DNA of 64,000 nt from Sporolactobacillus sp. THM19-2 (lineage in GTDB: Bacteria > Bacillota > Bacilli > Bacillales > Sporolactobacillaceae): positions 1 to 64,000 of the forward strand of contig NZ_SEMC01000005.1 in the NCBI RefSeq assembly GCF_004153195.1, written 5' to 3'. How positions within the stretch are numbered: the first letter of the stretch is position 1; every line of letters starts with the position of its first letter. This document shows positions 1 to 64,000 of this stretch, piece by piece. The position numbers and the translations under genes are program-made. Under the pieces are notes generated by a model that searched no databases, was not told the origin of the DNA, and saw nothing but the letters and a program-made list of their open reading frames with translations.

Positions 1-125
1 GGATTGATTAACCTTTCCAAGAGGCTCCAGTATATTCAAAGTGCCTAAGTTATTGAACCGCCGTATACGGATCCGTACGTACGGTGGTGTGAGAGGTCGG
101 CAGTGTGAACTGCCTCCTACTCGAT
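1..125 (+). mobile_element. Group II intron, 3' end (domains V-VI, class C type), truncated by window edge
   Basis: Positions 54-95 fold as a domain V hairpin: ACCGCCGTA pairs with TACGGTGGT around an inner TACG/CGTA stem. The catalytic triad is CGC, the form typical of bacterial class C introns. Positions 96-125 form domain VI: GGCAG/CTGCC plus AGG/CCT, then an unpaired A (119) about seven bases before the end, in CTACTCGAT. This layout and 3' end are standard for class C introns. The reverse transcriptase gene would lie off the left edge. The intron sits 47 bases before the tyrS start. The exact 3' splice junction (124-126) is inferred. Confidence 0.82.
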
Positions 126-150
126 TTGCCGGTTTTTTTCCGGCAGAAAA
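126..150 (+). other. GCCGG-T7-CCGGC element at the intron 3' exon, possible remnant of a tyrS leader terminator
   Basis: Directly after the intron end lie GCCGG (128-132), seven T (133-139) and CCGGC (140-144), then an A-rich stretch. GCCGG followed by T7 looks like the 3' arm and U-tract of an intrinsic terminator whose 5' arm would be on the other side of the intron. Class C introns are known to insert at terminator hairpins, and tyrS genes in Bacillales usually carry a T-box terminator. That reading is inference, because the upstream exon is outside the window. Confidence 0.4.
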
Positions 151-172
151 AAGGAAAAAGGTGAGATCAATA

Positions 173-1423
173 ATGGATATTCTTGATGATTTAAAATATC
201 GGGGGCTTATTAACCAGGTCACAGACGAAGAGGGTCTGCGAGAGGCACTTAAAAGTCCGATGACTTTTTATTGTGGATTCGATCCGACGGCAGACAGCCT
301 TCACGCCGGAAATCTCCTGATGATCGTGATTATGATGCGCCTGCAGCGGGCAGGACACCATCCTGTCGCGCTTGTCGGGGGAGGGACCGGCATGATTGGC
401 GATCCGAGCGGACGGTCAACCGAAAGACAGCTGAATTCAAAAGAGGTTGTCCAGGGCTATGCTGAAAAGCTGAGACAACAATTATCCCGCTTTCTGGATT
501 TTAAGAGTGGAAAAGCAATCTGTCTGAATAACGCTGAATGGCTGGAGAAGCTGTCTACCATCCAGTTTCTCCGTGATGTAGGCAAACATTTTCCCTTAAA
601 CTACATGCTGTCCAAAGATTCAGTCCAGTCGCGTATGGAGGCGGGTATTTCTTTTACTGAGTTCTCTTACATGCTTCTTCAGTCATTTGATTATCTGAAC
701 CTTTATGAAAACTATGGCTGTCGGCTGGAAATTGGTGGAAGCGATCAGTGGGGAAATATTACTGCAGGTCTGGAGCTTATTCGCAGAAAAGGCCATGACG
801 AACCGGCTTTTGGCCTGACCTTTCCGCTTATTACAAAGAGCGACGGTACGAAATTCGGGAAATCCATGGGCGGAGCCATATGGCTGGATCCGGAGAAGAC
901 GACCCCATATGAATGGTATCAGTTCTGGATCAATGCCTCAGATGAGGATGTCATTAATTACCTGAAATATTTTACATTCCTGACGCATGATGAAATTGAC
1001 GCACTGGCAGAAGAAGTGAAGGAAAATCCGGAAAAACGTCAGGCGCAGAAAACCCTTGCCCGGGAAATGACGAAACTGGTTCATGGCGATAAAGCACTTC
1101 ATGAAGCAGAGAATATTACGCAGGCCCTTTTCAGCGGGGATGTTTCCCAACTGACTGCTGATGAAATCCAGCAGGGCTTCCGGGCGTTTCCAACGTATCA
1201 GGCGCCATCGAAAGAGCCGGTGGGGTTAATTGATCTGATCGTTCAGTCGGGGGTCACCACATCAAAACGTCAGGCGCGTGAGGATATAAGTAACGGGGCA
1301 ATATATATCAATGGACGGCGCAGAACAGATCTTCATGATGTTGTTGATGAAAAGGACCGGATTGAAGGCATCTATACCATCATCCGTAGGGGCAAGAAGA
1401 AGTATACACTGGTTAAATTCTGA
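173..1423 (+). CDS. tyrS: Tyrosyl-tRNA synthetase
   Basis: Cytosolic class I aminoacyl-tRNA synthetase that charges tRNA-Tyr with tyrosine. The 416-residue protein has the usual family length. The N-terminal Rossmann fold carries the HIGH-type motif as HAGN (CGFDPTADSLHAGN, near residue 45). The tyrosine-binding segment includes GGSDQWGNI, and the KMSKS-type loop is KFGKS. The last 65 or so residues form an S4 RNA-binding domain. Start: ATG 173 follows AAAGGTGAG at a good distance, and its product begins MDILDDLKYRG as in homologues; the frame stays open upstream into intron sequence, but that part is not plausible protein. A T-box leader would be expected, but the upstream DNA is group II intron. 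No clear terminator follows; AATGTCGT/ACGACATT at 1457-1499 is a weak hairpin. Confidence 0.96.
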   Translation: MDILDDLKYRGLINQVTDEEGLREALKSPMTFYCGFDPTADSLHAGNLLMIVIMMRLQRAGHHPVALVGGGTGMIGDPSGRSTERQLNSKEVVQGYAEKLRQQLSRFLDFKSGKAICLNNAEWLEKLSTIQFLRDVGKHFPLNYMLSKDSVQSRMEAGISFTEFSYMLLQSFDYLNLYENYGCRLEIGGSDQWGNITAGLELIRRKGHDEPAFGLTFPLITKSDGTKFGKSMGGAIWLDPEKTTPYEWYQFWINASDEDVINYLKYFTFLTHDEIDALAEEVKENPEKRQAQKTLAREMTKLVHGDKALHEAENITQALFSGDVSQLTADEIQQGFRAFPTYQAPSKEPVGLIDLIVQSGVTTSKRQAREDISNGAIYINGRRRTDLHDVVDEKDRIEGIYTIIRRGKKKYTLVKF

Positions 1424-1580
1424 CTCGATGGCGAATCACAGACAAACCGTTTCGTAAATGTCGTTCATTAGACGACAGGTGACGACATTGTTATACTTAT
1501 AGTGGTATGTACAAATAATGGCCATGACGGACATGATTAAATCATGGGTTTATAAAGCTGTATTCAGGGAGGCTATAAGC

Positions 1581-1811
1581 ATGAGTCAGAGCGAAAAGAA
1601 ATGTTGCAGCGGTTTAAGCGGTAAAGAATTGATGATCGGAAGTATTATCGGTGGGATTGTTGGCGGTGTGACCGCACTTCTTCTGGCACCGAAATCCGGG
1701 GAAGAGACAAGAAGAGACCTTCATGTGAAAGACCTGGTGTCAAACGGTGTCGATAAAGTAAAACAGGCGGCATCCACACTCGTAAAAAAAGATGAAGAGC
1801 CCTACAGCTGA
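1581..1811 (+). CDS. YtxH-like small membrane-associated protein
   Basis: A 76-residue protein with a glycine-rich hydrophobic segment (about residues 15-37, IGSIIGGIVGGVTALLLAP) followed by KSGEETRRDL and a charged, helix-prone tail with VKQAAS-type repeats. This is the hallmark of the YtxH family, general-stress associated proteins of unknown biochemistry. Start: ATG 1581 is preceded by GGGAGG with a 9-base spacer; an in-frame ATG at 1518 lacks a ribosome site. It is monocistronic, closed by a shared bidirectional terminator. The function is not known; the family call rests on the glycine zipper plus the APKSGEETR pattern. Confidence 0.75.
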   Translation: MSQSEKKCCSGLSGKELMIGSIIGGIVGGVTALLLAPKSGEETRRDLHVKDLVSNGVDKVKQAASTLVKKDEEPYS

Positions 1812-1832
1812 TCTTCAGAAAGCATCAAGATA

Positions 1833-1876
1833 AAAAGAACTCTTTCGGGAGAGTTGTCCCCCGGAGGAGTTCTTTT
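1833..1876. terminator. Bidirectional terminator between ytxH-like gene and phosphatase
   Basis: AAAAGAACTC pairs with GAGTTCTTTT around an inner GGG/CCC stem, with A-tract and T-tract on the two sides. It can end both convergent genes. Confidence 0.8.
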
Positions 1877-2576
1877 AGTTTGACACATAACAGACTGATT
1901 TTGTTGGTAATTCCAGACAGTTTAACTGGCCGCCGAAGACGCATCCTCCATCAATTCCAATAATATTATTATTTCCGAAGTAAACATGATTCGAGTTATG
2001 AAAGAACATGGTTGGCGTATGACCGAAAATAACCGTTTTTTTGCCATGATACCCGTTAAAGAAGGGAGTCCGTATCCAGAGAAACGTTTCTTCATCTGTT
2101 TCTTCCAGCTTTTTCTCCGGATCTACTCCTGCGTGAACAAAAATATAATGTTCTGTTTGCGCATATACATTCAATTTACTGATCCATTCCAGGTCGTCAA
2201 GCAGTTCATCAGGAAGCTGCGGCGATCCTTTTACGATGTTCTGATAAAGATTTCCGGGATCGACTCCGTAACTCTTTAATGTCCGCGCGCCTCCGTTAGC
2301 TACCCATTGCGTCAGATATTCAGGAGATCCGCTGCCGGTCAGTGCGTTCTCCATCATATCTTCATGATTTCCTTTAAGGACAATTGCTCCGAGCTTTTCC
2401 AGAACTCTGGCTTTCTGCACGCAGGCTTTTGGATCTTTTCCTCTGTCAACATAATCGCCGAGGAGAAAAAGCAGGTCTTCCGCTTCATTATATTTCACTT
2501 TTTCAAGCAGTTGATTAAATGAGTCAATCTGACCATGTACATCACTGATGACAAGCAGACGTTTTATTGGGTACAC
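1875..2576 (-). CDS. PPP-family metallophosphoesterase (serine/threonine protein phosphatase-like)
   Basis: A 233-residue calcineurin-like phosphoesterase. All metal-binding motifs are present in order: SDVHG near the N-terminus, GDYVDRG, GNHEDMM, then the later histidines in FVHAG and FGHTP. GDYVDRG and GNHE are typical of the PPP protein phosphatase/ApaH group, so the substrate could be phosphoprotein or a dinucleoside polyphosphate; I cannot decide. Start: GTG 2576 lies 5 bases after GGGGAA, and a sigma-A promoter sits just upstream; an in-frame ATG at 2630 would fall inside that promoter. It is monocistronic and divergent from fumC. Confidence 0.85.
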   Translation of the reverse strand: MYPIKRLLVISDVHGQIDSFNQLLEKVKYNEAEDLLFLLGDYVDRGKDPKACVQKARVLEKLGAIVLKGNHEDMMENALTGSGSPEYLTQWVANGGARTLKSYGVDPGNLYQNIVKGSPQLPDELLDDLEWISKLNVYAQTEHYIFVHAGVDPEKKLEETDEETFLWIRTPFFNGYHGKKTVIFGHTPTMFFHNSNHVYFGNNNIIGIDGGCVFGGQLNCLELPTKSVCYVSN

Positions 2577-2600
2577 ACTTATTCCCCGCTTTCTTTTTCT

Positions 2601-2630
2601 ATAATAGACAAATGAGGCGCGGTTATGCAA
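2601..2630 (-). promoter_or_regulatory. Sigma-A promoter of the phosphatase gene
   Basis: On the minus strand TTGCAT (2630-2625), an 18-base spacer and TATTAT (2606-2601). The predicted start of transcription is about 18-20 bases before the GTG start, giving a very short leader. Confidence 0.6.
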
Positions 2631-2677
2631 CTATAGAGTTATGGGAAAAAGAATACCTGTTTATTCACCAGAATCGC

Positions 2678-2683
2678 TATAAT
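2678..2683 (+). promoter_or_regulatory. Probable -10 element (TATAAT) for fumC
   Basis: Perfect TATAAT 57 bases before the fumC start. No good -35 hexamer is visible at the expected distance, so an activator may be needed. Confidence 0.45.
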
Positions 2684-2739
2684 AGTAGTGTAAGCGAATA
2701 CAAATTGACAAAATCATCAATAAGGAAAGGATGAGAGAC

Positions 2740-4128
2740 ATGGAATACCGGGTGGAACATGATACGATGGGTGAAGTTAAAGTACCCGCTGACCGGTTGT
2801 GGGCGGCTCAGACAGAACGCAGCCGTAATAACTTTCATATTGGATGGGAGAGGATGCCTCAGGAGATCATCACCGCATTTGCGATATTAAAAAAGGCGGC
2901 TGCCCTGGTTAATCGGGATCTCGGAACGCTTGATCAGGAAAAGGCATCGGCTATTGTTGAAGCTGCTGATGAAATCATTGTTGGTAAGTGGGATGATGAG
3001 TTTCCTTTGAAAGTCTGGCAGACGGGCAGTGGGACACAGTCGAACATGAATGTGAATGAAGTGATCGCCAATCGGGCAAACCAGCTGCTTGCTGCCAGAG
3101 GGTCAGGCCTCCACGTACACCCGAATGATGATGTGAATAAATCTCAGAGTTCAAACGATACTTATCCCACAGCACTTCATATTGCCGCGCTATTGGCTGT
3201 AGAAGATCATGTCTTACCTGCACTGGAGGACCTGAAAAAAACACTGGAGACGAAAGCTGAAGCGTTCAGGGACATCGTAAAAATAGGAAGGACCCATTTA
3301 CAGGACGCAACGCCATTAACTTTAGGGCAGGAGATCAGTGGCTGGGCTTCTATGCTTGGCCACTCGGAAGAGATGCTGCAGACGGTGTGTGCATGCCTCA
3401 GCGATCTGGCAATAGGTGGAACGGCAGTGGGTACCGGTCTGAATGCTCATCCGCAATTTGGGCGAAAGACGGCTGAAAAAATCAGCGAGATGACCGGTAA
3501 AACCTTTAGAACAGCGGATAACAAATTCCAGGCGCTGACCAGTCACAATCAGATTGTGACGGTTCACGGGGTACTGAAAGCCCTGGCTGCTGATCTGATG
3601 AAGATCGCAAATGATGTCCGCTGGCTGGCGAGCGGTCCCCGGTGCGGCATCGGGGAGCTTACTATCCCCGCTAATGAACCTGGCAGCTCGATTATGCCGG
3701 GTAAAGTGAACCCGACACAATGTGAGGCAGTCACCATGGTTGCTGTTCAGGTTATGGGAAATGATGCCACTATAGGATTCGCATCAAGCCAGGGTAATTT
3801 TGAATTAAATGTGTTTAAACCGGTCATTGGTTATAATTTCCTGCAATCAGCAAAATTATTATCAGATGTGATGGTCTCCTTTAACAAACACTGTGCCACA
3901 GGTATTGAACCGAATAAGGAAAAAATAAAGGAAAACTTGCATCGTTCACTCATGCTGGTCACAGCACTGAATCCTTATATCGGTTATGAGAAGGCGGCGA
4001 AAATCTCGAAGACCGCTTATCAGCAGGGACTAAGTCTGAAAGAGGCGGCAATAAAGCTGGGTATTCTGACTGCAGAACAATTTGATCAATATGTCAAACC
4101 GGAAGAGATGACGCATGCTCATGTCTGA
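2740..4128 (+). CDS. fumC: Class II fumarate hydratase
   Basis: Converts fumarate and L-malate reversibly in the TCA cycle; an iron-independent homotetramer in the cytosol. At 462 residues it matches B. subtilis FumC in length. It begins [18 protein letters not shown], as in homologues. The superfamily signature [15 protein letters not shown] (about residues 312-326) carries the catalytic serine loop; [10 protein letters not shown] and SSNDTYPTA are the other active-site blocks. Start: ATG 2740 follows AAGGAAAGG; the ATG at 2731 is too close to that site. It is monocistronic with its own terminator. The fumarase reading over the related aspartase rests on overall similarity to FumC. Confidence 0.95.
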
Positions 4129-4141
4129 CTGAATAGATAGC

Positions 4142-4175
4142 AAAAGGAGCCTCCACTCAGGAGGCTCCTTTTTTG
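4142..4175 (+). terminator. Intrinsic terminator of fumC
   Basis: AAGGAGCCTCC/GGAGGCTCCTT hairpin with a short loop followed by six T. Confidence 0.92.
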
Positions 4176-4210
4176 CTTCTACTTTAAGAAGGGATCATTG
4201 AAGTTTCACT

Positions 4211-6196
4211 TTATTTTTGCGTACTGTCTGATGATTCACGATCTGCTTCATTCGGAGGAATGGTCTGATCTGTATTATAGTTTATTTTACTCTTATCCGG
4301 TGCTTCAAAGTCTTCCGGTTTGTAAAATCTGAGGAGATCACCGAAAATGACTTTATCCGAATATTCAAGGGCCTGTTTCGCTTTCTGTTCATAAGGTTTA
4401 CCAAGTGACTGATCTACTTTTTCTCCTGTTTTGTTATCGTACGTCTCGCCGCCGACAATCGTATACTTGTCTGTCACAAGATCCCCGTTACGGAAAGGTA
4501 CAATCTGTTTGTGATCCTTTGAGAGTAAATCTGATCCAAATTGTACATAGTCACTCGTATTAATTCCAAGCAGATTCGTCAGAGTCGGACGCACATCAAC
4601 ATCGCCGCCATACGTCGGGTTGGTTCCTCCGTCTACATGAGGAATGTGAATGAACAGCGGTACACGCTGAAGCTGAGCATTCTCGAATGGGGTAATGTCT
4701 TTTCCGATGACCTTTGCCATCGCATCGTTATGATTTTCGGAAATACCGTAATGATCCCCGTACATAATAATAATCGTGTGATCAAACAATCCGGCCTGTT
4801 TCAGACCCGTAAACAGCTGTTCGATAGCCTGATCCATATAATTTGCGGACTGGAAATACTTATTTACAACACCGTCTCCGTAATCACCCTCCGGAAAATC
4901 TGTGTCTTCATCATCCATGCCAAACGGAAAATGATTGGACAGGAGAATCAATTTACTGTAAAACGGCTGTTTCAGGTTCTGCAGATAAGGGATGGTTTCT
5001 TTGATAAACGGTTTATCTTTCAGCCCGTAATTTTTCGTGTTTTCCAGAGTCATATTGTAATACTTGGAATCAAAGAAGCGCTCGTAACCCAGGGATTTAT
5101 ACATCTGATCCCGGTTCCAGAATGTTTTACCATTCCCATGGAAAACGGCTGTTTCATAATTGCGTTGATCAAGAATAGCCGGTAAAGCCTGGTACGTGTT
5201 CTGAGCCTTCAGCTGAAAAACCGGTCCCTGAGACAGGGGAAACATTGAGTTTTCCATCATGAATTCAGCATCTGATGTTTTTCCCGATCCGGTCTGATGG
5301 AAAAAGTTCTTAAAGTAAATTGTATGATCGTTTCCCCGCGCCAGGGAATTGAGAAACGGTGTCACTTCTCTGCCGTCAGGCATCTTGTAATTTATGGCAA
5401 AGCTCTGCAGGGATTCAAGAGAAACGTACATCACGTTCATGCCCTTGCCCTTGCCTGCGTACTGTGGATTCGGTGCGGCATAGTTTGACCGGGTATAATT
5501 GACAATTTTATTAATGTCACTGCTGTCAGCCATTGCTCTCTGCGCATTGGACTGTGCATTTTGAATGGTGTCATAGATAGCAAAATTATAGGCACCAAGA
5601 TATTTGACAATGTAATTCCGGTCAAATGTTCGGGTGAGCAGTTCCGGACGATCGGTTTCCGCCAGACTCAGGTTTACAATGAAAATCATGACAGCTGAAA
5701 TAAATACGGCAAATATGGAACGAACCGGCCAGCGTTCAGGCTGTGGTTTAACAATGTGGAAAGCGATCAGCAAAATTAAGATCAGCGTATCCGCAAAAAA
5801 CAGTACATCCCATACATGCATCAGAGCGGCTATACTTCCACCCAGTTCACCTGCATTATTGCCCGACTGGGTGATGGTTGAGACCGTAATAAAGTCATTA
5901 AAAAAGCGATAATACACAATGTTGGCGTATAACCAGAGGGACAGCAAAAAGTCGATAATGACCATCATGATCTGCTGCAGTCTTCCGCGGAAGATGATCG
6001 CAATACCCAGAAAGAGCAGAGCAGAGCTCAACGGATTGAAGAATAAAAGAAACTGTTGCATGGCATTATTGACGCCCAGGCTGAACTGTGTCCGGTACAC
6101 GATATAGGTTTTAGCCCAGAATAGAATGACTGCAAGTAAAAAAAGTGTATATTTTTTGTTAAGCAAACTGTGTCCTGTGCTTAAAATACGTTTCAA
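4211..6196 (-). CDS. ltaS: Lipoteichoic acid synthase, LtaS family
   Basis: Polymerises glycerol phosphate from phosphatidylglycerol onto a glycolipid anchor outside the membrane. The N-terminal part has five hydrophobic segments (to about residue 190), including the family sequence YANIVYYRFFNDFIT. The extracellular sulfatase-like domain contains the catalytic threonine in GKTSDAEF (about Thr307), FHGNGKTFWNRD and the metal site YGDHYG. A charged, low-complexity tail ends the 661-residue protein. Start: TTG 6196 lies 9 bases after AGGAGGT and just before the first membrane segment; an in-frame ATG at 6286 has no ribosome site. B. subtilis has several paralogues (ltaS, yfnI, yqgS, yvgJ), so the exact orthologue is not certain, but the N-terminus is closest to LtaS. 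Monocistronic. Confidence 0.9.
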   Translation of the reverse strand: MKRILSTGHSLLNKKYTLFLLAVILFWAKTYIVYRTQFSLGVNNAMQQFLLFFNPLSSALLFLGIAIIFRGRLQQIMMVIIDFLLSLWLYANIVYYRFFNDFITVSTITQSGNNAGELGGSIAALMHVWDVLFFADTLILILLIAFHIVKPQPERWPVRSIFAVFISAVMIFIVNLSLAETDRPELLTRTFDRNYIVKYLGAYNFAIYDTIQNAQSNAQRAMADSSDINKIVNYTRSNYAAPNPQYAGKGKGMNVMYVSLESLQSFAINYKMPDGREVTPFLNSLARGNDHTIYFKNFFHQTGSGKTSDAEFMMENSMFPLSQGPVFQLKAQNTYQALPAILDQRNYETAVFHGNGKTFWNRDQMYKSLGYERFFDSKYYNMTLENTKNYGLKDKPFIKETIPYLQNLKQPFYSKLILLSNHFPFGMDDEDTDFPEGDYGDGVVNKYFQSANYMDQAIEQLFTGLKQAGLFDHTIIIMYGDHYGISENHNDAMAKVIGKDITPFENAQLQRVPLFIHIPHVDGGTNPTYGGDVDVRPTLTNLLGINTSDYVQFGSDLLSKDHKQIVPFRNGDLVTDKYTIVGGETYDNKTGEKVDQSLGKPYEQKAKQALEYSDKVIFGDLLRFYKPEDFEAPDKSKINYNTDQTIPPNEADRESSDSTQK

Positions 6197-6472
6197 GTCT
6201 GTTCGACCTCCTGAAATAAGTCCTGAAACCAGCGGCTCCAGGGCGTTCGATAATGAATAAGGGAACAATTCTCTGTATGTTATCATAACTTTTCTTATGA
6301 TATAAATTAAGATTTTGTAAAAAATAAGATAATCTGCGAATCTTAAACCATTTTATATCTTATCCCCTGAAAGTCAAGAATGAAAAAATGACAGATCCTG
6401 TCAGATTGTGTCATACAGCTTTTTTCGGATTCTGATGCCTGTGAAAAGCTTGTCTATTAAAAGGAAAAAAAA
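6197..6472. other. Intergenic region upstream of ltaS
   Basis: AT-rich. It must hold the ltaS promoter on the minus strand, but I see no convincing -35/-10 pair. It also holds the terminator of the next gene (6383-6403). Confidence 0.5.
6383..6403 (-). terminator. Short intrinsic terminator after the small membrane protein gene
   Basis: On the minus strand TGACAG-GAT-CTGTCA is followed by six T. The stem is only 6 bp but perfect. Confidence 0.6.
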
Positions 6473-6976
6473 TTATCCTGCCTGCATCCGCCTCAGCTTC
6501 TGCTCGTTTTTCCCGGTCTTTGTGACCAGAGATGGATAACGGAGCAAAAGCATGGTATAGCGTCCAAGCAGAAATCCTGAAATATATATGAAGTAAAAGA
6601 TAAAAACTGCAGATCCGTTCAATGCCGGTGTGACAGACAGAAGGTGAACGGTCATAAGTTTTAAGAATTGACGGACGGGAATAGAGAGAAACCAGACAAT
6701 GACAGCCATAATGGACCCGGACAGATACCAGGCACCTCCATGATTGATCAGGGGTGTATAACGTCCCTGCACCATTCCGAGAATCAACGACGCAATAAAT
6801 GCAGAAGTCATCATCACCCAGTCAGCCGGCGTGATCGATGGCATAAAGGACAAAGCGCAGGAAGAAAAAAGCAGCAGCGTCAGCGGCAGTCTGTAAAGTT
6901 TTCCTGTTAACGGTTTTTCCCTGAGCTGGCTGATTGAAAAAATAATAAGCAGAATGACAGCTGTGACAAGAAACAT
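6473..6976 (-). CDS. Multi-pass membrane protein of unknown function
   Basis: A 167-residue protein with five or so hydrophobic segments: residues 2-14, 29-46, 52-69, about 80-100 and 118-142. The middle bears GRYTPLINHGGAWYLSGS between two segments, a pattern I associate loosely with CcdC/DUF1453-type proteins (GRxTxL...G.WY..GS), but I do not firmly recognise it. The C-terminus is basic (KTGKNEQKLRRMQ) and probably cytoplasmic. Start: ATG 6976 follows GGAGGTGG with a short spacer. Transcribed alone, upstream of and in the same direction as ltaS, with a short terminator between. Confidence 0.7.
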   Translation of the reverse strand: MFLVTAVILLIIFSISQLREKPLTGKLYRLPLTLLLFSSCALSFMPSITPADWVMMTSAFIASLILGMVQGRYTPLINHGGAWYLSGSIMAVIVWFLSIPVRQFLKLMTVHLLSVTPALNGSAVFIFYFIYISGFLLGRYTMLLLRYPSLVTKTGKNEQKLRRMQAG

Positions 6977-7135
6977 GTGGCCACCTCCGGATGAATGTCC
7001 CTGTCATTATCGTATTTCATTATCATTTTGTCCTATACCATGGATGGGGTAATCTGTTCATTTTCTAAAAAAATTCTTTAAATTACAATTAGATGACAAA
7101 AGAAAAACAGTGTAGGACATACATCGTCCCTCCTA

Positions 7136-7152
7136 TGTTACAGTTATGTTTC
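7136..7152 (+). promoter_or_regulatory. Candidate WalR (YycF) box upstream of the CwlO-like endopeptidase
   Basis: TGTTAC-N5-TGTTTC fits the WalR consensus TGTWAH-N5-TGTWAH with one mismatch. WalRK controls cwlO and lytE in B. subtilis, so the context agrees. The second hexamer overlaps the inverted repeat at 7144-7166. Confidence 0.5.
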
Positions 7153-7166
7153 AACAGGAAACATAA
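7144..7166. repeat. Perfect 9-bp inverted repeat TTATGTTTC-N5-GAAACATAA
   Basis: Perfect dyad with a 5-base centre, 30 bases upstream of a TATAAT (7196-7201). It has no T-tract, so it is more likely an operator than a terminator. Confidence 0.5.
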
Positions 7167-7303
7167 GCTTAATATCTGTAAAACAGGGGGGATGTTATAA
7201 TAAAAAAGTCGATAGAACAATAAAAAAGGACACCATATTGAAAATCATGTAGAAAAAAATAGAAAAAAAGAGATCAGATGTCTTGGGGAGGGCAACGCCG
7301 ATC

Positions 7304-8527
7304 ATGAAAGTAAATAAGAAGAGAATGACTGTCTCACTCGTACTTACCGCCGGCCTGACATACACTACCGTAGCACCATCCATTACATACGCAAATCCTT
7401 CTTTAAGCCAGATTAACAAAGAAACACAGCAGCAGCAGGCGCTGAAAGCACAATTGAGTGACCGGCAGCAGGAGCTTCAGTCAGAACTGGATAAGATAAA
7501 TAAAAAACAGCTGAAACTGACAACAAACATCAGCGATGCACAGGCGGAAATCAATAAAGCCAATGATAAAATTGCTGCTCTGAAAGATGAAATAAAGATC
7601 ATCAATAAAAGAATTAAAGAACGTCAGGGGCTTCTGAATGACAGACTTGTCTCCATTTATAAGAATGGCGGTTCAATCAATTATCTGGACGTCCTGTTCG
7701 GCTCGAAAAACTTTGGCGATTTTATTGATCGGACAAAGGCACTTTATACGATCACCCAGCAGGATCAGAAGATTATAAACGATCAGAAAAATGATCAGAA
7801 AGCTGTCAGTGTGAAGAAGAAGACGGTTGAAAAGAAACAGACTTCAAATGTTGCAAAACTTGAGAAACTGAAAAGTGATCTTGCTGAGGTGGAAAAACTT
7901 CAGGATCAGCGAAAACTTGCTGTTGCTGCACTCTCGAATAAGCAGTCAGATGTTTCAAAGAAACTGGCGCAGCTGTCCGGTGCTGCCTCAGATGTGCGAC
8001 ATATCAGCGAATTATCTTATTCTCCTGCCAATCATTCATCCTCGCATGCGAATACGGCAGAGAAAAACAAGTCAGAGAGATCTGCTTCAGGCTCCTCCGG
8101 CAAGAGCAATCAGTCGACTCCCCTTACGTTATCTGCTTCGGTTGCAACCGGCGGTATTTCAGGCATTCTGAATTACGGAAATCAATTCATCGGTAGATCC
8201 ACCTATGTATTTGGCGCGTCCAGTCCATCCACGGGTCAGTTTGACTGCTCCGGATTCGTTCATGCAGCCTTTGCTGCAAACGGCATCGGGGTTGGCCGAA
8301 GCACCAGTGCACTCGTTAATACCGGCCGGCCAGTCAGTTACAGTCAGGCAAAACCCGGCGATCTGATTTTCTTTGATACATACAAGACAAACGGACATGT
8401 CGGTATTTATCTCGGCGGAGGCCGGTTTATTGGTTCACAGAGCAGCACCGGTGTCGCCGTCGCAAGTGTGAATAATGTCTACTGGAAAGAGCATTTCAGT
8501 GGCGTCGTTCGCCGCGTACTGAACTGA
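7304..8527 (+). CDS. Secreted coiled-coil NlpC/P60 peptidoglycan endopeptidase (CwlO-like)
   Basis: Cell-wall hydrolase expected to cut the D-Glu-DAP bond in peptide stems. Order: signal peptide (residues 1-30, ending ...ITYA), long coiled coil rich in Q, K, D and E (about 35-240, CwlO/PcsB-like), a Ser/Asn-rich linker (245-285), then an NlpC/P60 domain (about 290-407). The catalytic Cys lies in FDCSGFV, the His in GHVGIYLGGG, and the PGDLIFFDT motif is present. Start: ATG 7304 after GGGGAGGG; a second ATG at 7325 also remains within the signal sequence. In B. subtilis the coiled coil of CwlO is regulated by FtsEX; here the upstream WalR-like box suggests WalRK control. It is monocistronic with a terminator. 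Confidence 0.9.
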   Translation: MKVNKKRMTVSLVLTAGLTYTTVAPSITYANPSLSQINKETQQQQALKAQLSDRQQELQSELDKINKKQLKLTTNISDAQAEINKANDKIAALKDEIKIINKRIKERQGLLNDRLVSIYKNGGSINYLDVLFGSKNFGDFIDRTKALYTITQQDQKIINDQKNDQKAVSVKKKTVEKKQTSNVAKLEKLKSDLAEVEKLQDQRKLAVAALSNKQSDVSKKLAQLSGAASDVRHISELSYSPANHSSSHANTAEKNKSERSASGSSGKSNQSTPLTLSASVATGGISGILNYGNQFIGRSTYVFGASSPSTGQFDCSGFVHAAFAANGIGVGRSTSALVNTGRPVSYSQAKPGDLIFFDTYKTNGHVGIYLGGGRFIGSQSSTGVAVASVNNVYWKEHFSGVVRRVLN

Positions 8528-8558
8528 TCGTACGGCATTTAAATAGTTCAAAACTAAG

Positions 8559-8589
8559 AACGCGTGGATTGTATATCCCGTGTTTTTTT
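8559..8589 (+). terminator. Intrinsic terminator of the NlpC/P60 gene
   Basis: ACGCG-T-GGAT pairs with ATCC-CGTGT (one G-T pair, one bulge), followed by seven T. Confidence 0.75.
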
Positions 8590-8597
8590 GCATTTTA

Positions 8598-8765
8598 GCC
8601 CTGATCCTCAGGGCCATGAGGGTAAACAAGCAGGCCGGGTGAGGAATAACGGCCCGCAGGATGGGTTCAAACAAACAATCAGTAGGGGATGCGCGCAGGC
8701 TGAAAACGTGGGCGCCCTGTCGCAACGCCTGCACGAGCACGTCCTGTGCGTCAACCCTCCTACTG
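8598..8765 (+). ncRNA. Candidate structured RNA of unknown family upstream of the ABC transporter operon
   Basis: A non-coding stretch with unusually strong nested pairing. GCCCTGA-TCC-TCAGGGC (8598-8614) and GGCCG/CGGCC (from 8632) form 5' hairpins. Then CAGTAGG (8680-8686) pairs with CCTACTG (8759-8765), GCGCAGG (8693-8699) with CCTGTGC (8743-8749), ACGTG (8706-8710) with CACGT (8738-8742), and GGCG with CGCC at the tip. The internal loops are purine-rich (GGGGAT, CTGAAA). The region is GC-richer than neighbouring intergenic DNA. There is no T-tract at the end, and I do not recognise a riboswitch or ribozyme core. The strand is assigned from the downstream operon; an alternative is DNA-level repeats or a decayed gene. 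Confidence 0.45.
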
Positions 8766-8795
8766 TTTGACGTTTCACTTTATCTATATGACAGG

Positions 8796-8816
8796 TGTCA
8801 TCATGAGTTGATGACA
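8796..8816. promoter_or_regulatory. Palindromic candidate operator TGTCATCA-N5-TGATGACA
   Basis: Perfect 8-bp inverted repeat, flanked by a direct repeat ATGACAGG (8789-8795 region and 8811-8818). It lies 85 bases before the permease start with no T-tract, so it fits an operator for this operon, possibly for its own response regulator. Confidence 0.5.
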
Positions 8817-8900
8817 GGCATGACTGTTTCCGGATGCAGATTCACGATATCATTGAGAAAATACCAGGAAAGAACATTCGATGAGAAGAGGGAGTCTGCT

Positions 8901-9647
8901 ATGGCCGTTATGCCGCTAGTGAAACACTTTTTACGCGTCACATTTTATTACAAGGTTAACTTCATCTTTACTTTTGGTGTCCCTGTCGCTTCGATTATTT
9001 ATTCGCTACGTGAACAATTGCTGCAGCGGCCTGATGAGAGGGATACAATGGGCCTGATCTTATATTGGGCCGGCTACATGGTTGTGCTCTATGCTTTATT
9101 GAACAGTGGTCCGGCCTTGGTTGTTTTGCGGGAGGAACAGTTCCTGAAAATGTTTCTCTTTATCACAGGAACCAGATGGAAGATCATTGCAGCCAGGTTT
9201 CTTTCTCAACTGCTGATTCTTTGCCTTTCTGTCATCATACTGGATCTGATCTGCGCCATCCTCTTTTCATTACCTGTTTTAAAGCTCATTGGCCTTTCGC
9301 TCCTCGTGATCATGATTTGCGAACTTCCGGTCTATTTTCTTTTCCTTATTTTCGCCGTGCTGCCATTGCGTCAGGAAACGATCACTCCCATTATCAATGT
9401 GCTGATTTTTATTTTCATCTTTATTTCCCTGAATTCTTTTACAACTGTCCCGGTGGCTGAAGGGCTGCTGGTCATCCTGAACCCAATTGAATACGCCTCG
9501 CAGACAGGATGGGCACTGCTTGACCTTCTGAATGGCGTGCTTCCGCTGACAAGGATTTTCTTAATTGCTGCAGCGACGTTTCTCTATCTTTTAACCGGAT
9601 ATTTTGCTTTAAAACGAATCAGGATTCTGCCAATTTTTCGAAACTGA
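8901..9647 (+). CDS. ABC transporter permease subunit
   Basis: A 248-residue integral membrane protein with about six hydrophobic segments (roughly 20-40, 55-75, 100-125, 133-160, 172-195 and 215-240). No conserved EAA loop is evident, as expected for exporter-type ABC-2 permeases. It pairs with the ATPase starting 10 bases downstream; the substrate is unknown. Start: ATG 8901 lies 7 bases after AAGAGGGAG and gives a normal membrane N-terminus (MAVMPLVKHFLR); the frame is open to 8661, but that upstream part has no protein character. Context with a DesK/LiaS-type kinase and NarL-type regulator suggests an antimicrobial or envelope-stress efflux module; that is inference. Confidence 0.8.
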   Translation: MAVMPLVKHFLRVTFYYKVNFIFTFGVPVASIIYSLREQLLQRPDERDTMGLILYWAGYMVVLYALLNSGPALVVLREEQFLKMFLFITGTRWKIIAARFLSQLLILCLSVIILDLICAILFSLPVLKLIGLSLLVIMICELPVYFLFLIFAVLPLRQETITPIINVLIFIFIFISLNSFTTVPVAEGLLVILNPIEYASQTGWALLDLLNGVLPLTRIFLIAAATFLYLLTGYFALKRIRILPIFRN

Positions 9648-9657
9648 GGTGTCCGCA

Positions 9658-10401
9658 TTGAAAATTACACATCTGTCTTACCATTACCCAAAGAGTAAAA
9701 AAAATCTGTTTCATGATCTGTCAATGGAAATTTTACCGGGCCGGATGAACATCCTGATTGGGATGAACGGAGAGGGGAAAACGACACTTTTTGACATCCT
9801 GGCCGGTCTGATTGACACGGATGCACAGATCGAACATCCGGTTCCGGCTCATGAAGTCCTTTATCAGATTCAGGGTGTTCCTGTTTTAAGCACCATCCGG
9901 GGGAAAGATCTGGCTGAACTGATTCTTTGCTCCAGCGGTCAGTATGGTCACAAAGACCTGTCTCCGTGCCTGTTTTCCGGAGAATTGGGCCATGACGAAG
10001 ACGCATTAGGGAAGATAACTTATATATGGAACACGCAGTATGGAAAAATGTCGCCGGGCGAGAGACGCTGGTTTACGATCCTGCTTTATTGTCTGCTGGA
10101 TAAGCAGCTTTACCTTTTTGATGAACCGACAGCCGGAGTGGACCCGTATTCAGCTCAGCAGATTATTGCAGGCATCAGACATCTTCAGGAACGTAAAGGG
10201 AAGACCGTTCTTTATACCACCCACCGAATTGAGGATCTCAGATACTTTCCCTGTTATCAGATCCATGTCCTGCATCATGGAAAAATTGTGCTGAGTGCCG
10301 GGGAACAGGACTGGGTATCGGAATCCAGGGGGAAAAACATGCCCTTTCTAAATAACCTTGTAGATTCATTACCACATGCTGAAGAAAAGTATGGTGATTG
10401 A
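9658..10401 (+). CDS. ABC transporter ATP-binding subunit
   Basis: A 247-residue nucleotide-binding protein that would power the adjacent permease. Visible motifs: Walker A GMNGEGKTT (about residues 34-42), signature MSPGERR in place of LSGGQ, Walker B with catalytic Glu LYLFDEPTAGVDP, and the H-loop TTHRIED. Start: TTG 9658 follows GAGGTG by 6 bases; a GTG at 9649 would add three residues but overlaps that ribosome site. The region between Walker A and the signature is shorter than usual and the C-terminus lacks extra domains. Part of a four-gene unit with the permease and two-component pair; 126 bases separate it from the kinase gene. Confidence 0.88.
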   Translation: MKITHLSYHYPKSKKNLFHDLSMEILPGRMNILIGMNGEGKTTLFDILAGLIDTDAQIEHPVPAHEVLYQIQGVPVLSTIRGKDLAELILCSSGQYGHKDLSPCLFSGELGHDEDALGKITYIWNTQYGKMSPGERRWFTILLYCLLDKQLYLFDEPTAGVDPYSAQQIIAGIRHLQERKGKTVLYTTHRIEDLRYFPCYQIHVLHHGKIVLSAGEQDWVSESRGKNMPFLNNLVDSLPHAEEKYGD

Positions 10402-10527
10402 CGTTTTTTTGCTGGCGTACAAAATGAAATGAGATCAGTTCATCATCTGAGGTCTGACGACTTATTTACAGCGTCATCTATCCCGGGTATGATGAGGAAA
10501 AGAATGTAAGAAGAAAGGAGGTTTTTA

Positions 10528-11643
10528 ATGAACCTGTTCCCAAAATCAACCGGCCCATATCCTTATGTCTGGCTGCTCCTGTGGTTCCCACAGTTCTTTT
10601 TCAATGTTCTGCAGGCAGACGGATATGCAGTAAAGATAACAGGTGTGGTCTGCGGATTAATTCTGATGTTTGTATTCAGACAGATGTATTGGGCGGCAAA
10701 CTGGAATCTGGTGCTTTATTTTTACATGGGCATCATTGCGGTGAGTCTCGTTGCCATGATTATCGACCCGGTCATGTTATTTTACAGCATTCTGCCGGTT
10801 CTGCTGCTGGCTTATGCGGATAAGAGCAATCAACTTGCAGCCGGACTTTCCGGGCTTGTTCTGGCTTTTATCGCTGTTTCATGGCTCCATTCAGGCAGTC
10901 TTTCGTTTTTCTTCCCTTCTTATATTTTTTTCCTGTTAATCATTGAGTTGACAGTGGCTGTAGCGGTTTTTCTATATGAACGAACGAAGAAGCTGCATCA
11001 TCAGCTCAATGATGCGAATGAACAGATTATTGCCCTGACCCGTGAACAGGAACGCAGCCGCTTCGCCCGGGATCTGCATGATACACTGGGTCATACGTTG
11101 ACAATGATTATTATGAAAAGCGAGCTGGCGTCTCGATTTATTGAAAAAGATGGACAAAAGGCAAAAAAAGAAATAGAGGAAATGGAGCACATTGCGCGGG
11201 AAGCCCTGCGTCAGACCCGTGACCTGGTTTCCGGTACCAGAAATCGGTCACTGACCGAAGAATTAAATGAGGCAAAGCGGATTTTAATTGAAAAGGGAAT
11301 TGATGTGCTCATGAAGTTTCCTGATCATTGGCCGCTCCTGCCCCATCAGGATGAAACGATGGTCGCTCTTGTCCTTCGTGAAGCGGTGACCAATATTGTC
11401 CGGCACAGTGCGGCCGCTCATTGTGAGCTTAACAGTCACCTGAGTCAACAAAACCTGATCATTGATATTACGGACGACGGGAAGGGGATAAAAGACAGTG
11501 CTGCGGCAGGAAGCGGGCTGCAGACCATGCAGGAAAGGATGAAGCTGGCCGGCGGGACGGTCGTTTTTATACCGAAGTCAAAGGGGACGACCGTTCGACT
11601 GTCGTTACCCCTGCCGCCTAAAAGGGAGAGTGAAGGCGCTTGA
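10528..11643 (+). CDS. Membrane sensor histidine kinase (HisKA_3, NarL/DesK type)
   Basis: A 371-residue sensor with five or six N-terminal membrane segments (about residues 12-150) and no large extracellular loop, as in DesK/LiaS-type intramembrane sensors. After a coiled linker comes the phosphoacceptor block RFARDLHDTLGHTL with His184, then HATPase features LREAVTNIVRHSAA (N-box), DDGKGI and GSGLQTMQERM. Start: ATG 10528 after GAAAGGAGG. Its stop overlaps the start of the response regulator by four bases, so the two are translationally coupled. It most likely senses the envelope or the cargo of the ABC pair just upstream. Confidence 0.9.
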   Translation: MNLFPKSTGPYPYVWLLLWFPQFFFNVLQADGYAVKITGVVCGLILMFVFRQMYWAANWNLVLYFYMGIIAVSLVAMIIDPVMLFYSILPVLLLAYADKSNQLAAGLSGLVLAFIAVSWLHSGSLSFFFPSYIFFLLIIELTVAVAVFLYERTKKLHHQLNDANEQIIALTREQERSRFARDLHDTLGHTLTMIIMKSELASRFIEKDGQKAKKEIEEMEHIAREALRQTRDLVSGTRNRSLTEELNEAKRILIEKGIDVLMKFPDHWPLLPHQDETMVALVLREAVTNIVRHSAAAHCELNSHLSQQNLIIDITDDGKGIKDSAAAGSGLQTMQERMKLAGGTVVFIPKSKGTTVRLSLPLPPKRESEGA

Positions 11644-12242
11644 GAGTGGTGATCGCCGAAGACCAGGGCATGCTGCGTGGTGCACTGGCACAATTACTTG
11701 AAATGGAAGCGGATATTGAGGTGACAGGTGAAGCGCTGGATGGACACGAAGCACTGGACCTTGTGATCCGCCAGAAGCCGGATCTTCTGATTGCAGACAT
11801 AGAGATGCCTGGCATGTCGGGTCTTGACGTGGCTGAACAGCTGAAAAAGCAACAGGAGTCATGTAAAGTCGTTATTGTGACGACCTTTGCCCGGCCGGGT
11901 TACCTCGAGCGGGCTATGAAGGCCGGTGTATCAGGATATATATTAAAAGATGAGCCCATTGATCAGTTGATTGCCCATCTGCGCCGGATTATGGAGGGCA
12001 GCAGCTATATCAGTCCTGAACTGGCGAAAACACTGTTTTTCTCCAGTGAGAATCCATTATCGGGGCGGGAAGTGGGTGTGCTCCGGGAAGCAAAAGCGGG
12101 CCGGGATACCCGTCAGATTTCTGAAAGGCTGCATCTGTCCCGGGGTACGGTGCGAAACTATCTGTCAACAGCCATTCAGAAATTGGATGTCCGCACCCGT
12201 CAGGAAGCTGTGCAGAAAGCTACCAATAAAGGCTGGATCTGA
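11640..12242 (+). CDS. NarL/FixJ-family response regulator
   Basis: A 200-residue DNA-binding partner of the upstream kinase. The receiver domain (1-120) carries the acidic pair in VVIAEDQG, the phosphoacceptor Asp53 in LLIADIEMPG, Thr in VTTFARPGY and Lys in YILKDEP. The C-terminal LuxR-type helix-turn-helix (about 135-195) includes LSGREVGVL and ISERLHLSRGTVRNYLS. Start: TTG 11640 overlaps the kinase stop (TTGA). It resembles B. subtilis DesR/YvfU-type regulators; which one is not clear. The palindrome at 8796-8816 is a plausible target. Confidence 0.9.
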   Translation: MRVVIAEDQGMLRGALAQLLEMEADIEVTGEALDGHEALDLVIRQKPDLLIADIEMPGMSGLDVAEQLKKQQESCKVVIVTTFARPGYLERAMKAGVSGYILKDEPIDQLIAHLRRIMEGSSYISPELAKTLFFSSENPLSGREVGVLREAKAGRDTRQISERLHLSRGTVRNYLSTAIQKLDVRTRQEAVQKATNKGWI

Positions 12243-12393
12243 TCCGATTAGGAAGGGCTATTTATTCTGTCGAATGAAACAAAGAATCTTCTGCCAAACT
12301 AGTGCCGCCTCGACAAAAAAGACCCGTTCAGCATTTTCCGAAAATGTGTGAAAATAGAGGTACATCAATCATGCGAAGGGAAGTGCGGCAGCT

Positions 12394-12660
12394 GTGCGGA
12401 ACATGATCTCATTTAAATTCAATCCATCGAAACTCAAATTGAACAAGTTTATTGATTTTTACGGCTATTGTACCCAGTGGAATCAGAATATCTATATTTA
12501 TGGAAAATCAGAAGCTCACAAGATCCATCGACTGTCGGAACTTTTATCGTTTATTCTGTTTCATCATGATGATGAGTGTCTGATTGTTATTGAGGGCAGC
12601 GGGATCAGTGAAACGAAGGATTACATCTCAAAACACATGGAAGGCATCCAGTCAGCATAA
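12394..12660 (+). CDS. Small HPr-fold-like protein
   Basis: An 88-residue protein. Its pattern FNPSKLKLNKFIDFYGYCTQW...IYIYGKSEAHKIHRLSELLSFILFHHDDECLIVIEGSG is compatible with the beta-alpha-beta-beta-alpha-beta order of HPr phosphocarriers (Ser-bearing helix at SELLSF, final strand LIVIEG). The His15 motif HARPA of PTS HPr is absent, so a PTS phosphotransfer role is unlikely. Start: GTG 12394; an ATG at 12403 is equally possible, and neither has a strong ribosome site (GAAGGGAAG at 12375 is rather far). It lies before a decayed radical-SAM gene. The fold call is from pattern only. Confidence 0.5.
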   Translation: MRNMISFKFNPSKLKLNKFIDFYGYCTQWNQNIYIYGKSEAHKIHRLSELLSFILFHHDDECLIVIEGSGISETKDYISKHMEGIQSA

Positions 12661-12723
12661 AAGACTTTTTACCGGGAAATGGCTTATAACATGTCGTAAA
12701 GTTATAGTATCCTTTCCCTTTGA

Positions 12724-13071
12724 AAGGGCAGGAGTAAAGATGACAGCGGCGAACCAATGCTGTCTCTTAAATGGGTGAACGAATACGTTGTGCCTTTCTT
12801 AAAGTATGCACATGAGCGGGGGCTGAGAACCCGGATTCATTCAAATCTAAGCGTTATGCACGGATTCTTTCCCGTCTGGATGTCTTTCACATCTCATTTT
12901 ATTATGGGAGTTTCGAGGATGACGAGACATCGAATTTGCCGTTATGGAGAAGAGACCCCGCCTGTCCGTTCTCTCGATTCTGCTGTCAGGTGTCTTGGTC
13001 CTGATGTTCTGGTGAAAAACACGTATGATCACTATACCGGTTTTGTAAAAAGAAAATCAAAGATCGCTTAA
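12724..13071 (+). pseudogene. Decayed radical-SAM protein fragment (YfkAB-like)
   Basis: Pieces of one protein are spread over different frames. From 12724 one frame reads ...SGEPMLSLKWVNEYVVPF, then KYAHERGLRTRIHSNLS (to about 12849). After a shift the next frame reads KRYARILSRLDVFHISFYYG (about 12849-12915). After another shift comes DIEFAVMEKRPRLSV (about 12928-12972), and a later frame ends NTYDHYTGFVKRKSKIA. The order and the RxHSN and LDVxHIS motifs match the middle of a radical-SAM enzyme of the YfkAB type (family recalled from memory). The N-terminal CxxxCxxC part is missing, so this is a truncated and frameshifted remnant. Confidence 0.65.
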
Positions 13072-13087
13072 CTTCCTGATCATCATG

Positions 13088-13128
13088 AACAGTGACGGAG
13101 TCATGGGAATCATGACTCCGTCACTGTT
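13088..13128. repeat. Perfect 18-bp inverted repeat with 5-base loop
   Basis: AACAGTGACGGAGTCATG (13088-13105), GGAAT, then its exact complement (13111-13128). Neither side has a T-tract. It lies between the radical-SAM remnant and the 3' end of the TetR gene, so it may work as a transcription barrier or cruciform. Confidence 0.85.
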
Positions 13129-13172
13129 GTCAGGGCAACTCAGGCTCTGGCCGGTGCCGGAGGTTTGGTTTT

Positions 13173-13775
13173 CTAATCCAGACCGAGAGCTTTCTCCAGA
13201 TACATTTTCAGACTTCTGATCTGTTCGCTGACACCCACGGTATGCTTATTGAGCAGCGTCGCTTCAAGCACAATCCCATCGTTGACATTCATCACAAACC
13301 GGTTAATCGCGTCAATCGGCTGTACCGGTTTGAATTCACCCCGCTTGACTCCTTCTTCAAAGATACGGCGGAAGATCTTCTTCATGGTCAGGTAACGTTG
13401 CCTCAGATATTCTTTTCTTTGCCTGTTTCTCCATCCGGTGACAAAATATTCATAAATGACAATCGAAAAGGGTTGCGTGTTCTCTTCCTCAAGATTTTTA
13501 AAATATATCTGGAGAATATCCCACATTTTCTCATGACGTCTGATCAGGGAGTCAATATATTCTTTGAATTCAACGGAGTTTTGATCCAGCAAAGCCTGCA
13601 TCATCGCTTCTGTGCTGGGAAAATACTGATAGACGCCGCCGCGGCTCATCCCGGATTCTTCAACGACATCCTGCATCGTAGTCGGCTCAAAGCCCTTACG
13701 GCAAAATACAGTTTTTGCAGCCTGGAGAATCTGCGCCTTTCTCCGGGCAACATGTTCTTCGGATACTTTAGGCAA
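13173..13775 (-). CDS. TetR-family transcriptional repressor (YfiR-like)
   Basis: A 200-residue repressor. The N-terminal helix-turn-helix reads ILQAAKTVFCRKGFEPTTMQDVVEESGMSRGGVYQYF split over residues 15-50, with the recognition helix at SRGGVYQYF. The C-terminal ligand domain shows no known signature. Start: TTG 13775 sits 6 bases after GAGGTG; a GTG at 13784 overlaps that site. It is the second gene of an operon with the MFS exporter (41 bases between stop and start), the same pairing as B. subtilis yfiS-yfiR. It very likely binds the dyad at 15092-15127 and represses its own operon until the exporter substrate is present. Confidence 0.85.
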   Translation of the reverse strand: MPKVSEEHVARRKAQILQAAKTVFCRKGFEPTTMQDVVEESGMSRGGVYQYFPSTEAMMQALLDQNSVEFKEYIDSLIRRHEKMWDILQIYFKNLEEENTQPFSIVIYEYFVTGWRNRQRKEYLRQRYLTMKKIFRRIFEEGVKRGEFKPVQPIDAINRFVMNVNDGIVLEATLLNKHTVGVSEQIRSLKMYLEKALGLD

Positions 13776-13816
13776 TCTGCTCACCTCGTTAACAGCTAGT
13801 CAAAGTATAGCATGTT

Positions 13817-15064
13817 TCATTCCGCTTTTGCAGAAATGGTGTATGCTCCGGTTCCCAGCTGATCGGCAGGCGGCATGTGGCGAAGTATTTTCTGGGAAAA
13901 CCAGTAGATGGACAGAAACAGGAAAGACAGACCCAGACCGGTAAACGCGGGAGTCACGCCCCAAAGATACGCAATCTGTCCTCCTGCAAGCGACCCCAGC
14001 GGCATCGCGCAGGAACCGGCACTGATGATGATCGTATAAACCTGTGCGAGCTGGTCCCCGGGTACGGCTCTTTGAATGGCTGTGACAAAGAGAATGTTGG
14101 TCACACCGATTGCGGGGAAGCTCGCTGCGTACAGCGCCAGAGAAATGATCGTATTACCTGTAAAATAGGAAAAAAGCCAAACGATGCCGCTGATGAAAAA
14201 ACTGCCGGCAGTCAGTTTCCCCAGCGGTATATTTTTCAATACTGGTGCCAGTGCGGCACCTGCAAGCATACCCAGTGTTTCAGCCGACTGATAAAAGCCA
14301 AACCACTGAGCACCTCCGCATCCTTCTGCATAGGCCGGAAGGACAGCGTTCAACATCCCGAAGAGCATGTTGCAAATCATTGTTGCAGGAATAAACCTGG
14401 AAATAAAGGATTGCCGGACACTTGTGAACCCACTGACAAGAGAGCGGGTATAATCACTTAGCATATCCTTCAGCGTCTTTTTATCGGAATCTTCATGCCG
14501 GATCACTCGAGGGTCCATGCGGATTAAAAAAAAGCATGCCGCGCTGCACACATTGAACAGAACCGAAAACAGATACAAGTGCAGTGGGTTAAAGAAGATC
14601 AGCATAGCTCCCACAAGCGCGGTAAAAACGATCTGCAGTGTCTGATAGGTGATATTCATCAGAGCGTTTGCGGATGAAAGTTTTTGAGATGCAACAAACC
14701 GGGGAATGAGCGTCATCTCTGCAGGATTGCTGAACAGGGACAGAATCGCTACGACCGGCGTAAAGACAATGAATGCCAGGACATGATGCCAGACGGTCGT
14801 ATATAGCGAAAAAGCAGCGATGACGGTCATTATCTGACCGGCTTCCGTTGCGATCAGCAGTTTTTTCTTATCAAATTTTTCAATCAGAGGACCAGCCAGA
14901 AACTGAAGCATCATTGGCGTCAGAACCAGAAAGCCGGTGATTCCGGTATAGAACGTGTTTCCTGTTATATGATAGATCAACCAGATCAGTGAGACATTGA
15001 AAAAGCAATCTCCGACATTACTGAAAATCCGACCGCTCAGGAGTTTCCAAAAATTCAAAGTCAT
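13817..15064 (-). CDS. MFS drug/efflux transporter (YfiS-like)
   Basis: A 415-residue major facilitator with about twelve membrane segments; the N-terminal GRIFSNVGDCFFNVSLIWLIYHITG and LAGPLIEKFDKKKLLI (loop 2-3 motif, with an acidic residue and K cluster) fit the MFS_3 efflux group (EntS/macrolide-efflux like). The tail PADQLGTGAYTISAKAE is cytoplasmic. Start: ATG 15064 follows GGAG at a 10-base spacer, and a consensus promoter with a dyad lies just upstream. It is the first gene of the exporter-TetR operon. The substrate cannot be told from sequence. Confidence 0.85.
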   Translation of the reverse strand: MTLNFWKLLSGRIFSNVGDCFFNVSLIWLIYHITGNTFYTGITGFLVLTPMMLQFLAGPLIEKFDKKKLLIATEAGQIMTVIAAFSLYTTVWHHVLAFIVFTPVVAILSLFSNPAEMTLIPRFVASQKLSSANALMNITYQTLQIVFTALVGAMLIFFNPLHLYLFSVLFNVCSAACFFLIRMDPRVIRHEDSDKKTLKDMLSDYTRSLVSGFTSVRQSFISRFIPATMICNMLFGMLNAVLPAYAEGCGGAQWFGFYQSAETLGMLAGAALAPVLKNIPLGKLTAGSFFISGIVWLFSYFTGNTIISLALYAASFPAIGVTNILFVTAIQRAVPGDQLAQVYTIIISAGSCAMPLGSLAGGQIAYLWGVTPAFTGLGLSFLFLSIYWFSQKILRHMPPADQLGTGAYTISAKAE

Positions 15065-15091
15065 ACGCCATCAGCTCCAGACCATTAAAAT

Positions 15092-15127
15092 GACAACCAT
15101 GTCGCTATTATAAGCGACATGGTTGTC
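15092..15127. promoter_or_regulatory. TetR-type operator: perfect 14-bp inverted repeat
   Basis: GACAACCATGTCGC-TATTATAA-GCGACATGGTTGTC. The dyad encloses the -10 hexamer of the minus-strand promoter, and one arm fills its spacer. This is the textbook arrangement for autorepression by the TetR protein encoded in the same operon. Confidence 0.88.
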
Positions 15128-15135
15128 GATTTCAA
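15107..15135 (-). promoter_or_regulatory. Consensus sigma-A promoter of the MFS-TetR operon
   Basis: On the minus strand TTGAAA (15135-15130), a 17-base spacer and TATAAT (15112-15107); the transcript would start about 36-40 bases before the exporter ATG. Confidence 0.85.
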
Positions 15136-15193
15136 TCTTTTTCTTGAAAATGGAAGATGCATGTATACGAAAGATAAAGAATAACAAAAAATA

Positions 15194-15221
15194 TTGTAAA
15201 TCCTCAGTGTTCTGCTAAAAT
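15194..15221 (+). promoter_or_regulatory. Probable promoter of the DUF47-PiT operon
   Basis: TTGTAA (15194-15199), 16-base spacer, TAAAAT (15216-15221), 68 bases before the first gene. Confidence 0.5.
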
Positions 15222-15288
15222 GAAATTTGGGCGCTTTTTGGGAGGGACGCACAGAAGCCTGAGTGTCTTATGATCGGAGGTGGATTTA

Positions 15289-15909
15289 ATGCATTTTTTG
15301 TCGAAAAATGATAAGTTTTTGAATATGTTGTCATTGATTTCGCTCAATCTTGAAGAAGCCGGGCGTTTTTTTTCGGAATCGAAAATCACGAGTAAAGAGG
15401 ATCTGCATGTCTTTTCAAAGAAAATGAAGAGTTTCGAACGGAAAGGGGATTCATATGTTCATGAACTGATCATTTCTCTGAATAAAACCTTTGTGACTCC
15501 GCTTGCACGTGAAGATATTCTTGAACTTGCGATGAAGATGGATGATGTTCTCGATGGCTTTGAAGAGTGGTCCCTGCGGGTTGAGATTTATGGACTGACG
15601 CATGCCGACGAATTTATGGTGACTTTCGTCAATTATTTATATGAATCATCTAAGGAAATTGCCCAGGCCATTACGATGCTGAGCAATAAGAAGATTGCCA
15701 ATATCCGGGAAAACGTGATCAAAATTAATGAATACGAGACTGAATGTGATGATCTGCTTGCCAAATGCATCACCAATTTATTTAAGATCGAGAAAGACGC
15801 AATCAAAATTATTAAATATAAAGAACTGTATGAGATGCTGGAGAGTGTAGCGGACAGCTGTGAGGATGTGGCTGATACACTTGAGTCCATTCTCATGAGA
15901 AATGCCTGA
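15289..15909 (+). CDS. DUF47 family protein (PhoU-like, PiT accessory; YkaA-like)
   Basis: A 206-residue, all-helical cytosolic protein of the DUF47/PhoU-like family that usually accompanies PiT permeases and is thought to modulate phosphate uptake. Helical repeats with FEE/E-D-rich metal-type motifs are seen, such as KSFERKGDSYVHELI, MDDVLDGFEEWS and ESVADSCEDVADTLE. Start: ATG 15289 after GGAGGTGG; a GTG at 15280 lies within the ribosome site. The permease gene begins 40 bases downstream, so the pair is an operon, as with ykaA-pit in B. subtilis. Confidence 0.88.
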   Translation: MHFLSKNDKFLNMLSLISLNLEEAGRFFSESKITSKEDLHVFSKKMKSFERKGDSYVHELIISLNKTFVTPLAREDILELAMKMDDVLDGFEEWSLRVEIYGLTHADEFMVTFVNYLYESSKEIAQAITMLSNKKIANIRENVIKINEYETECDDLLAKCITNLFKIEKDAIKIIKYKELYEMLESVADSCEDVADTLESILMRNA

Positions 15910-15949
15910 GTAATGGACAACAGCTCTGATTCGGAAAGGATTTTTTGAA

Positions 15950-16957
15950 ATGGAAAGCCTGTTCGCGTTAATCCTGATGATTGTTTTTCTGGCGTTCGTG
16001 TTCGACTTTATTAATGGCTTTCATGATACAGCTAATACGATTGCAACCTCTGTATCAACACGTGCGCTCAGACCCCGGGCCGCAATTATTCTTGCGGGGA
16101 CGATGAATTTTACCGGGGCGCTCACATTCACCGGGGTGGCTCAGACGATCAGCAAGGGAATTATTGATCCATTTACGATTCAGGATGAAACGATTGGACT
16201 CATCGTCGTGATGGCCGCGCTTATTTCAGCGGTTATCTGGAATCTTGCAACATGGATCCTCGGTATACCGAGCAGCTCTTCACATGCGATCATTGGATCG
16301 CTCGCCGGGGCCGGGGTGTCTGCGATGGGTTTTGGTGCATTGAATTATACAGGATTTATTGATATCTTTGAGGCCCTGATTTTTTCACCTATTGCAGCGA
16401 TTACGCTGGGCTTTATCATTATGAAAGTCTTCACCTTTGTCTTCCGCAATTTTTCACTTGTAAAAACCAATCGTCGTTTTCGCCTCTTTCAGGTATTTAC
16501 TGCGGCACTTCAGTCTTTTGCTCATGGTACAAACGATGCGCAGAAGACGATGGGAATTATCACCATGGCGCTTGTTTCTTCACATTATCTTGATAAAGTG
16601 GAAATCCCGCTGTGGGTGAGAGTGACCTCAGGCGTTGCGATGGCGATGGGGACGTCTGTTGGCGGGTGGCGTATTATCAAAACCGTTGGTACTAAAATAA
16701 TGAAAATTGAACCGATTAATGGTGCGGCTGCAGATCTGTCCTCCGCCGCTATCATTTTTGGCTTTACCTCCATTCATTTTCCGGTCAGTACGACACATGT
16801 CATCACCTCATCCATCCTCGGTGTCGGGGCAGCTGAACGGGTTCGGGGAGTGAACTGGGGTGTTGCGATCAATATCATTATCACATGGGTGATTACCTTG
16901 CCTATGACGGCACTTCTTTCTTTCCTGATTTTCCGGTTCTTAATCTGGATTTTGTGA
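15950..16957 (+). CDS. pit: PiT-family inorganic phosphate permease
   Basis: Low-affinity phosphate (metal-phosphate) symporter in the membrane. The 335 residues carry about ten membrane segments and the two inverted family signatures FINGFHDTANTIATSVSTR (N-terminal half) and FAHGTNDAQKTMGII (C-terminal half). SSSSHAIIGSLAGAG and FPVSTTHVITSSI are the repeated substrate-site motifs. Start: ATG 15950 after GAAAGGA. It follows the DUF47 gene in the same operon. No clear terminator follows. Confidence 0.93.
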   Translation: MESLFALILMIVFLAFVFDFINGFHDTANTIATSVSTRALRPRAAIILAGTMNFTGALTFTGVAQTISKGIIDPFTIQDETIGLIVVMAALISAVIWNLATWILGIPSSSSHAIIGSLAGAGVSAMGFGALNYTGFIDIFEALIFSPIAAITLGFIIMKVFTFVFRNFSLVKTNRRFRLFQVFTAALQSFAHGTNDAQKTMGIITMALVSSHYLDKVEIPLWVRVTSGVAMAMGTSVGGWRIIKTVGTKIMKIEPINGAAADLSSAAIIFGFTSIHFPVSTTHVITSSILGVGAAERVRGVNWGVAINIIITWVITLPMTALLSFLIFRFLIWIL

Positions 16958-17058
16958 AGTAAGATACTGGGGGGCTTCCACTTGGGGGCAGGTAACATTG
17001 ACAACGTTTTCACAAAATGAAAAAGAAAGAGGATTGACGTGACACCATCCCCGGTTTG

Positions 17059-17253
17059 TCAATTTGCCTGGAGTAATTCTTTCTGTGCTTTAATGATCAG
17101 TAAGTCAAGTTCCTGGCTGCACCGTATGGTTTCAGAAGCGTAAATACCATAAATTTTTGCAATATGAAAGAGTTGATTTCGTTTGTTCTCTATATTTTCC
17201 GGGTAGACTTGTCTCTGTGTCAGAGATTTGTTTGCTGCCGGGAAGTCAGACAT
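17059..17253 (-). CDS. Spo0E-family aspartyl-phosphate phosphatase
   Basis: A 64-residue protein with the Spo0E/YisI/YnzD layout: a first helix ENIENKRNQLFHIAKIYGIYA, a turn, and a second helix with the signature SQELDLLI. These phosphatases remove phosphate from Spo0A and so delay sporulation. Start: ATG 17253 follows AGGAGG at an 11-base distance; the frame is open to 17394, but the upstream part is not family-like. Convergent with pit and divergent from ccpC; monocistronic. Confidence is high for the family, but the target (Spo0A or another regulator) is from family knowledge. Confidence 0.85.
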   Translation of the reverse strand: MSDFPAANKSLTQRQVYPENIENKRNQLFHIAKIYGIYASETIRCSQELDLLIIKAQKELLQAN

Positions 17254-17393
17254 GCGTCTCAGGTCCTCCTCATGTGAATAAAATATCAATAACTTGATTA
17301 CATTATAGCATGGTGTACCCGTTACTACTATAAAAAATCTCTGATATGTCTCATAATAGAGTGCAATGATAAGAAAAGCTGGAGGGAGACGCA

Positions 17394-18263
17394 TTGGCTC
17401 TGACAGATTTTGAACTCATTGTCGTACTTTCGACCGAAGGAAATATGAGGAAGGCAGCAGAGAAATTGTTTGTTTCACAGCCTGCGCTAAGTCAGAGACT
17501 GCAACATATTGAGCAGGACTGGGGAACGCCGATTTTTATTCGTTCAAAACGCGGTGTCAGTCTGACGGCAGAAGGAGAACTCATTGTCGCTTTTGCCCGT
17601 CATATGCTGGAGAAGAAGAATGAGATTAAGGCGCGCATCCAGGCCGGGGGATCCGAAGTCTACGGGACACTGAAACTCGCTGTGTCGTCGGTGAACGGAC
17701 AGTACTGGCTCCCCGACATTCTGAAAGATTTTGTGGAACATTATCCCCGCGTGAAAATATCGCTTGTTACTGGATGGTCCAGTGAGATTCTTGAACGAAT
17801 ATACCAGCGTTCATGTCATGCGGCGATTGTCAGAGGCAATCCCGTCTGGAGAGGCGAGAAGCTGCATCTTTTTTCTGATCCGCTGAATCTAGTTGATACC
17901 AGAATCCGGACGCTGAGCCAATTGCAGGACGATGACCGGCCTTATATTCAATTCAAGAGTGATTCGTCTTATGCCCGGGTGATCACAGAGTGGTGGCACA
18001 GCAGAAATATGAAAAATCCGGCAAGAACTATTTTGGTTGATCAGATAGAAACCTGTAAACAAATGGCGACACACGGGATTGGTTATGCTGTATTACCCTC
18101 GATCAGTCTGACAGAAAACGACCCGGTTCACCGCATTCCGCTGATAGACAGACAGGGCGAGCCCCTCAGACGTGACAACTGGCTGCTGTATGACGAGGAA
18201 GCCATGCAGCTCAGGCAGGTTCGGGCGTTTGTTGAACTGGTCCGGCATAGACTTTTTCGATAA
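17394..18263 (+). CDS. ccpC: LysR-type regulator CcpC (catabolite control, TCA genes)
   Basis: A 289-residue LysR regulator. The N-terminal helix-turn-helix has MRKAAEKLFVSQPALSQRLQ; the C-terminal effector domain contains VSSVNGQYWLP, ITGWSSEILERIY (as SLVTGWSSE) and LVDQIETCKQMATHGIGYAVLP, which I recognise from B. subtilis CcpC/YkuM. CcpC represses citB and citZ and senses citrate. Start: TTG 17394 after GGAGGGAG. In B. subtilis ccpC also lies shortly upstream of dapH-dapL (ykuQR), as here; the flavodoxin genes in between are missing. dapH starts 43 bases after the stop. Confidence 0.85.
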   Translation: MALTDFELIVVLSTEGNMRKAAEKLFVSQPALSQRLQHIEQDWGTPIFIRSKRGVSLTAEGELIVAFARHMLEKKNEIKARIQAGGSEVYGTLKLAVSSVNGQYWLPDILKDFVEHYPRVKISLVTGWSSEILERIYQRSCHAAIVRGNPVWRGEKLHLFSDPLNLVDTRIRTLSQLQDDDRPYIQFKSDSSYARVITEWWHSRNMKNPARTILVDQIETCKQMATHGIGYAVLPSISLTENDPVHRIPLIDRQGEPLRRDNWLLYDEEAMQLRQVRAFVELVRHRLFR

Positions 18264-18305
18264 AGTTCGATAAGATAGCCTTGATTAATAAAGAGGAGGA
18301 TGGGC

Positions 18306-19016
18306 ATGGAACAGATGAACGCACATGAAATTATCTCATTTTTGCAGAACAGTAAGAAAAAAACACCCGTTAAAGTTTACATAAAAGGAGATCTCGGATC
18401 GATCGATTTCGGGGAAAATGTACACACATTTATCAGTGGCCCTGTGGGTACGGTCTTCGGAGACTGGCCGGAAATCAGCAGAACCTTAAGCGCCAATAAA
18501 GACAAAATCAGTGATTACATCGTTGAAAACAATTCACGTTATTCTGCTGTACCGCTTTTGGATCTGAAAGGCGTTGAAGCGCGTATTGAGCCCGGCGCAT
18601 TAATCCGTGAAAAAGTTGAAATTGGTAAAAATGCGGTCATTATGATGGGGGCCGTAATTAATATCGGAGCTGTTGTCGGCGAAGAAACGATGATTGATAT
18701 GAACGCGGTTCTGGGCGGGCGGGCAACCGTCGGGAACAATTGCCACATCGGAGCGGGAGCCGTTCTCGCCGGAGTCGTTGAACCCCCATCTGCACAGCCG
18801 GTTATTGTAGAAGACGGGGTACTGGTCGGGGCAAATGCCGTGATACTGGAAGGCGTTCGAATTGGCCGCGGATCAGTTGTTGCGGCCGGTGCTGTTGTCA
18901 CAAAGGATGTACCGGCGAATACGGTTGTTGTCGGAGCCCCGGCAAAAGTCATTAAAAAAATTGACGATAAAACGCGATCCAAAACGGAAATCATGAAAGA
19001 ACTGCGTCAGATATAA
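18306..19016 (+). CDS. dapH: 2,3,4,5-tetrahydropyridine-2,6-dicarboxylate N-acetyltransferase
   Basis: Acetylates tetrahydrodipicolinate with acetyl-CoA in the acetylase branch of DAP/lysine synthesis, the branch used by Bacillus. The 236 residues hold an N-terminal domain ([18 protein letters not shown]) and a left-handed beta-helix made of hexapeptide repeats (about 90-210), with the family blocks [29 protein letters not shown] and [17 protein letters not shown]. Start: ATG 18306, 6-7 bases after GAGGAGG; the ATG at 18300 overlaps that site. It is followed 36 bases later by dapL. No lysine riboswitch is seen upstream. Confidence 0.95.
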
Positions 19017-19052
19017 CAACATGACTGCTGAAGCTGGAAGGGGATAAGGAGA

Positions 19053-20168
19053 ATGGATTACATAGCCGTCAGAAGAGCATTGCACCAGATACCTGAAACC
19101 GGATTTGAGGAGAAGGAGACGCAGGCTTTTCTGCTGAAGCAGATACGGAAAATGGATCAGGGGAATCGTCTGAAAATCGAAACGTGGAAGACAGGCATTC
19201 TGGTCAAAGTACCGGGAACAGATCCCTTGCGAACGATTGGCTATCGTACAGATATTGATGCCCTGCCTGTCGAGGAGAAGACCGGCTATCCCTTTCAATC
19301 CCGCCATAAAGGTAAGATGCATGCCTGCGGCCATGATTTTCACATGACTGTCGCACTCGGGGCGCTGGAAGAAATCGCTGCTCACCCGGTAAAGGATGAT
19401 GTCGTTTTTATTTTTCAGCCTGCAGAGGAAGGCCCGGGCGGAGCGATTCCCATGATGGCAAGTGACGCATTCCGTAAGTGGAAACCCGACTTCATTTTTT
19501 CGCTTCATGTTTCTCCTGAATTTCCGGCAGGTACGGTTGCGACCAAACGGGGGATTCTGTTTGCAAATACATCGGAACTGTTTATTGATTTTTACGGAAA
19601 AGGCGGACATGCCGCTTATCCTGATCTTGCATTCGACAGCATTGTTGCTGCCAGTCATTTTGTGGTCGGCCTGCAGACGATTGTTGCCAGACGTGTCAGT
19701 CCGCTTAATTCAGCTGTTGTGACGATCGGAAAGATGGACGGTGGAACCAAGCAGAATATTATTGCCGGGCATGCACGGGTCGAAGGGACGATCCGCACGC
19801 TTGATCAGAAGACGATGGCCCTGATAAAAGACGACATTGAGCGTCATACGAAAGCAGTTGAGATAGCGTATCACTGTACCAGCAGGATTGACTGGGGTGC
19901 CAATTATTATCAGGTCTTTAATCGGGCGGATGATGTGGATCCCTTTATTCATTTCTGCGATAAGAAGGGATTTCCATATATCATTTGTGGAGATGCCATG
20001 ACTGGTGAGGACTTCGGTTACTTCCTGAAAGATATTCCGGGCTTTATGTTCTGGCTTGGCGTAGGGAAGACAGCAGGCCTTCATTCAGCAGACTTTATGC
20101 CTGATGAGGCAGCCCTTGCTCAGGGCGTGAAAGTAGTCAGTTCATATATAAGAGAAGGTCTCGGTTAA
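19053..20168 (+). CDS. dapL: N-acetyldiaminopimelate deacetylase
   Basis: Removes acetate from N-acetyl-LL-DAP in the DAP/lysine pathway. The 371-residue M20-family metallohydrolase shows the metal motif MHACGHDFHM (about residues 89-98), the catalytic Glu pair in QPAEEGPGG, HVSPE, and a dimerisation domain with GGHAAYPD and GKMDGGTKQNII. The C-terminal metal His lies in AGLHSADF. Start: ATG 19053 after AAGGAG. Directly follows dapH (pair ykuQR in B. subtilis). It ends at an intrinsic terminator. Confidence 0.95.
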   Translation: MDYIAVRRALHQIPETGFEEKETQAFLLKQIRKMDQGNRLKIETWKTGILVKVPGTDPLRTIGYRTDIDALPVEEKTGYPFQSRHKGKMHACGHDFHMTVALGALEEIAAHPVKDDVVFIFQPAEEGPGGAIPMMASDAFRKWKPDFIFSLHVSPEFPAGTVATKRGILFANTSELFIDFYGKGGHAAYPDLAFDSIVAASHFVVGLQTIVARRVSPLNSAVVTIGKMDGGTKQNIIAGHARVEGTIRTLDQKTMALIKDDIERHTKAVEIAYHCTSRIDWGANYYQVFNRADDVDPFIHFCDKKGFPYIICGDAMTGEDFGYFLKDIPGFMFWLGVGKTAGLHSADFMPDEAALAQGVKVVSSYIREGLG

Positions 20169-20191
20169 ACGAAAAACCAGTCAGATATGTT

Positions 20192-20229
20192 GCCCCCTGT
20201 GCCGGAACGACCGGTGCAGAGGGCTTTTT
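20192..20229 (+). terminator. Intrinsic terminator of dapH-dapL
   Basis: GCCC(C)CTGTGCCGG pairs with CCGGTGCAGAGGGC, followed by five T. Confidence 0.85.
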
Positions 20230-20477
20230 CGCACGATAAGAACGTATAAATTTTTTTAGATCATCGTGTTTTACCCATGCTTGTCTGCGGGCATATTTTT
20301 AGAAATATGAAAAGGGTCATGCTATGATATGAAAAGGAAAAGCGGATATCACCGGTCGGCCGACGATCTATCTATTCGATAATGATGTAAATAAATGATA
20401 ATATTTCTGCTGACAGGATCATCAATTTCTTTAAATTTCAATGCATGTCGTTTAATTAAATTAATTATAATTTAATA
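20230..20477. other. Intergenic region between dapL terminator and ykuU promoter
   Basis: AT-rich, no reading frame with protein character. A weak CACGAT/ATCGTG pair (20232-20268) and a TATGAT (about 20323) are the only marks. I see nothing else. Confidence 0.5.
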
Positions 20478-20506
20478 TTGACTAAAAATAACAGAGACTT
20501 TATAAT
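20478..20506 (+). promoter_or_regulatory. Sigma-A promoter of ykuU
   Basis: TTGACT (20478-20483), 17-base spacer, TATAAT (20501-20506). The surroundings are very AT-rich with short dyads (TTTATAATATAAA) that resemble, but do not match, PerR boxes. Confidence 0.85.
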
Positions 20507-20558
20507 ATAAAATAATCCCTCATATGGAGGAGTTACAATTTCAGGAGGTTTTTCAAAT

Positions 20559-21107
20559 ATGGTAGAACGTCTGGTTAGTGCCAAGGCACCGCTCTTCGAA
20601 CTTGATGCTGTCAATGCCGATGGTTCATTCGGCAAAGCAAGTCTGGAGGAAAATATTAAAGCAGGCAAATGGACCATCTTCTTCTTTTATCCGATGGACT
20701 TTACGTTTGTATGTCCGACAGAAATCACGGCATTCAGTGACCGTAACGATGAATTTACGGCATTAAATGCGGATATCATCGGATGTTCCTGCGATACCAT
20801 TTACACACATCAGGCGTGGATGAAGACTTCACGCAAGGAAGGCGGCATTGGTAAGATTAATTTCAGACTCGCCGCAGATCATACTCATGAAGTCGCCGAA
20901 AAATACGGCGTCCTGATTCCTGAAGAAGGCGTTGCCCTGCGCGGGCTGTTTATTATCAGTCCTGAAGGAGATCTTCGCTATTCTGTTGTTAATGATAACA
21001 ATATTGGACGCGATGTGGATGAAACGCTTCGCGTGCTTCAGGCGCTCCAGTCCGGTGGTCTCTGCCCGGCCAACTGGCACCCCGGTGACGAAACGCTGCA
21101 TGTCTGA
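20559..21107 (+). CDS. ykuU: Typical 2-Cys peroxiredoxin (YkuU-like)
   Basis: Reduces hydrogen peroxide and organic peroxides in the cytosol with thioredoxin-type reductants. The 182-residue AhpC/TSA protein has the peroxidatic Cys52 in FTFVCPTE, the Arg-bearing block GVALRGLFIISPEG, and the resolving Cys169 in GGLCPANW. Two more cysteines, Cys76 and Cys78 (IIGCSCDT), replace residues that are usually V/S and T. Start: ATG 20559 after CAGGAGG. In B. subtilis ykuU also lies near dapL. It has its own promoter and terminator. Confidence 0.9.
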   Translation: MVERLVSAKAPLFELDAVNADGSFGKASLEENIKAGKWTIFFFYPMDFTFVCPTEITAFSDRNDEFTALNADIIGCSCDTIYTHQAWMKTSRKEGGIGKINFRLAADHTHEVAEKYGVLIPEEGVALRGLFIISPEGDLRYSVVNDNNIGRDVDETLRVLQALQSGGLCPANWHPGDETLHV

Positions 21108-21131
21108 TCAGATCGTTAAAAATACTTATTC

Positions 21132-21168
21132 AAAGGCGGCTCCTTTTTTGGGAGTCGCTTTATATTTT
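21132..21168 (+). terminator. Intrinsic terminator of ykuU
   Basis: AAAG-(G)-CGGCTCC pairs with GGAGTCG-CTTT (one G-T pair, one bulge), then TATATTTT. Confidence 0.65.
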
Positions 21169-21230
21169 GCGTGCGTGAGCATTCCTGCAATATGGTGTCA
21201 TTTCTTCCTACATCAACGGAGCTTCATCAC

Positions 21231-21258
21231 TTGCCATACACTCCATCCATGGTACAAT
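21231..21258 (+). promoter_or_regulatory. Promoter of the ABC exporter operon
   Basis: TTGCCA (21231-21236), 16-base spacer, TACAAT (21253-21258), 59 bases before the first start codon. Confidence 0.6.
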
Positions 21259-21317
21259 GAGTGATACTGAGTATGAGCGTCCGATGTTCATGATCCTGCG
21301 GGGAGGTCTCGTGTCAC

Positions 21318-23090
21318 ATGATTATTTTTAAAAGACTGAAACAATTTTACTGGCCGGATAAAGCCTATTTATTCGGTGCTATTCTCTTTCTGATTCTTGC
21401 CAGCGGGATTACCATCGTTTATCCGATCGTGCTGCAGTTGACTATTGATCAGGCCATCATCCATAAACACGTGCAATTAATCCCCTATCTGTCCATTGGT
21501 TTTATTCTGATCATGACCGTTAAAGGGCTCGCCAGCTATCTGAGCCAGTACTGGGGCGATATGTTTGGTGTCAGCGCCGTTTACCGGCTGCGCCAGGCAT
21601 TATACAAAAAACTGCAGTATCTGCCTTATCATTATTATGATAATGCGAAAACCGGTGATCTGATGTCGCGCCTGACTGCTGATGTTGAAGGATTCCGCTT
21701 TTTTCTTTCTGTCGGGCTGACACAATTATTCAATTTCGCTGTGCTTGTTGGTTTCAGTCTTGTGGTCATGTTTTATTATTCACTGGATCTTGCACTGATC
21801 ACCCTGGCGATGATCCCTTTCCTGTGTATTGCTGTTTATCGTTTTGATAAACGGGTGCATCCTGCTTTCAGAAAAATAAGGTTGTCACTCGCCGGAATGA
21901 ATACAAGAGTCCAGGAAAATATAAGCGGGATGAGTACGGTTAAGTCTCTGGCCCGGGAAAACTTTGAAATCGATCGATTCGCAGAAACCAATGATACGTA
22001 TGAGAAACGTAACCTGGCGACCGCCGGGATATGGGCAAAATATTTCCCGCTCATGGAACTGATTGGCGATATCAGCGTTGTGATTCTGCTCGCTCTCGGC
22101 GGCTATTTTGTCATGAACGGACAATTGGCTCCGGGCGAACTGGTCGCTTTTTTCAGCCTGGTCTGGTATATTATGGATCCGCTGATGAATCTTGGCTTTA
22201 TTATTAACACCTTTTCACAATCCAAAGCTTCAGGCGAACGTCTGCTGCAGGTTCTGGATGAAAAAGAGGATATTCAGTCACCTGAGCACGCGCTGGAACC
22301 GAAGCGGCTCGAGGGTCACGTTGTTTTTCGCAATGTCTCACTGGTGTATCCGAATGAGGAGAAACCGGCATTGAAACATCTCTCATTTGATGTCCGCCCG
22401 GGTGAAGTCATTGGACTGATGGGGTCAACCGGTGCCGGAAAGTCCAGTATCACCCAGCTTATTTCCAGGTTTTATGATGCCACGGACGGTGAGATTCTGA
22501 TAGATGATCATTCGGTCAGAGCGTATGATTTAACCGCGCTGCGTAAAAATATCGGTTTTGTCCTGCAGGAAAATTTTCTGTTTTCCTCTACGATAAGGGA
22601 TAATATCGCTTACGGCAGGCCGGATGCGACGATGGATGAAATAATCTCTGCAGCGAAAAGAGCGGAAGCGGACGAATTTATCCGTAAGATGTCTGATGGC
22701 TATGATACCGTGCTTGGCGAGCGCGGTATGGGACTTTCAGGTGGTCAGAAACAGCGCATCTCCATTGCCAGGGCACTGTTGATTAATCCGGCTATACTGA
22801 TCCTTGATGATGCAACAAGTGCTGTTGATATGCAAACAGAAGGACGGATACAAAAGGCTTTCAGGCAGCTGATGAAAGGCCGGACCACCTTCATTATTGC
22901 TCACCGGATATCTTCACTGCAGATGGCCGATGAGATTCTTGTCCTGGAGAAGGGCAGGATTAAAGAAAGAGGGACCCATGAACAGCTGATCAGAATGGAT
23001 GGTATTTATCGGCACGTGTATGATATTCAGTATAAAGACAGAGAACTGATCCAGTCAGGTATGGCGTCGGGAAGGGGAGAGAGCCTATGA
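21318..23090 (+). CDS. ABC exporter half-transporter, degenerate-site subunit
   Basis: A 590-residue type I ABC exporter half with six membrane segments (about 15-310) and a nucleotide-binding domain (about 335-570). Motifs: Walker A GSTGAGKSS, Q-loop FVLQENFLF, signature LSGGQKQR, Walker B LILDDATSAVD and H-loop IAHRIS. The residue after Walker B is Asp, not the catalytic Glu, which marks the degenerate site of heterodimeric exporters such as YknU/BmrC types. It overlaps the next half-transporter by four bases. Start: ATG 21318, about 11 bases after GGGGAGGT. The cargo (drug, lipid or peptide) is not evident. Confidence 0.92.
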   Translation: MIIFKRLKQFYWPDKAYLFGAILFLILASGITIVYPIVLQLTIDQAIIHKHVQLIPYLSIGFILIMTVKGLASYLSQYWGDMFGVSAVYRLRQALYKKLQYLPYHYYDNAKTGDLMSRLTADVEGFRFFLSVGLTQLFNFAVLVGFSLVVMFYYSLDLALITLAMIPFLCIAVYRFDKRVHPAFRKIRLSLAGMNTRVQENISGMSTVKSLARENFEIDRFAETNDTYEKRNLATAGIWAKYFPLMELIGDISVVILLALGGYFVMNGQLAPGELVAFFSLVWYIMDPLMNLGFIINTFSQSKASGERLLQVLDEKEDIQSPEHALEPKRLEGHVVFRNVSLVYPNEEKPALKHLSFDVRPGEVIGLMGSTGAGKSSITQLISRFYDATDGEILIDDHSVRAYDLTALRKNIGFVLQENFLFSSTIRDNIAYGRPDATMDEIISAAKRAEADEFIRKMSDGYDTVLGERGMGLSGGQKQRISIARALLINPAILILDDATSAVDMQTEGRIQKAFRQLMKGRTTFIIAHRISSLQMADEILVLEKGRIKERGTHEQLIRMDGIYRHVYDIQYKDRELIQSGMASGRGESL

Positions 23091-24901
23091 GCCGGTCATC
23101 GGTTAAAGAACGTTTTTATTATCCGAAAGACAGGGAAATTGAAAAACCATTTAACTGGAAGCAGATGACCCGGCTGCTGGGTTTTCTTAAGCCTTATGTC
23201 ACCACTCTGATCCCGAAAGCTGTAGTCGCGATGCTGATACTCACGGCTGTCCGGCTGATTGTTCCTGTCATTATTGGTGTCTATGCCTTTGACCGGGCAA
23301 TTGCCCATGAGAATTACAGCCTGCTGTACCAGCTGGTCGGGATCACAGCAGGACTGTTTGTGTTATCCTTTCTGAGCAACCGGTATCGTATCAAAACAAC
23401 CAATCTGCTTGGTCAACATGTCATTCACGATCTGCGTCAGACTCTTTTTAATCATATCCAGTTTCTGTCACATCGTTTCTTTGATACAAGATCTGCCGGT
23501 TCCATTCTGGTTCGGGTAATTAATGACGTCAATTCCATGCAGGATCTGTTTACAAATGGTGTCATCAATACATTAATGGATCTGGTGACACTGACAGGTA
23601 TTTTTGTGATTCTCTTTATTTTGAGCCCGCCGCTTGCCATCGCTGTACTGCTGGTCATCCCCATTATGTTTTTCATTTCGACCCGATTAAGGCGCAACAT
23701 ACGGCGCTCATGGCAACAGGTACGTATGAAGATGTCAAAGCTAAATTCCCATCTGAATGAAAGTATCCAGGGCATTCGCGTGACCCAGGCGTTTACTCAG
23801 GAAAAGAATAACAGGGTCTATTTTACCGGTGTGAATACAGAAAATTATCTGGCCTGGAAGGAAGCCTCCCGGAAAAACGCCATGTTCCGTCCCTTTGTTG
23901 ACATTTCAAATGCGATCGGGTCGGCTATATTGATCTGGTTCGGAGCCGTACTTATCCATCAGGGATCCATTGCCATCGGCACATTTGTCTCTTTTGCCTT
24001 TTACCTTGGGATGTTCTGGGGGCCCATATCACGTCTGGGGCAGGTATATAATCAGCTGCTCGTTGCAATGGCTTCATCTGAACGCATTTTTGAGTTCATG
24101 GATGAAAAACCGAACGTGCCGAATAAGGAACATGCGATCAGCATGAAGTCTATTAGAGGTACAATAGACTTGAAGCGTGTTGTCTTCAGTTATGATGATG
24201 ACTCAAGAAAAGCACTAAAGGGGATTAATCTCCATGTTCCGGCTGGTGAAACCCTTGCGCTTGTCGGCCATACCGGTTCAGGGAAAACGACGATCGCAAA
24301 TCTGATCAGCAGATTTTATGACGCCACGGAAGGAAGAGTCATGTTTGATGGCATTGACGTGCGTGATATCGACCTCCGTGAATTACGTGCAGGCGTCGGG
24401 ACGGTGATCCAGGAAACTTATATTTTCTCAGGAACGATTATGGATAACATCAAGTTTGGCAAACCGGAAGCTTCAGATGAAGAAGCCATACGGGCCGCTG
24501 AGGCCATTGGGGCTAATGAATTCATTGAAGCGTTGCCAGAGGGGTATCACACGGAAGTGGAGGAACGGGGTAATATCCTTTCTGTTGGTGAACGTCAGCT
24601 TCTTTCTTTTGCCAGAACGCTCCTGTCTGATCCAAAAATACTGATTCTGGATGAAGCCACAGCAAGTATAGATACAGAGACTGAGATAGTGATACAGGAG
24701 GCTCTGAAAAAGCTGTTAAAGGGCAGAACTTCGATCATTATTGCCCATCGTTTATCCACGATTCGCGATGCAGATCAGATTGTGGTTCTTAATGAAGGCG
24801 AAATCGTTGAAAAAGGATCACATGAAGAACTGATGAAAAAGAAGGGACGATATTTTGACCTTGTCCTCAGCCAGTATAATACCCTGGATACAGCGCTCTG
24901 A
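23087..24901 (+). CDS. ABC exporter half-transporter, catalytic-site subunit
   Basis: A 604-residue partner of the preceding half. Six membrane segments (about 35-320), then the nucleotide-binding domain with Walker A GHTGSGKTT, Q-loop TVIQETYIF, signature LSVGERQ (a variant usual in MdlB/YknV/YheH-type subunits), Walker B LILDEATASID with the catalytic Glu, and H-loop IAHRLS. The variant signature here and the missing Glu in the partner show the usual asymmetry of a heterodimer. Start: ATG 23087 in the ATGA overlap. 42 bases later a CydB-like gene starts, so they may be co-transcribed. Confidence 0.92.
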   Translation: MSRSSVKERFYYPKDREIEKPFNWKQMTRLLGFLKPYVTTLIPKAVVAMLILTAVRLIVPVIIGVYAFDRAIAHENYSLLYQLVGITAGLFVLSFLSNRYRIKTTNLLGQHVIHDLRQTLFNHIQFLSHRFFDTRSAGSILVRVINDVNSMQDLFTNGVINTLMDLVTLTGIFVILFILSPPLAIAVLLVIPIMFFISTRLRRNIRRSWQQVRMKMSKLNSHLNESIQGIRVTQAFTQEKNNRVYFTGVNTENYLAWKEASRKNAMFRPFVDISNAIGSAILIWFGAVLIHQGSIAIGTFVSFAFYLGMFWGPISRLGQVYNQLLVAMASSERIFEFMDEKPNVPNKEHAISMKSIRGTIDLKRVVFSYDDDSRKALKGINLHVPAGETLALVGHTGSGKTTIANLISRFYDATEGRVMFDGIDVRDIDLRELRAGVGTVIQETYIFSGTIMDNIKFGKPEASDEEAIRAAEAIGANEFIEALPEGYHTEVEERGNILSVGERQLLSFARTLLSDPKILILDEATASIDTETEIVIQEALKKLLKGRTSIIIAHRLSTIRDADQIVVLNEGEIVEKGSHEELMKKKGRYFDLVLSQYNTLDTAL

Positions 24902-24943
24902 TCTCTTGCGGCGCGTGAGTGGTTTAGAAGGGAGGTATATGAG

Positions 24944-25966
24944 TTGTCTGAACCACTGATCTTTTCGATTCTTTTTATCCTGATCTACATTTATATGATT
25001 CTGGCTTCGGTTGATTTTGGTGCAGGTTTTTATACTTTTTATGTCACGGTAATCAAAAAGAGTCATTCGCTGTTTCGGCCGTTACGTACCTATCTGTCAC
25101 CGGTCTCGGAAGTGATCAATGTCTGTTTTGTCCTTTTTTTTGCTGTGATGTCCGGCCTCTCAACGGATCTTACATTCAGATACCAGACACCTCTGGCTTT
25201 CTCAGGGATCCTTGCGGTGATCTTTATTCTGATTAAAGGGACATTTTTTACATTTGCCGAGTTTTTTTCTGAGGACTCTCTGCGTGGTAAAATCTGTCTT
25301 TCAGGTAACGGTCTGGCCGGTATTCTGGTACCGGCAGCACTCAGCATAACGATGGTGGTCAGTGAAGGCGGCTTTCCCGGACAGGAGCGCGGACTGATGA
25401 CTTTTATAACAGAATTATTCACAAACTTTTATTTCTGGACCGTTATCATCATTGCAATGATCAGTGTCCTGTATATCAGTGCCGTCTATTTTTCGGGCTA
25501 TGGACGAAAAATTCACAATGAGGAACTGAGTGAAAATATGCGGTATCTCTCGCTTATGCTGTCCATACCTGTTCTTCTTGCCAGCGGGTTGGTTTTCCTT
25601 GGACTGGAGATGCAAAATCCCGATCATTTTAGCCGCGCACTGGATTTTTCGTGGTTATTTTTACTGTCCCTCCTGAGTTTTCTGGTTGCGGTGACTCTGA
25701 TTTTTATTAAGCAAAAGTATAGTCTGGCTTTCATTCTGGTGATGCTTCAGTACTTTTTTGCACTGACCGGTTACGGATTATCACATCTTCCCTATATCAT
25801 TTATCCGGATATCCGGATATCTGATGCTACAGTATCCATTGCCGGACAATTCTGGTTTTATGGTCTGCTTTTGATCTTGTCACTGCTTGCAGCCGGATTG
25901 ATTTTACATATGAAACGCGTCATGATCAGTCGAAATCAGAATTATAAAAGGGATCACGATTTGTGA
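24944..25966 (+). CDS. Orphan CydB-like membrane protein (cytochrome bd subunit II family)
   Basis: A 340-residue protein with about nine membrane segments. The N-terminal YIYMILASVDFGAGFY matches the quinol-oxidase subunit II signature (D-F-G-x-G), and an AEFFSE-type loop follows. It lacks a neighbouring cydA, so either subunit I is encoded elsewhere or this is a paralogue with another job (YthB-like). Start: TTG 24944, 8 bases after GGAGGT. It follows the ABC exporter genes; cydABCD operons also combine bd oxidase with an ABC pair, but the ABC proteins here look like general exporters. Family call moderate. Confidence 0.65.
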   Translation: MSEPLIFSILFILIYIYMILASVDFGAGFYTFYVTVIKKSHSLFRPLRTYLSPVSEVINVCFVLFFAVMSGLSTDLTFRYQTPLAFSGILAVIFILIKGTFFTFAEFFSEDSLRGKICLSGNGLAGILVPAALSITMVVSEGGFPGQERGLMTFITELFTNFYFWTVIIIAMISVLYISAVYFSGYGRKIHNEELSENMRYLSLMLSIPVLLASGLVFLGLEMQNPDHFSRALDFSWLFLLSLLSFLVAVTLIFIKQKYSLAFILVMLQYFFALTGYGLSHLPYIIYPDIRISDATVSIAGQFWFYGLLLILSLLAAGLILHMKRVMISRNQNYKRDHDL

Positions 25967-26032
25967 AGACAGGCCCGGGCTGATCAAGTCGCCGGCGCGC
26001 GTTTCTTAAAAAAATCTGTGACTTCAGACTTC

Positions 26033-26055
26033 CGGCACCGGCTGAGCTGGTGCCG
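26033..26055 (+). repeat. GC-rich hairpin CGGCACC/GGTGCCG
   Basis: Seven-bp arms with an inner GC/GC pairing, just before the bidirectional terminator; no T-tract of its own. Confidence 0.5.
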
Positions 26056-26066
26056 ATCCATTTAGT

Positions 26067-26117
26067 AAAAAAAAAACAGACCCGGGATGCCATGCATTTT
26101 GCGGGCCTGCTTTTTTT
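26067..26117. terminator. Bidirectional terminator between cydB-like gene and rnjA
   Basis: CAGACCCG pairs with CGGGCCTG (one wobble), flanked by ten A on the left and seven T on the right, so it can stop transcription from both directions. Confidence 0.85.
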
Positions 26118-26125
26118 AGATTGAT

Positions 26126-27832
26126 TTATTTACTGCTTTCGACTTTCCTTGCTGCTTTTCCATTGACCTCCATAATGATCGGCAGAATCATCGGTTTACG
26201 CCTTGTCTTCTGATAAAGGAAGGGGCCAAGCGTTTCAGTAATTTCATGTTTAAGATCCGACAACTGTAACGTTTCCTGCCGGATCATACTCTGAAGCTTG
26301 TTCGTCAGAAGCTCCTGAGCTTCACTGATCAGATCCCCCGACTCCCGCATATAAACAAATCCGCGAGAAATCAGATCGGGTCCGGCCATGATTTTGCGTT
26401 GAGACCTGTCAATGCTGACGACAACAATGACCAGCCCTTCCTCAGACAGAATCCGTCTGTCGCGGAGCACCACATTCCCGATATCCCCGACTCCGCTTCC
26501 ATCAATATAAACGGAACCTGAAGGTATTTTACCGGTCACTGCCGCATGATCCTGGTCGAGTGCAAGCACATCACCAATCGACATGATAAAAGAATGATCA
26601 TAAGGGATTCCGCAGGCATGAGCCGTTTCTACGTGCCTTTTCAGCATGCGATATTCACCATGGATGGGCATAAAGAATTTAGGCTTGAGCAGACGCAGCA
26701 TCAATTTTTCTTCTTCCTGGCCGCCGTGACCCGAAGTATGGATATTACTCAGTTTTCCATGAATCACGTCCGCTCCTGCCCGGTACAGCTGGTTAATCGT
26801 CCGGTTAATGCTGACTTTATTACCTGGAATCGGCGAAGAAGAAAAGATGACGGTATCACCGGGCTGAATCTGAATCTGACGATGGGTGCCATTGGCAATA
26901 CGCGACAGGGCAGCCATTGGTTCCCCCTGACTCCCCGTGCATAAAATGGTGACCTGATTATCCGGCAGATGATTAATGACCTGGTGATCGACAAAGGTGC
27001 CTTTGGGCGCATCAATATACCCGAGTTCTTCACCAATGTCCAGTGAAGCTTCCATGCTTCGCCCGAAGACCGCTATTTTCCTTCCGGTGGCAACAGCGGC
27101 ATCAACCACCTGCTGAAGCCTGTGAATGTTTGAAGCAAAGGTAGCAAAGATAATTCTTCCATTCACCTTCAGGAAAATATCACGGATATTTTCCCCGACT
27201 CTCTTTTCCGTCATCGTGAATCCCGGAATTTCAGCATTCGTACTGTCCGACATCAGACACAGAACGCCTTCTTTGCCAATTTCAGCCATTTTGGTCAGGT
27301 TAGCGATCTGTCCGCCGACCGGAGTGAAATCAAATTTGTAGTCTCCGGTTTCGACGATATTACCCTGAGGTGTTTTGACAACGATACCGTACGAATCCGG
27401 AATACTGTGTGTGGTACGAAAGAAACTCACTGATGTTTTCTGAAATTTAATGACATCATCTTCTGTAATTTCATGAATCACCGTCCGGCGGAGCAGATTA
27501 TGTTCCTCAAGTTTATTCCGGATCAGGCCGGCGGCAAGTTTACCGGCATAAATCGGAACATTTAATGCTTTAAGAAAGTAAGGGACACCGCCGATATGGT
27601 CTTCATGACCATGAGTAATGAACAGGCCCTTCACTTTATCGGCATTTTTGACGAGATAGCTGTAATCAGGTATGACATAATCAATACCAAGTAAGTCATC
27701 TTCGGGGAATTTAATGCCCGCATCAATGACGATGATTTCATCCTGAAACTGGATGGCATACGTGTTTTTTCCTATTTCATCCAGACCGCCGAGTGAGAAT
27801 ACTGCAGTTTGATGGTTTTTTACGAATTTCAT
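26126..27832 (-). CDS. rnjA: Ribonuclease J1
   Basis: Essential 5'-3' exonuclease and endonuclease for mRNA turnover and rRNA maturation. The 568 residues have the metallo-beta-lactamase domain with the zinc motif [12 protein letters not shown] (His at about 74, 76, 79), the inserted beta-CASP domain ([23 protein letters not shown]) and a C-terminal domain. It begins [23 protein letters not shown], as in B. subtilis. Start: ATG 27832; the frame is open to 27883, but the extra part overlaps rpoY and is not conserved. It lies 4 bases after the rpoY stop, an operon found throughout Bacillales. Confidence 0.96.
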
Positions 27833-27836
27833 GTGA

Positions 27837-28046
27837 TTATATCTTCTCCAGTTTATATTCATCCGACTTTTGTTCGTACTCAAGGTACTTCCCGGTCAGC
27901 GGCTGGATAAATTCAATATTATACGGCCGTTTCGCCAGCTTCTTTCTTGCATCCCGGATGTCTTCTGCTTCAAGATAAAGCGTCTCGGTGTTTTCCCTTA
28001 TCGGTACTTCATTAAGCGATTTCTGATAGAGAACTTTAAATATCAT
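27837..28046 (-). CDS. rpoY: RNA polymerase epsilon subunit RpoY
   Basis: A 69-residue small subunit of Firmicutes RNA polymerase (YkzG). Sequence [37 protein letters not shown] matches the family over its full length. Start: ATG 28046 after GAGGGGAG. It is the first gene of the rpoY-rnjA operon. A TATAAT on the minus strand about 45 bases upstream is the likely -10. Confidence 0.93.
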
Positions 28047-28273
28047 AAATTATACTCCCCTCAAAAAAGTTTCTAAATTCCATTATATATGAAATGCCGG
28101 CTTTTTTCATTTTTTGAGCCGCTTTCCCTGCCGGGGATGTGCTCTCACAGATGCCGATTGTATCTTTTACGTGAAAAACGAGGCGGATAGGCCATGAATT
28201 AAATAAAAACTGTTATACTGTACCCTGTAATGATTTTTTCCAGGACAAACATCTTTGAGAGGAGGACCTCACT

Positions 28274-29062
28274 GTGTCCAACATAAAAATCGTCTTTTTC
28301 GATATTGACAGTACACTTTATGACCGGCAAAAGAAGGTTCCGGCTTCTGCTGCGGCCGCCATCGAAACCTTACAGCGCAGGGGGATCAAGACCGTCATTG
28401 CCACAGGCCGCGCGCCATTCATGTTTGGGAATCTGAGATCCGAGCTGGATATCCATTCTTACGTGAGTTTAAACGGATCGTATGTCGTCTTTAATGACCG
28501 GCCGTTATATAAAAATCCGCTCACAAAAAAGATACTGGATCAGCTTGAGGCAGAGTCTTCAGAGCGCGATCATCGGCTGATTTTCGTAAATGAAAAAACG
28601 ATGAAAATTGACGGCAAACTGAGTCCCGTCGTTAAAGAAGGCTTTTCCAGCCTGAAGCTGAATCTGCCCTTTCCGGAACAGGATCCCGATTTTTACAAAC
28701 ATGCTGATGTTTATCAGGCTCTTCTCTTTTATAATGAACGGGATAATACAGATTATCTGAAAAGGGCACCATTAAATACATTCAGATACGTCCGCTGGCA
28801 CAGAGAAGCTGTCGATGTGATTCCACGCAGCGGATCCAAGGCATCCGGAATAAAGACGATGCTTGAGAAACTGGGTATCGCTCCTGATGAAGCCTGTGCA
28901 TTTGGCGACGGGCACAATGATGTGGAAATGCTGTCCTTTGTCGGCACAGGCGTCGCCATGGGGAATGCAGTGGACGAAGCAAAAGAAGCCGCCAGTTTTA
29001 TCACAGAACGTGCTGAACAGGACGGGATCGCAACAGGTCTGAAACATCTGGATCTGATCTGA
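28274..29062 (+). CDS. ykrA: HAD-superfamily hydrolase, Cof type (YkrA-like)
   Basis: A 262-residue sugar- or flavin-phosphatase type HAD IIB hydrolase. Motif I FFDIDSTLYD contains the nucleophile Asp and general acid Asp, with Ser-Thr in place of the usual Gly-Thr. Motif II is IATGRAPFMF, motif III the Lys of RSGSKASGI, and motif IV FGDGHNDVEML. The cap domain lies between motifs II and III. Start: GTG 28274, 9 bases after GGAGG. It has the same place as ykrA in B. subtilis, between rnjA/rpoY and pdhA, but the def and ykyA genes normally in between are absent. Substrate unknown. Confidence 0.88.
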   Translation: MSNIKIVFFDIDSTLYDRQKKVPASAAAAIETLQRRGIKTVIATGRAPFMFGNLRSELDIHSYVSLNGSYVVFNDRPLYKNPLTKKILDQLEAESSERDHRLIFVNEKTMKIDGKLSPVVKEGFSSLKLNLPFPEQDPDFYKHADVYQALLFYNERDNTDYLKRAPLNTFRYVRWHREAVDVIPRSGSKASGIKTMLEKLGIAPDEACAFGDGHNDVEMLSFVGTGVAMGNAVDEAKEAASFITERAEQDGIATGLKHLDLI

Positions 29063-29158
29063 AAGCGTGCATGTGCTAAAAAGGCACATGCCGGAAAATC
29101 GTCGAATACATATAAAAACGAAAAAATGAAAACGATTACAACATAATGACGCTTAAGT

Positions 29159-29186
29159 TTGACTTAACAGAATACGGTATTATACA
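29159..29186 (+). promoter_or_regulatory. Promoter of the pdhABCD operon
   Basis: TTGACT (29159-29164), 16-base spacer, TATACA (29181-29186). Confidence 0.65.
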
Positions 29187-29278
29187 CTTAAATCAGGCAG
29201 GAACTGCGCAAGGATCAATGATGGTCTGAGCGTAAGATCGGCTGAACATGGACGGCCATAAAGAGAGGGTTCATGTTT

Positions 29279-29328
29279 GTCCTGAAGGCAAGGTGTATCT
29301 CAAAAAAAGAGGGATACTCTGTCAGGAC
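29279..29328 (+). promoter_or_regulatory. Nested hairpin in the pdh leader
   Basis: Outer stem GTCCTGA (29279-29285) with TCAGGAC (29322-29328); inner stem GTATCTC with GAG-G-GATAC (one bulged G) around an A7 loop. It lies in the long pdhA leader directly before the cre-like site. Confidence 0.5.
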
Positions 29329-29329
29329 T

Positions 29330-29343
29330 TGTAAGCGCTTATG
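29330..29343 (+). promoter_or_regulatory. Candidate CcpA cre site in the pdh leader
   Basis: TGTAAGCGCTTATG matches the consensus TGWAANCGNTNWCA at 12 of 14 positions (the last two differ) and has a perfect AAGCGCTT core. Placed downstream of the promoter, it would act as a roadblock. Confidence 0.5.
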
Positions 29344-29346
29344 TGA

Positions 29347-31472
<2,126 letters not shown>

Positions 31473-31526
31473 TTTTGATAAATAGAGAAACAGGTTTTCA
31501 CTATGTATGAAGGAGGATGGGCGCCA

Positions 31527-32792
31527 TTGGCTTATCAGTTCAAATTGCCGGATATCGGAGAAGGTATACATGAGGGTGAAATTTTAAAATGGTTTGTCAA
31601 ACCCGGTGACCAGGTGAAAGAGGATGACACGCTTGCAGAAGTTCAGAATGATAAAGCAGTAGTCGAAATCCCTTCTCCCGTAGACGGGAAGGTGCTTCAG
31701 CTGAATGCCGAAGAAGGGCAGACGGTCGAAGTCGGAACGGTGGTTATTACATTGGAGTCCGATGCCGGGGAGCCGGACCAGGGACTCAAGGAAGAGCCGT
31801 CAAACGCTGAACCACCGGTTGCTCAGGAGGCTGATGCTTCGCCTGAACCGGTGTCGCATGATCCAGTGAAAGACCAAAGCTTAAAGGATACGCAGGTTAT
31901 CGCCATGCCCTCTGTGCGAAAATACGCCAGGGATCAGGGCGTTAACATAAATACCGTTTCCGGAACAGGGAAAAGAGGCCGGATTCTTCGGGAAGATATT
32001 GATACGTTTCTTTCCGGCTCTTCTTCATCAGCAAAGGAAGAGCAGCCGGTACTGCCTGAACAGACTGCAGGTAAAGAAGATCAACAGGCATTTCCGGAAA
32101 CACGGGAGAAATTTATCGGGATCCGCAGGGCAATCGCCCGGGCCACGGCTCGTTCCGTTCAGACGGCACCACACGTAACTCTGATGGACGATGTCGAGGT
32201 AACCGGACTTGTTGCCCACCGGAAACAGTTCAAACAGGAGGCAGCCGATCAGGGTGTTAAGCTCACTTATCTCCCTTACGTAATTAAAGCCCTGGTTGCT
32301 GCGCTGAAGGCATTTCCTGTCATCAATGCATCCCTTGATGAACAAAAGGAAGAAATCATTTATAAACACTACTACAATATTGGCATCGCAACGGATACGG
32401 AGGCAGGTCTGGTTGTCCCGGTTGTGAAACACGCGGAATCGAAATCGATGTATGAACTGGCTTCTGAAATCAGCGAACTGGCTGAAAAAGCCCGTTCAGG
32501 TCAGTTGACAGGTACTGAGATGAAGGGCGGGACATGCACCATTACCAATATCGGTTCAGAAGGGGGACAGTGGTTCACACCGGTGATCAATCAACCGGAA
32601 TCTGCCATTCTCGGGATAGGCCGTATAGCCGAGAAAGCGATTATCCGCGATGGGGAAATAGTTGCTGCACCTATGCTTGCTCTGTCTATGAGTTTCGATC
32701 ACCGTCTGATAGACGGCGCCACAGCTCAGAGGGCAATGAATAAAATAAAAAGGCTGTTATCAGATCCACAGCGCCTTATCTTGGAGGGGTAA
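31527..32792 (+). CDS. pdhC: Dihydrolipoamide acetyltransferase (E2)
   Basis: Core of the pyruvate dehydrogenase complex; moves the acetyl group to CoA. The 421 residues show one lipoyl domain (1-80; lipoylated Lys43 in QNDKAVVE), an acidic Pro/Ala/Glu-rich linker, the peripheral subunit-binding domain (about 123-158, [15 protein letters not shown]...GRILREDI), a second linker, and the catalytic domain (about 195-421) with [10 protein letters not shown] carrying the active His and Asp. Start: TTG 31527 after AGGAGG, giving the conserved [13 protein letters not shown]; the ATG 31503 adds eight unconserved residues. 54 bases after pdhB. Confidence 0.95.
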
Positions 32793-32794
32793 AG

Positions 32795-34204
32795 ATGGTT
32801 GTTGGGGAATTTACCACAGAAGTTGATACGGTAGTCATTGGAGCAGGTCCCGGAGGTTACGTTGCAGCGATACGGGCAGCACAGCTCGGTCAGAAAGTCA
32901 TTGTCATTGAAAAAGAACATGTCGGCGGGGTCTGCCTGAACGTAGGCTGTATTCCGTCCAAAGCATTGATTTCGGCCAGTCACCGGTATGAGCAGGCCAC
33001 GCATTCAGAAGCGTACGGCATCAAAGCTGAAAATGTAACGCTTGACTTTCTGAAGGTTCAGGAGTGGAAAAACCAGGTGGTCAGCCGGCTGACAGGAGGC
33101 GTGAAAAGTTTATTTAAAGCCCATGATATTGAACTCGTTGAAGGTGAAGCTCTGTTTGTTGAACCCCATGTCATCCGGGTGAATCATGGCTATGAGTCTT
33201 CACGATATAAGTTCAATAACTGCATCATAGCAACAGGTTCAAGCCCAATTGAAATTCCGGGTTTTAAATGGAGTGATCGTGTCATTTCTTCGACAGGCGC
33301 TCTGTCCCTGAAGGAAGTGCCAAAGAAGCTGATTGTCATTGGCGGAGGTTATATCGGGATTGAGCTGAGTTCTGCGCTTGCCGGCTTTGGAACAGAGGTC
33401 GTTGTACTCGAAGGGACCCCGTCGATTCTTCCTGCTTTTGAAAAGCGGCTGATCGCTCCTGTTAAGAAAAAATTAAAAGCAAAAGGGGTCACCATTTACA
33501 CAGAAGCCCTGGCAAAAAGTGTGGAAGAGTCATCTGCCGGGGTCAAGGTAACAGCAGAAGTAAAAGGACAACCACAGACTTTTGAAGCAGATTACGTGAT
33601 GGTAACGGTTGGACGTCGGCCGAATACGAAGGAATTGGGACTCGATCTTGCCGGCGTGGAAACGACGGATCGGGGCTTAATTAAAGTGGATAAACAAGGG
33701 AAAACATCAGTAGATCATATTTACGCGATCGGTGATATCGTTCCCGGCATGGCTCTTGCTCATAAGGCGTCTTATGAAGGCAAGGTGGCTGCTGAGGCCA
33801 TCAGCGGGGAGCCTTCTGAAGTCGATTACCGTGCGATGCCGGCTGTTGTCTTCTCAGATCCGGAAATTGCAACAGTCGGACTGTCGGAAGAGGAAGCAAA
33901 GAAAGAAGGCTATGAAGTAAAGACCGGACAGTTCCCGTTTGCGGCAAACGGCAGAGCTCTGTCTCTCGGCGAAACGGACGGATTTATCAAAATTGTATCC
34001 CGTGAATCGGACGGGCTGGTACTGGGTGCACAGATTGTCGGCGTCAATGCCAGTGATATGATTGCTGAGTTTGGTCTTGCTATTGAATCCGGAATGACCG
34101 CCGAAGACATCGCGCTGACCATTCATGCTCACCCGACACTGGGTGAAATGGCTATGGAAGCAGCAGATGTTGTCCTGGGCAAACCGATTCACATTGCCAG
34201 ATAA
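32795..34204 (+). CDS. pdhD: Dihydrolipoamide dehydrogenase (E3)
   Basis: FAD enzyme that re-oxidises lipoamide with NAD+. The 469 residues have the FAD motif [13 protein letters not shown], the redox-active disulfide [13 protein letters not shown], the NAD motif [19 protein letters not shown], the second FAD site YAIGDI, and the C-terminal His-Glu pair in HAHPTLGE. Start: ATG 32795 after GGAGGGG, 2 bases after the pdhC stop. Last gene of the operon, followed by a strong terminator; likely shared with other lipoamide complexes. Confidence 0.96.
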
Positions 34205-34217
34205 ATGAAGTCCTGTC

Positions 34218-34250
34218 GGGCGGAAGGTCTTTTACCCTCCGCCTTTTTTT
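34218..34250 (+). terminator. Intrinsic terminator of the pdh operon
   Basis: GGGCGGA pairs with TCCGCC(T), with a 13-base loop partly paired, followed by seven T. Confidence 0.85.
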
Positions 34251-34453
34251 CGTGAACGGGTCATAAAACATCTGTGATACTCCCGCACCCTGATAAATTA
34301 GGTTCAATACAAGAAAAAAATAACACGTACGAAAGGCAATAAGCGGGTTCAGCCGGCATAAGCTAAAGAAACAATAAAAATCGTTCAGTTTATCATTCCT
34401 GTCCCTTTTAACATACTTTTACCAATATCATCTGAAGGGATGTGGCGGCTGCC

Positions 34454-34642
34454 ATGAAACAATTGAATCAAACCCTGAACAGAAAGGACGCTGAAAAACG
34501 AATCCCTGTCCTCCGTGCCGAAATTGATTCAGAACTGGGCCTTTTGCATCAGGCATTGCTTGATAAAGATGTAAAGAAGATTGAAGAATGCAAGGGTAAA
34601 CTTGAAGAATTAAGACGGGAAATGCTTCTGCTTGAGATATAA
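34454..34642 (+). CDS. Small charged helical protein (YkzI position)
   Basis: A 62-residue, highly charged helical protein (KDAEKRIPVLRAEIDSELGLLHQALLDK) with heptad-like leucines, probably a short antiparallel coiled coil. It sits directly before suhB (yktC), the place of ykzI in B. subtilis; that orthology is by position only. Start: ATG 34454; GTG 34442 is an alternative, and both have weak ribosome sites. It ends at a hairpin terminator. Function unknown. Confidence 0.6.
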   Translation: MKQLNQTLNRKDAEKRIPVLRAEIDSELGLLHQALLDKDVKKIEECKGKLEELRREMLLLEI

Positions 34643-34669
34643 TGACATGTGAACCGGATATAAACCGAT

Positions 34670-34702
34670 TCATCGCCTTCGAGGCGGTGATTTTTCTTTT
34701 TC
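34670..34702 (+). terminator. Intrinsic terminator before suhB
   Basis: TCATCGCCT pairs with AGGCGGTGA (one wobble) around TCG, followed by a T-rich tract. Confidence 0.8.
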
Positions 34703-34790
34703 AGTAAAAATGAGTTAGTATTTGGTATAAGGGAACAATAACAATATCGGTTTTGTATAAATGTGATGTTCAGGCGGGAGTGTGACAGTG

Positions 34791-35618
34791 ATGAACAGGA
34801 CTGACTGGATCAGCCTTGAAAAAAAAGTGACAGAATGGATCAGAGATGCAGGGAATAAATTGCGACGCTCCCTCTCCGGTTCTCTTGATGTTCATACAAA
34901 GAGCGCACATAATGATTTGGTAACGAATATGGATAAGGAAATAGAGCAATTTCTTGTTCAGCGTATTCATAAATACTATCCCGGACATCAGATTATCTCT
35001 GAAGAAGGGTTTGGCGATAAACCGACCGATACGGAGGGCATTCTTTGGCTGGTTGATCCCATAGACGGTACCATCAACTTTGTGAAACAAAAATGCTTCT
35101 TTGCCATTTCTATTGGTATCTATGAAAATGGGAAGGGAAAAGCAGCTTATATATATGATGTCATGAATGATGGACTTTTTCACTGTATCAGTGGCAGTGG
35201 AGCCTATCTGAATAATAAGAGACTTTCACCCTTGAAGCCGGTGAAAGTCGAGGATGCTCTGATTGATCTCAGTTCAACATGGATCAAGCCAAACAAGCGA
35301 ATAGATCAGGATGTGCTGACGGATATCCTGCTTAAGTGCAGCGGGACACGTGCTTACGGGGCTGCTTCGATTGAACTGGCTTATGTAGCAGCCGGTTTAA
35401 TTAACGCCTACTTCACGATGCGGCTCTCGCCCTGGGATTATGGTGCGGGGCTGATTCTTATTCATGAAGTCGGTGGTCAGACTACCCGGGCTGACGGTCA
35501 GCCGATAGATATCCTTTCAAAAAGCTCAATCCTTGCGGCAGCGCCGGGACTGCATCAGGATATGGTCCGGCATATCCGGTCGCAGGTTGCGTCCGGGAAA
35601 TTTCTGCGTGAACCGTAA
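34791..35618 (+). CDS. suhB: Inositol-1-monophosphatase family protein (SuhB/YktC)
   Basis: Mg-dependent phosphatase of inositol phosphate or related sugar phosphates, 275 residues. Metal motifs: EE in IISEEGFG, LVDPIDGTINFV (DPIDGT core), and the C-terminal WDYGAGLILIHEVGG. Start: ATG 34791, 10 bases after GGCGGGAG; GTG at 34788 or 34782 is possible. In the same place as yktC in B. subtilis, shortly before typA. The cellular substrate is not known from sequence. Confidence 0.88.
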   Translation: MNRTDWISLEKKVTEWIRDAGNKLRRSLSGSLDVHTKSAHNDLVTNMDKEIEQFLVQRIHKYYPGHQIISEEGFGDKPTDTEGILWLVDPIDGTINFVKQKCFFAISIGIYENGKGKAAYIYDVMNDGLFHCISGSGAYLNNKRLSPLKPVKVEDALIDLSSTWIKPNKRIDQDVLTDILLKCSGTRAYGAASIELAYVAAGLINAYFTMRLSPWDYGAGLILIHEVGGQTTRADGQPIDILSKSSILAAAPGLHQDMVRHIRSQVASGKFLREP

Positions 35619-35635
35619 CCCAAATCAGTTGTTGA

Positions 35636-35818
35636 TCACGGGTTTTTCTTATCAGCATGCTGCTGGCGGCTTTTGACGAAAAAACCAAGCCACATGAACA
35701 GGATGACGGCAAATACGCTGAGCATGGTGACAACAGGATTACCATAGGCCAGACCACCGCCGATGCCTATCAGACTGGCAACAACCAGACAGGCGAGCAG
35801 GATGAACAGAAACTGCAT
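35636..35818 (-). CDS. Small membrane protein, YlaF/DUF5325-like
   Basis: A 60-residue protein with two membrane segments (about 2-23 and 29-48) and a basic tail (KSRQQHADKKNP). Start: ATG 35818 follows GGAGGTGATCTC well; an upstream GTG-less extension to 35839 has no site. Position next to typA matches ylaF of B. subtilis. Convergent with suhB, sharing a weak hairpin (about 35617-35648). Function unknown. Confidence 0.65.
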   Translation of the reverse strand: MQFLFILLACLVVASLIGIGGGLAYGNPVVTMLSVFAVILFMWLGFFVKSRQQHADKKNP

Positions 35819-35922
35819 GAGATCACCTCCTATGATCAATCATAGTGTCCCGTGAACGAAAGTACAATCAGGAAACGTTAGAGCCGGACATGAAAAAATG
35901 TTTCATCAGTCATGGGAAATAA

Positions 35923-35952
35923 TTGACAGAACAGATAATGATGTGAGAAAAT
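35923..35952 (+). promoter_or_regulatory. Probable promoter of typA
   Basis: Perfect -35 TTGACA (35923-35928), 18-base spacer, weak -10 GAAAAT (35947-35952). Confidence 0.45.
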
Positions 35953-36015
35953 GGTGTGCATGTGTAAATTTTAGTCTGTCTGCCATTTTTGGAATAAATG
36001 AGGAGAGTAAGAAGA

Positions 36016-37869
36016 ATGACAAAACGCAGGGAAGAGATAAGAAATATTGCTATCATTGCTCATGTCGATCATGGGAAAACGACATTGGTTGATAAGCTGT
36101 TGATGCAATCAGGTACTTTTCGTAAAAATCAGCATATCCAGACACGAGCGATGGATTCGAATGCAATCGAACGGGAACGTGGGATTACAATTCTGGCAAA
36201 AAATACCAGCCTGACTTATAAAGATCATACCATCAATATTGTTGACACGCCGGGACATGCGGACTTCGGCGGTGAAGTGGAACGGATCATGAAGATGGTT
36301 GATGGTGTGCTTTTGCTGGTAGACGCTTATGAAGGATGTATGCCGCAAACACGTTTTGTGCTGAAGAAAGCTCTGGAAGAACACTTAAAGCCGATTGTTG
36401 TTGTCAATAAAATTGATAAGCCGATGGCAAGACCAAAGGAAGTTGTCGATGAAGTGATTGATCTGTTTATCGATCTGGGTGCCGATGAAGATCAGCTTGA
36501 ATTCCCTGTTGTCTATACATCTGCCGTCAAAGGTGTGGCAGGGACAGATCCTGATCATGTTGATCAGGATATGAGTGTCGTTCTGGATATGATTCTGAAG
36601 GATGTACCGGCTCCGGTTGATAATCGGGATGAAGGCCTTCAGTTTCAGGTCACAATGCTGGATTATAACGATTATGTCGGCCGTATTGGTATTGGCCGCA
36701 TCTACAGAGGGAAAATTAAAGTCGGCGAAGAAGCGGCTCTCGTCAAAAATGGAGGAAAGAGTGTAGAGAAGTTTCGGATTACGAAGATCTTTGGCTTCTA
36801 TGCATTGAAACGTGTTGAAATCAAGGAGGCTTATTCAGGAGACATTATCGCGATTACCGGGGTTTCCGATATTGATATCGGTGACACGATCAATGATGTG
36901 GATAAGATTGAACCCCTTGCGCCGCTCCGGATAGATGAACCGACAATGAAAATGACCTTTCTTCCGAATACCAGTCCTTTTGCCGGTCGGGAAGGAGATT
37001 ATATAACCAGCCGGAAAATTGAGGACAGACTGATGCAGGAAATGGAACGGGATGTCAGTCTGAAAGTGGAACCCGCTTCAAATTCTCATGATTCATGGAT
37101 TGTTTCCGGACGTGGTGAACTCCACCTGTCGATCCTGATTGAGACGATGCGCCGTGAGGGATATGAACTGTCTGTATCGAAGCCGACCGTAATTACAAAA
37201 GAAATCGACGGGAAACTATGTGAACCCTATGAATCCGTGCAGATTGACGTACCGGAAGAATATGTCGGTTCAGTTATTGAATCGATGGGCCAGAGAAAGG
37301 CTGAATTAAAGGATATGAGGCAGGACCAGCCAGGTCAGACCCGTCTGGTGTTCATGATTCCTTCGCGTGGATTAATTGGTTACAATCGTCAGTTCATGGC
37401 GGATACCCGCGGATACGGCATCCTGAACCACACCTTTGATCACTTCGCTCCGTTTATAAAAGAGGAAATCGGAGGAAGAAGAAATGGTGTGCTTGTATCC
37501 ATGGATCAGGGTCAGACCACTGCTTATTCACTTGCATCTCTGGAAGATCGCGGAGAAATGTTTGTCGGACCGGGCGTCAATGTCTATGAAGGGATGATCG
37601 TCGGTGAACATAACCGGGAAAATGATCTGACGGTTAATGTGACCAAAGCGAAGCACGCGTCCAATGTTCGGTCCTCCACAAAGGATCAGACCGTAACTTT
37701 GAAAGAAGCGAGAAAGATGTCTCTTGAAAATTCCCTTTCTTATCTGAACGACGACGAATACTGCGAAATTACACCGAAGAGTGTCAGAATGCGTAAAAAA
37801 ATCCTGAACAAGGGTGAACGTGAACGCTTCGAACGTCGCGGCAGCCGGATCCCGAAATATAACGGCTGA
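36016..37869 (+). CDS. typA: Ribosome-associated GTPase TypA/BipA
   Basis: EF-G-like translational GTPase that aids ribosome assembly and stress growth. The 617 residues begin with the G1 motif AHVDHGKTT (about residues 15-23), followed by G2 RGITI, G3 [11 protein letters not shown]4 NKID and G5 SA. Domains II, III and V-like follow and the C-terminal BipA-specific domain ends RRGSRIPKY. Start: ATG 36016, 7 or so bases after AGGAG; the ATG at 35998 lies before that site. Monocistronic with a strong terminator. Same place as ylaG in B. subtilis. Confidence 0.96.
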
Positions 37870-37884
37870 GGATAGAGTGAGAAG

Positions 37885-37920
37885 AAGAAAGGCCTGCGGT
37901 AATCCGCAGGCCTTTCTTTA
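37885..37920 (+). terminator. Intrinsic terminator of typA
   Basis: Perfect 15-bp stem AAGAAAGGCCTGCGG around TAAT, then T-rich sequence. Confidence 0.92.
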
Positions 37921-37968
37921 CGTTAAATCCTTCCTCACACAGATGTATGAGGGAAAACCGATCATTCA

Positions 37969-38178
37969 TCACTTTTTTGATTTTTTTCTTCGTTTATTTA
38001 CCGGCAGATGAAGCGTGAACTTACCTGTCGCCCAGCGAGCTCTCGTTTTTTCACTGATCCTTTTCCGGCATGATTCACACATATACGTATGAATGGGACG
38101 GTTTCTCAGTTTTTTCGCAAGAGGCGATTGATCATCCAAATAAGCTACTTTGTCACACAGGGCACATTTTACACGCAT
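37969..38178 (-). CDS. ylaI: Small zinc-ribbon-like protein YlaI (DUF2197)
   Basis: A 69-residue basic protein with two CxxC pairs, VKCALCDK and YMCESCRK, 25 residues apart, forming a likely zinc site, and a Lys/Arg-rich C-terminus (NKRRKKSKK). Matches YlaI of B. subtilis in size, motifs and place. Start: ATG 38178 after GGAGGAGGG. Transcribed alone on the minus strand between typA and ylaN. Function unknown; nucleic-acid binding is possible. Confidence 0.85.
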   Translation of the reverse strand: MRVKCALCDKVAYLDDQSPLAKKLRNRPIHTYMCESCRKRISEKTRARWATGKFTLHLPVNKRRKKSKK

Positions 38179-38319
38179 GAATTATACCCTCCTCCATACA
38201 TTCAGTATAGCAGTTTTTATCATCCTGACGCATGTATCAGCATGATAATTCTTGATTTTTGCCTATATTGAAGGTAAGATAATTAATAGGTAGTTAACAA
38301 CAGGCAGGGGGGAACCAAA

Positions 38320-38607
38320 TTGTCCTTGGAAATGAAGATAAGCAGACGGGAGAGGGCCTGCGAGCTGCTTCACGCGGACGCGCATAAAATTTTGAAGCTG
38401 ATCGGGGTACAGATGAAGAACCTGACATTGCCCCAGTGTCCCCTGTATGAAGAAGTACTGGATACTCAGATGTTTGGCCTTTCCCGTGAAATAGATTTTG
38501 CTGTTCGTCTTGGCCTTGTACGTGCTGATGAGGGCAAGGAACTCCTGAGTTCACTCGAGAGACAGGTATCCGCTCTGCATGAAGCAACAATGGCAGCACG
38601 AAAATAA
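38320..38607 (+). CDS. ylaN: YlaN family protein (UPF0358)
   Basis: A 95-residue helical protein. The central [43 protein letters not shown] is the conserved family core (quoted here only as the start and end of that stretch: LKLIGVQM ... FAVRLGLV, about residues 25-67). YlaN has been linked to iron homeostasis through interaction with Fur in recent literature. Start: TTG 38320, 7 bases after AGGGGGGAA. It has its own terminator and precedes ftsW, as in B. subtilis. Confidence 0.92.
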
Positions 38608-38618
38608 TTGCTCATTTG

Positions 38619-38659
38619 CTCAAACTTACACTCAATAGGGGGCTGGTTTGAGCTTTTTT
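38619..38659 (+). terminator. Intrinsic terminator of ylaN
   Basis: GCTCAAAC (38619-38626) pairs with GTTTGAGC (38646-38653), followed by six T; the 19-base loop is long. Confidence 0.75.
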
Positions 38660-38746
38660 ATACGGATTTTTGATTGCATGATTCATGATTCTCCATATTT
38701 CTGCCAGATGAAATCATGTTGAGAACAGGTCTTTCAGGTGGATGTT

Positions 38747-39910
38747 ATGTTAAAAAAACTGTTTCATCATTACGATTATTCCATGATTATTGTGATGCTG
38801 CTCTTAATCAGCTTTGGTCTGATTATGGTTTTCAGTGCAGGATCCATTTGGGCAGTATCCGTTCTGGATAAGACTTCACCAGGTTACTTCTTTATTAGAC
38901 AGCTGATCTGGTTTTTAGTAGCTGTACCGATTGGACTGATCGGGCTGATTATGCCTTATCAGGCTTATCGCGCGCTGGTGAAACCTATGTTGCTTGTCAC
39001 ACTGGTTTTGCTGGTTCTGCTCATTTTTCTGGGGAATAATGTGAACAATGCCACATCATGGTTCCGTATCGGTTTTTTTAACATACAACCTGCTGAAATT
39101 GTGAAAATCACATTAATTCTCTATCTTGCGTCAACCTTCTCAAATAAGCAGAAATCGATTGATCATTTCAGTACAGCTGTTTTACCCCCGCTCAGTGTTG
39201 TCATGTTATTCTTTATGCTGGTCTGGATGCAGCCGGACCTCGGGACGGCCATGATCTTAATTGCCATTTCTGCCGTGATGATTGTCTGCTCAGGTCTGAA
39301 AATGAGCCATTTACTGTCCCTTGTCGGAGGGGCTGCAGCCGGTGTGGCGATATTCTTTATGGTTTTCCTGTCTGATAACCAGACGGGAAGATTTACAGCA
39401 GCGTATGATCCCTTTTCTGTAGCCGATACAACCGGGCGGCAACTGATTAATTCTTATATTGCCATTGCCTCCGGAGGGCTGACAGGAAAGGGGCTTGGGA
39501 AAAGTATAGAAAAGACAGGCTTTTTACCGGAACCTCAAACCGACTTTATTATTTCAATCATTGGTGAGGAACTGGGTCTGCTTGGCATTTTATTTGTCAT
39601 ATTATGTATCGCCTATCTTGTGTTCCGCGGCTTTGTTACTGCCATACGCTGCAAAGATGTATTTGGAAGCCTTATTGCGATTGGGATCTCAAGCATGATG
39701 GCCATTCAGACGTTTGTCAATCTTGGCGCAGCGACCGGCCTGATACCCGTAACAGGAGTGACATTGCCATTTGTCAGTTATGGGGGCTCTTCGCTGATCA
39801 TCATGGTTTTTTCCATATGTGTTCTTACCAATATTTCCGCATTTGTCAACATGAGAAGATCAGGCAACAGACATGAAGGGGAGAGAGAGAATGTTAAAGC
39901 GTCCTATTAG
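38747..39910 (+). CDS. ftsW: Peptidoglycan glycosyltransferase FtsW (SEDS family)
   Basis: Polymerises lipid II glycan strands at the septum with its cognate PBP2B. The 387 residues carry about ten membrane segments; SEDS signatures include QPAEIVKITLILYLA, MQPDLGTAMILI with the Asp, GLGKSIEKTGFLPEPQTDFI, and TGVTLPFVSYGGSSLI near the C-terminus. Start: ATG 38747, 6 bases after CAGGTG; the GTG 38738 overlaps that site. It overlaps pycA by 20 bases, so the two are co-transcribed. Division-type (FtsW) rather than RodA is inferred from place and N-terminus. Confidence 0.92.
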   Translation: MLKKLFHHYDYSMIIVMLLLISFGLIMVFSAGSIWAVSVLDKTSPGYFFIRQLIWFLVAVPIGLIGLIMPYQAYRALVKPMLLVTLVLLVLLIFLGNNVNNATSWFRIGFFNIQPAEIVKITLILYLASTFSNKQKSIDHFSTAVLPPLSVVMLFFMLVWMQPDLGTAMILIAISAVMIVCSGLKMSHLLSLVGGAAAGVAIFFMVFLSDNQTGRFTAAYDPFSVADTTGRQLINSYIAIASGGLTGKGLGKSIEKTGFLPEPQTDFIISIIGEELGLLGILFVILCIAYLVFRGFVTAIRCKDVFGSLIAIGISSMMAIQTFVNLGAATGLIPVTGVTLPFVSYGGSSLIIMVFSICVLTNISAFVNMRRSGNRHEGERENVKASY

Positions 39911-42900
39911 GAAGTTGCTCGTCGCAAACCGTGGTGAGATTGCGATTCGTGTATGCCGTGCGTGTAATGAACTGGGGATACGGACTGTCGCGATTTATTC
40001 CAAAGAAGATATTGGATCCTATCATCGATATAAAGCGGATGAATCCTATCTGACAGGTAAAGGGAAAAGCCCGATCGAAGCCTATCTGGATATCGATAGT
40101 ATTATTGAAATTGCCAAGTCTCATCAGGTCGATGCGATTCATCCCGGTTACGGCTTTCTTTCAGAAAATGCAGACTTTGCCAGACGATGCAATGAAGAAG
40201 GTCTTATTTTTGTCGGACCGAAGCCGGAGCATCTGGAGATATTCGGTGATAAGGCGAAAGCACGGGCCGCTGCGGTTAATGCCGGGATTCCGGTGATCCC
40301 CGGTACCGGCGGACCAGTGTCGTCTGTTGAAGAGGTGAAAGATTTCGGCAGAGAACACGGTTATCCGATTATCATTAAAGCTGTGCTGGGCGGCGGCGGC
40401 CGTGGGATGCGCATTGTACGCAGCGAAAAGAGTGTGGATGAGGCCTTTGCCCGCGCCACATCTGAGGCGAAACAGACATTTGGCAAAGAGGATGTCTATG
40501 TTGAAAAATATTTGGACAACCCCAGACATATCGAGGTACAGGTCATCGCAGATCAGAGCGGTGAAACCGTCCATCTCTATGAACGCGACTGCTCCGTTCA
40601 GCGTCGCCATCAGAAAGTGGTCGAAGTAGCCCCGAGCAGAGGACTGGGTGAGAAACTGCGTCAGGAAATATGTGAAGCCGGCGTGCGGCTGATGAAAAGC
40701 GTCAACTATCTGAATGCAGGGACTGTTGAATTTCTTGTTGTCCCTTCCGGTGCGTATTATTTTATCGAGGTCAATCCCCGTGTTCAGGTCGAACATACTA
40801 TTACAGAACTGATTACGGGGATTGATATCGTTCAGTCTCAGATTCTGATTGCCGAAGGATATGGCCTTCATGAGCGTCCGATTCTGATCCCTGAACAAAA
40901 GGATATCCATACAACCGGTTATGCCATTCAATGCCGTGTCACAACGGAAGATCCGAGCAACAATTTCATGCCGGACACCGGGAAAATTGTGGCCTATCGC
41001 AGTGGTGGCGGTTTTGGCGTACGTCTTGATGCGGGCAATGCCTTCACCGGTTCGGTCATTACACCCTATTACGATTCACTTCTTGTTAAACTGTGTACGT
41101 GTGCGAGAACCTTTCGCGGCACTGCAGCAAAAATGCTGAGAAATCTGAAAGAGTTCCGAATCCGGGGAATCAAGACCAATATTCCCTTTCTGGTTAATGT
41201 TGTTCAGCATCCTGATTTTCTCTCCGGCAATGTATCCACAACGTTTATTGATACGACTCCGGAATTATTCGTATTTGAAAAGAGTCTTGACCGCGGGACA
41301 AAAATGTTATCGTATATCGGGAATGTTACCATAAATGGTTATCCCGGCATACCCAAAAATAAGAAACCTGTATTTGATGTCCCCCCCGTACCAGACGTGA
41401 AATTATCTGACCCTTATCCGAGAGGCACAAAACAAATTCTCGATGAAAAGGGAGCGAAAGGGGTTGCTGACTGGGTAAAAAACCAGCACAGAGTCCTGCT
41501 TACCGATACTACCTTCAGAGACGCTCATCAAAGTCTGCTGGCTACGCGCATGCGCAGTAAAGATATTACCAGAATTACGGCTCAGACGGCCCATCTGTTG
41601 CCGAACCTGTTCTCTGAGGAAGCCTGGGGCGGAGCAACTTTTGATACGTCGTACCGTTTCCTGCGTGAGGATCCCTGGGCAAGGCTGAGAATCATCCGCA
41701 AAAAAATGCCAAACATTCTTCTGCAGATGCTCCTTCGCGGATCTAACGCTGTCGGGTATAAGAATTATCCGGATAATCTGATCCGAGCGTTTGTCAAAGA
41801 AGCCGCAGCACAGGGAGTAGATGTATTTCGCGTGTTTGACAGTCTGAACTGGCTTGACGGCATGCGCGTGTCACTTGACGCAGTCATTGAGAGCGGGAAG
41901 ATTGCTGAAGGCACCATGTGCTACACGGGCGATATACTGGACGGGAAACGGACAAAGTATAATCTGGATTATTATAAAAAACTGGCAAAAGATCTTGAAG
42001 CAGCCGGAGCACACATGATCGGGATTAAGGATATGGCCGGACTGCTCAAACCTGAAGCGGCATACAGACTGATTTCCGAATTAAAGGACACCGTATCTGT
42101 TCCCGTCCATCTGCATACTCACGATACGAGCGGGAACGGGATCTATACCTATGTCAGAGCTGTTGAAGCAGGGGTTGATATCGTTGATGTGGCCGTTGAG
42201 GCTCTGGCGGGCATGACCTCTCAGCCAAGTGCCAACACACTCTATTATGCGCTTTCAGAGAGTGACAGACGTCCGGATGCGGACATTTCAGCACTTGAGT
42301 CGCTGAGCCATTATTGGGAAAAAGTGCGTAAGTACTATTTTCCTTTTGAAAGCGGTATGCAAACTTCAAATGCGGAAATCTATAAACTGGAAATGCCTGG
42401 AGGTCAATACAGCAATCTGCGTCAGCAGGCGATTGCTGTTGGTCTTGGTGACCGGTTTGAAGAAGTGAAAGAGATGTATCGCCGGGTCAATCAGATGTTT
42501 GGAGATATTGTTAAAGTCACTCCATCATCCAAAGTGGTTGGCGATATGACCTTATATATGGTACAGAATGATCTCACTGAAGATGATATCTACGAAAAAG
42601 GAGAAACAATGGATTTTCCGGATTCGGTCGTTAGCTTCTTCAAAGGAGAGCTTGGTCAGCCCTATCAGGGATTCCCGAAAGAACTGCAGAGTATCGTGCT
42701 GAAGGGACAAAAACCTCTGACAGAACGTCCCGGGAAATATCTTGAGCCGGTCAACTTCAAGGAAGTTCGGTCGACACTTGAGGAGAAATTTGACAGGAAA
42801 TTCAGAGACTGCGAGGTCCTTTCCTATGCGCTCTACCCGAAAGTATATACGGATTATCTCCATTTCTGCGAGTCTTACGGAAAAATAGGGGTGCTGGAAA

Positions 42901-43334
42901 CACCGACATTTTTCTACGGTCTGCGTCTTGGTGAGGAAGTTGCTGTAAATATTGAGGAAGGTAAAACGTTGATCGTCAAACTGATTTCAATCGGTCACCC
43001 TCAGAAAGATGGCATGCGAACGGTTTATTTTGAACTGAACGGACAACCCCGTGAAGTATCCATTAAGGATATGAACGTGCAGTCGACTGAAGTGGCGCAT
43101 GCCAAAGCGGATAAGAACAACCCGAATCATATTGGCGCAACGATGCCCGGAACGGTTGTAAAAGTGCTCGTGACCTCAGGTGAACGCGTAAAGAAGGGGG
43201 ACCACCTGCTTGTTACCGAAGCGATGAAAATGGAGACCACCGTTCAGGCGCCGGCTGATGGGACAGTGAAAAAGATATATGTTGATGAAAATGATGTGAT
43301 TGAAACCGGCGATCTGATGATTGAATTACAGTGA
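39891..43334 (+). CDS. pycA: Pyruvate carboxylase
   Basis: Biotin enzyme making oxaloacetate from pyruvate and bicarbonate. Domain order over 1147 residues: biotin carboxylase (1-460; KLLVANRGEIAIRV, ATP loop GGGGRGMRIV, EVNPRVQVEHT), carboxyltransferase TIM barrel (about 530-830; TTFRDAHQSLLATRMR, metal Lys region GIKDMAGLLKP, HLHTHDTSGNG), the tetramerisation/allosteric region, and the C-terminal biotinyl domain with EAMKMET. Start: ATG 39891 after GGGGAGAG; 39873 is upstream of that site. Length matches B. subtilis PycA. The start lies inside ftsW. Confidence 0.97.
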   Translation: MLKRPIRKLLVANRGEIAIRVCRACNELGIRTVAIYSKEDIGSYHRYKADESYLTGKGKSPIEAYLDIDSIIEIAKSHQVDAIHPGYGFLSENADFARRCNEEGLIFVGPKPEHLEIFGDKAKARAAAVNAGIPVIPGTGGPVSSVEEVKDFGREHGYPIIIKAVLGGGGRGMRIVRSEKSVDEAFARATSEAKQTFGKEDVYVEKYLDNPRHIEVQVIADQSGETVHLYERDCSVQRRHQKVVEVAPSRGLGEKLRQEICEAGVRLMKSVNYLNAGTVEFLVVPSGAYYFIEVNPRVQVEHTITELITGIDIVQSQILIAEGYGLHERPILIPEQKDIHTTGYAIQCRVTTEDPSNNFMPDTGKIVAYRSGGGFGVRLDAGNAFTGSVITPYYDSLLVKLCTCARTFRGTAAKMLRNLKEFRIRGIKTNIPFLVNVVQHPDFLSGNVSTTFIDTTPELFVFEKSLDRGTKMLSYIGNVTINGYPGIPKNKKPVFDVPPVPDVKLSDPYPRGTKQILDEKGAKGVADWVKNQHRVLLTDTTFRDAHQSLLATRMRSKDITRITAQTAHLLPNLFSEEAWGGATFDTSYRFLREDPWARLRIIRKKMPNILLQMLLRGSNAVGYKNYPDNLIRAFVKEAAAQGVDVFRVFDSLNWLDGMRVSLDAVIESGKIAEGTMCYTGDILDGKRTKYNLDYYKKLAKDLEAAGAHMIGIKDMAGLLKPEAAYRLISELKDTVSVPVHLHTHDTSGNGIYTYVRAVEAGVDIVDVAVEALAGMTSQPSANTLYYALSESDRRPDADISALESLSHYWEKVRKYYFPFESGMQTSNAEIYKLEMPGGQYSNLRQQAIAVGLGDRFEEVKEMYRRVNQMFGDIVKVTPSSKVVGDMTLYMVQNDLTEDDIYEKGETMDFPDSVVSFFKGELGQPYQGFPKELQSIVLKGQKPLTERPGKYLEPVNFKEVRSTLEEKFDRKFRDCEVLSYALYPKVYTDYLHFCESYGKIGVLETPTFFYGLRLGEEVAVNIEEGKTLIVKLISIGHPQKDGMRTVYFELNGQPREVSIKDMNVQSTEVAHAKADKNNPNHIGATMPGTVVKVLVTSGERVKKGDHLLVTEAMKMETTVQAPADGTVKKIYVDENDVIETGDLMIELQ

Positions 43335-43340
43335 CTGCGA

Positions 43341-43385
43341 AATAAAAAGAAGTGAGGGACATAGGTTCCTCACTTCTTTTTATTT
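43341..43385. terminator. Bidirectional terminator between pycA and ctaA
   Basis: AAAAAGAAGTGAGG pairs with CCTCACTTCTTTTT around a 10-base loop, with A- and T-tracts on either side. Confidence 0.9.
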
Positions 43386-43446
43386 ATTCAGGTGATTCAA
43401 AAAGGTCCGTCTGACCAATCTGATCGTGAACAGGATAAAGTCGGAC

Positions 43447-44355
43447 TTATTGCTCGGATCTTCGCAGACTGAACATCAGAAGAATCATCAGAAGCCCGAA
43501 AAACAAGGTAACGAATAAGGCATGGAGTAAAAGGAATATCAGTGCCATCTCTGTCTGGATAATGAAAATGCCGGACACTGCCTGGAGCAGAATCAGTATC
43601 ACCGAGATAAACAGGATAATGGACAAGCTTGGCGTGCTGCTGTAACGTTTCATGACAACGACTAAAGTCCAGATTAGCCAGATCAGAAGGACGAGCGCCA
43701 GAATTCTATGCAGATATTGAACCCCTGCTTTGCTGATCCATGTTTCGGGGAATACACGCCCATTACAGAGCGGGAAATCCGTGCAGCCGAGCGATGATTC
43801 GGTATGCCGGACGAATGCCCCTGAATACAGCAGAATATATGTATAAATACTCAGCAGGATAAAATTCCATGTCATCCCCTTCTTAATGGGTGGCACCACT
43901 CGATGAGCATGTGCATCCGTTTCTTCAAAAACCAGAACAGTGATCAGGACCTGACTTGCGAAGGAAAGCAGAGAGACCCCGAAATGGAGCGCAAGCACAA
44001 CTGAAGATTGTCCCCAGACCACGGCGCCCATCCCAAGAAACGCCTGCAGAAAAATGAAGAAGACGGCTGCGATGGAAAGAAACCGTGCTTCTTTCACCTG
44101 TTTCAGCCTGAACCAGATCCAGACCGACACAACAACGACAAGAATGGCTGTGATTCCCGATACGACCCGGTGACTGAATTCAATCCAGGTCTGATGCGCG
44201 GTTGAGGAGGGAATCACTTCACCATTACATAACGGCCAGTTGTTTCCACACCCATAAGCCGAGCCCGTATTCGTAACAAGTGCTCCCATCAGAATGACAA
44301 CCAGCACAGCAAGGGCGCTGGCAATACTTAATACCCACAGTAGACGGTCTTTCAT
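43447..44355 (-). CDS. ctaA: Heme A synthase
   Basis: Membrane enzyme that oxidises the C8 methyl of heme O to heme A. The 302 residues form eight membrane segments in two similar halves. The paired-cysteine loops CGNNWPLCNG and LGCTDFPLCNG are the family hallmark of Bacillus-type CtaA, and heme-ligand His occur in FSHRVVSG, ALHFGVS, LHRILAL and LLHALF. Start: ATG 44355 after AAAGGTG; a GTG at 44364 lies in the ribosome site. Divergent from ctaB, as in B. subtilis. Confidence 0.94.
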   Translation of the reverse strand: MKDRLLWVLSIASALAVLVVILMGALVTNTGSAYGCGNNWPLCNGEVIPSSTAHQTWIEFSHRVVSGITAILVVVVSVWIWFRLKQVKEARFLSIAAVFFIFLQAFLGMGAVVWGQSSVVLALHFGVSLLSFASQVLITVLVFEETDAHAHRVVPPIKKGMTWNFILLSIYTYILLYSGAFVRHTESSLGCTDFPLCNGRVFPETWISKAGVQYLHRILALVLLIWLIWTLVVVMKRYSSTPSLSIILFISVILILLQAVSGIFIIQTEMALIFLLLHALFVTLFFGLLMILLMFSLRRSEQ

Positions 44356-44578
44356 ATCTATCACCTTTTTCTGAATTTTAATTGAAAGAGCTTATACGGC
44401 GTATCCTTCTCAGGAAGGAGAACTTAGCCGTGGCCTGCCTTTCGCCTGATTTCTGCCAGGTGACTGAAATTGAGCCGGAACAGGCATGCACGGGCAGGCA
44501 CTCAGGCATTTCACTGATTGATCATACGCGCACATCACTAGTTTAACAGATTTCGGGATACTGATGATCAATTGTTAC

Positions 44579-44599
44579 TCATAAGTGTGACGCTTATCA
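44579..44599. repeat. Near-perfect dyad TCATAAG-N7-CTTATCA
   Basis: One mismatch in 7-bp arms; the centre contains TGTGACG. It could be a regulator site for ctaA or ctaB, perhaps for an oxygen-related regulator, but no family consensus fits well. Confidence 0.35.
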
Positions 44600-44617
44600 T
44601 TGCATTGTGTTAAATTC

Positions 44618-44646
44618 AAGACAAAGCATTCCAGATCATATATAAT
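44618..44646 (+). promoter_or_regulatory. Probable promoter of ctaB
   Basis: AAGACA (44618-44623), 17-base spacer, perfect TATAAT (44641-44646). Confidence 0.55.
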
Positions 44647-44670
44647 AAATGTGAAAGCTGTTTACTGAAA

Positions 44671-44697
44671 AAAGGGAGACGTCATTATGTCTCCTTT
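44671..44697 (+). promoter_or_regulatory. Terminator-like hairpin in the ctaB leader
   Basis: AAAGGGAGAC pairs with GTCTCCTTT around an ATTAT-type loop, about 25 bases after the predicted transcription start. The following sequence is only moderately T-rich. Confidence 0.4.
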
Positions 44698-44790
44698 CAT
44701 TCGGAAATTTTAAACTAATCAATAGAATAAATAGCTGAACGCATGAGTCGCAGGTTGCAGCCATGCGTCCCGATGAAAGAGGGCAGACAA

Positions 44791-45729
44791 ATGAACAAAA
44801 CGATGGTTACAGAACAGCAACTGGAAAGGAATACTGCCTCCTATGATCCTCCGGCTGAGCGGCATCTTATAAAAGATGTTCTGACAACCATAAAAATAGG
44901 TATCGTCAATTCAAATCTGATGACCGCTTTTACAGGTGTCTGGCTGGCTCTTTACTTTACCGGACAGACTCTTTCTGATTTCCTCTGGCCGGTGATCTTT
45001 GTCATGGCTGGCACAGCACTGGTCATTGCCGGCGGCTGTTCTTTGAACAACTATATTGACCGGGATATTGATCCCCTGATGGTACGGACACGTGACAGAC
45101 CCTCTGCGACAGGGAGGTTCAATGGATCGACAGTGCTCAGAATGGGGGCCTTCCTGTCACTGGCCGGGCTGGTCCTGCTTCTTACTGCTTCACCGGCCGC
45201 AGCATTGTTTGGTTTGATCGGACTTTGCACTTATGTCCTGATCTATACCATGTGGCTGAAACGAACCTACTCGATCAACACCGTTGTGGGCAGTTTCGCC
45301 GGTGCCGTGCCCCCGCTTATCGGATGGGCGGCGATTGATCCCTCTATGGCTTCACCGATTCCGTGGACTCTGTTTCTTATCATGTTTTTATGGCAGCCGC
45401 CTCATTTTCTTGCACTGGCAATAAAAAAAGTGGAAGATTATCGACGCGCCGGAATACCGATGCTGCCCGTAGTGGCAGGTTTTGCGATCACTCAGCGTCA
45501 GATGGTTATTTATGTTGCGGTACTGATTCCCGCTTCGTTATTACTTTATCCCCTTGGTGTTTTTTATTTAACAGCTGCGCTGATTATGGGGGCGGGATGG
45601 CTTGGCTATGCGGTTTATGGTCTGTTTACGAAAAACAGGGCCAAATGGTCAAAAGTCATGTTTATCCTGTCTTTGAATTATATGACTCTTCTTTTTCTGA
45701 CCATGATTGTTGCCACGTTTTTTGACTGA
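44791..45729 (+). CDS. ctaB: Heme O synthase (protoheme IX farnesyltransferase)
   Basis: UbiA-family prenyltransferase that adds a farnesyl group to heme B. The 312 residues have about eight or nine membrane segments. The first Asp-rich motif is NNYIDRDIDPLMVRTRDRP (about residues 83-101) and the second lies near KKVEDYRRAGIPMLP. Start: ATG 44791 after GAGGGCAG; ATG 44773 or 44743 would give a longer, unconserved N-terminus. The genes ctaC-G that follow in B. subtilis are absent; a terminator and an unrelated lipoprotein gene come next. Confidence 0.94.
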   Translation: MNKTMVTEQQLERNTASYDPPAERHLIKDVLTTIKIGIVNSNLMTAFTGVWLALYFTGQTLSDFLWPVIFVMAGTALVIAGGCSLNNYIDRDIDPLMVRTRDRPSATGRFNGSTVLRMGAFLSLAGLVLLLTASPAAALFGLIGLCTYVLIYTMWLKRTYSINTVVGSFAGAVPPLIGWAAIDPSMASPIPWTLFLIMFLWQPPHFLALAIKKVEDYRRAGIPMLPVVAGFAITQRQMVIYVAVLIPASLLLYPLGVFYLTAALIMGAGWLGYAVYGLFTKNRAKWSKVMFILSLNYMTLLFLTMIVATFFD

Positions 45730-45748
45730 GACTGATTACTGTTCACCT

Positions 45749-45780
45749 GCCGGAGAGGATACGCCCCCTCCGGTTTTTTC
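45749..45780 (+). terminator. Intrinsic terminator of ctaB
   Basis: CCGGAG(A)GG pairs with CC(C)CTCCGG, then six T. Confidence 0.85.
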
Positions 45781-45917
45781 ACGATAAAAACATTTTTTTC
45801 GTGTACGTGCAGCCGGGGTATTGCCGGCGCCAGGCTTCTTTTATCCTCTTGTATTTTCACTTCAGCTGCAATATCTGGAAAATAAAAGTCTTATATTTAT
45901 CGGAGGGACAGATATCT

Positions 45918-46370
45918 ATGAAAAAGATGGAACGCCTTTTACTGACCGGTTGCATGGCCCTGATCCTGACGGGCTGTTCCCTTCTCGAAGATACCAACGA
46001 TGTCCTGACTTACGTCAATCAATCCACTCAGTATGTCAGTAAGGTAAGCAGCTTTGCACAGGATCTGCCTTCGCTTTCAGGAAATGCGATAACAGACAGG
46101 CAGGCGCAGCGCCAGCTTAAGGAAGAGTTACAGACCATGGAGGAAGATATTTTGAGTTTTAACGAACAAAAAGCTCCGAAAATAGTCAGTGACTTGCATG
46201 ATCAGATGATTACACAAAATGAAAAACTCCGGGAAGGCATTAACGGGATGCAGGCACAGCTTATAGACGGCAGGCTGACTCCTCAGTTCCTGCACGATTC
46301 AGGAATGATGCGTACCATTGAACAAATTACCGGCATCTATAATCAAATTCAGCAGTTTGGCGGTGAGTAG
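45918..46370 (+). CDS. Lipoprotein, DUF6376-like
   Basis: A 150-residue predicted lipoprotein: signal sequence ending in the lipobox LILTGCSL (Cys at about 20), followed by SLLEDTNDVLTYVNQSTQYVS and a helical body ending EQITGIYNQIQQFGG. This pattern (GCSLLEDxNxxLxYVN...) agrees with DUF6376 lipoproteins of Bacillales as I remember them. Start: ATG 45918 after GGAGGGA; the frame is open further upstream without a site. Monocistronic. Function unknown. Confidence 0.8.
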   Translation: MKKMERLLLTGCMALILTGCSLLEDTNDVLTYVNQSTQYVSKVSSFAQDLPSLSGNAITDRQAQRQLKEELQTMEEDILSFNEQKAPKIVSDLHDQMITQNEKLREGINGMQAQLIDGRLTPQFLHDSGMMRTIEQITGIYNQIQQFGGE

Positions 46371-46456
46371 TCCGCTGCGGCTTTTTCTGGAGCATGTTTG
46401 CACGCGATCCGAAATAGACTAAACAGGAGATTAATATTTCTGGAGGGCGTGTGCGT

Positions 46457-47056
46457 GTGAGCAAAATAATAAAAATCATGCCGGAAGATGCCGGCCGTTT
46501 ATTACCTCTTATCACTCAACTGTCGCGGGAAAGTGATTTTATTCCGGAGTTATTCCGAGAGGCCATCATGTCGAAAGCTGATCCGGAAAACATGCTCCGT
46601 GCCCTTCTGAAACAGAATCATATGACGGTTCTTGCTGAAGAAGATGGAGAGGTGATGAACGGTTATCTTCTTCTGCAGGGGAATCGTTTGCCACAGGCGA
46701 TGCATCGGGCAGAGATCATGCTGGCTGTTCGAGGTGATCGGAGAAGGCAGGGATGTGGAAGAAGACTTGTTCATGCAGCGGAAGTTCAGGCAAAAGAAAA
46801 AGGCATTGTGCGCCTGGAACTGACGGTGGCCTCTGTCAATCGGCCGGCTATGCTTCTGTTTGGGACTTCAGGCTACAGGGTTGAAGGGATCCGAAGAGGG
46901 GCGCTGAAGGTCGGGGAAACATGGATTGACACGTTTTATATGGCTAAATGGCTGGGATCAGACGAGAAATTCAGTGGAGAAAAACGTTTATCAGCCGCAG
47001 ATACTGGCGAAAATGGGTACGGATCATCATTTTTCGGCAGGGAGGATTCAGTGTGA
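46457..47056 (+). CDS. GNAT-family N-acetyltransferase
   Basis: A 199-residue acetyltransferase. The acetyl-CoA loop is VRGDRRRQGCGRRLVHAA (RxxGxG type, about residues 95-110), preceded by the strand AEIMLAV and followed by LELTVASVNRPAMLLFGTSGYRVEGIRRGAL (strand 5 and the usual N-x-x-A-x-x-L-F/Y-x-x-x-G-Y/F tail, in two parts). It resembles ribosomal-protein or small-molecule acetylases; the substrate is unknown. Start: GTG 46457, 9 bases after GGAGGG; the GTG 46451 is too close. It overlaps the next gene by four bases. The last 30 residues are atypical for GNAT. Confidence 0.82.
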   Translation: MSKIIKIMPEDAGRLLPLITQLSRESDFIPELFREAIMSKADPENMLRALLKQNHMTVLAEEDGEVMNGYLLLQGNRLPQAMHRAEIMLAVRGDRRRQGCGRRLVHAAEVQAKEKGIVRLELTVASVNRPAMLLFGTSGYRVEGIRRGALKVGETWIDTFYMAKWLGSDEKFSGEKRLSAADTGENGYGSSFFGREDSV

Positions 47057-47580
47057 AAAGAATCTGCAGCGGACTGCTCGTTTTTCTTTTTCTGTTCCTG
47101 GCAGAGAGCGGGATATCGGGGCCTTTTTTTTCTTCTTCCCTGGGACAGGCTGCCAATACACGCAGCATCGCCGAGGTGAAGCCTTCAGAAAAGCATTTTA
47201 CACCTGTTGGTGCATTGGAGAAACGGGTGGCTGAAGAAATGAATCAGCAGCGGAAACGGATTGGCCTCACTCCCCTCGAACCCGACTGGGATTTGTTCCG
47301 GTTTGCGCGCCGTGAAGCAGAAAAACTTGCCTCCGGTAAATCGCGCAGGGTGAAACCGGAAAACATTGAACGCCTGATGCACAGCCTGGGAAGAGGATCC
47401 GTCAAAATCGATGTGCAGGTCCTTCATCTCACTGCTGAAGAAGTTAAAAACCCGGATCAGATACTCAGGCAGTGGAGAAATCAGGAACAGATCAGTATGG
47501 ACCGGGAATACAGCCTGACAGGTGTCGGCCAGGCTTCACTGAAGCACGATAAAATTCTGGTTATTCTGTATGGCGAGTGA
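47053..47580 (+). CDS. Secreted degenerate CAP/SCP-domain protein
   Basis: A 175-residue protein with a signal peptide (1-35, VFLFLFLAESGISG core) and a short CAP-like domain: LEKRVAEEMNQQRKRIGLTPLEPDWDL... FARREAEKLASG fits the first CAP helix block. The usual HR-x-N and final W-T/Q-x-F-G motifs are missing; it ends with TGVGQASLKHDKILVILYG, equivalent to the GVG strand. So it is likely non-catalytic. Start: GTG 47053 overlapping the acetyltransferase stop (GTGA), after GGAGG. A full CAP protein, ylbC, follows 109 bases later. Confidence 0.7.
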   Translation: MKRICSGLLVFLFLFLAESGISGPFFSSSLGQAANTRSIAEVKPSEKHFTPVGALEKRVAEEMNQQRKRIGLTPLEPDWDLFRFARREAEKLASGKSRRVKPENIERLMHSLGRGSVKIDVQVLHLTAEEVKNPDQILRQWRNQEQISMDREYSLTGVGQASLKHDKILVILYGE

Positions 47581-47689
47581 CGCGCTATTTCCGAAAAAAA
47601 ATGGGAAAAAGGAACATTTCCTGTATTCATACGTAAATAGTACCAGTATAATGACTCTGAGACAATCATGAGGAAAGAAGGGGAATCGT

Positions 47690-48751
47690 ATGCGCAAAAC
47701 CAATATCGCTATTTTTTTGATTGCTGTAATGGTTTTTGCAGCAACTTTTCTCCTCAGTCTGGTCAGTTTTCCTGAATCAGACGAGTCAGACTCCAATCAG
47801 GATCCGAGAACGACTGCAGGTTCTTCGCATATGGAATCCGATTTTAAGGTTCCGAAAAGTGGTATTCACACCTTTATCGGTAAACAGGTATCCGAAATTA
47901 CCCGGGATTTAGGTGAGCCGGAGCGGATCGATCCAACCCCATTCGGTTATGAGTGGTATATATACGGAAGAAACTCTGAACGTTATCTGCAGATTGGTAT
48001 TGACAATCAGACCCAACGGGTGACGACGATCTATGCCCTGGGTAAAGAGCTGTCCATTCCCCCTTTTAAAATGGGTGAGGCATCACAGAAAGTTTACTCA
48101 CAGGTCCGGGTCAGTGATACGCCTTCTCTTAATTACAGAGGGACATCGATTCATTTTGAATTAAACGAGGAAGATATGATGGTCCGTCCTCTGATTAAAT
48201 TTGGGAAAGGGTGGGTTCAGCTTAACTTTGACCATGTGACCGACCGGCTGGCCGGGGTAAGATATATGACGACAAAGGTACTCGCTGAACAGCATCCCTA
48301 TTCCATGACCTACAGCGGGCAGTTACCTTCGCCTCAGGAAACACTTAATGATAAGGAATGGGAAACGGTTAATCAGGCAGAAGATAAGCAAATTCTCGAT
48401 ATGAGTAATGTGTTCAGAAAGAGGTTCCATCTCGAACCCCTGAGATGGAGTGAAGCAGCACATCGGGCAGCCTATAAACACAGCAGAGAAATGTATACCA
48501 AAAAATATTTTTCACATGATTCAAAGTGGTCAGGTGATTTAAGCGCCAGACTGAAAAGGGAAAACATCCGGTTCAGAGCTGCCGGTGAGAATATTGCTGC
48601 AAAATATCCGGACGCCGTCGCGGTCACTCTTGGCTGGCTGAACAGTATCGATCACAGGAAGAATCTTTTAAGTGACATGTATACTGAACTGGGCGTTGGC
48701 TCTTATAAAAATTTTTATACACAGGATTTTGTCACGCCTCAGGATTTTTAA
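47690..48751 (+). CDS. ylbC: CAP-domain secreted protein YlbC
   Basis: A 353-residue protein: N-terminal membrane anchor or signal (5-27), a CAP-associated domain (about 58-205; IGKQVSEITRDLGEPERIDPT), then the CAP domain (about 230-350) with YFSHDSKWSGDL, AGENIAAKYPDA, WLNSIDHRKNLL and ELGVGS. Family members are secreted; biochemical role unclear. Start: ATG 47690 after GAAGGGG. A TATAAT at 47647-47652 is a likely -10. Same order (ylbC, ylbD, ylbE) as in B. subtilis. Confidence 0.9.
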   Translation: MRKTNIAIFLIAVMVFAATFLLSLVSFPESDESDSNQDPRTTAGSSHMESDFKVPKSGIHTFIGKQVSEITRDLGEPERIDPTPFGYEWYIYGRNSERYLQIGIDNQTQRVTTIYALGKELSIPPFKMGEASQKVYSQVRVSDTPSLNYRGTSIHFELNEEDMMVRPLIKFGKGWVQLNFDHVTDRLAGVRYMTTKVLAEQHPYSMTYSGQLPSPQETLNDKEWETVNQAEDKQILDMSNVFRKRFHLEPLRWSEAAHRAAYKHSREMYTKKYFSHDSKWSGDLSARLKRENIRFRAAGENIAAKYPDAVAVTLGWLNSIDHRKNLLSDMYTELGVGSYKNFYTQDFVTPQDF

Positions 48752-48877
48752 ATGGATTGAATAACAAACCTGCTGACGGCACAGAAGCCCTCCTGCATGA
48801 ATATAATGATTCTGGAAAAGAATGCGCTGATTGGTCCTTGAGCTGTAAAGGACCCGGCGGGAAGGAGGGCAATAGAG

Positions 48878-49315
48878 ATGACTGAAGACAGAACGAACGA
48901 TGCAAAGAAACGTTTTAAAGCTTTTTTACGCCGAAATCCCAAGATCATTACCTATGTTCGGGAGCATGATAAAAAGTGGAGCGAAGTCTTTGATGATTGG
49001 GTCATCTTTGGTGAATCCCATGAGATCTGGGAAAAGTACGGGGGACGTTCGAATCAGTCGGATCAGTCGGATCAAAAAAAAGAAACAGGCGCGCAACTGT
49101 CATGGCATAAAATTCTGGAAAAAGTAGACCACATTGATACCCGGCAATGGCAGGAGAGGCTGAATACGCTGAACGGTGCAATTACCGGAATTCAGACCCT
49201 CATTGGCCAGTTCAGGCAGGAGACAAAAACAGACAGTCAGGGACAGGGGCAGAGCGGGCAGGACAGATCTCTTGAAGACGGACGCAGACCGCCATTCTAT
49301 TTCAGAAGGGATTGA
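48878..49315 (+). CDS. ylbD: YlbD-family protein (putative spore coat protein)
   Basis: A 145-residue hydrophilic protein. The N-terminal block RFKAFLRRNPKIITYVREHDKKW with DWVIFGESHEIWEKYG (residues 11-55) is the YlbD family signature; a Gln/Ser-rich middle (NQSDQSDQKK, QGQGQSGQ) and PPFYFRRD tail follow. Start: ATG 48878 after AAGGAGGG. It is followed 6 bases later by ylbE. The coat assignment is from family naming, not from this sequence. Confidence 0.85.
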   Translation: MTEDRTNDAKKRFKAFLRRNPKIITYVREHDKKWSEVFDDWVIFGESHEIWEKYGGRSNQSDQSDQKKETGAQLSWHKILEKVDHIDTRQWQERLNTLNGAITGIQTLIGQFRQETKTDSQGQGQSGQDRSLEDGRRPPFYFRRD

Positions 49316-49321
49316 TTCCGG

Positions 49322-49570
49322 ATGAGACCGGAAATTCAGCAATATCTGCATGACAGACCCGAGGAACTGATATTTGTACGGCTGCATCCCGAATGGTACA
49401 GGATATTGTCCCGATCGCCATGGGAAACAGGCCGGCTTAAAAAAGCGGCAGATCTTTTCTATGGGCGAACCATGAGCCAGAGACTTGATCGTTTCAGCGA
49501 AAATGCAGCTATGATCTCCATGCTGATGAGTATGGCCCAGTCAATGACGTCGAAAAATACAGGAGAATGA
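49322..49570 (+). CDS. ylbE: YlbE-like protein
   Basis: An 82-residue protein with RPEIQQYLHDRPEELIFVRLHPEWYRILSR (as start and end of the core) and SRSPWETGRLKKAADLFYG, diagnostic of the YlbE family. Start: ATG 49322 with AAGGGATT upstream. Likely in one operon with ylbD. Function unknown. Confidence 0.85.
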   Translation: MRPEIQQYLHDRPEELIFVRLHPEWYRILSRSPWETGRLKKAADLFYGRTMSQRLDRFSENAAMISMLMSMAQSMTSKNTGE

Positions 49571-49645
49571 AGGGTGAAGTCTGACGGATGAATGGAACTT
49601 TCCATTCATTTGTTGTATATTTTAGTTAAGTCGGAGGTGGGGAAT

Positions 49646-50098
49646 ATGATGGTTACAATGGAAAGTGTGTCGTTACTTGACGAGGCGGAACAACTCGCTG
49701 ATATGCTGACACACTCAGAACTCTATGAGAAATATATGATTTGCAGAAATCATGTTGCAGCCAGCTCCTCAGCACAGCAGGTTATTCGTAAATTTAAAAT
49801 CATCCGTGAAAAATATAATGAAGTGCAACGTTTTGGAAGATATCATCCTGATTTTAAAAAGGTAATCAGGCAAATGATGGATGTCAAGCGGGAAGTTGAC
49901 TTGCATCCCGTGATAGCCGATTATAAGCATGCAGAGAAGGAACTGGACGATCTGCTTGGACAGGTCAGCCTTGAACTTGCACGATCTGTTTCCAAGTCTG
50001 TCAAAGTACCAACCGGTGATCCTTTCTTTGACCGTGCATGCAATGCAGGGTGCGGTGCCGGTGGTAAGTGCAAATGCCGCACAACCCGTTCGGCATAA
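49646..50098 (+). CDS. ricF: RicF (YlbF), subunit of the Ric/Y-complex
   Basis: A 150-residue helical protein of the YlbF/YmcA family. In B. subtilis RicF joins RicA and RicT to bind RNase Y, promote mRNA processing and favour competence, biofilm and sporulation; the complex carries [4Fe-4S] clusters. The C-terminus has four cysteines in ACNAGCGAGGKCKC, which fits cluster binding. Start: ATG 49646 after GGAGGTGG; 49649 is possible, and the frame extends to 49592 without support. ylbG follows at 46 bases. Confidence 0.9.
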   Translation: MMVTMESVSLLDEAEQLADMLTHSELYEKYMICRNHVAASSSAQQVIRKFKIIREKYNEVQRFGRYHPDFKKVIRQMMDVKREVDLHPVIADYKHAEKELDDLLGQVSLELARSVSKSVKVPTGDPFFDRACNAGCGAGGKCKCRTTRSA

Positions 50099-50144
50099 GC
50101 GGAATATCCGGATAGAAAAAGCTGTACAGAGGTGTTCATATCAT

Positions 50145-50417
50145 ATGCAGATCCAAGAGAGAGATGGTTTAATCATCTGGCTTTATCATACGAAGCACCT
50201 GCGTATTCTGAAGCGTTACGGGTATCTACATTACGTTTCAAAAAGAATGAAATATGCGGTATTATATTGTAACCATGAAGCGACGAATTCCGTCGTTGAA
50301 AAATTGTCTAAACTTAAATTTGTCCGGAAGGTTGACTATTCTCATTTGCAGGAGATAAAGACGACATATGAGAATGGGAAAACAGAGAACGAAGAAAGAG
50401 ACAGTGTCTTTAATTAA
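50145..50417 (+). CDS. ylbG: YlbG family protein (DUF2129)
   Basis: A 90-residue protein with RDGLIIWLYHTKHLRILKRYG and HYVSKRMKYAVLYCN, FVRKVDYSHLQEIKTTYE, the conserved DUF2129 blocks (given as separate pieces). Start: ATG 50145, 10 bases after AGAGGTG; the frame is open into ricF, but that is a shadow. Place and size match B. subtilis. Function unknown. Confidence 0.88.
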   Translation: MQIQERDGLIIWLYHTKHLRILKRYGYLHYVSKRMKYAVLYCNHEATNSVVEKLSKLKFVRKVDYSHLQEIKTTYENGKTENEERDSVFN

Positions 50418-50507
50418 TATGGTGCGCAGGTTGCAGGCGCCGCCGGAGGTTTCGTTTTTCTGAACCATTTTTTCAACAATAGTTTTTCCTCTTCTTTTAA
50501 AGTATGA

Positions 50508-50672
50508 AAAAACCCCGCAGACAAGCTGCGGGTGTCTTCATGCATCAACAGATGCAAGACAATGGGAGAGGAGAAACCGGCGGAAAACTTATGGGGAAAC
50601 GTAAGTATCCGCGGTTGGGCCAACATCACTAGAGATGTTGCCAGCAGCTATTATTCACTTGTTTGCGTGTTT
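50508..50672 (-). ncRNA. Candidate small RNA on the minus strand between ylbG and rsmD
   Basis: No gene reads leftward here, yet a strong minus-strand intrinsic terminator exists (CCCGCAG/CTGCGGG, loop CTTGT, then GTTTTTT; 50535-50508). Upstream on the same strand: a hairpin GTCTTGCATC/GATGC..AAGAC (about 50557-50533), an open C-rich stretch TTTCTCCTCTCCC (50576-50564), a small hairpin ACTTA/TAAGT whose loop shows TTTCCCC (about 50604-50585), and CAACATC/GATGTTG (50640-50621). A weak promoter TTTCGA-N16-TATAGA (about 50698-50671) could start it. C-rich loops are typical of Firmicutes sRNAs that pair with ribosome sites. All inference from sequence. Confidence 0.5.
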
Positions 50673-50713
50673 CTATACATGAAGGATCTATTTTCGAAAG
50701 GATTGTCTGACAT

Positions 50714-51783
<1,070 letters not shown>

Positions 51784-51789
51784 CAGCGC

Positions 51790-52983
51790 TCACTGATGCC
51801 TCCCGGACTGCATTCTTTTCAGCAGAATAAGAATGAAAAGGATCAGGACTGAAGCAGTCATGATGGGTCCGAGCTGAATTTCGGAATAAACGGGCGAGCC
51901 GGCAGTCGCTGGAACAGCAGATGGTCCCGTCATCTTTTCTCCGATGTGCAGCATGTGATAGAACAGGAAGGCTGCGATACCGGAAAGTATGGCGTGAATC
52001 AGCCGGCCGATGAGGAACGGTTTCGCACTGAGACCGGCCTGAGAAAGAATACTGACCGTCTGAGCCTGGATGGAAAAACCGCAGAAACCCAGTAAAGCAC
52101 TGCCGACAATTACCCGTTCCAGCACAGGGGCGCCTGTTACCGCAACTTCATGTACCCCGATAGTCATTTCAAAGATTCCCGGCAACAAGGCCTGACCGAG
52201 TTCCGGTGTCAGTCCTGCTAATTCAAAAAGTGGTCCAGTAATCGAACCGATCCAGGTTACCGTTCCGGTTTCTCTGAACAATTGGTAAAGCATGGAAAAC
52301 AGCATGATAAATCCACCTATTACAAGTAATGTACGGACGGATGAGATCACGGCATCTCCCAGCATTTTACCGAGGGGCTCGTATCTGATCATTCGTTCAC
52401 TGTGCATGCTTCTCAGTGCTCTTGCAAATAATGAGAAGTGACTATGGGTTCTTTTTTTCTGAAAAGGTAAGGGCTTATATGCCCGCATGATGAGTCCTAC
52501 CCCGATATTTCCGAAATAATGAGCCAGTGCAAACACGATGCCGAGCGAAGCCTGGTGGAAGAACTGTACGGCCGTCACACTGAACAGAAAGAGGGGGTTA
52601 CTGAAATTTGTAAAGCTGGATAACCGCTCTGCCTCAGATTTTGTCAGTTTCTGTTCTTTATACAATTGGGCAGTCATCCGTGCACCGGCCGGATAGCCGG
52701 AAACAAGACCCATCATGAACACAAATCCGCCAATACCCGGAACCCTGAATACCGGCCGCATGACCGGTTCAAGCAGAACGCCGGCAAACGTAACAACACC
52801 AAAACCGATCATCAGCTCGGTCAGAACAAAAAAAGGAAACAGGGCAGGGAATACGTTCTCCCACCACATTTGCAGACCCTGAAAAGAGGCACGTACGGCC
52901 GTCTCCGGATAAATAATCATTAAAAGGGCAATGCCTGCGGAACATATTCCGAGAAAATAGGTTGCGTGTCGTGTACGTCCCAT
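51790..52983 (-). CDS. ylbJ: Sporulation integral membrane protein YlbJ
   Basis: A 397-residue protein with about eight membrane segments and two gate/nucleoside-recognition-like repeats (GFVFMMGLVSGYPAGARM in pieces; GFCGFSIQAQTVSIL). In B. subtilis it is sigma-E controlled and needed for proper spore formation. Start: ATG 52983 after AAGGGGAA. Convergent with coaD, with only 6 bases between the stops, and divergent from ylbL. No mother-cell promoter was clear to me. Confidence 0.9.
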   Translation of the reverse strand: MGRTRHATYFLGICSAGIALLMIIYPETAVRASFQGLQMWWENVFPALFPFFVLTELMIGFGVVTFAGVLLEPVMRPVFRVPGIGGFVFMMGLVSGYPAGARMTAQLYKEQKLTKSEAERLSSFTNFSNPLFLFSVTAVQFFHQASLGIVFALAHYFGNIGVGLIMRAYKPLPFQKKRTHSHFSLFARALRSMHSERMIRYEPLGKMLGDAVISSVRTLLVIGGFIMLFSMLYQLFRETGTVTWIGSITGPLFELAGLTPELGQALLPGIFEMTIGVHEVAVTGAPVLERVIVGSALLGFCGFSIQAQTVSILSQAGLSAKPFLIGRLIHAILSGIAAFLFYHMLHIGEKMTGPSAVPATAGSPVYSEIQLGPIMTASVLILFILILLKRMQSGRHQ

Positions 52984-53165
52984 GAGATTCCCCTTTTCTA
53001 TGTATCGCAGCGGTGCGGACTTCTTGTCCTATATCACATATACTTAACTGACCTTTTAAGTAGACCAAAAACAGGAAATATCTCATAATAAAATAAGTAC
53101 ATATATCATCCCGTTTCTGCAGACTAAGGTCATGCCCTGCAGTGTGATGAGAGGAGGCTGGTTGT

Positions 53166-54194
53166 TTGCGAAAAAGGAGAAGAATTATTCAGGGCCTGAT
53201 TATGGTCCTGGCCCTGACGCTGCTCACATTATTTTTCATCAGGCTTCCTTATTTTGTACAGAGCCCCGGAAAAGCCCAGTCCATGGCCGGTATGGTAAAA
53301 GTCAGTGATGCTTATCCCGTCAATGGTAATTACAGACTGGTATACATATATCTGGGTCAGGCCAATATTTATCAATATCTTTGGGCCAAATTTGACGGAA
53401 ACAAGTACACGACTCTGATTCGGGAAAAGAATATCCGGCTGCCCGATGAGGATGATACAGCGTATAACCTGCGACAGAAAAATTACATGACCGGTGCCCA
53501 GCAAAGTGCTGCGTATATTGCCTATAAAACGGCTGGAAAACATCCGAAACTTGTACAGCAGGGGGTGCTCGTTCTTGATGTGATCCCCTCCATGCCTGCA
53601 AGCAAGGTGCTGAAGAGCGGAGATGTCATTATCGGCATGGGAAACCACAGGATTACTTCGATTAAGGATATGAATGCGCTCATCGGAGGGAAAAAGGCAG
53701 GGGATCGCCTGGCTTTGACGATTGTCCGGAACAAGCAGGTAAAAACCGTTTCTGTTGAAATTGGAAAATTTCCGAAGCGTCTTGCCGAAGCCGGAAAAAA
53801 AGAAGGGATCGGTATCTATCAGAGTGAACAGGCCAAAGTGGATGTCAATCCGCCGGTGAAATTTGATATTCAGAATATTGGCGGTCCTTCAGCCGGTCTT
53901 ATGATGACACTGGAAATTTATGATCAGCTGACGAAACAGGATCTGGCGGCGGGGAGAGATATCGCCGGGACAGGAACGATCGAGTTAGATGGTTCAGTAG
54001 GACCGATCGGCGGCATTTCTGAAAAAATTGTCGGAGCAGATCAATCAGGGACAGATATCTTTTTTGCCCCTGTAGCTGAGCATGAGTATGAAGCAGCGAA
54101 AAAAACGGCTAAAGAGATCGGTTCTGAGATGAAAATTGTCCCAGTCAAAACGTTTGAAGACGCCGTCCGTTATCTGGAAAAGACGAGGAACTGA
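53166..54194 (+). CDS. ylbL: Membrane-anchored PDZ/Lon-type protease YlbL
   Basis: A 342-residue protein: N-terminal membrane anchor (8-27), PDZ domain (about 120-205; VLVLDVIPSMPASKVLKSGDVIIGM, in pieces) and a Lon-like proteolytic domain with catalytic Ser in IGGPSAGLMM and Lys in GGISEKIVGA. B. subtilis YlbL cleaves the division inhibitor YneA after DNA damage. Start: TTG 53166, 8 bases after GGAGG. Convergent with ylbM. Confidence 0.9.
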   Translation: MRKRRRIIQGLIMVLALTLLTLFFIRLPYFVQSPGKAQSMAGMVKVSDAYPVNGNYRLVYIYLGQANIYQYLWAKFDGNKYTTLIREKNIRLPDEDDTAYNLRQKNYMTGAQQSAAYIAYKTAGKHPKLVQQGVLVLDVIPSMPASKVLKSGDVIIGMGNHRITSIKDMNALIGGKKAGDRLALTIVRNKQVKTVSVEIGKFPKRLAEAGKKEGIGIYQSEQAKVDVNPPVKFDIQNIGGPSAGLMMTLEIYDQLTKQDLAAGRDIAGTGTIELDGSVGPIGGISEKIVGADQSGTDIFFAPVAEHEYEAAKKTAKEIGSEMKIVPVKTFEDAVRYLEKTRN

Positions 54195-54203
54195 TCATGT
54201 CTC

Positions 54204-55460
54204 TTACTGGCGGGAGCTTCCATTACCTTGAAAAAGACCTTTGATTTCGTTGAAACGGAGGGGGATCTGGCCTGTGTCCGGTAGGAATGACGAAGCTCTG
54301 CCGGAAATGAAATCATAAATCCCGGCAGCCCGCAAATCAGCGTCCAGAAGCGGAGGGTGATGTTTATGAATTTTTGAAATCAACGGGACCTGAAACTGTT
54401 TACGCATGTGGGAAAGCCAGTTCTGCCCTTTCGAATTCATACCGAGCGGCCGGAGATATGATAGCTCACCCTTCTGTGCAGGTTCCCTGACTTCCTCTTT
54501 TAGCGTGTGCGTCAGAATATGCGTTGAGAGCCTCTGCAGTCGCGACCAGGTATAACGTTTCGTTTTTACCATACCAATAAACTGTCTGAAACTTTCAGCT
54601 GATCTGATGCAGGACAGAAGGCGGTGTTCTATGCCCTCCTCACACTCATAGATTTCTTTCAGCTGCAAGGGTGTAGAAGACAGAAGCCGATACTTCAGAT
54701 AGGGAAAACAAGCATTCCAATCCATCAGACAGCCGGATGTTTTCCGGTTCATCAGTAAAGAATAAACATAATCAGGGACCTTGTTTTCCAGACTTTCATC
54801 AGCCTGTTGATTCAGTAAATGACTGCGGATACTTGTTGAACTGGCGATGCGGGCATCCTGATGGAAACCAGGGTCACTGTGGTCAGACTGGATTCGTTTC
54901 AAGGTGATCGGAGTCATGGAACTGTTCAATTTTCTTATCGCCCGGATGTAGTGGAAGCCGAGGCTGTTATTCGGCTGGGTCAGATCAATCGTATTTTCCG
55001 CTTCCCTTTCAGCTATCAGACGGTAGGCCGCTGCATGTGCATTAGGATAACTCAATCCCGTATGCAGAGCATTCATTAACGCACGATCATATGCGGCATG
55101 GTGTGCTTCAATCAGATCGACGGTTCGGATAAATGCATCGATCCGGCCGTCTTCGCTGCCGAATATCAGATGTGTAGCCCCTGCCTGATCCAGAATGGAA
55201 ACGGCTCCGAGCGCAAAAATATCTGCCTTTCCGACAGAAAAAATATAAGGCAGTTCAAACACCAGATCAGCCCCTGCTCTTAGTGCCCATTGCGTTCGAT
55301 CCCATTTTGACAGAACGGCCGGTTCACCGCGCTGGACAAAATCGCCGCTCATGACAACGATCATCAGATCGGGATGAAGTTCGTGGCGGATCCAGTTCAA
55401 TTGATAAAGATGCCCGTTGTGCAACGGATTATATTCTGTTATGATTCCGGCTATTTTCAT
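54204..55460 (-). CDS. tmcAL: tRNA(Met) cytidine acetate ligase TmcAL (YlbM)
   Basis: Makes N4-acetylcytidine at the wobble base of elongator tRNA-Met using acetate and ATP. The 418-residue protein has the nucleotidyltransferase-like N-terminus IAGIITEYNPLHNGHLYQ (HxGH as HNGH), VMSGDFVQRGEPA, ADLVFELPYIFSVGKA, then ARIASSTSIRSHL. Start: ATG 55460. Convergent with ylbL (9 bases between stops) and divergent from ylbN. Same place as ylbM. Confidence 0.93.
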   Translation of the reverse strand: MKIAGIITEYNPLHNGHLYQLNWIRHELHPDLMIVVMSGDFVQRGEPAVLSKWDRTQWALRAGADLVFELPYIFSVGKADIFALGAVSILDQAGATHLIFGSEDGRIDAFIRTVDLIEAHHAAYDRALMNALHTGLSYPNAHAAAYRLIAEREAENTIDLTQPNNSLGFHYIRAIRKLNSSMTPITLKRIQSDHSDPGFHQDARIASSTSIRSHLLNQQADESLENKVPDYVYSLLMNRKTSGCLMDWNACFPYLKYRLLSSTPLQLKEIYECEEGIEHRLLSCIRSAESFRQFIGMVKTKRYTWSRLQRLSTHILTHTLKEEVREPAQKGELSYLRPLGMNSKGQNWLSHMRKQFQVPLISKIHKHHPPLLDADLRAAGIYDFISGRASSFLPDTGQIPLRFNEIKGLFQGNGSSRQ

Positions 55461-55583
55461 CGATTCTGCATCCTTTTCGAGTAATAGAAGAGCTCACCTG
55501 AGTCATTTTATCATAATTATACCTGTATAAGAAAATGGCCGGCCGGTTAACCTGTATGAATATGAAAAGCAGTGTGACACTGA

Positions 55584-55612
55584 TTGACATTCTTTTGGGC
55601 AGATATTATAAT
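55584..55612 (+). promoter_or_regulatory. Perfect consensus sigma-A promoter of ylbN-rpmF
   Basis: TTGACA (55584-55589), 17-base spacer, TATAAT (55607-55612), 28 bases before the ylbN start. Confidence 0.92.
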
Positions 55613-55640
55613 AACATTTGTTGTCTAGAGGTGGTACCCT

Positions 55641-56156
55641 ATGTCTTTATCATGGACAGTTCCCGAATTGCTGAAACATAAGCAGGAAGGATTGGCATTT
55701 CACGAAAAGGTTCATTTGCCTCTGGAACTTTTTCAAGCGGATCCTGAAGTAAGAAAAGTATCTGTGGTTGACGCTGAGGGGGACGTCCAGTTCTCCAAAC
55801 GGTCGTTTACCTTTTATCTGACGATCAGCGGCTCGATGGTTCTGCCTTGTGCCGTAACTCTGGAAGACGTTGACTATCCCTTTCAGACACATACTTCAGA
55901 AACGTTTCTGCTGCCGGGTTTCGATAATTCTGAGGCCCCGGAAGACACGTTTGTTCATCGGATAACAGATGAACAAATTGATCTTGTGCCCTACGTGGTG
56001 GAAGCCATACTGGTAGAGAAACCTATGCGTGTGGTCAGTGAGAAGGCTAAGTCTGCCCGGCTTTCCGGTGAAGGCTGGTCGCTGGTTACTGATCAGACGA
56101 AGAAACAGCAGATTGATCCAAGGCTGGAAAAACTGAAGAAGTTTTTTGACGATTAA
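55641..56156 (+). CDS. ylbN: YceD/DUF177 family protein (YlbN)
   Basis: A 171-residue protein of the DUF177 family, which nearly always precedes rpmF and is implicated in 23S rRNA handling. Conserved blocks: [25 protein letters not shown] (in pieces), [25 protein letters not shown], with [13 protein letters not shown] ending the protein. Only one of the usual cysteines is kept. Start: ATG 55641 after GAGGTGG. 26 bases before rpmF, same operon. Confidence 0.9.
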
Positions 56157-56182
56157 ATAGATTTTCTGAGGAGGTGCGTACT

Positions 56183-56359
56183 GTGGCAGTACCTAAAAGG
56201 AGAACGTCAACTACACGTAAGAATAAGCGGCGTACACATTTCAAACTGACCGTTCCGGGCATGGTGAAATGCGATAACTGCGGAGAATATAAACTGGCAC
56301 ACCGTGTATGTCCGAATTGTGGCTCATACAAAGGTGAAACTGTAATTGAAAAAGACTGA
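56183..56359 (+). CDS. rpmF: Ribosomal protein L32
   Basis: A 58-residue ribosomal protein: [20 protein letters not shown]-terminus and a zinc ribbon [18 protein letters not shown] with four cysteines (the zinc-binding form). Start: GTG 56183, 6 bases after GAGGAGGTG; a GTG at 56174 is inside that site. Followed by a terminator. Confidence 0.97.
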
Positions 56360-56369
56360 TGAAAAAACC

Positions 56370-56394
56370 GAGAAGCGCATGCTTCTCTTTTTTT
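56370..56394 (+). terminator. Intrinsic terminator of ylbN-rpmF
   Basis: GAGAAGC-GCAT-GCTTCTC followed by seven T, with an A-tract upstream. Confidence 0.92.
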
Positions 56395-56585
56395 GCCTTG
56401 CTTTGTTAAATAAATGTGTTGCATTCTGCTTTAGATGCTCACCTTTCGAAAACAAGTCTTCCCTCTCTTCTTTCTGAACAGCAAAAAGTTTGCCTCTCTT
56501 TTATTCTATCGAACCTATTAAGTGCATAGGGTTGGAACAGGGGCGTTGATCGCATCCATTCTATGAGAAAAGAGAGGGAAAAGTT

Positions 56586-57149
56586 ATGCCGTCCATTCGA
56601 CAAGATGCCTGGTCCCACGCTGAAGATGTCAAACTTGCTGAAGCGGTTCTCAGACATATCAAGTCAGGAAGTACCCAGCTTGCTGCTTTTGCCGAGGCAG
56701 GATCTATGCTGTCGCGTACAGCCGCCGCCTGTGGATTTCGCTGGAATTCTACAGTCAGGAAACAATATGTGCAGGAACTGAGTCAGGCAAAGAGTGAACG
56801 TAAGGCAAGGAAGAAGCAAAGAAAGAAAACGCATTCTGCGAAAGAAGCATCAGATTCATTTTCCGCTGAGTTTAAGGAGAATACCGGCACGTCCATTGAT
56901 GAAACCATTGAATTACTGAATCAGCTGAAACTAAGTCTCTCCTCTTCGTTAAATCCGGAACTGCAGAATGAAGTCAGAAGGCTGGAAGCGGAAAATAGAA
57001 TGCTTGATCAGGCATACAGAAAACTGGAGAAAGAATACGGGAGCCTGTTGAAAAACTACAATTCTGTAGTTCGCGTTCTTGAGATAGTGGATCAGGCAAG
57101 AAAGCAAATGCCGGGTGAAACAGACCGGAAAGACGGGTTAACCGTATAA
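56586..57149 (+). CDS. ylbO: RsfA/GerR-type sporulation transcription factor (YlbO-like)
   Basis: A 187-residue protein. The N-terminal Myb/SANT-like DNA-binding block [21 protein letters not shown] and [16 protein letters not shown] (residues 5-60) is diagnostic of the RsfA family; a basic linker (KARKKQRKK) and a C-terminal coiled coil with heptad leucines (about 120-170) follow. In B. subtilis the gene after rpmF is ylbO (gerR), a mother-cell regulator; the place agrees. Start: ATG 56586, 7 bases after AGAGGG. Monocistronic, before the dcw cluster. Confidence 0.87.
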
Positions 57150-57256
57150 GATATCATAAATTTAGAATGCCCATATCATAAGCCATCGGTTGCTGAAACC
57201 ATGGCTTTATTTTTTGTGGTTTATGATACAGATCCAGGGGTAATTATAAAAATTGA

Positions 57257-57282
57257 GTGGTGAAAAGTGGGGGGATGTGGTA
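57257..57282 (+). promoter_or_regulatory. MraZ operator: three GTGGNG repeats with 10-bp spacing
   Basis: GTGGTG (57257-57262), GTGGGG (57267-57272) and GTGGTA (57277-57282), separated by AAAA and GGAT. This is the known MraZ binding arrangement upstream of mraZ. A TATAAA at 57286-57291 is the likely -10. Confidence 0.88.
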
Positions 57283-57309
57283 AAGTATAAAACAAGGAGG
57301 CGGCCTGTA

Positions 57310-57741
57310 ATGTTTATGGGTGAGTTCACACACAATATTGACGATAAAGGCCGCCTCATCATTCCCTCGAAATTCAGAGATGAACTTGGTGAAACATTCG
57401 TGATTACCCGCGGGCTCGATCAGTGCCTTTTTGTCTATCCTCAATCAGAGTGGCATCGTATTGAAGATAAATTGAAGGCATTACCGTTTACAAAGAAAGA
57501 TGCCCGGGCGTTTACCCGATTCTTTTTTTCAGGTGCAAGCGAATGTGGACTTGATAAACAGGGAAGAGTGTCAATAAACCTCCCATTAAGAAATTACGCC
57601 GGTCTTGAGAAAGAATGTACGGTTATCGGCGTATCAACGCGTCTTGAAATCTGGGACAGCAAGACCTGGAAGGGCTACTTTGAAAAGTCTCAGGAATCAT
57701 TCAGTGATATTTCGGAGAACCTTCTGGACCTCGATTTATAA
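57310..57741 (+). CDS. mraZ: Transcriptional regulator MraZ
   Basis: AbrB-fold DNA-binding protein, autoregulator of the dcw cluster. The 143 residues begin [21 protein letters not shown], the first SpoVT/AbrB-like repeat, and the second is [19 protein letters not shown]. Start: ATG 57310 after AAGGAGG; the frame is open upstream to 57253, but this covers the operator. rsmH follows at 63 bases. Confidence 0.96.
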
Positions 57742-57804
57742 AATAATCGCAAAAGGAATTGTCCGCTATACCGATCAACTATCACCCTTCAGGAGTCTGG
57801 TTGC

Positions 57805-58764
57805 ATGTTTGAACACATTACTGTATTAAAAAAAGAAGCCGTTAGAAGTCTGAATGTGAAACCTGCCGGAATTTATGTTGACTGTACTCTTGGAGGTGGC
57901 GGCCACAGTGAAGCCATCGTCAGACAATTGTACAGCGGACATTTGTTTGCTTTTGATCAGGATCAGGAAGCTTTGGATGCTGCCGAGAATAGATTGTCTG
58001 TTTATTCAGAAAAAATAACTTTTATCAAATCCAATTTCCGTAATTTAAAAGAACAGCTCGCCAGATACGACATTTCTCAGGTGGACGGGATTCTCTTTGA
58101 TCTTGGTGTCTCGTCACCACAGTTCGATCATGCTGAAAGAGGATTCAGTTATCAGCATGATGGTCCGCTGGATATGCGTATGGACAGAGATCAGGAACTC
58201 AATGCCGGGATTATTGTTAATGAATGGCCGTATGACAGACTCGTACACATTTTTTATATGTATGGGGAAGAACGCTTCTCAAAACAAATTGCGAGGGCGA
58301 TTGAGAAATCCAGAAAAATTCAGCGAATCCGTTCGACCGGAGAACTGGTGACGCTGATTAAAGAAGCGATACCGGCACCGGCCAGAAGAAAGGGTGGTCA
58401 CCCGGCGAAGCGTGTCTTTCAGGCACTGAGGATCGCCGTTAATGATGAACTGGGGAGTTTTGAAGAAGCACTGAATCAATCGCTGGAACTGCTTCGCCCA
58501 GGTGGACGGATCGCCGTGATCACTTTTCAGTCTCTTGAGGACAGGCTGTGTAAACAATTTTTTAAAAAATACAGTGAACCACCGGATGATCTTCCGCCTG
58601 ATCTTCCTCAGCTGCCGGAAGAATCAAAGCCTCCTCTGCAGAGAATTGGCAAAAAGCCGGTGACTCCGACCGAGGAAGAATTGAAAAATAATCGCAGGTC
58701 AAGGTCGGCAAAACTCAGAGTCGCAGAAAAAATAAGAAGTATTGAAGGAGGATCATTCAGATGA
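57805..58764 (+). CDS. rsmH: 16S rRNA (cytosine(1402)-N(4))-methyltransferase RsmH
   Basis: SAM-dependent methyltransferase (MraW), 319 residues. Motifs: [13 protein letters not shown], the SAM loop [29 protein letters not shown] with DPP-equivalent, [16 protein letters not shown] and [20 protein letters not shown], all typical. Start: ATG 57805 after AGGAG. Overlaps ftsL by four bases. Confidence 0.96.
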
Positions 58765-59123
58765 GTCAAACGCAGCGCGCATTTCATTCTCGCGGGCAGG
58801 AAGCCCCTGCAACAAGACAAGTACCGGTTCAGAAACCGGTTGTCATTACACGCCGTATCAGCAAAGGAGAAAAGCTGCTTTGGATCATGGCAGGCGCTGT
58901 CCTGTTCCTCCTCGCTGCCTGCATTGTTGCCAATCAGGCAAAGTTATTCCTGGTATCAAAGGATGTGCAGAAGCTGCAGTCACATGCGGATACTCAGGCA
59001 AAGACCGTTCAGCAGCTGAAAACAGAAAAAGACAGTTTAAGCTCTCCAGAAAGGATTGTTCGTTTTGCCGAAGAAAAATTAAATCTTAAACTGGATGTCA
59101 ATAAAATTAAAGTTCTTCCATAA
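58761..59123 (+). CDS. ftsL: Cell division protein FtsL
   Basis: A 120-residue bitopic protein: basic cytosolic N-terminus (1-42), one membrane segment (about 43-65, [19 protein letters not shown]), and an external coiled coil ([23 protein letters not shown], in part) ending [16 protein letters not shown]. It works with DivIB, DivIC and PBP2B at the septum. Start: ATG 58761 overlapping rsmH; GGAGG lies just upstream. Confidence 0.92.
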
Positions 59124-59139
59124 AGAAGGGGGCCCGGCC

Positions 59140-61368
59140 TTGTTTCAAAGAAAAAGGAGATCCCTCAGTTTCTGGGCAGGCTTAGTCGGCGCATGTTTTA
59201 TGCTGGCTTTTTTTGTGATCATCGGTCGCTTTGTTTATATTGCACAGGGGAAAGAAATTGAAGGGCACAAACTGATGCCTATTGCTAAGAATCAGTGGTC
59301 ACAATATAAAGTGATCGACGAAAAGCGGGGAACGATCTATTCAGCTAACGGCCGTATTCTCGCTGAGGATGTTCCTGCTTACACACTGTTTGCGGTGACA
59401 AGCCCTAATGCCGGGAAAGACCGGCAGGGGAATCTCAGATACGTGAAAGATAAAGAAAAAACAGCCAGATTGCTCGCTCCTGTCCTGGGAATGAAGGAAA
59501 GCGATATGCTGAACCGCCTGAATAAGAACGCTTACCAGGTAGAGTTTGGCTCGAAGGGTCGCATGCTCAGCTATGAGAAGAAAAAACAGATTGACAAACT
59601 TGGGCTTCCGGGGATCGGCTATCTGACTGAGTCCAGAAGATATTATCCGGAACAGGGAAGTGCCGCCTATACCATTGGTTTTACTCAGACAGATTCCAAA
59701 ACAAAAAAGCGGCAGGGCGCTTTCGGTATAGAACAGTCGCTTGATCGTTATCTCTCAGAGAAAGATGGAACGGTTCGCTATTACAAGAGCGTATCAGGCG
59801 TGCCGATACCCGATGAACATCAGAGGATCTCGAAGTCTGTGCCGGGGAACGACGTCCATCTGACGATTAATTCCAGCATACAGACGGTTCTGGAACAGGC
59901 AATGACTCGTGTAAATAAAGAATATACACCTGAAAGCATGGTAGGTGTCGTTGCGGATCCGAAGACCGGTAAAATCCTTGCCATGTCGTCCTTGCCGGGT
60001 TTTAACCCGAATAAACGTGATATAAAGCAATTTAGCAACAGCGCTATTTCTGATCCTTATGAACCCGGTTCGGTGATGAAAACCTTCACGGTCGCTTCAG
60101 CCATTGATGCCGGTGTCTATAATGGTCAGGCGACTTACCCCTCTGGAGATTATAAGACCAAAGGCGGAACCATTCATGACTGGCACCGCGGCGGTTGGGG
60201 AACGATCACATTTAATCAGGGATTTGAACTCTCATCCAATGTAGGTATGTCCGTACTGACTGATAAATATATCGGTCCGGACCGGCTGGGCGCGTATTTT
60301 AAAAAATTTGGTCTGATGAAAAAAACAGGGATTGACCTCCCCGGAGAACGGTCCAGTCTGGTGAACTGGACATGGCCGATTGATAAACTGGAAGCCTCGT
60401 TTGGTCAGGCGTCCGCCTTTACAGCCATACAGATTGTTCAGGCAGCCACAGCCATAGCAAACGATGGAAAAATGATGCGGCCGTATGTGGTAGATAAAGT
60501 GGTTAATCCTGAAACGAAAAAAAAGGTGGTTGATCATCAGCCGGTTGTTGCCGGCCAGCCTATTTCGCCTCAGGCGGCTGAACAGACCCGGTCACTCCTT
60601 CGCCGGGCAGTCAGTGCAAAAGACGTGGTGAAGGGATATAATGCAACAGGAGTTGCTTATGATCTTCCAGGTTATGATGTGATTGGAAAGACCGGCACGG
60701 CTCAGGTTGCCGTGGACGGTCAGTATCTGCCGGGAAAAAATAATTACATCTATTCTTTTCTTGGGATGGCACCTGAAAAGGATCCAAAATTAATCGTATA
60801 CGTCGCTGTGAAGCAGCCTCAACTGAAACCGACCGACCTAGGGGCAGAACCAGTAGAACAGATTGTCCGACCGGTGATGGCCAGCAGTCTGCAGTACATG
60901 CAGGTTCGGAAAGCCAGTTCGAAAAGCGGAGATATGGGGACATCCTCGGAAAAGGTGGACAATTATACCGGTCAGCCCATAACAGAGGCTGAAACTGCGC
61001 TGAAAAACAGCGGACTGAACCCGGTTTCCGCTGGTACAGGAACCGTTTCAAAGCAGGTCCCCGCTGCCGGTGACAAGGCAGTAAAGGGAAGCAGAGTGAT
61101 TCTTCTTGGATCCGGATCAGTGACCGTTCCTGATCTGTCCGGCTGGTCACTGGCAGACAGTATGAAGTTTGCCGAGGCAGCCGGTATGAAACTGAAAGTG
61201 CAGGGGAACGGCTTTGTGACAGGACAGAAACCGAAACCTGGTTCACGTGTAAAGAGCGGATCCGACTTGACCCTTCAACTGTCTCCTCATCAGCCGGGCC
61301 CGGAACAAAAAGAAACAACTGAAGATGCGAAAAGCAGCTCGAATCAGCCGGAAGGGCAGAACGAGTGA
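59140..61368 (+). CDS. pbpB: Penicillin-binding protein 2B (division transpeptidase)
   Basis: Septal class B transpeptidase, partner of FtsW. The 742 residues have a short cytosolic tail, one membrane segment (about 13-36), a dimerisation domain (about 55-230), a transpeptidase domain with SxxK in EPGSVMK (Ser311), SSN in ELSSNVGM and KTG in VIGKTGTA, then two PASTA domains (about 610-725). The C-terminus is low complexity. Start: TTG 59140, 8 bases after AAGGGGG; an ATG at 59095 lies inside ftsL. spoVD follows. Confidence 0.94.
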   Translation: MFQRKRRSLSFWAGLVGACFMLAFFVIIGRFVYIAQGKEIEGHKLMPIAKNQWSQYKVIDEKRGTIYSANGRILAEDVPAYTLFAVTSPNAGKDRQGNLRYVKDKEKTARLLAPVLGMKESDMLNRLNKNAYQVEFGSKGRMLSYEKKKQIDKLGLPGIGYLTESRRYYPEQGSAAYTIGFTQTDSKTKKRQGAFGIEQSLDRYLSEKDGTVRYYKSVSGVPIPDEHQRISKSVPGNDVHLTINSSIQTVLEQAMTRVNKEYTPESMVGVVADPKTGKILAMSSLPGFNPNKRDIKQFSNSAISDPYEPGSVMKTFTVASAIDAGVYNGQATYPSGDYKTKGGTIHDWHRGGWGTITFNQGFELSSNVGMSVLTDKYIGPDRLGAYFKKFGLMKKTGIDLPGERSSLVNWTWPIDKLEASFGQASAFTAIQIVQAATAIANDGKMMRPYVVDKVVNPETKKKVVDHQPVVAGQPISPQAAEQTRSLLRRAVSAKDVVKGYNATGVAYDLPGYDVIGKTGTAQVAVDGQYLPGKNNYIYSFLGMAPEKDPKLIVYVAVKQPQLKPTDLGAEPVEQIVRPVMASSLQYMQVRKASSKSGDMGTSSEKVDNYTGQPITEAETALKNSGLNPVSAGTGTVSKQVPAAGDKAVKGSRVILLGSGSVTVPDLSGWSLADSMKFAEAAGMKLKVQGNGFVTGQKPKPGSRVKSGSDLTLQLSPHQPGPEQKETTEDAKSSSNQPEGQNE

Positions 61369-61439
61369 ATGCGCAGCCTGTTCTATTTCTCTGAATCTGG
61401 TCATATGGCTAGGACAAGGGGGAGATAGGAGGGGCTTTT

Positions 61440-63386
61440 TTGCGTATACCAAAACATCTGGTGAAGAAACGGCTGCTGCTGATCCTTGCAGGCGGGCTCT
61501 GTATTTTTGCCATATTTATCGTGAGGCTGATTTATGTTCAGATTTTTAATAATGACTGGCTGACTCAAAAAGCTCTTGAAGAATGGGGGAAAAACATTCC
61601 CTACGAAGCAGAGCGCGGTGACATTCTGGATGCACGCGGGAAAGTGCTGGCAACCAATATAAGCAGCCCTTCTGTGCTGGTTGTGCCAAAGCAGATAAAA
61701 AAGGGGCAGCGTGAAAAGACGGCAGATGCCTTATCCGAAATTCTGGGCATGAGCAGGCGCCGTGCATTGGAAAAAATATCTCAGAATGAACTGATCGTTC
61801 GCCTGACGCCGGAGGGAAGGAAGATTTCCAATGAAAAAGCATCAAAGATCAAGAGCCTGGCGTTACCCGGTGTCTTCATTGCCGAGGATTTTAAACGGGA
61901 TTATCCAAAGGGAAATTATCTCGCCCACGTCCTCGGATTCGCAGGAATTGACAATCAGGGACTGACAGGTCTCGAAGCGTATTATAATGATGGACTTAAA
62001 GGGAAAAATGGAAGTGTCACCTATTTTTCCGATGTCCGGGGCAACCGAATGTCTGATCTGAAAGACAAGTATACACCTCCGGAAAGTGGATCAAGCCTGA
62101 TGCTGACCATTGATTCGCGTGTTCAGTCCATTATCGAGAGAGAGCTGAATAACGCTGTTGCTCTCTATCGACCGGACAGCGCCCTCGCCATTGCCATGAA
62201 TCCGAAGAATGGAAATATTCTCGGGATGTCTTCGAAACCGGATTTTAACCCTGCCAGATACAAAGAGGTACCACCGGAAATTTATAATCACAATCTGCCG
62301 ATCTGGCGCACGTATGAGCCGGGATCGACCTTTAAGGTCATTACGCTCGCTGCCTCGCTTCAGGAGAACGTTGTAGATCTTAAAAAGGATCATTTTTATG
62401 ATTCTGGATCGATTGATGTTGCCGGGACTCATCTGCATTGCTGGAAGAGAGGCGGTCACGGTTCCGAGACCTTTCTTGAGGTCGTTCAGAACTCATGCAA
62501 TCCAGGCTTTGTCGCACTGGGGGAAAGACTGGGTAAAGAACGTTTATTTTCATATATTGAAAAATTCGGTTTTGGCAAGAAAACAGGGATTGATCTCCAG
62601 GGTGAAGCAACGGGCATTCTGTTCAAAAAAGATCGAGTCGGACCACTTGAGACGGCAACAACAGCATTTGGTCAGGGGGTTTCCGTTACCCCCATTCAGC
62701 AAATTACAGCTGTATCTGCGGCAATTAACGGTGGTTATCTGTATGAACCCCGTCTGGCCAAAGCGTGGGTAGATACCGATACAGGGAAGGTCATCAACCG
62801 GATTGAACCCGCTATTAAACGGCAGGTTATTTCATCTGAAACGTCAAAAAAGGTCAGGGAGACGCTGGAAAGTGTTGTTGCCCAGGGGACAGGAAGAAAT
62901 GCCTACGTTGAAGGTTATCGTGTCGGAGGCAAAACCGGAACAGCACAGAAAGTGAATCCGAAGGGCGGCGGATACATGCAGGGAAATTATATCGTTTCGT
63001 TCCTTGGCTTTGCTCCGGCTAATGATCCGGAAATTGTCGTTTATGTCGCAATCGATCACCCGAAGGATACGGTTCAGTTTGGGGGCACAGTGTCTGCACC
63101 CGTCGCCGGCAGGATTATCGGCGACAGCCTGAGCGCACTTGGCGTAAAGAGACAAAAAGGCGGTCTTGAAAAAGAGACCCGCTGGCCGGATCAGCCCATG
63201 ATCAAAGTACCTGATCTTGTTGGACAGAAGAAACAGGATCTTCAAAATGCACTGTTTGACCTGAAAATAAAAACACAGGGGAGTGGTGACAGGGTGACCA
63301 TGCAATCGCCTGAGGCCGGTATCAAGGTTAAACAAGGTTCAACAATCATGATATACTTAGGTGACAAAAAGAAACCGGACGATTAA
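61440..63386 (+). CDS. spoVD: Stage V sporulation protein D (SpoVD transpeptidase)
   Basis: Class B transpeptidase for the spore cortex, partner of SpoVE in B. subtilis. The 648 residues have an N-terminal membrane segment (10-32), the dimerisation domain, SxxK in EPGSTFK (Ser296), SxN in QNSCNPGF, KTG in VGGKTGTAQ, and one C-terminal PASTA domain (about 585-645). Start: TTG 61440 after AGGAGG. Length and single PASTA domain match SpoVD, in contrast to two in PBP2B. A sigma-E promoter would be expected in the 71-base gap; I do not see a clear one. Confidence 0.93.
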   Translation: MRIPKHLVKKRLLLILAGGLCIFAIFIVRLIYVQIFNNDWLTQKALEEWGKNIPYEAERGDILDARGKVLATNISSPSVLVVPKQIKKGQREKTADALSEILGMSRRRALEKISQNELIVRLTPEGRKISNEKASKIKSLALPGVFIAEDFKRDYPKGNYLAHVLGFAGIDNQGLTGLEAYYNDGLKGKNGSVTYFSDVRGNRMSDLKDKYTPPESGSSLMLTIDSRVQSIIERELNNAVALYRPDSALAIAMNPKNGNILGMSSKPDFNPARYKEVPPEIYNHNLPIWRTYEPGSTFKVITLAASLQENVVDLKKDHFYDSGSIDVAGTHLHCWKRGGHGSETFLEVVQNSCNPGFVALGERLGKERLFSYIEKFGFGKKTGIDLQGEATGILFKKDRVGPLETATTAFGQGVSVTPIQQITAVSAAINGGYLYEPRLAKAWVDTDTGKVINRIEPAIKRQVISSETSKKVRETLESVVAQGTGRNAYVEGYRVGGKTGTAQKVNPKGGGYMQGNYIVSFLGFAPANDPEIVVYVAIDHPKDTVQFGGTVSAPVAGRIIGDSLSALGVKRQKGGLEKETRWPDQPMIKVPDLVGQKKQDLQNALFDLKIKTQGSGDRVTMQSPEAGIKVKQGSTIMIYLGDKKKPDD

Positions 63387-63461
63387 AATAAGCAAGGGAC
63401 GGGGAAGCGGCAGGTCTGTCCGCTTTCCGGCATACATAGGTTCGCCGGGTGAAAAAAAGGG

Positions 63462-63491
63462 TTAACACTCAGTACCGTTCTCTTTTATAAT
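63462..63491 (+). promoter_or_regulatory. Promoter of murE
   Basis: TTAACA (63462-63467), 18-base spacer, TATAAT (63486-63491), 25 bases before the start codon. Confidence 0.65.
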
Positions 63492-63515
63492 GAAAAACTA
63501 AGGACGTGTTTTTTT

Positions 63516-64000
63516 ATGAAGTTATCCAAATGTCTGGAAATTTTGCCTGACTTCAGGAAGGACAGGGCTGCAGATCCGGAGGTTTCCGATCTGGTCATTG
63601 ATTCACGGCTTGTTACCCAGGGATCACTTTTTTTCTGCATTAAAGGGCATCATGCGGATGGTCATCAATATGCTGCTCAGGCAGAACAGAAGGGTGCTGT
63701 GGCCATCGTTGCTCAGGATAAACTGTCTGTTTCGGTGCCGGTCATTTATGTAAATGATACACATCGTGCACTGGCCATGATATCTGATCACTACTATGCG
63801 CATCCCAGCCACTCGCTGCATCTCATTGGCGTGACGGGAACAAATGGAAAAACAACGATCACCTATCTTGTGCAGGCTATCCAGGAAGCTGCCGGAATCA
63901 GTACAGGTGTTATCGGTACGATGGGCATGCATTACAAAGATCATTTCAGTCCTGTTGACAATACGACCCCTGAAGTCCATCTGATCCAGAAAAATCTGGC
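63516..64000 (+). CDS. murE: UDP-N-acetylmuramoyl-tripeptide synthetase MurE, N-terminal part (cut by window end)
   Basis: Adds meso-DAP (or lysine) to UDP-MurNAc-L-Ala-D-Glu. The visible 161 residues begin MKLSKCLEILPDF, show SDLVIDSRLVTQGSLFFCIKG (start and end of the UDP-binding domain block), and the ATP loop GVTGTNGKTT near residue 112. Start: ATG 63516, about 12 bases after AAGGAC. The DAP-specific DNPR motif would be beyond the edge. Place after spoVD is as in B. subtilis. The DAP use is inferred from dapH/dapL in this window. Confidence 0.93.
   Translation, partial: MKLSKCLEILPDFRKDRAADPEVSDLVIDSRLVTQGSLFFCIKGHHADGHQYAAQAEQKGAVAIVAQDKLSVSVPVIYVNDTHRALAMISDHYYAHPSHSLHLIGVTGTNGKTTITYLVQAIQEAAGISTGVIGTMGMHYKDHFSPVDNTTPEVHLIQKNL

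Follow-up and report, generated by a model that had tools for sequence, protein, structure and literature searches.

The locus examined here is the gap between ylbG and rsmD (ylbH) of Sporolactobacillus sp. THM19-2, which lies within a window of 64,000 nucleotides, the whole stretch of DNA that was analysed. Both flanking genes are read on the plus strand, and the features between them are placed on the minus strand (Table 1). No credible protein-coding frame occurs on that strand in 193 homologs, in agreement with an earlier sequence-only reading, which had seen no leftward gene before rsmD. The leftward intrinsic terminator that this reading had reported is indeed present, as a hairpin of seven pairs, six of them G-C, followed by GTTTTTT. 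Because three terminator-like sites were observed within 2.3 kb, against a shuffle expectation of 1.8, the terminator is weak evidence by itself. A strict detector found terminators on the RNA strand in 133/193 homologs and on the other strand in 25/193, and it missed 60/193, among them some visible long-loop terminators.

The consensus of sigma-F-type promoters is GTATA-N14-16-GGNNANANT. The window sequence, GTATA-N15-GTGAATAAT, agrees with it at 9/10 positions, one scored base being off, and a promoter of this type at 9 or 10 of 10 is found in 180/193 homologs, compared with 0.5% of shuffled regions (mononucleotide shuffles, 10 per homolog). It is thus predicted to be of the sigma-F/sigma-G type, the two sigma factors being indistinguishable by sequence. 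A sigG gene is present in the same genome (contig C61, 75991-76749); it lies on the contig that carries csfG, about 25 kb away. Because the promoter sets the start near 50643, the last 25-30 bases or so at the right end of the 165-base interval originally proposed as RNA belong to the promoter; the three hairpins described upstream of the terminator in that interval were confirmed.

Table 1. Positions of the predicted small RNA, its signals and its flanking genes (window coordinates).
Feature	Position	Strand	Basis and remarks
ylbG (DUF2129), flanking	50145..50417	+	PF09902, 96.1 bits
csfG sRNA	50507..50643	-	~137 nt; promoter and terminator, RF00516 on opposite strand; start placed from promoter, uncertain by a few bases
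Intrinsic terminator with U tract	50507..50532	-	hairpin 50532-50514
Third hairpin	50533..50561	-	predicted fold; outside covariation count
C-rich single-stranded linker UUUCUCCUCUCCC	50564..50576	-	mean unpaired probability 0.87
Central hairpin	50575..50616	-	predicted fold; 99.1% of cells paired (90 homologs)
C-rich loop GUUUCCCC	50593..50600	-	mean unpaired probability 0.81
5' hairpin	50618..50642	-	predicted fold; 6/6 counted pairs with changes on both sides (90 homologs)
-10 element GTGAATAAT	50650..50658	-	4/5 positions of GGNNANANT; 15 bases from -35
-35 element GTATA	50674..50678	-	sigma-F/sigma-G-type; same layout in 180/193 homologs
rsmD (ylbH), flanking, divergent from csfG	50714..51298	+	PF03602, 189.4 bits

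The minus strand of the 165-nt interval folds at -54 kcal/mol (z = -4.1), a stability reached by 0/200 shuffles. The plus strand is more stable still (-61.9 kcal/mol, z = -5.1); because both strands fold well, folding energy is uninformative on the strand and was dropped as a strand test. Within the predicted RNA the TTTCCCC loop and the linker UUUCUCCUCUCCC are exposed, as the sequence-only reading had suggested, the mean unpaired probability of the whole molecule being 0.40 against the far higher values of these two stretches (Table 1).

Homologs were gathered by a pattern scan of public genomes (at least 119 loci) and by Rfam-model searches, from which only the best-scoring hits were taken. 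A profile gave 197 hits among 204 sequences, the window included, of which 193 are distinct; by the same profile, 5 of the 119 pattern loci (L013, L018, L020, L027 and L044) are non-homologs, and one locus outside the training set (L083) nevertheless has a hit. Four loci (L120, L134, L083 and L102) were excluded before the alignment set was built, which left 121 non-redundant sequences; 90 of these were aligned and hand-trimmed for length. The covariation count takes in 16 pairs from the 5' and central hairpins and omits one weak two-pair RNAalifold helix. Across these pairs 97.8% of the cells are paired, and 71 cells are changed on both sides, compared with 18.5 in shuffles, although the window's family is partly shifted in the central hairpin of the alignment, so that double changes at columns 70/103 are to be read with care. 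Compensatory base changes and conservation of the C-rich loops in relatives had both been proposed as tests of the candidate, and both were found: the linker is present in 193/193 homologs and UUUCCCC in 190/193. This motif conservation is partly built in, because the pattern behind L001-L119 contains both C-rich motifs. Among the 78 distinct Rfam-model loci, best-scoring hits only, the linker is present in 78/78 and UUUCCCC in 75/78.

The identity of the RNA is given by the Rfam covariance model RF00516 ("ylbH leader"), whose single match in the whole genome covers 50504-50617, read on the plus strand, and scores 67.2 bits against a cut-off of 50. In Bacillus subtilis the RF00516 element has been identified with CsfG, an sRNA from the ylbG-ylbH gap; a northern blot for the ylbH strand was blank, and the reverse complement gave a strong signal (PMC3574147, in the part available). 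RNA-Seq of Bacillus licheniformis placed CsfG at the same position, with ylbG and ylbH given as its antisense genes (PMC3871023, in part). The window RNA resembles B. subtilis CsfG (S547) in its place between ylbG and ylbH/rsmD, in its strand by all tests run, in its C-rich loop and linker, and in its forespore-type promoter and terminator, and differs from it in a central hairpin whose stem is shorter and altered in the Sporolactobacillus-like family. The features of a CsfG are thus found together: the RF00516 match, the ylbG-ylbH/rsmD gap, predicted transcription opposite to the flanking genes, a C-rich loop and inter-hairpin stretch, and an endospore-forming host. The minus-strand RNA is therefore almost certainly a CsfG ortholog, and it is an ordinary member of a family of a kind already known from Bacillus. 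Of the original proposal of an unannotated sRNA candidate, the minus-strand sRNA with C-rich pairing motifs stands and the novelty does not, given the RF00516 match and the northern analysis in the accessible part of PMC3574147. What the present analysis adds is a strand-resolved comparison of 193 homologs and the observation that the RNA tracks a sporulation gene across a sample of the class.

The Rfam entry places the same element on the plus strand and makes it a leader that acts in cis on rsmD (ylbH), contrary to the strand evidence. That description accords with the strand of the RF00516 match, with the slightly better fold of the plus strand, and with the listing of the ylbH motif among cis-regulatory elements in PMC4342826. 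In addition, RsmD was located in 189 of 196 loci, a set that includes the window's own (L120), and in 182 of the 189 csfG sits upstream of the gene and diverges from it. In the other 7/189 loci, however, csfG is flipped relative to rsmD, with the promoter at 9/10 in 7/7; a leader would there run antisense to rsmD, which breaks the rule that it always precedes the gene and shares its direction. The helices point the same way: read on the minus strand, the 90-homolog alignment holds 87 G-U cells against 11 A-C cells, roles that are swapped in the plus reading. Promoter and terminator both lie on the minus strand, the B. subtilis northern was negative for the rsmD strand, and RNA-Seq of strain FZB42 did not recover the leader (PMC4634765). 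An rsmD leader therefore appears extremely improbable. Both the name and the type of RF00516 look wrong, the model being opposite to the RNA detected by northern, and the genome-based observations above provide several reasons for reversing and reclassifying a family under which the locus is now annotated as a leader of rsmD.

CsfG might instead act in cis, as an antisense RNA that silences transcripts reading through from ylbG into rsmD. Any transcript of this kind would be the complement of csfG from end to end, and ylbG and ylbH are the antisense genes of CsfG in PMC3871023 (in part). Perfect complementarity, however, needs no sequence conservation, whereas the C-rich stretches hardly vary, and the orientation to rsmD is reversed in the 7/189 loci noted above; we consider this role highly unlikely. 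A conserved small protein encoded on either strand has a slighter chance than either the leader or the antisense role. On the plus strand a start reading MGKRK recurs in 177 of the 191 homologs that have the ATG, with GGAGG before it in 121/191, but this conservation is explained by the position of the start inside a conserved hairpin, and the frame that follows varies freely from 3 to 103 codons and is broken in some homologs. On the minus strand of the 193 homologs no start recurs in more than 35, and a Shine-Dalgarno-like site precedes one in 8/193. A conserved peptide was accordingly rejected on both strands.

RsaE/RoxS had been offered as an example of an Rfam model to check. CsfG has been grouped with RoxS and FsrA as sRNAs with C-rich regions, and a similar predicted structure has been reported, in the available part of a paper that gives no target or role for CsfG (PMC8216469). 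The RsaE/RoxS model RF01820, however, gave no match at E <= 0.001 in the whole genome, with a positive B. subtilis control, and was absent from a permissive Rfam scan of the ylbG-rsmD gap; moreover, B. subtilis has RsaE elsewhere, between yizD and yjbH, besides CsfG (PMC3574147, in part). Membership of csfG in the RsaE/RoxS family was thus rejected and has next to no probability, and the organism may lack RoxS altogether. RoxS/RsaE and FsrA are like CsfG in being sRNAs with several exposed C-rich regions, and the working principle is likely the same; RoxS/RsaE differs in its genomic place and in its regulators, as well as in the missing RF01820 match.

The distribution of the RNA falls within that of a sporulation gene. 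RF00516 matched 26/26 genomes of the family, 188/199 of the order and 102/151 of the class, with stricter filters, which lose weak matches, in any search that covered over 40 genomes. The sporulation gene spoIVA is present in the window's genome and in 115/151 class genomes. On the assumption, indicated by the genome handles, that both surveys drew the same 151 genomes, spoIVA is found in 102/102 RNA-bearing genomes, and in 13 of the 49 others, 36 being without it. One of these 13 (G219) shows spoIVA fragments only. Eleven order genomes are without the RNA, and 4 of them are also without spoIVA. One class genome (G261) has neither RNA nor spoIVA, in contrast to the rest of its family, in which both are present in all 10 of the other genomes listed. 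A minus-strand csfG model of our own was run on 26 genomes; at E 1e-5 or better it matched both included positives (G020 and G129) and 2 of the 18 RF00516-negative genomes with spoIVA above its cut-off (G227 and G334). Sporulating class genomes without detectable csfG therefore number 13 of the 115 that bear spoIVA, or 11 after this model, which recovered 2 of the 13. Its weak matches in G063, G131, G092, G176, G242, G231 and G311 (E 0.01 to 0.6) were not counted as csfG; the match in G092 (locus L208) sits in apparent coding sequence. All six sampled genomes of one genus (f39/g48: G063, G102, G131, G158, G182 and G207) carry spoIVA, and none of the six has an acceptable csfG by either model. 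This genus, with spoIVA and without csfG, offers a natural test of which functions depend on the RNA.

Taken as a whole, the evidence makes it quite probable that csfG is a trans-acting forespore sRNA of endospore-forming Bacilli which pairs with ribosome-binding sites. We infer that it is transcribed and functional in the Sporolactobacillus. RNA polymerase with sigma-F or sigma-G, the forespore sigma factors, would start leftward near 50643, and transcription would end at the terminator near 50507. The resulting RNA, as prediction and conservation suggest, would present two unpaired C-rich stretches, the loop and the linker, and these would pair with G-rich ribosome-binding sites of forespore mRNAs and so lower the translation or stability of the targets. 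This last part draws on the anatomy of the RNA and on the analogy with RoxS/RsaE; we favour such pairing in the forespore as the mechanism and consider it somewhat more likely than not. CsfG expression has also been reported in anaerobic growth and upon glucose exhaustion (PMC8216469, in part), and possibly under oxidative stress (PMC4409812, in part), so that action in the forespore only is uncertain.

The strong conservation of CsfG across spore-forming Bacilli is not matched by any target in the literature examined, that is, in the accessible parts of papers from one collection. One of these states that sporulation was not obviously impaired when such RNAs were disrupted and, in the part available, gives no mRNA target (PMC9147052); another, in a passing statement that cites a 2011 paper, has CsfG and another factor regulate sporulation, germination and competence mRNAs (PMC12456014, in part). 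A narrow search for linker complements in the window's genome and 26 family genomes likewise found no conserved target. In the window's genome there were two wobble-tolerant complements, against three for a reversed control; the linker-complement sites are csfG itself and an exact one that forms the ribosome-binding site before a gene for adenine deaminase (548 bits to TIGR01178). A 12-base linker complement before a start codon occurs eight times in 6/26 family genomes, compared with four for the reversed control. The only one to recur is the adenine deaminase site, confined to the two genomes of the window's species; the other six fall at various genes or reading frames, identified by reading only. 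The adenine deaminase site and the others were treated as chance.

An unchanged linker in 193 homologs from which no conserved complementary target emerged could also mean that the C-rich stretches serve chiefly to bind a protein, either a translation regulator or an RNA chaperone, for which csfG would act as a sponge, and B. subtilis CsfG does co-precipitate with Hfq. Its level, however, is only modestly reduced without Hfq (PMC3574147, in part), the parts of RoxS that pair are exposed C-rich stretches (PMC4409812, in part), and the target search was narrow; we regard a protein sponge as rather unlikely and favour pairing with ribosome-binding sites. A more speculative and somewhat less probable idea is that CsfG damps translation throughout the forespore, its anti-Shine-Dalgarno linker and its loop binding loosely to many ribosome-binding sites, or to a shared RNA-binding protein, rather than to a single mRNA. 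Such a damper would explain an invariant linker without a conserved specific target, and, if real, would help to quiet protein synthesis during spore maturation.

Variant forms of the RNA occur among the homologs. Paenibacillus alkalitolerans (L039) has a second, shorter csfG-like copy at 3466-3411, about 2.8 kb from the main copy, in which the linker is kept and the loop reads UUUCCU, not UUUCCCC. A divergent csfG in genome G129 (L205, approximately 1515-1660) has CUCCCCCC in the loop and an unchanged linker. Elsewhere in the window, two other Rfam families matched on the plus strand: a group II intron (RF00029) at 56-125 with 49.5 bits, and a Bacillaceae-1 RNA (RF01690) at 8684-8750 with 36.5 bits, barely above its cut-off of 35.
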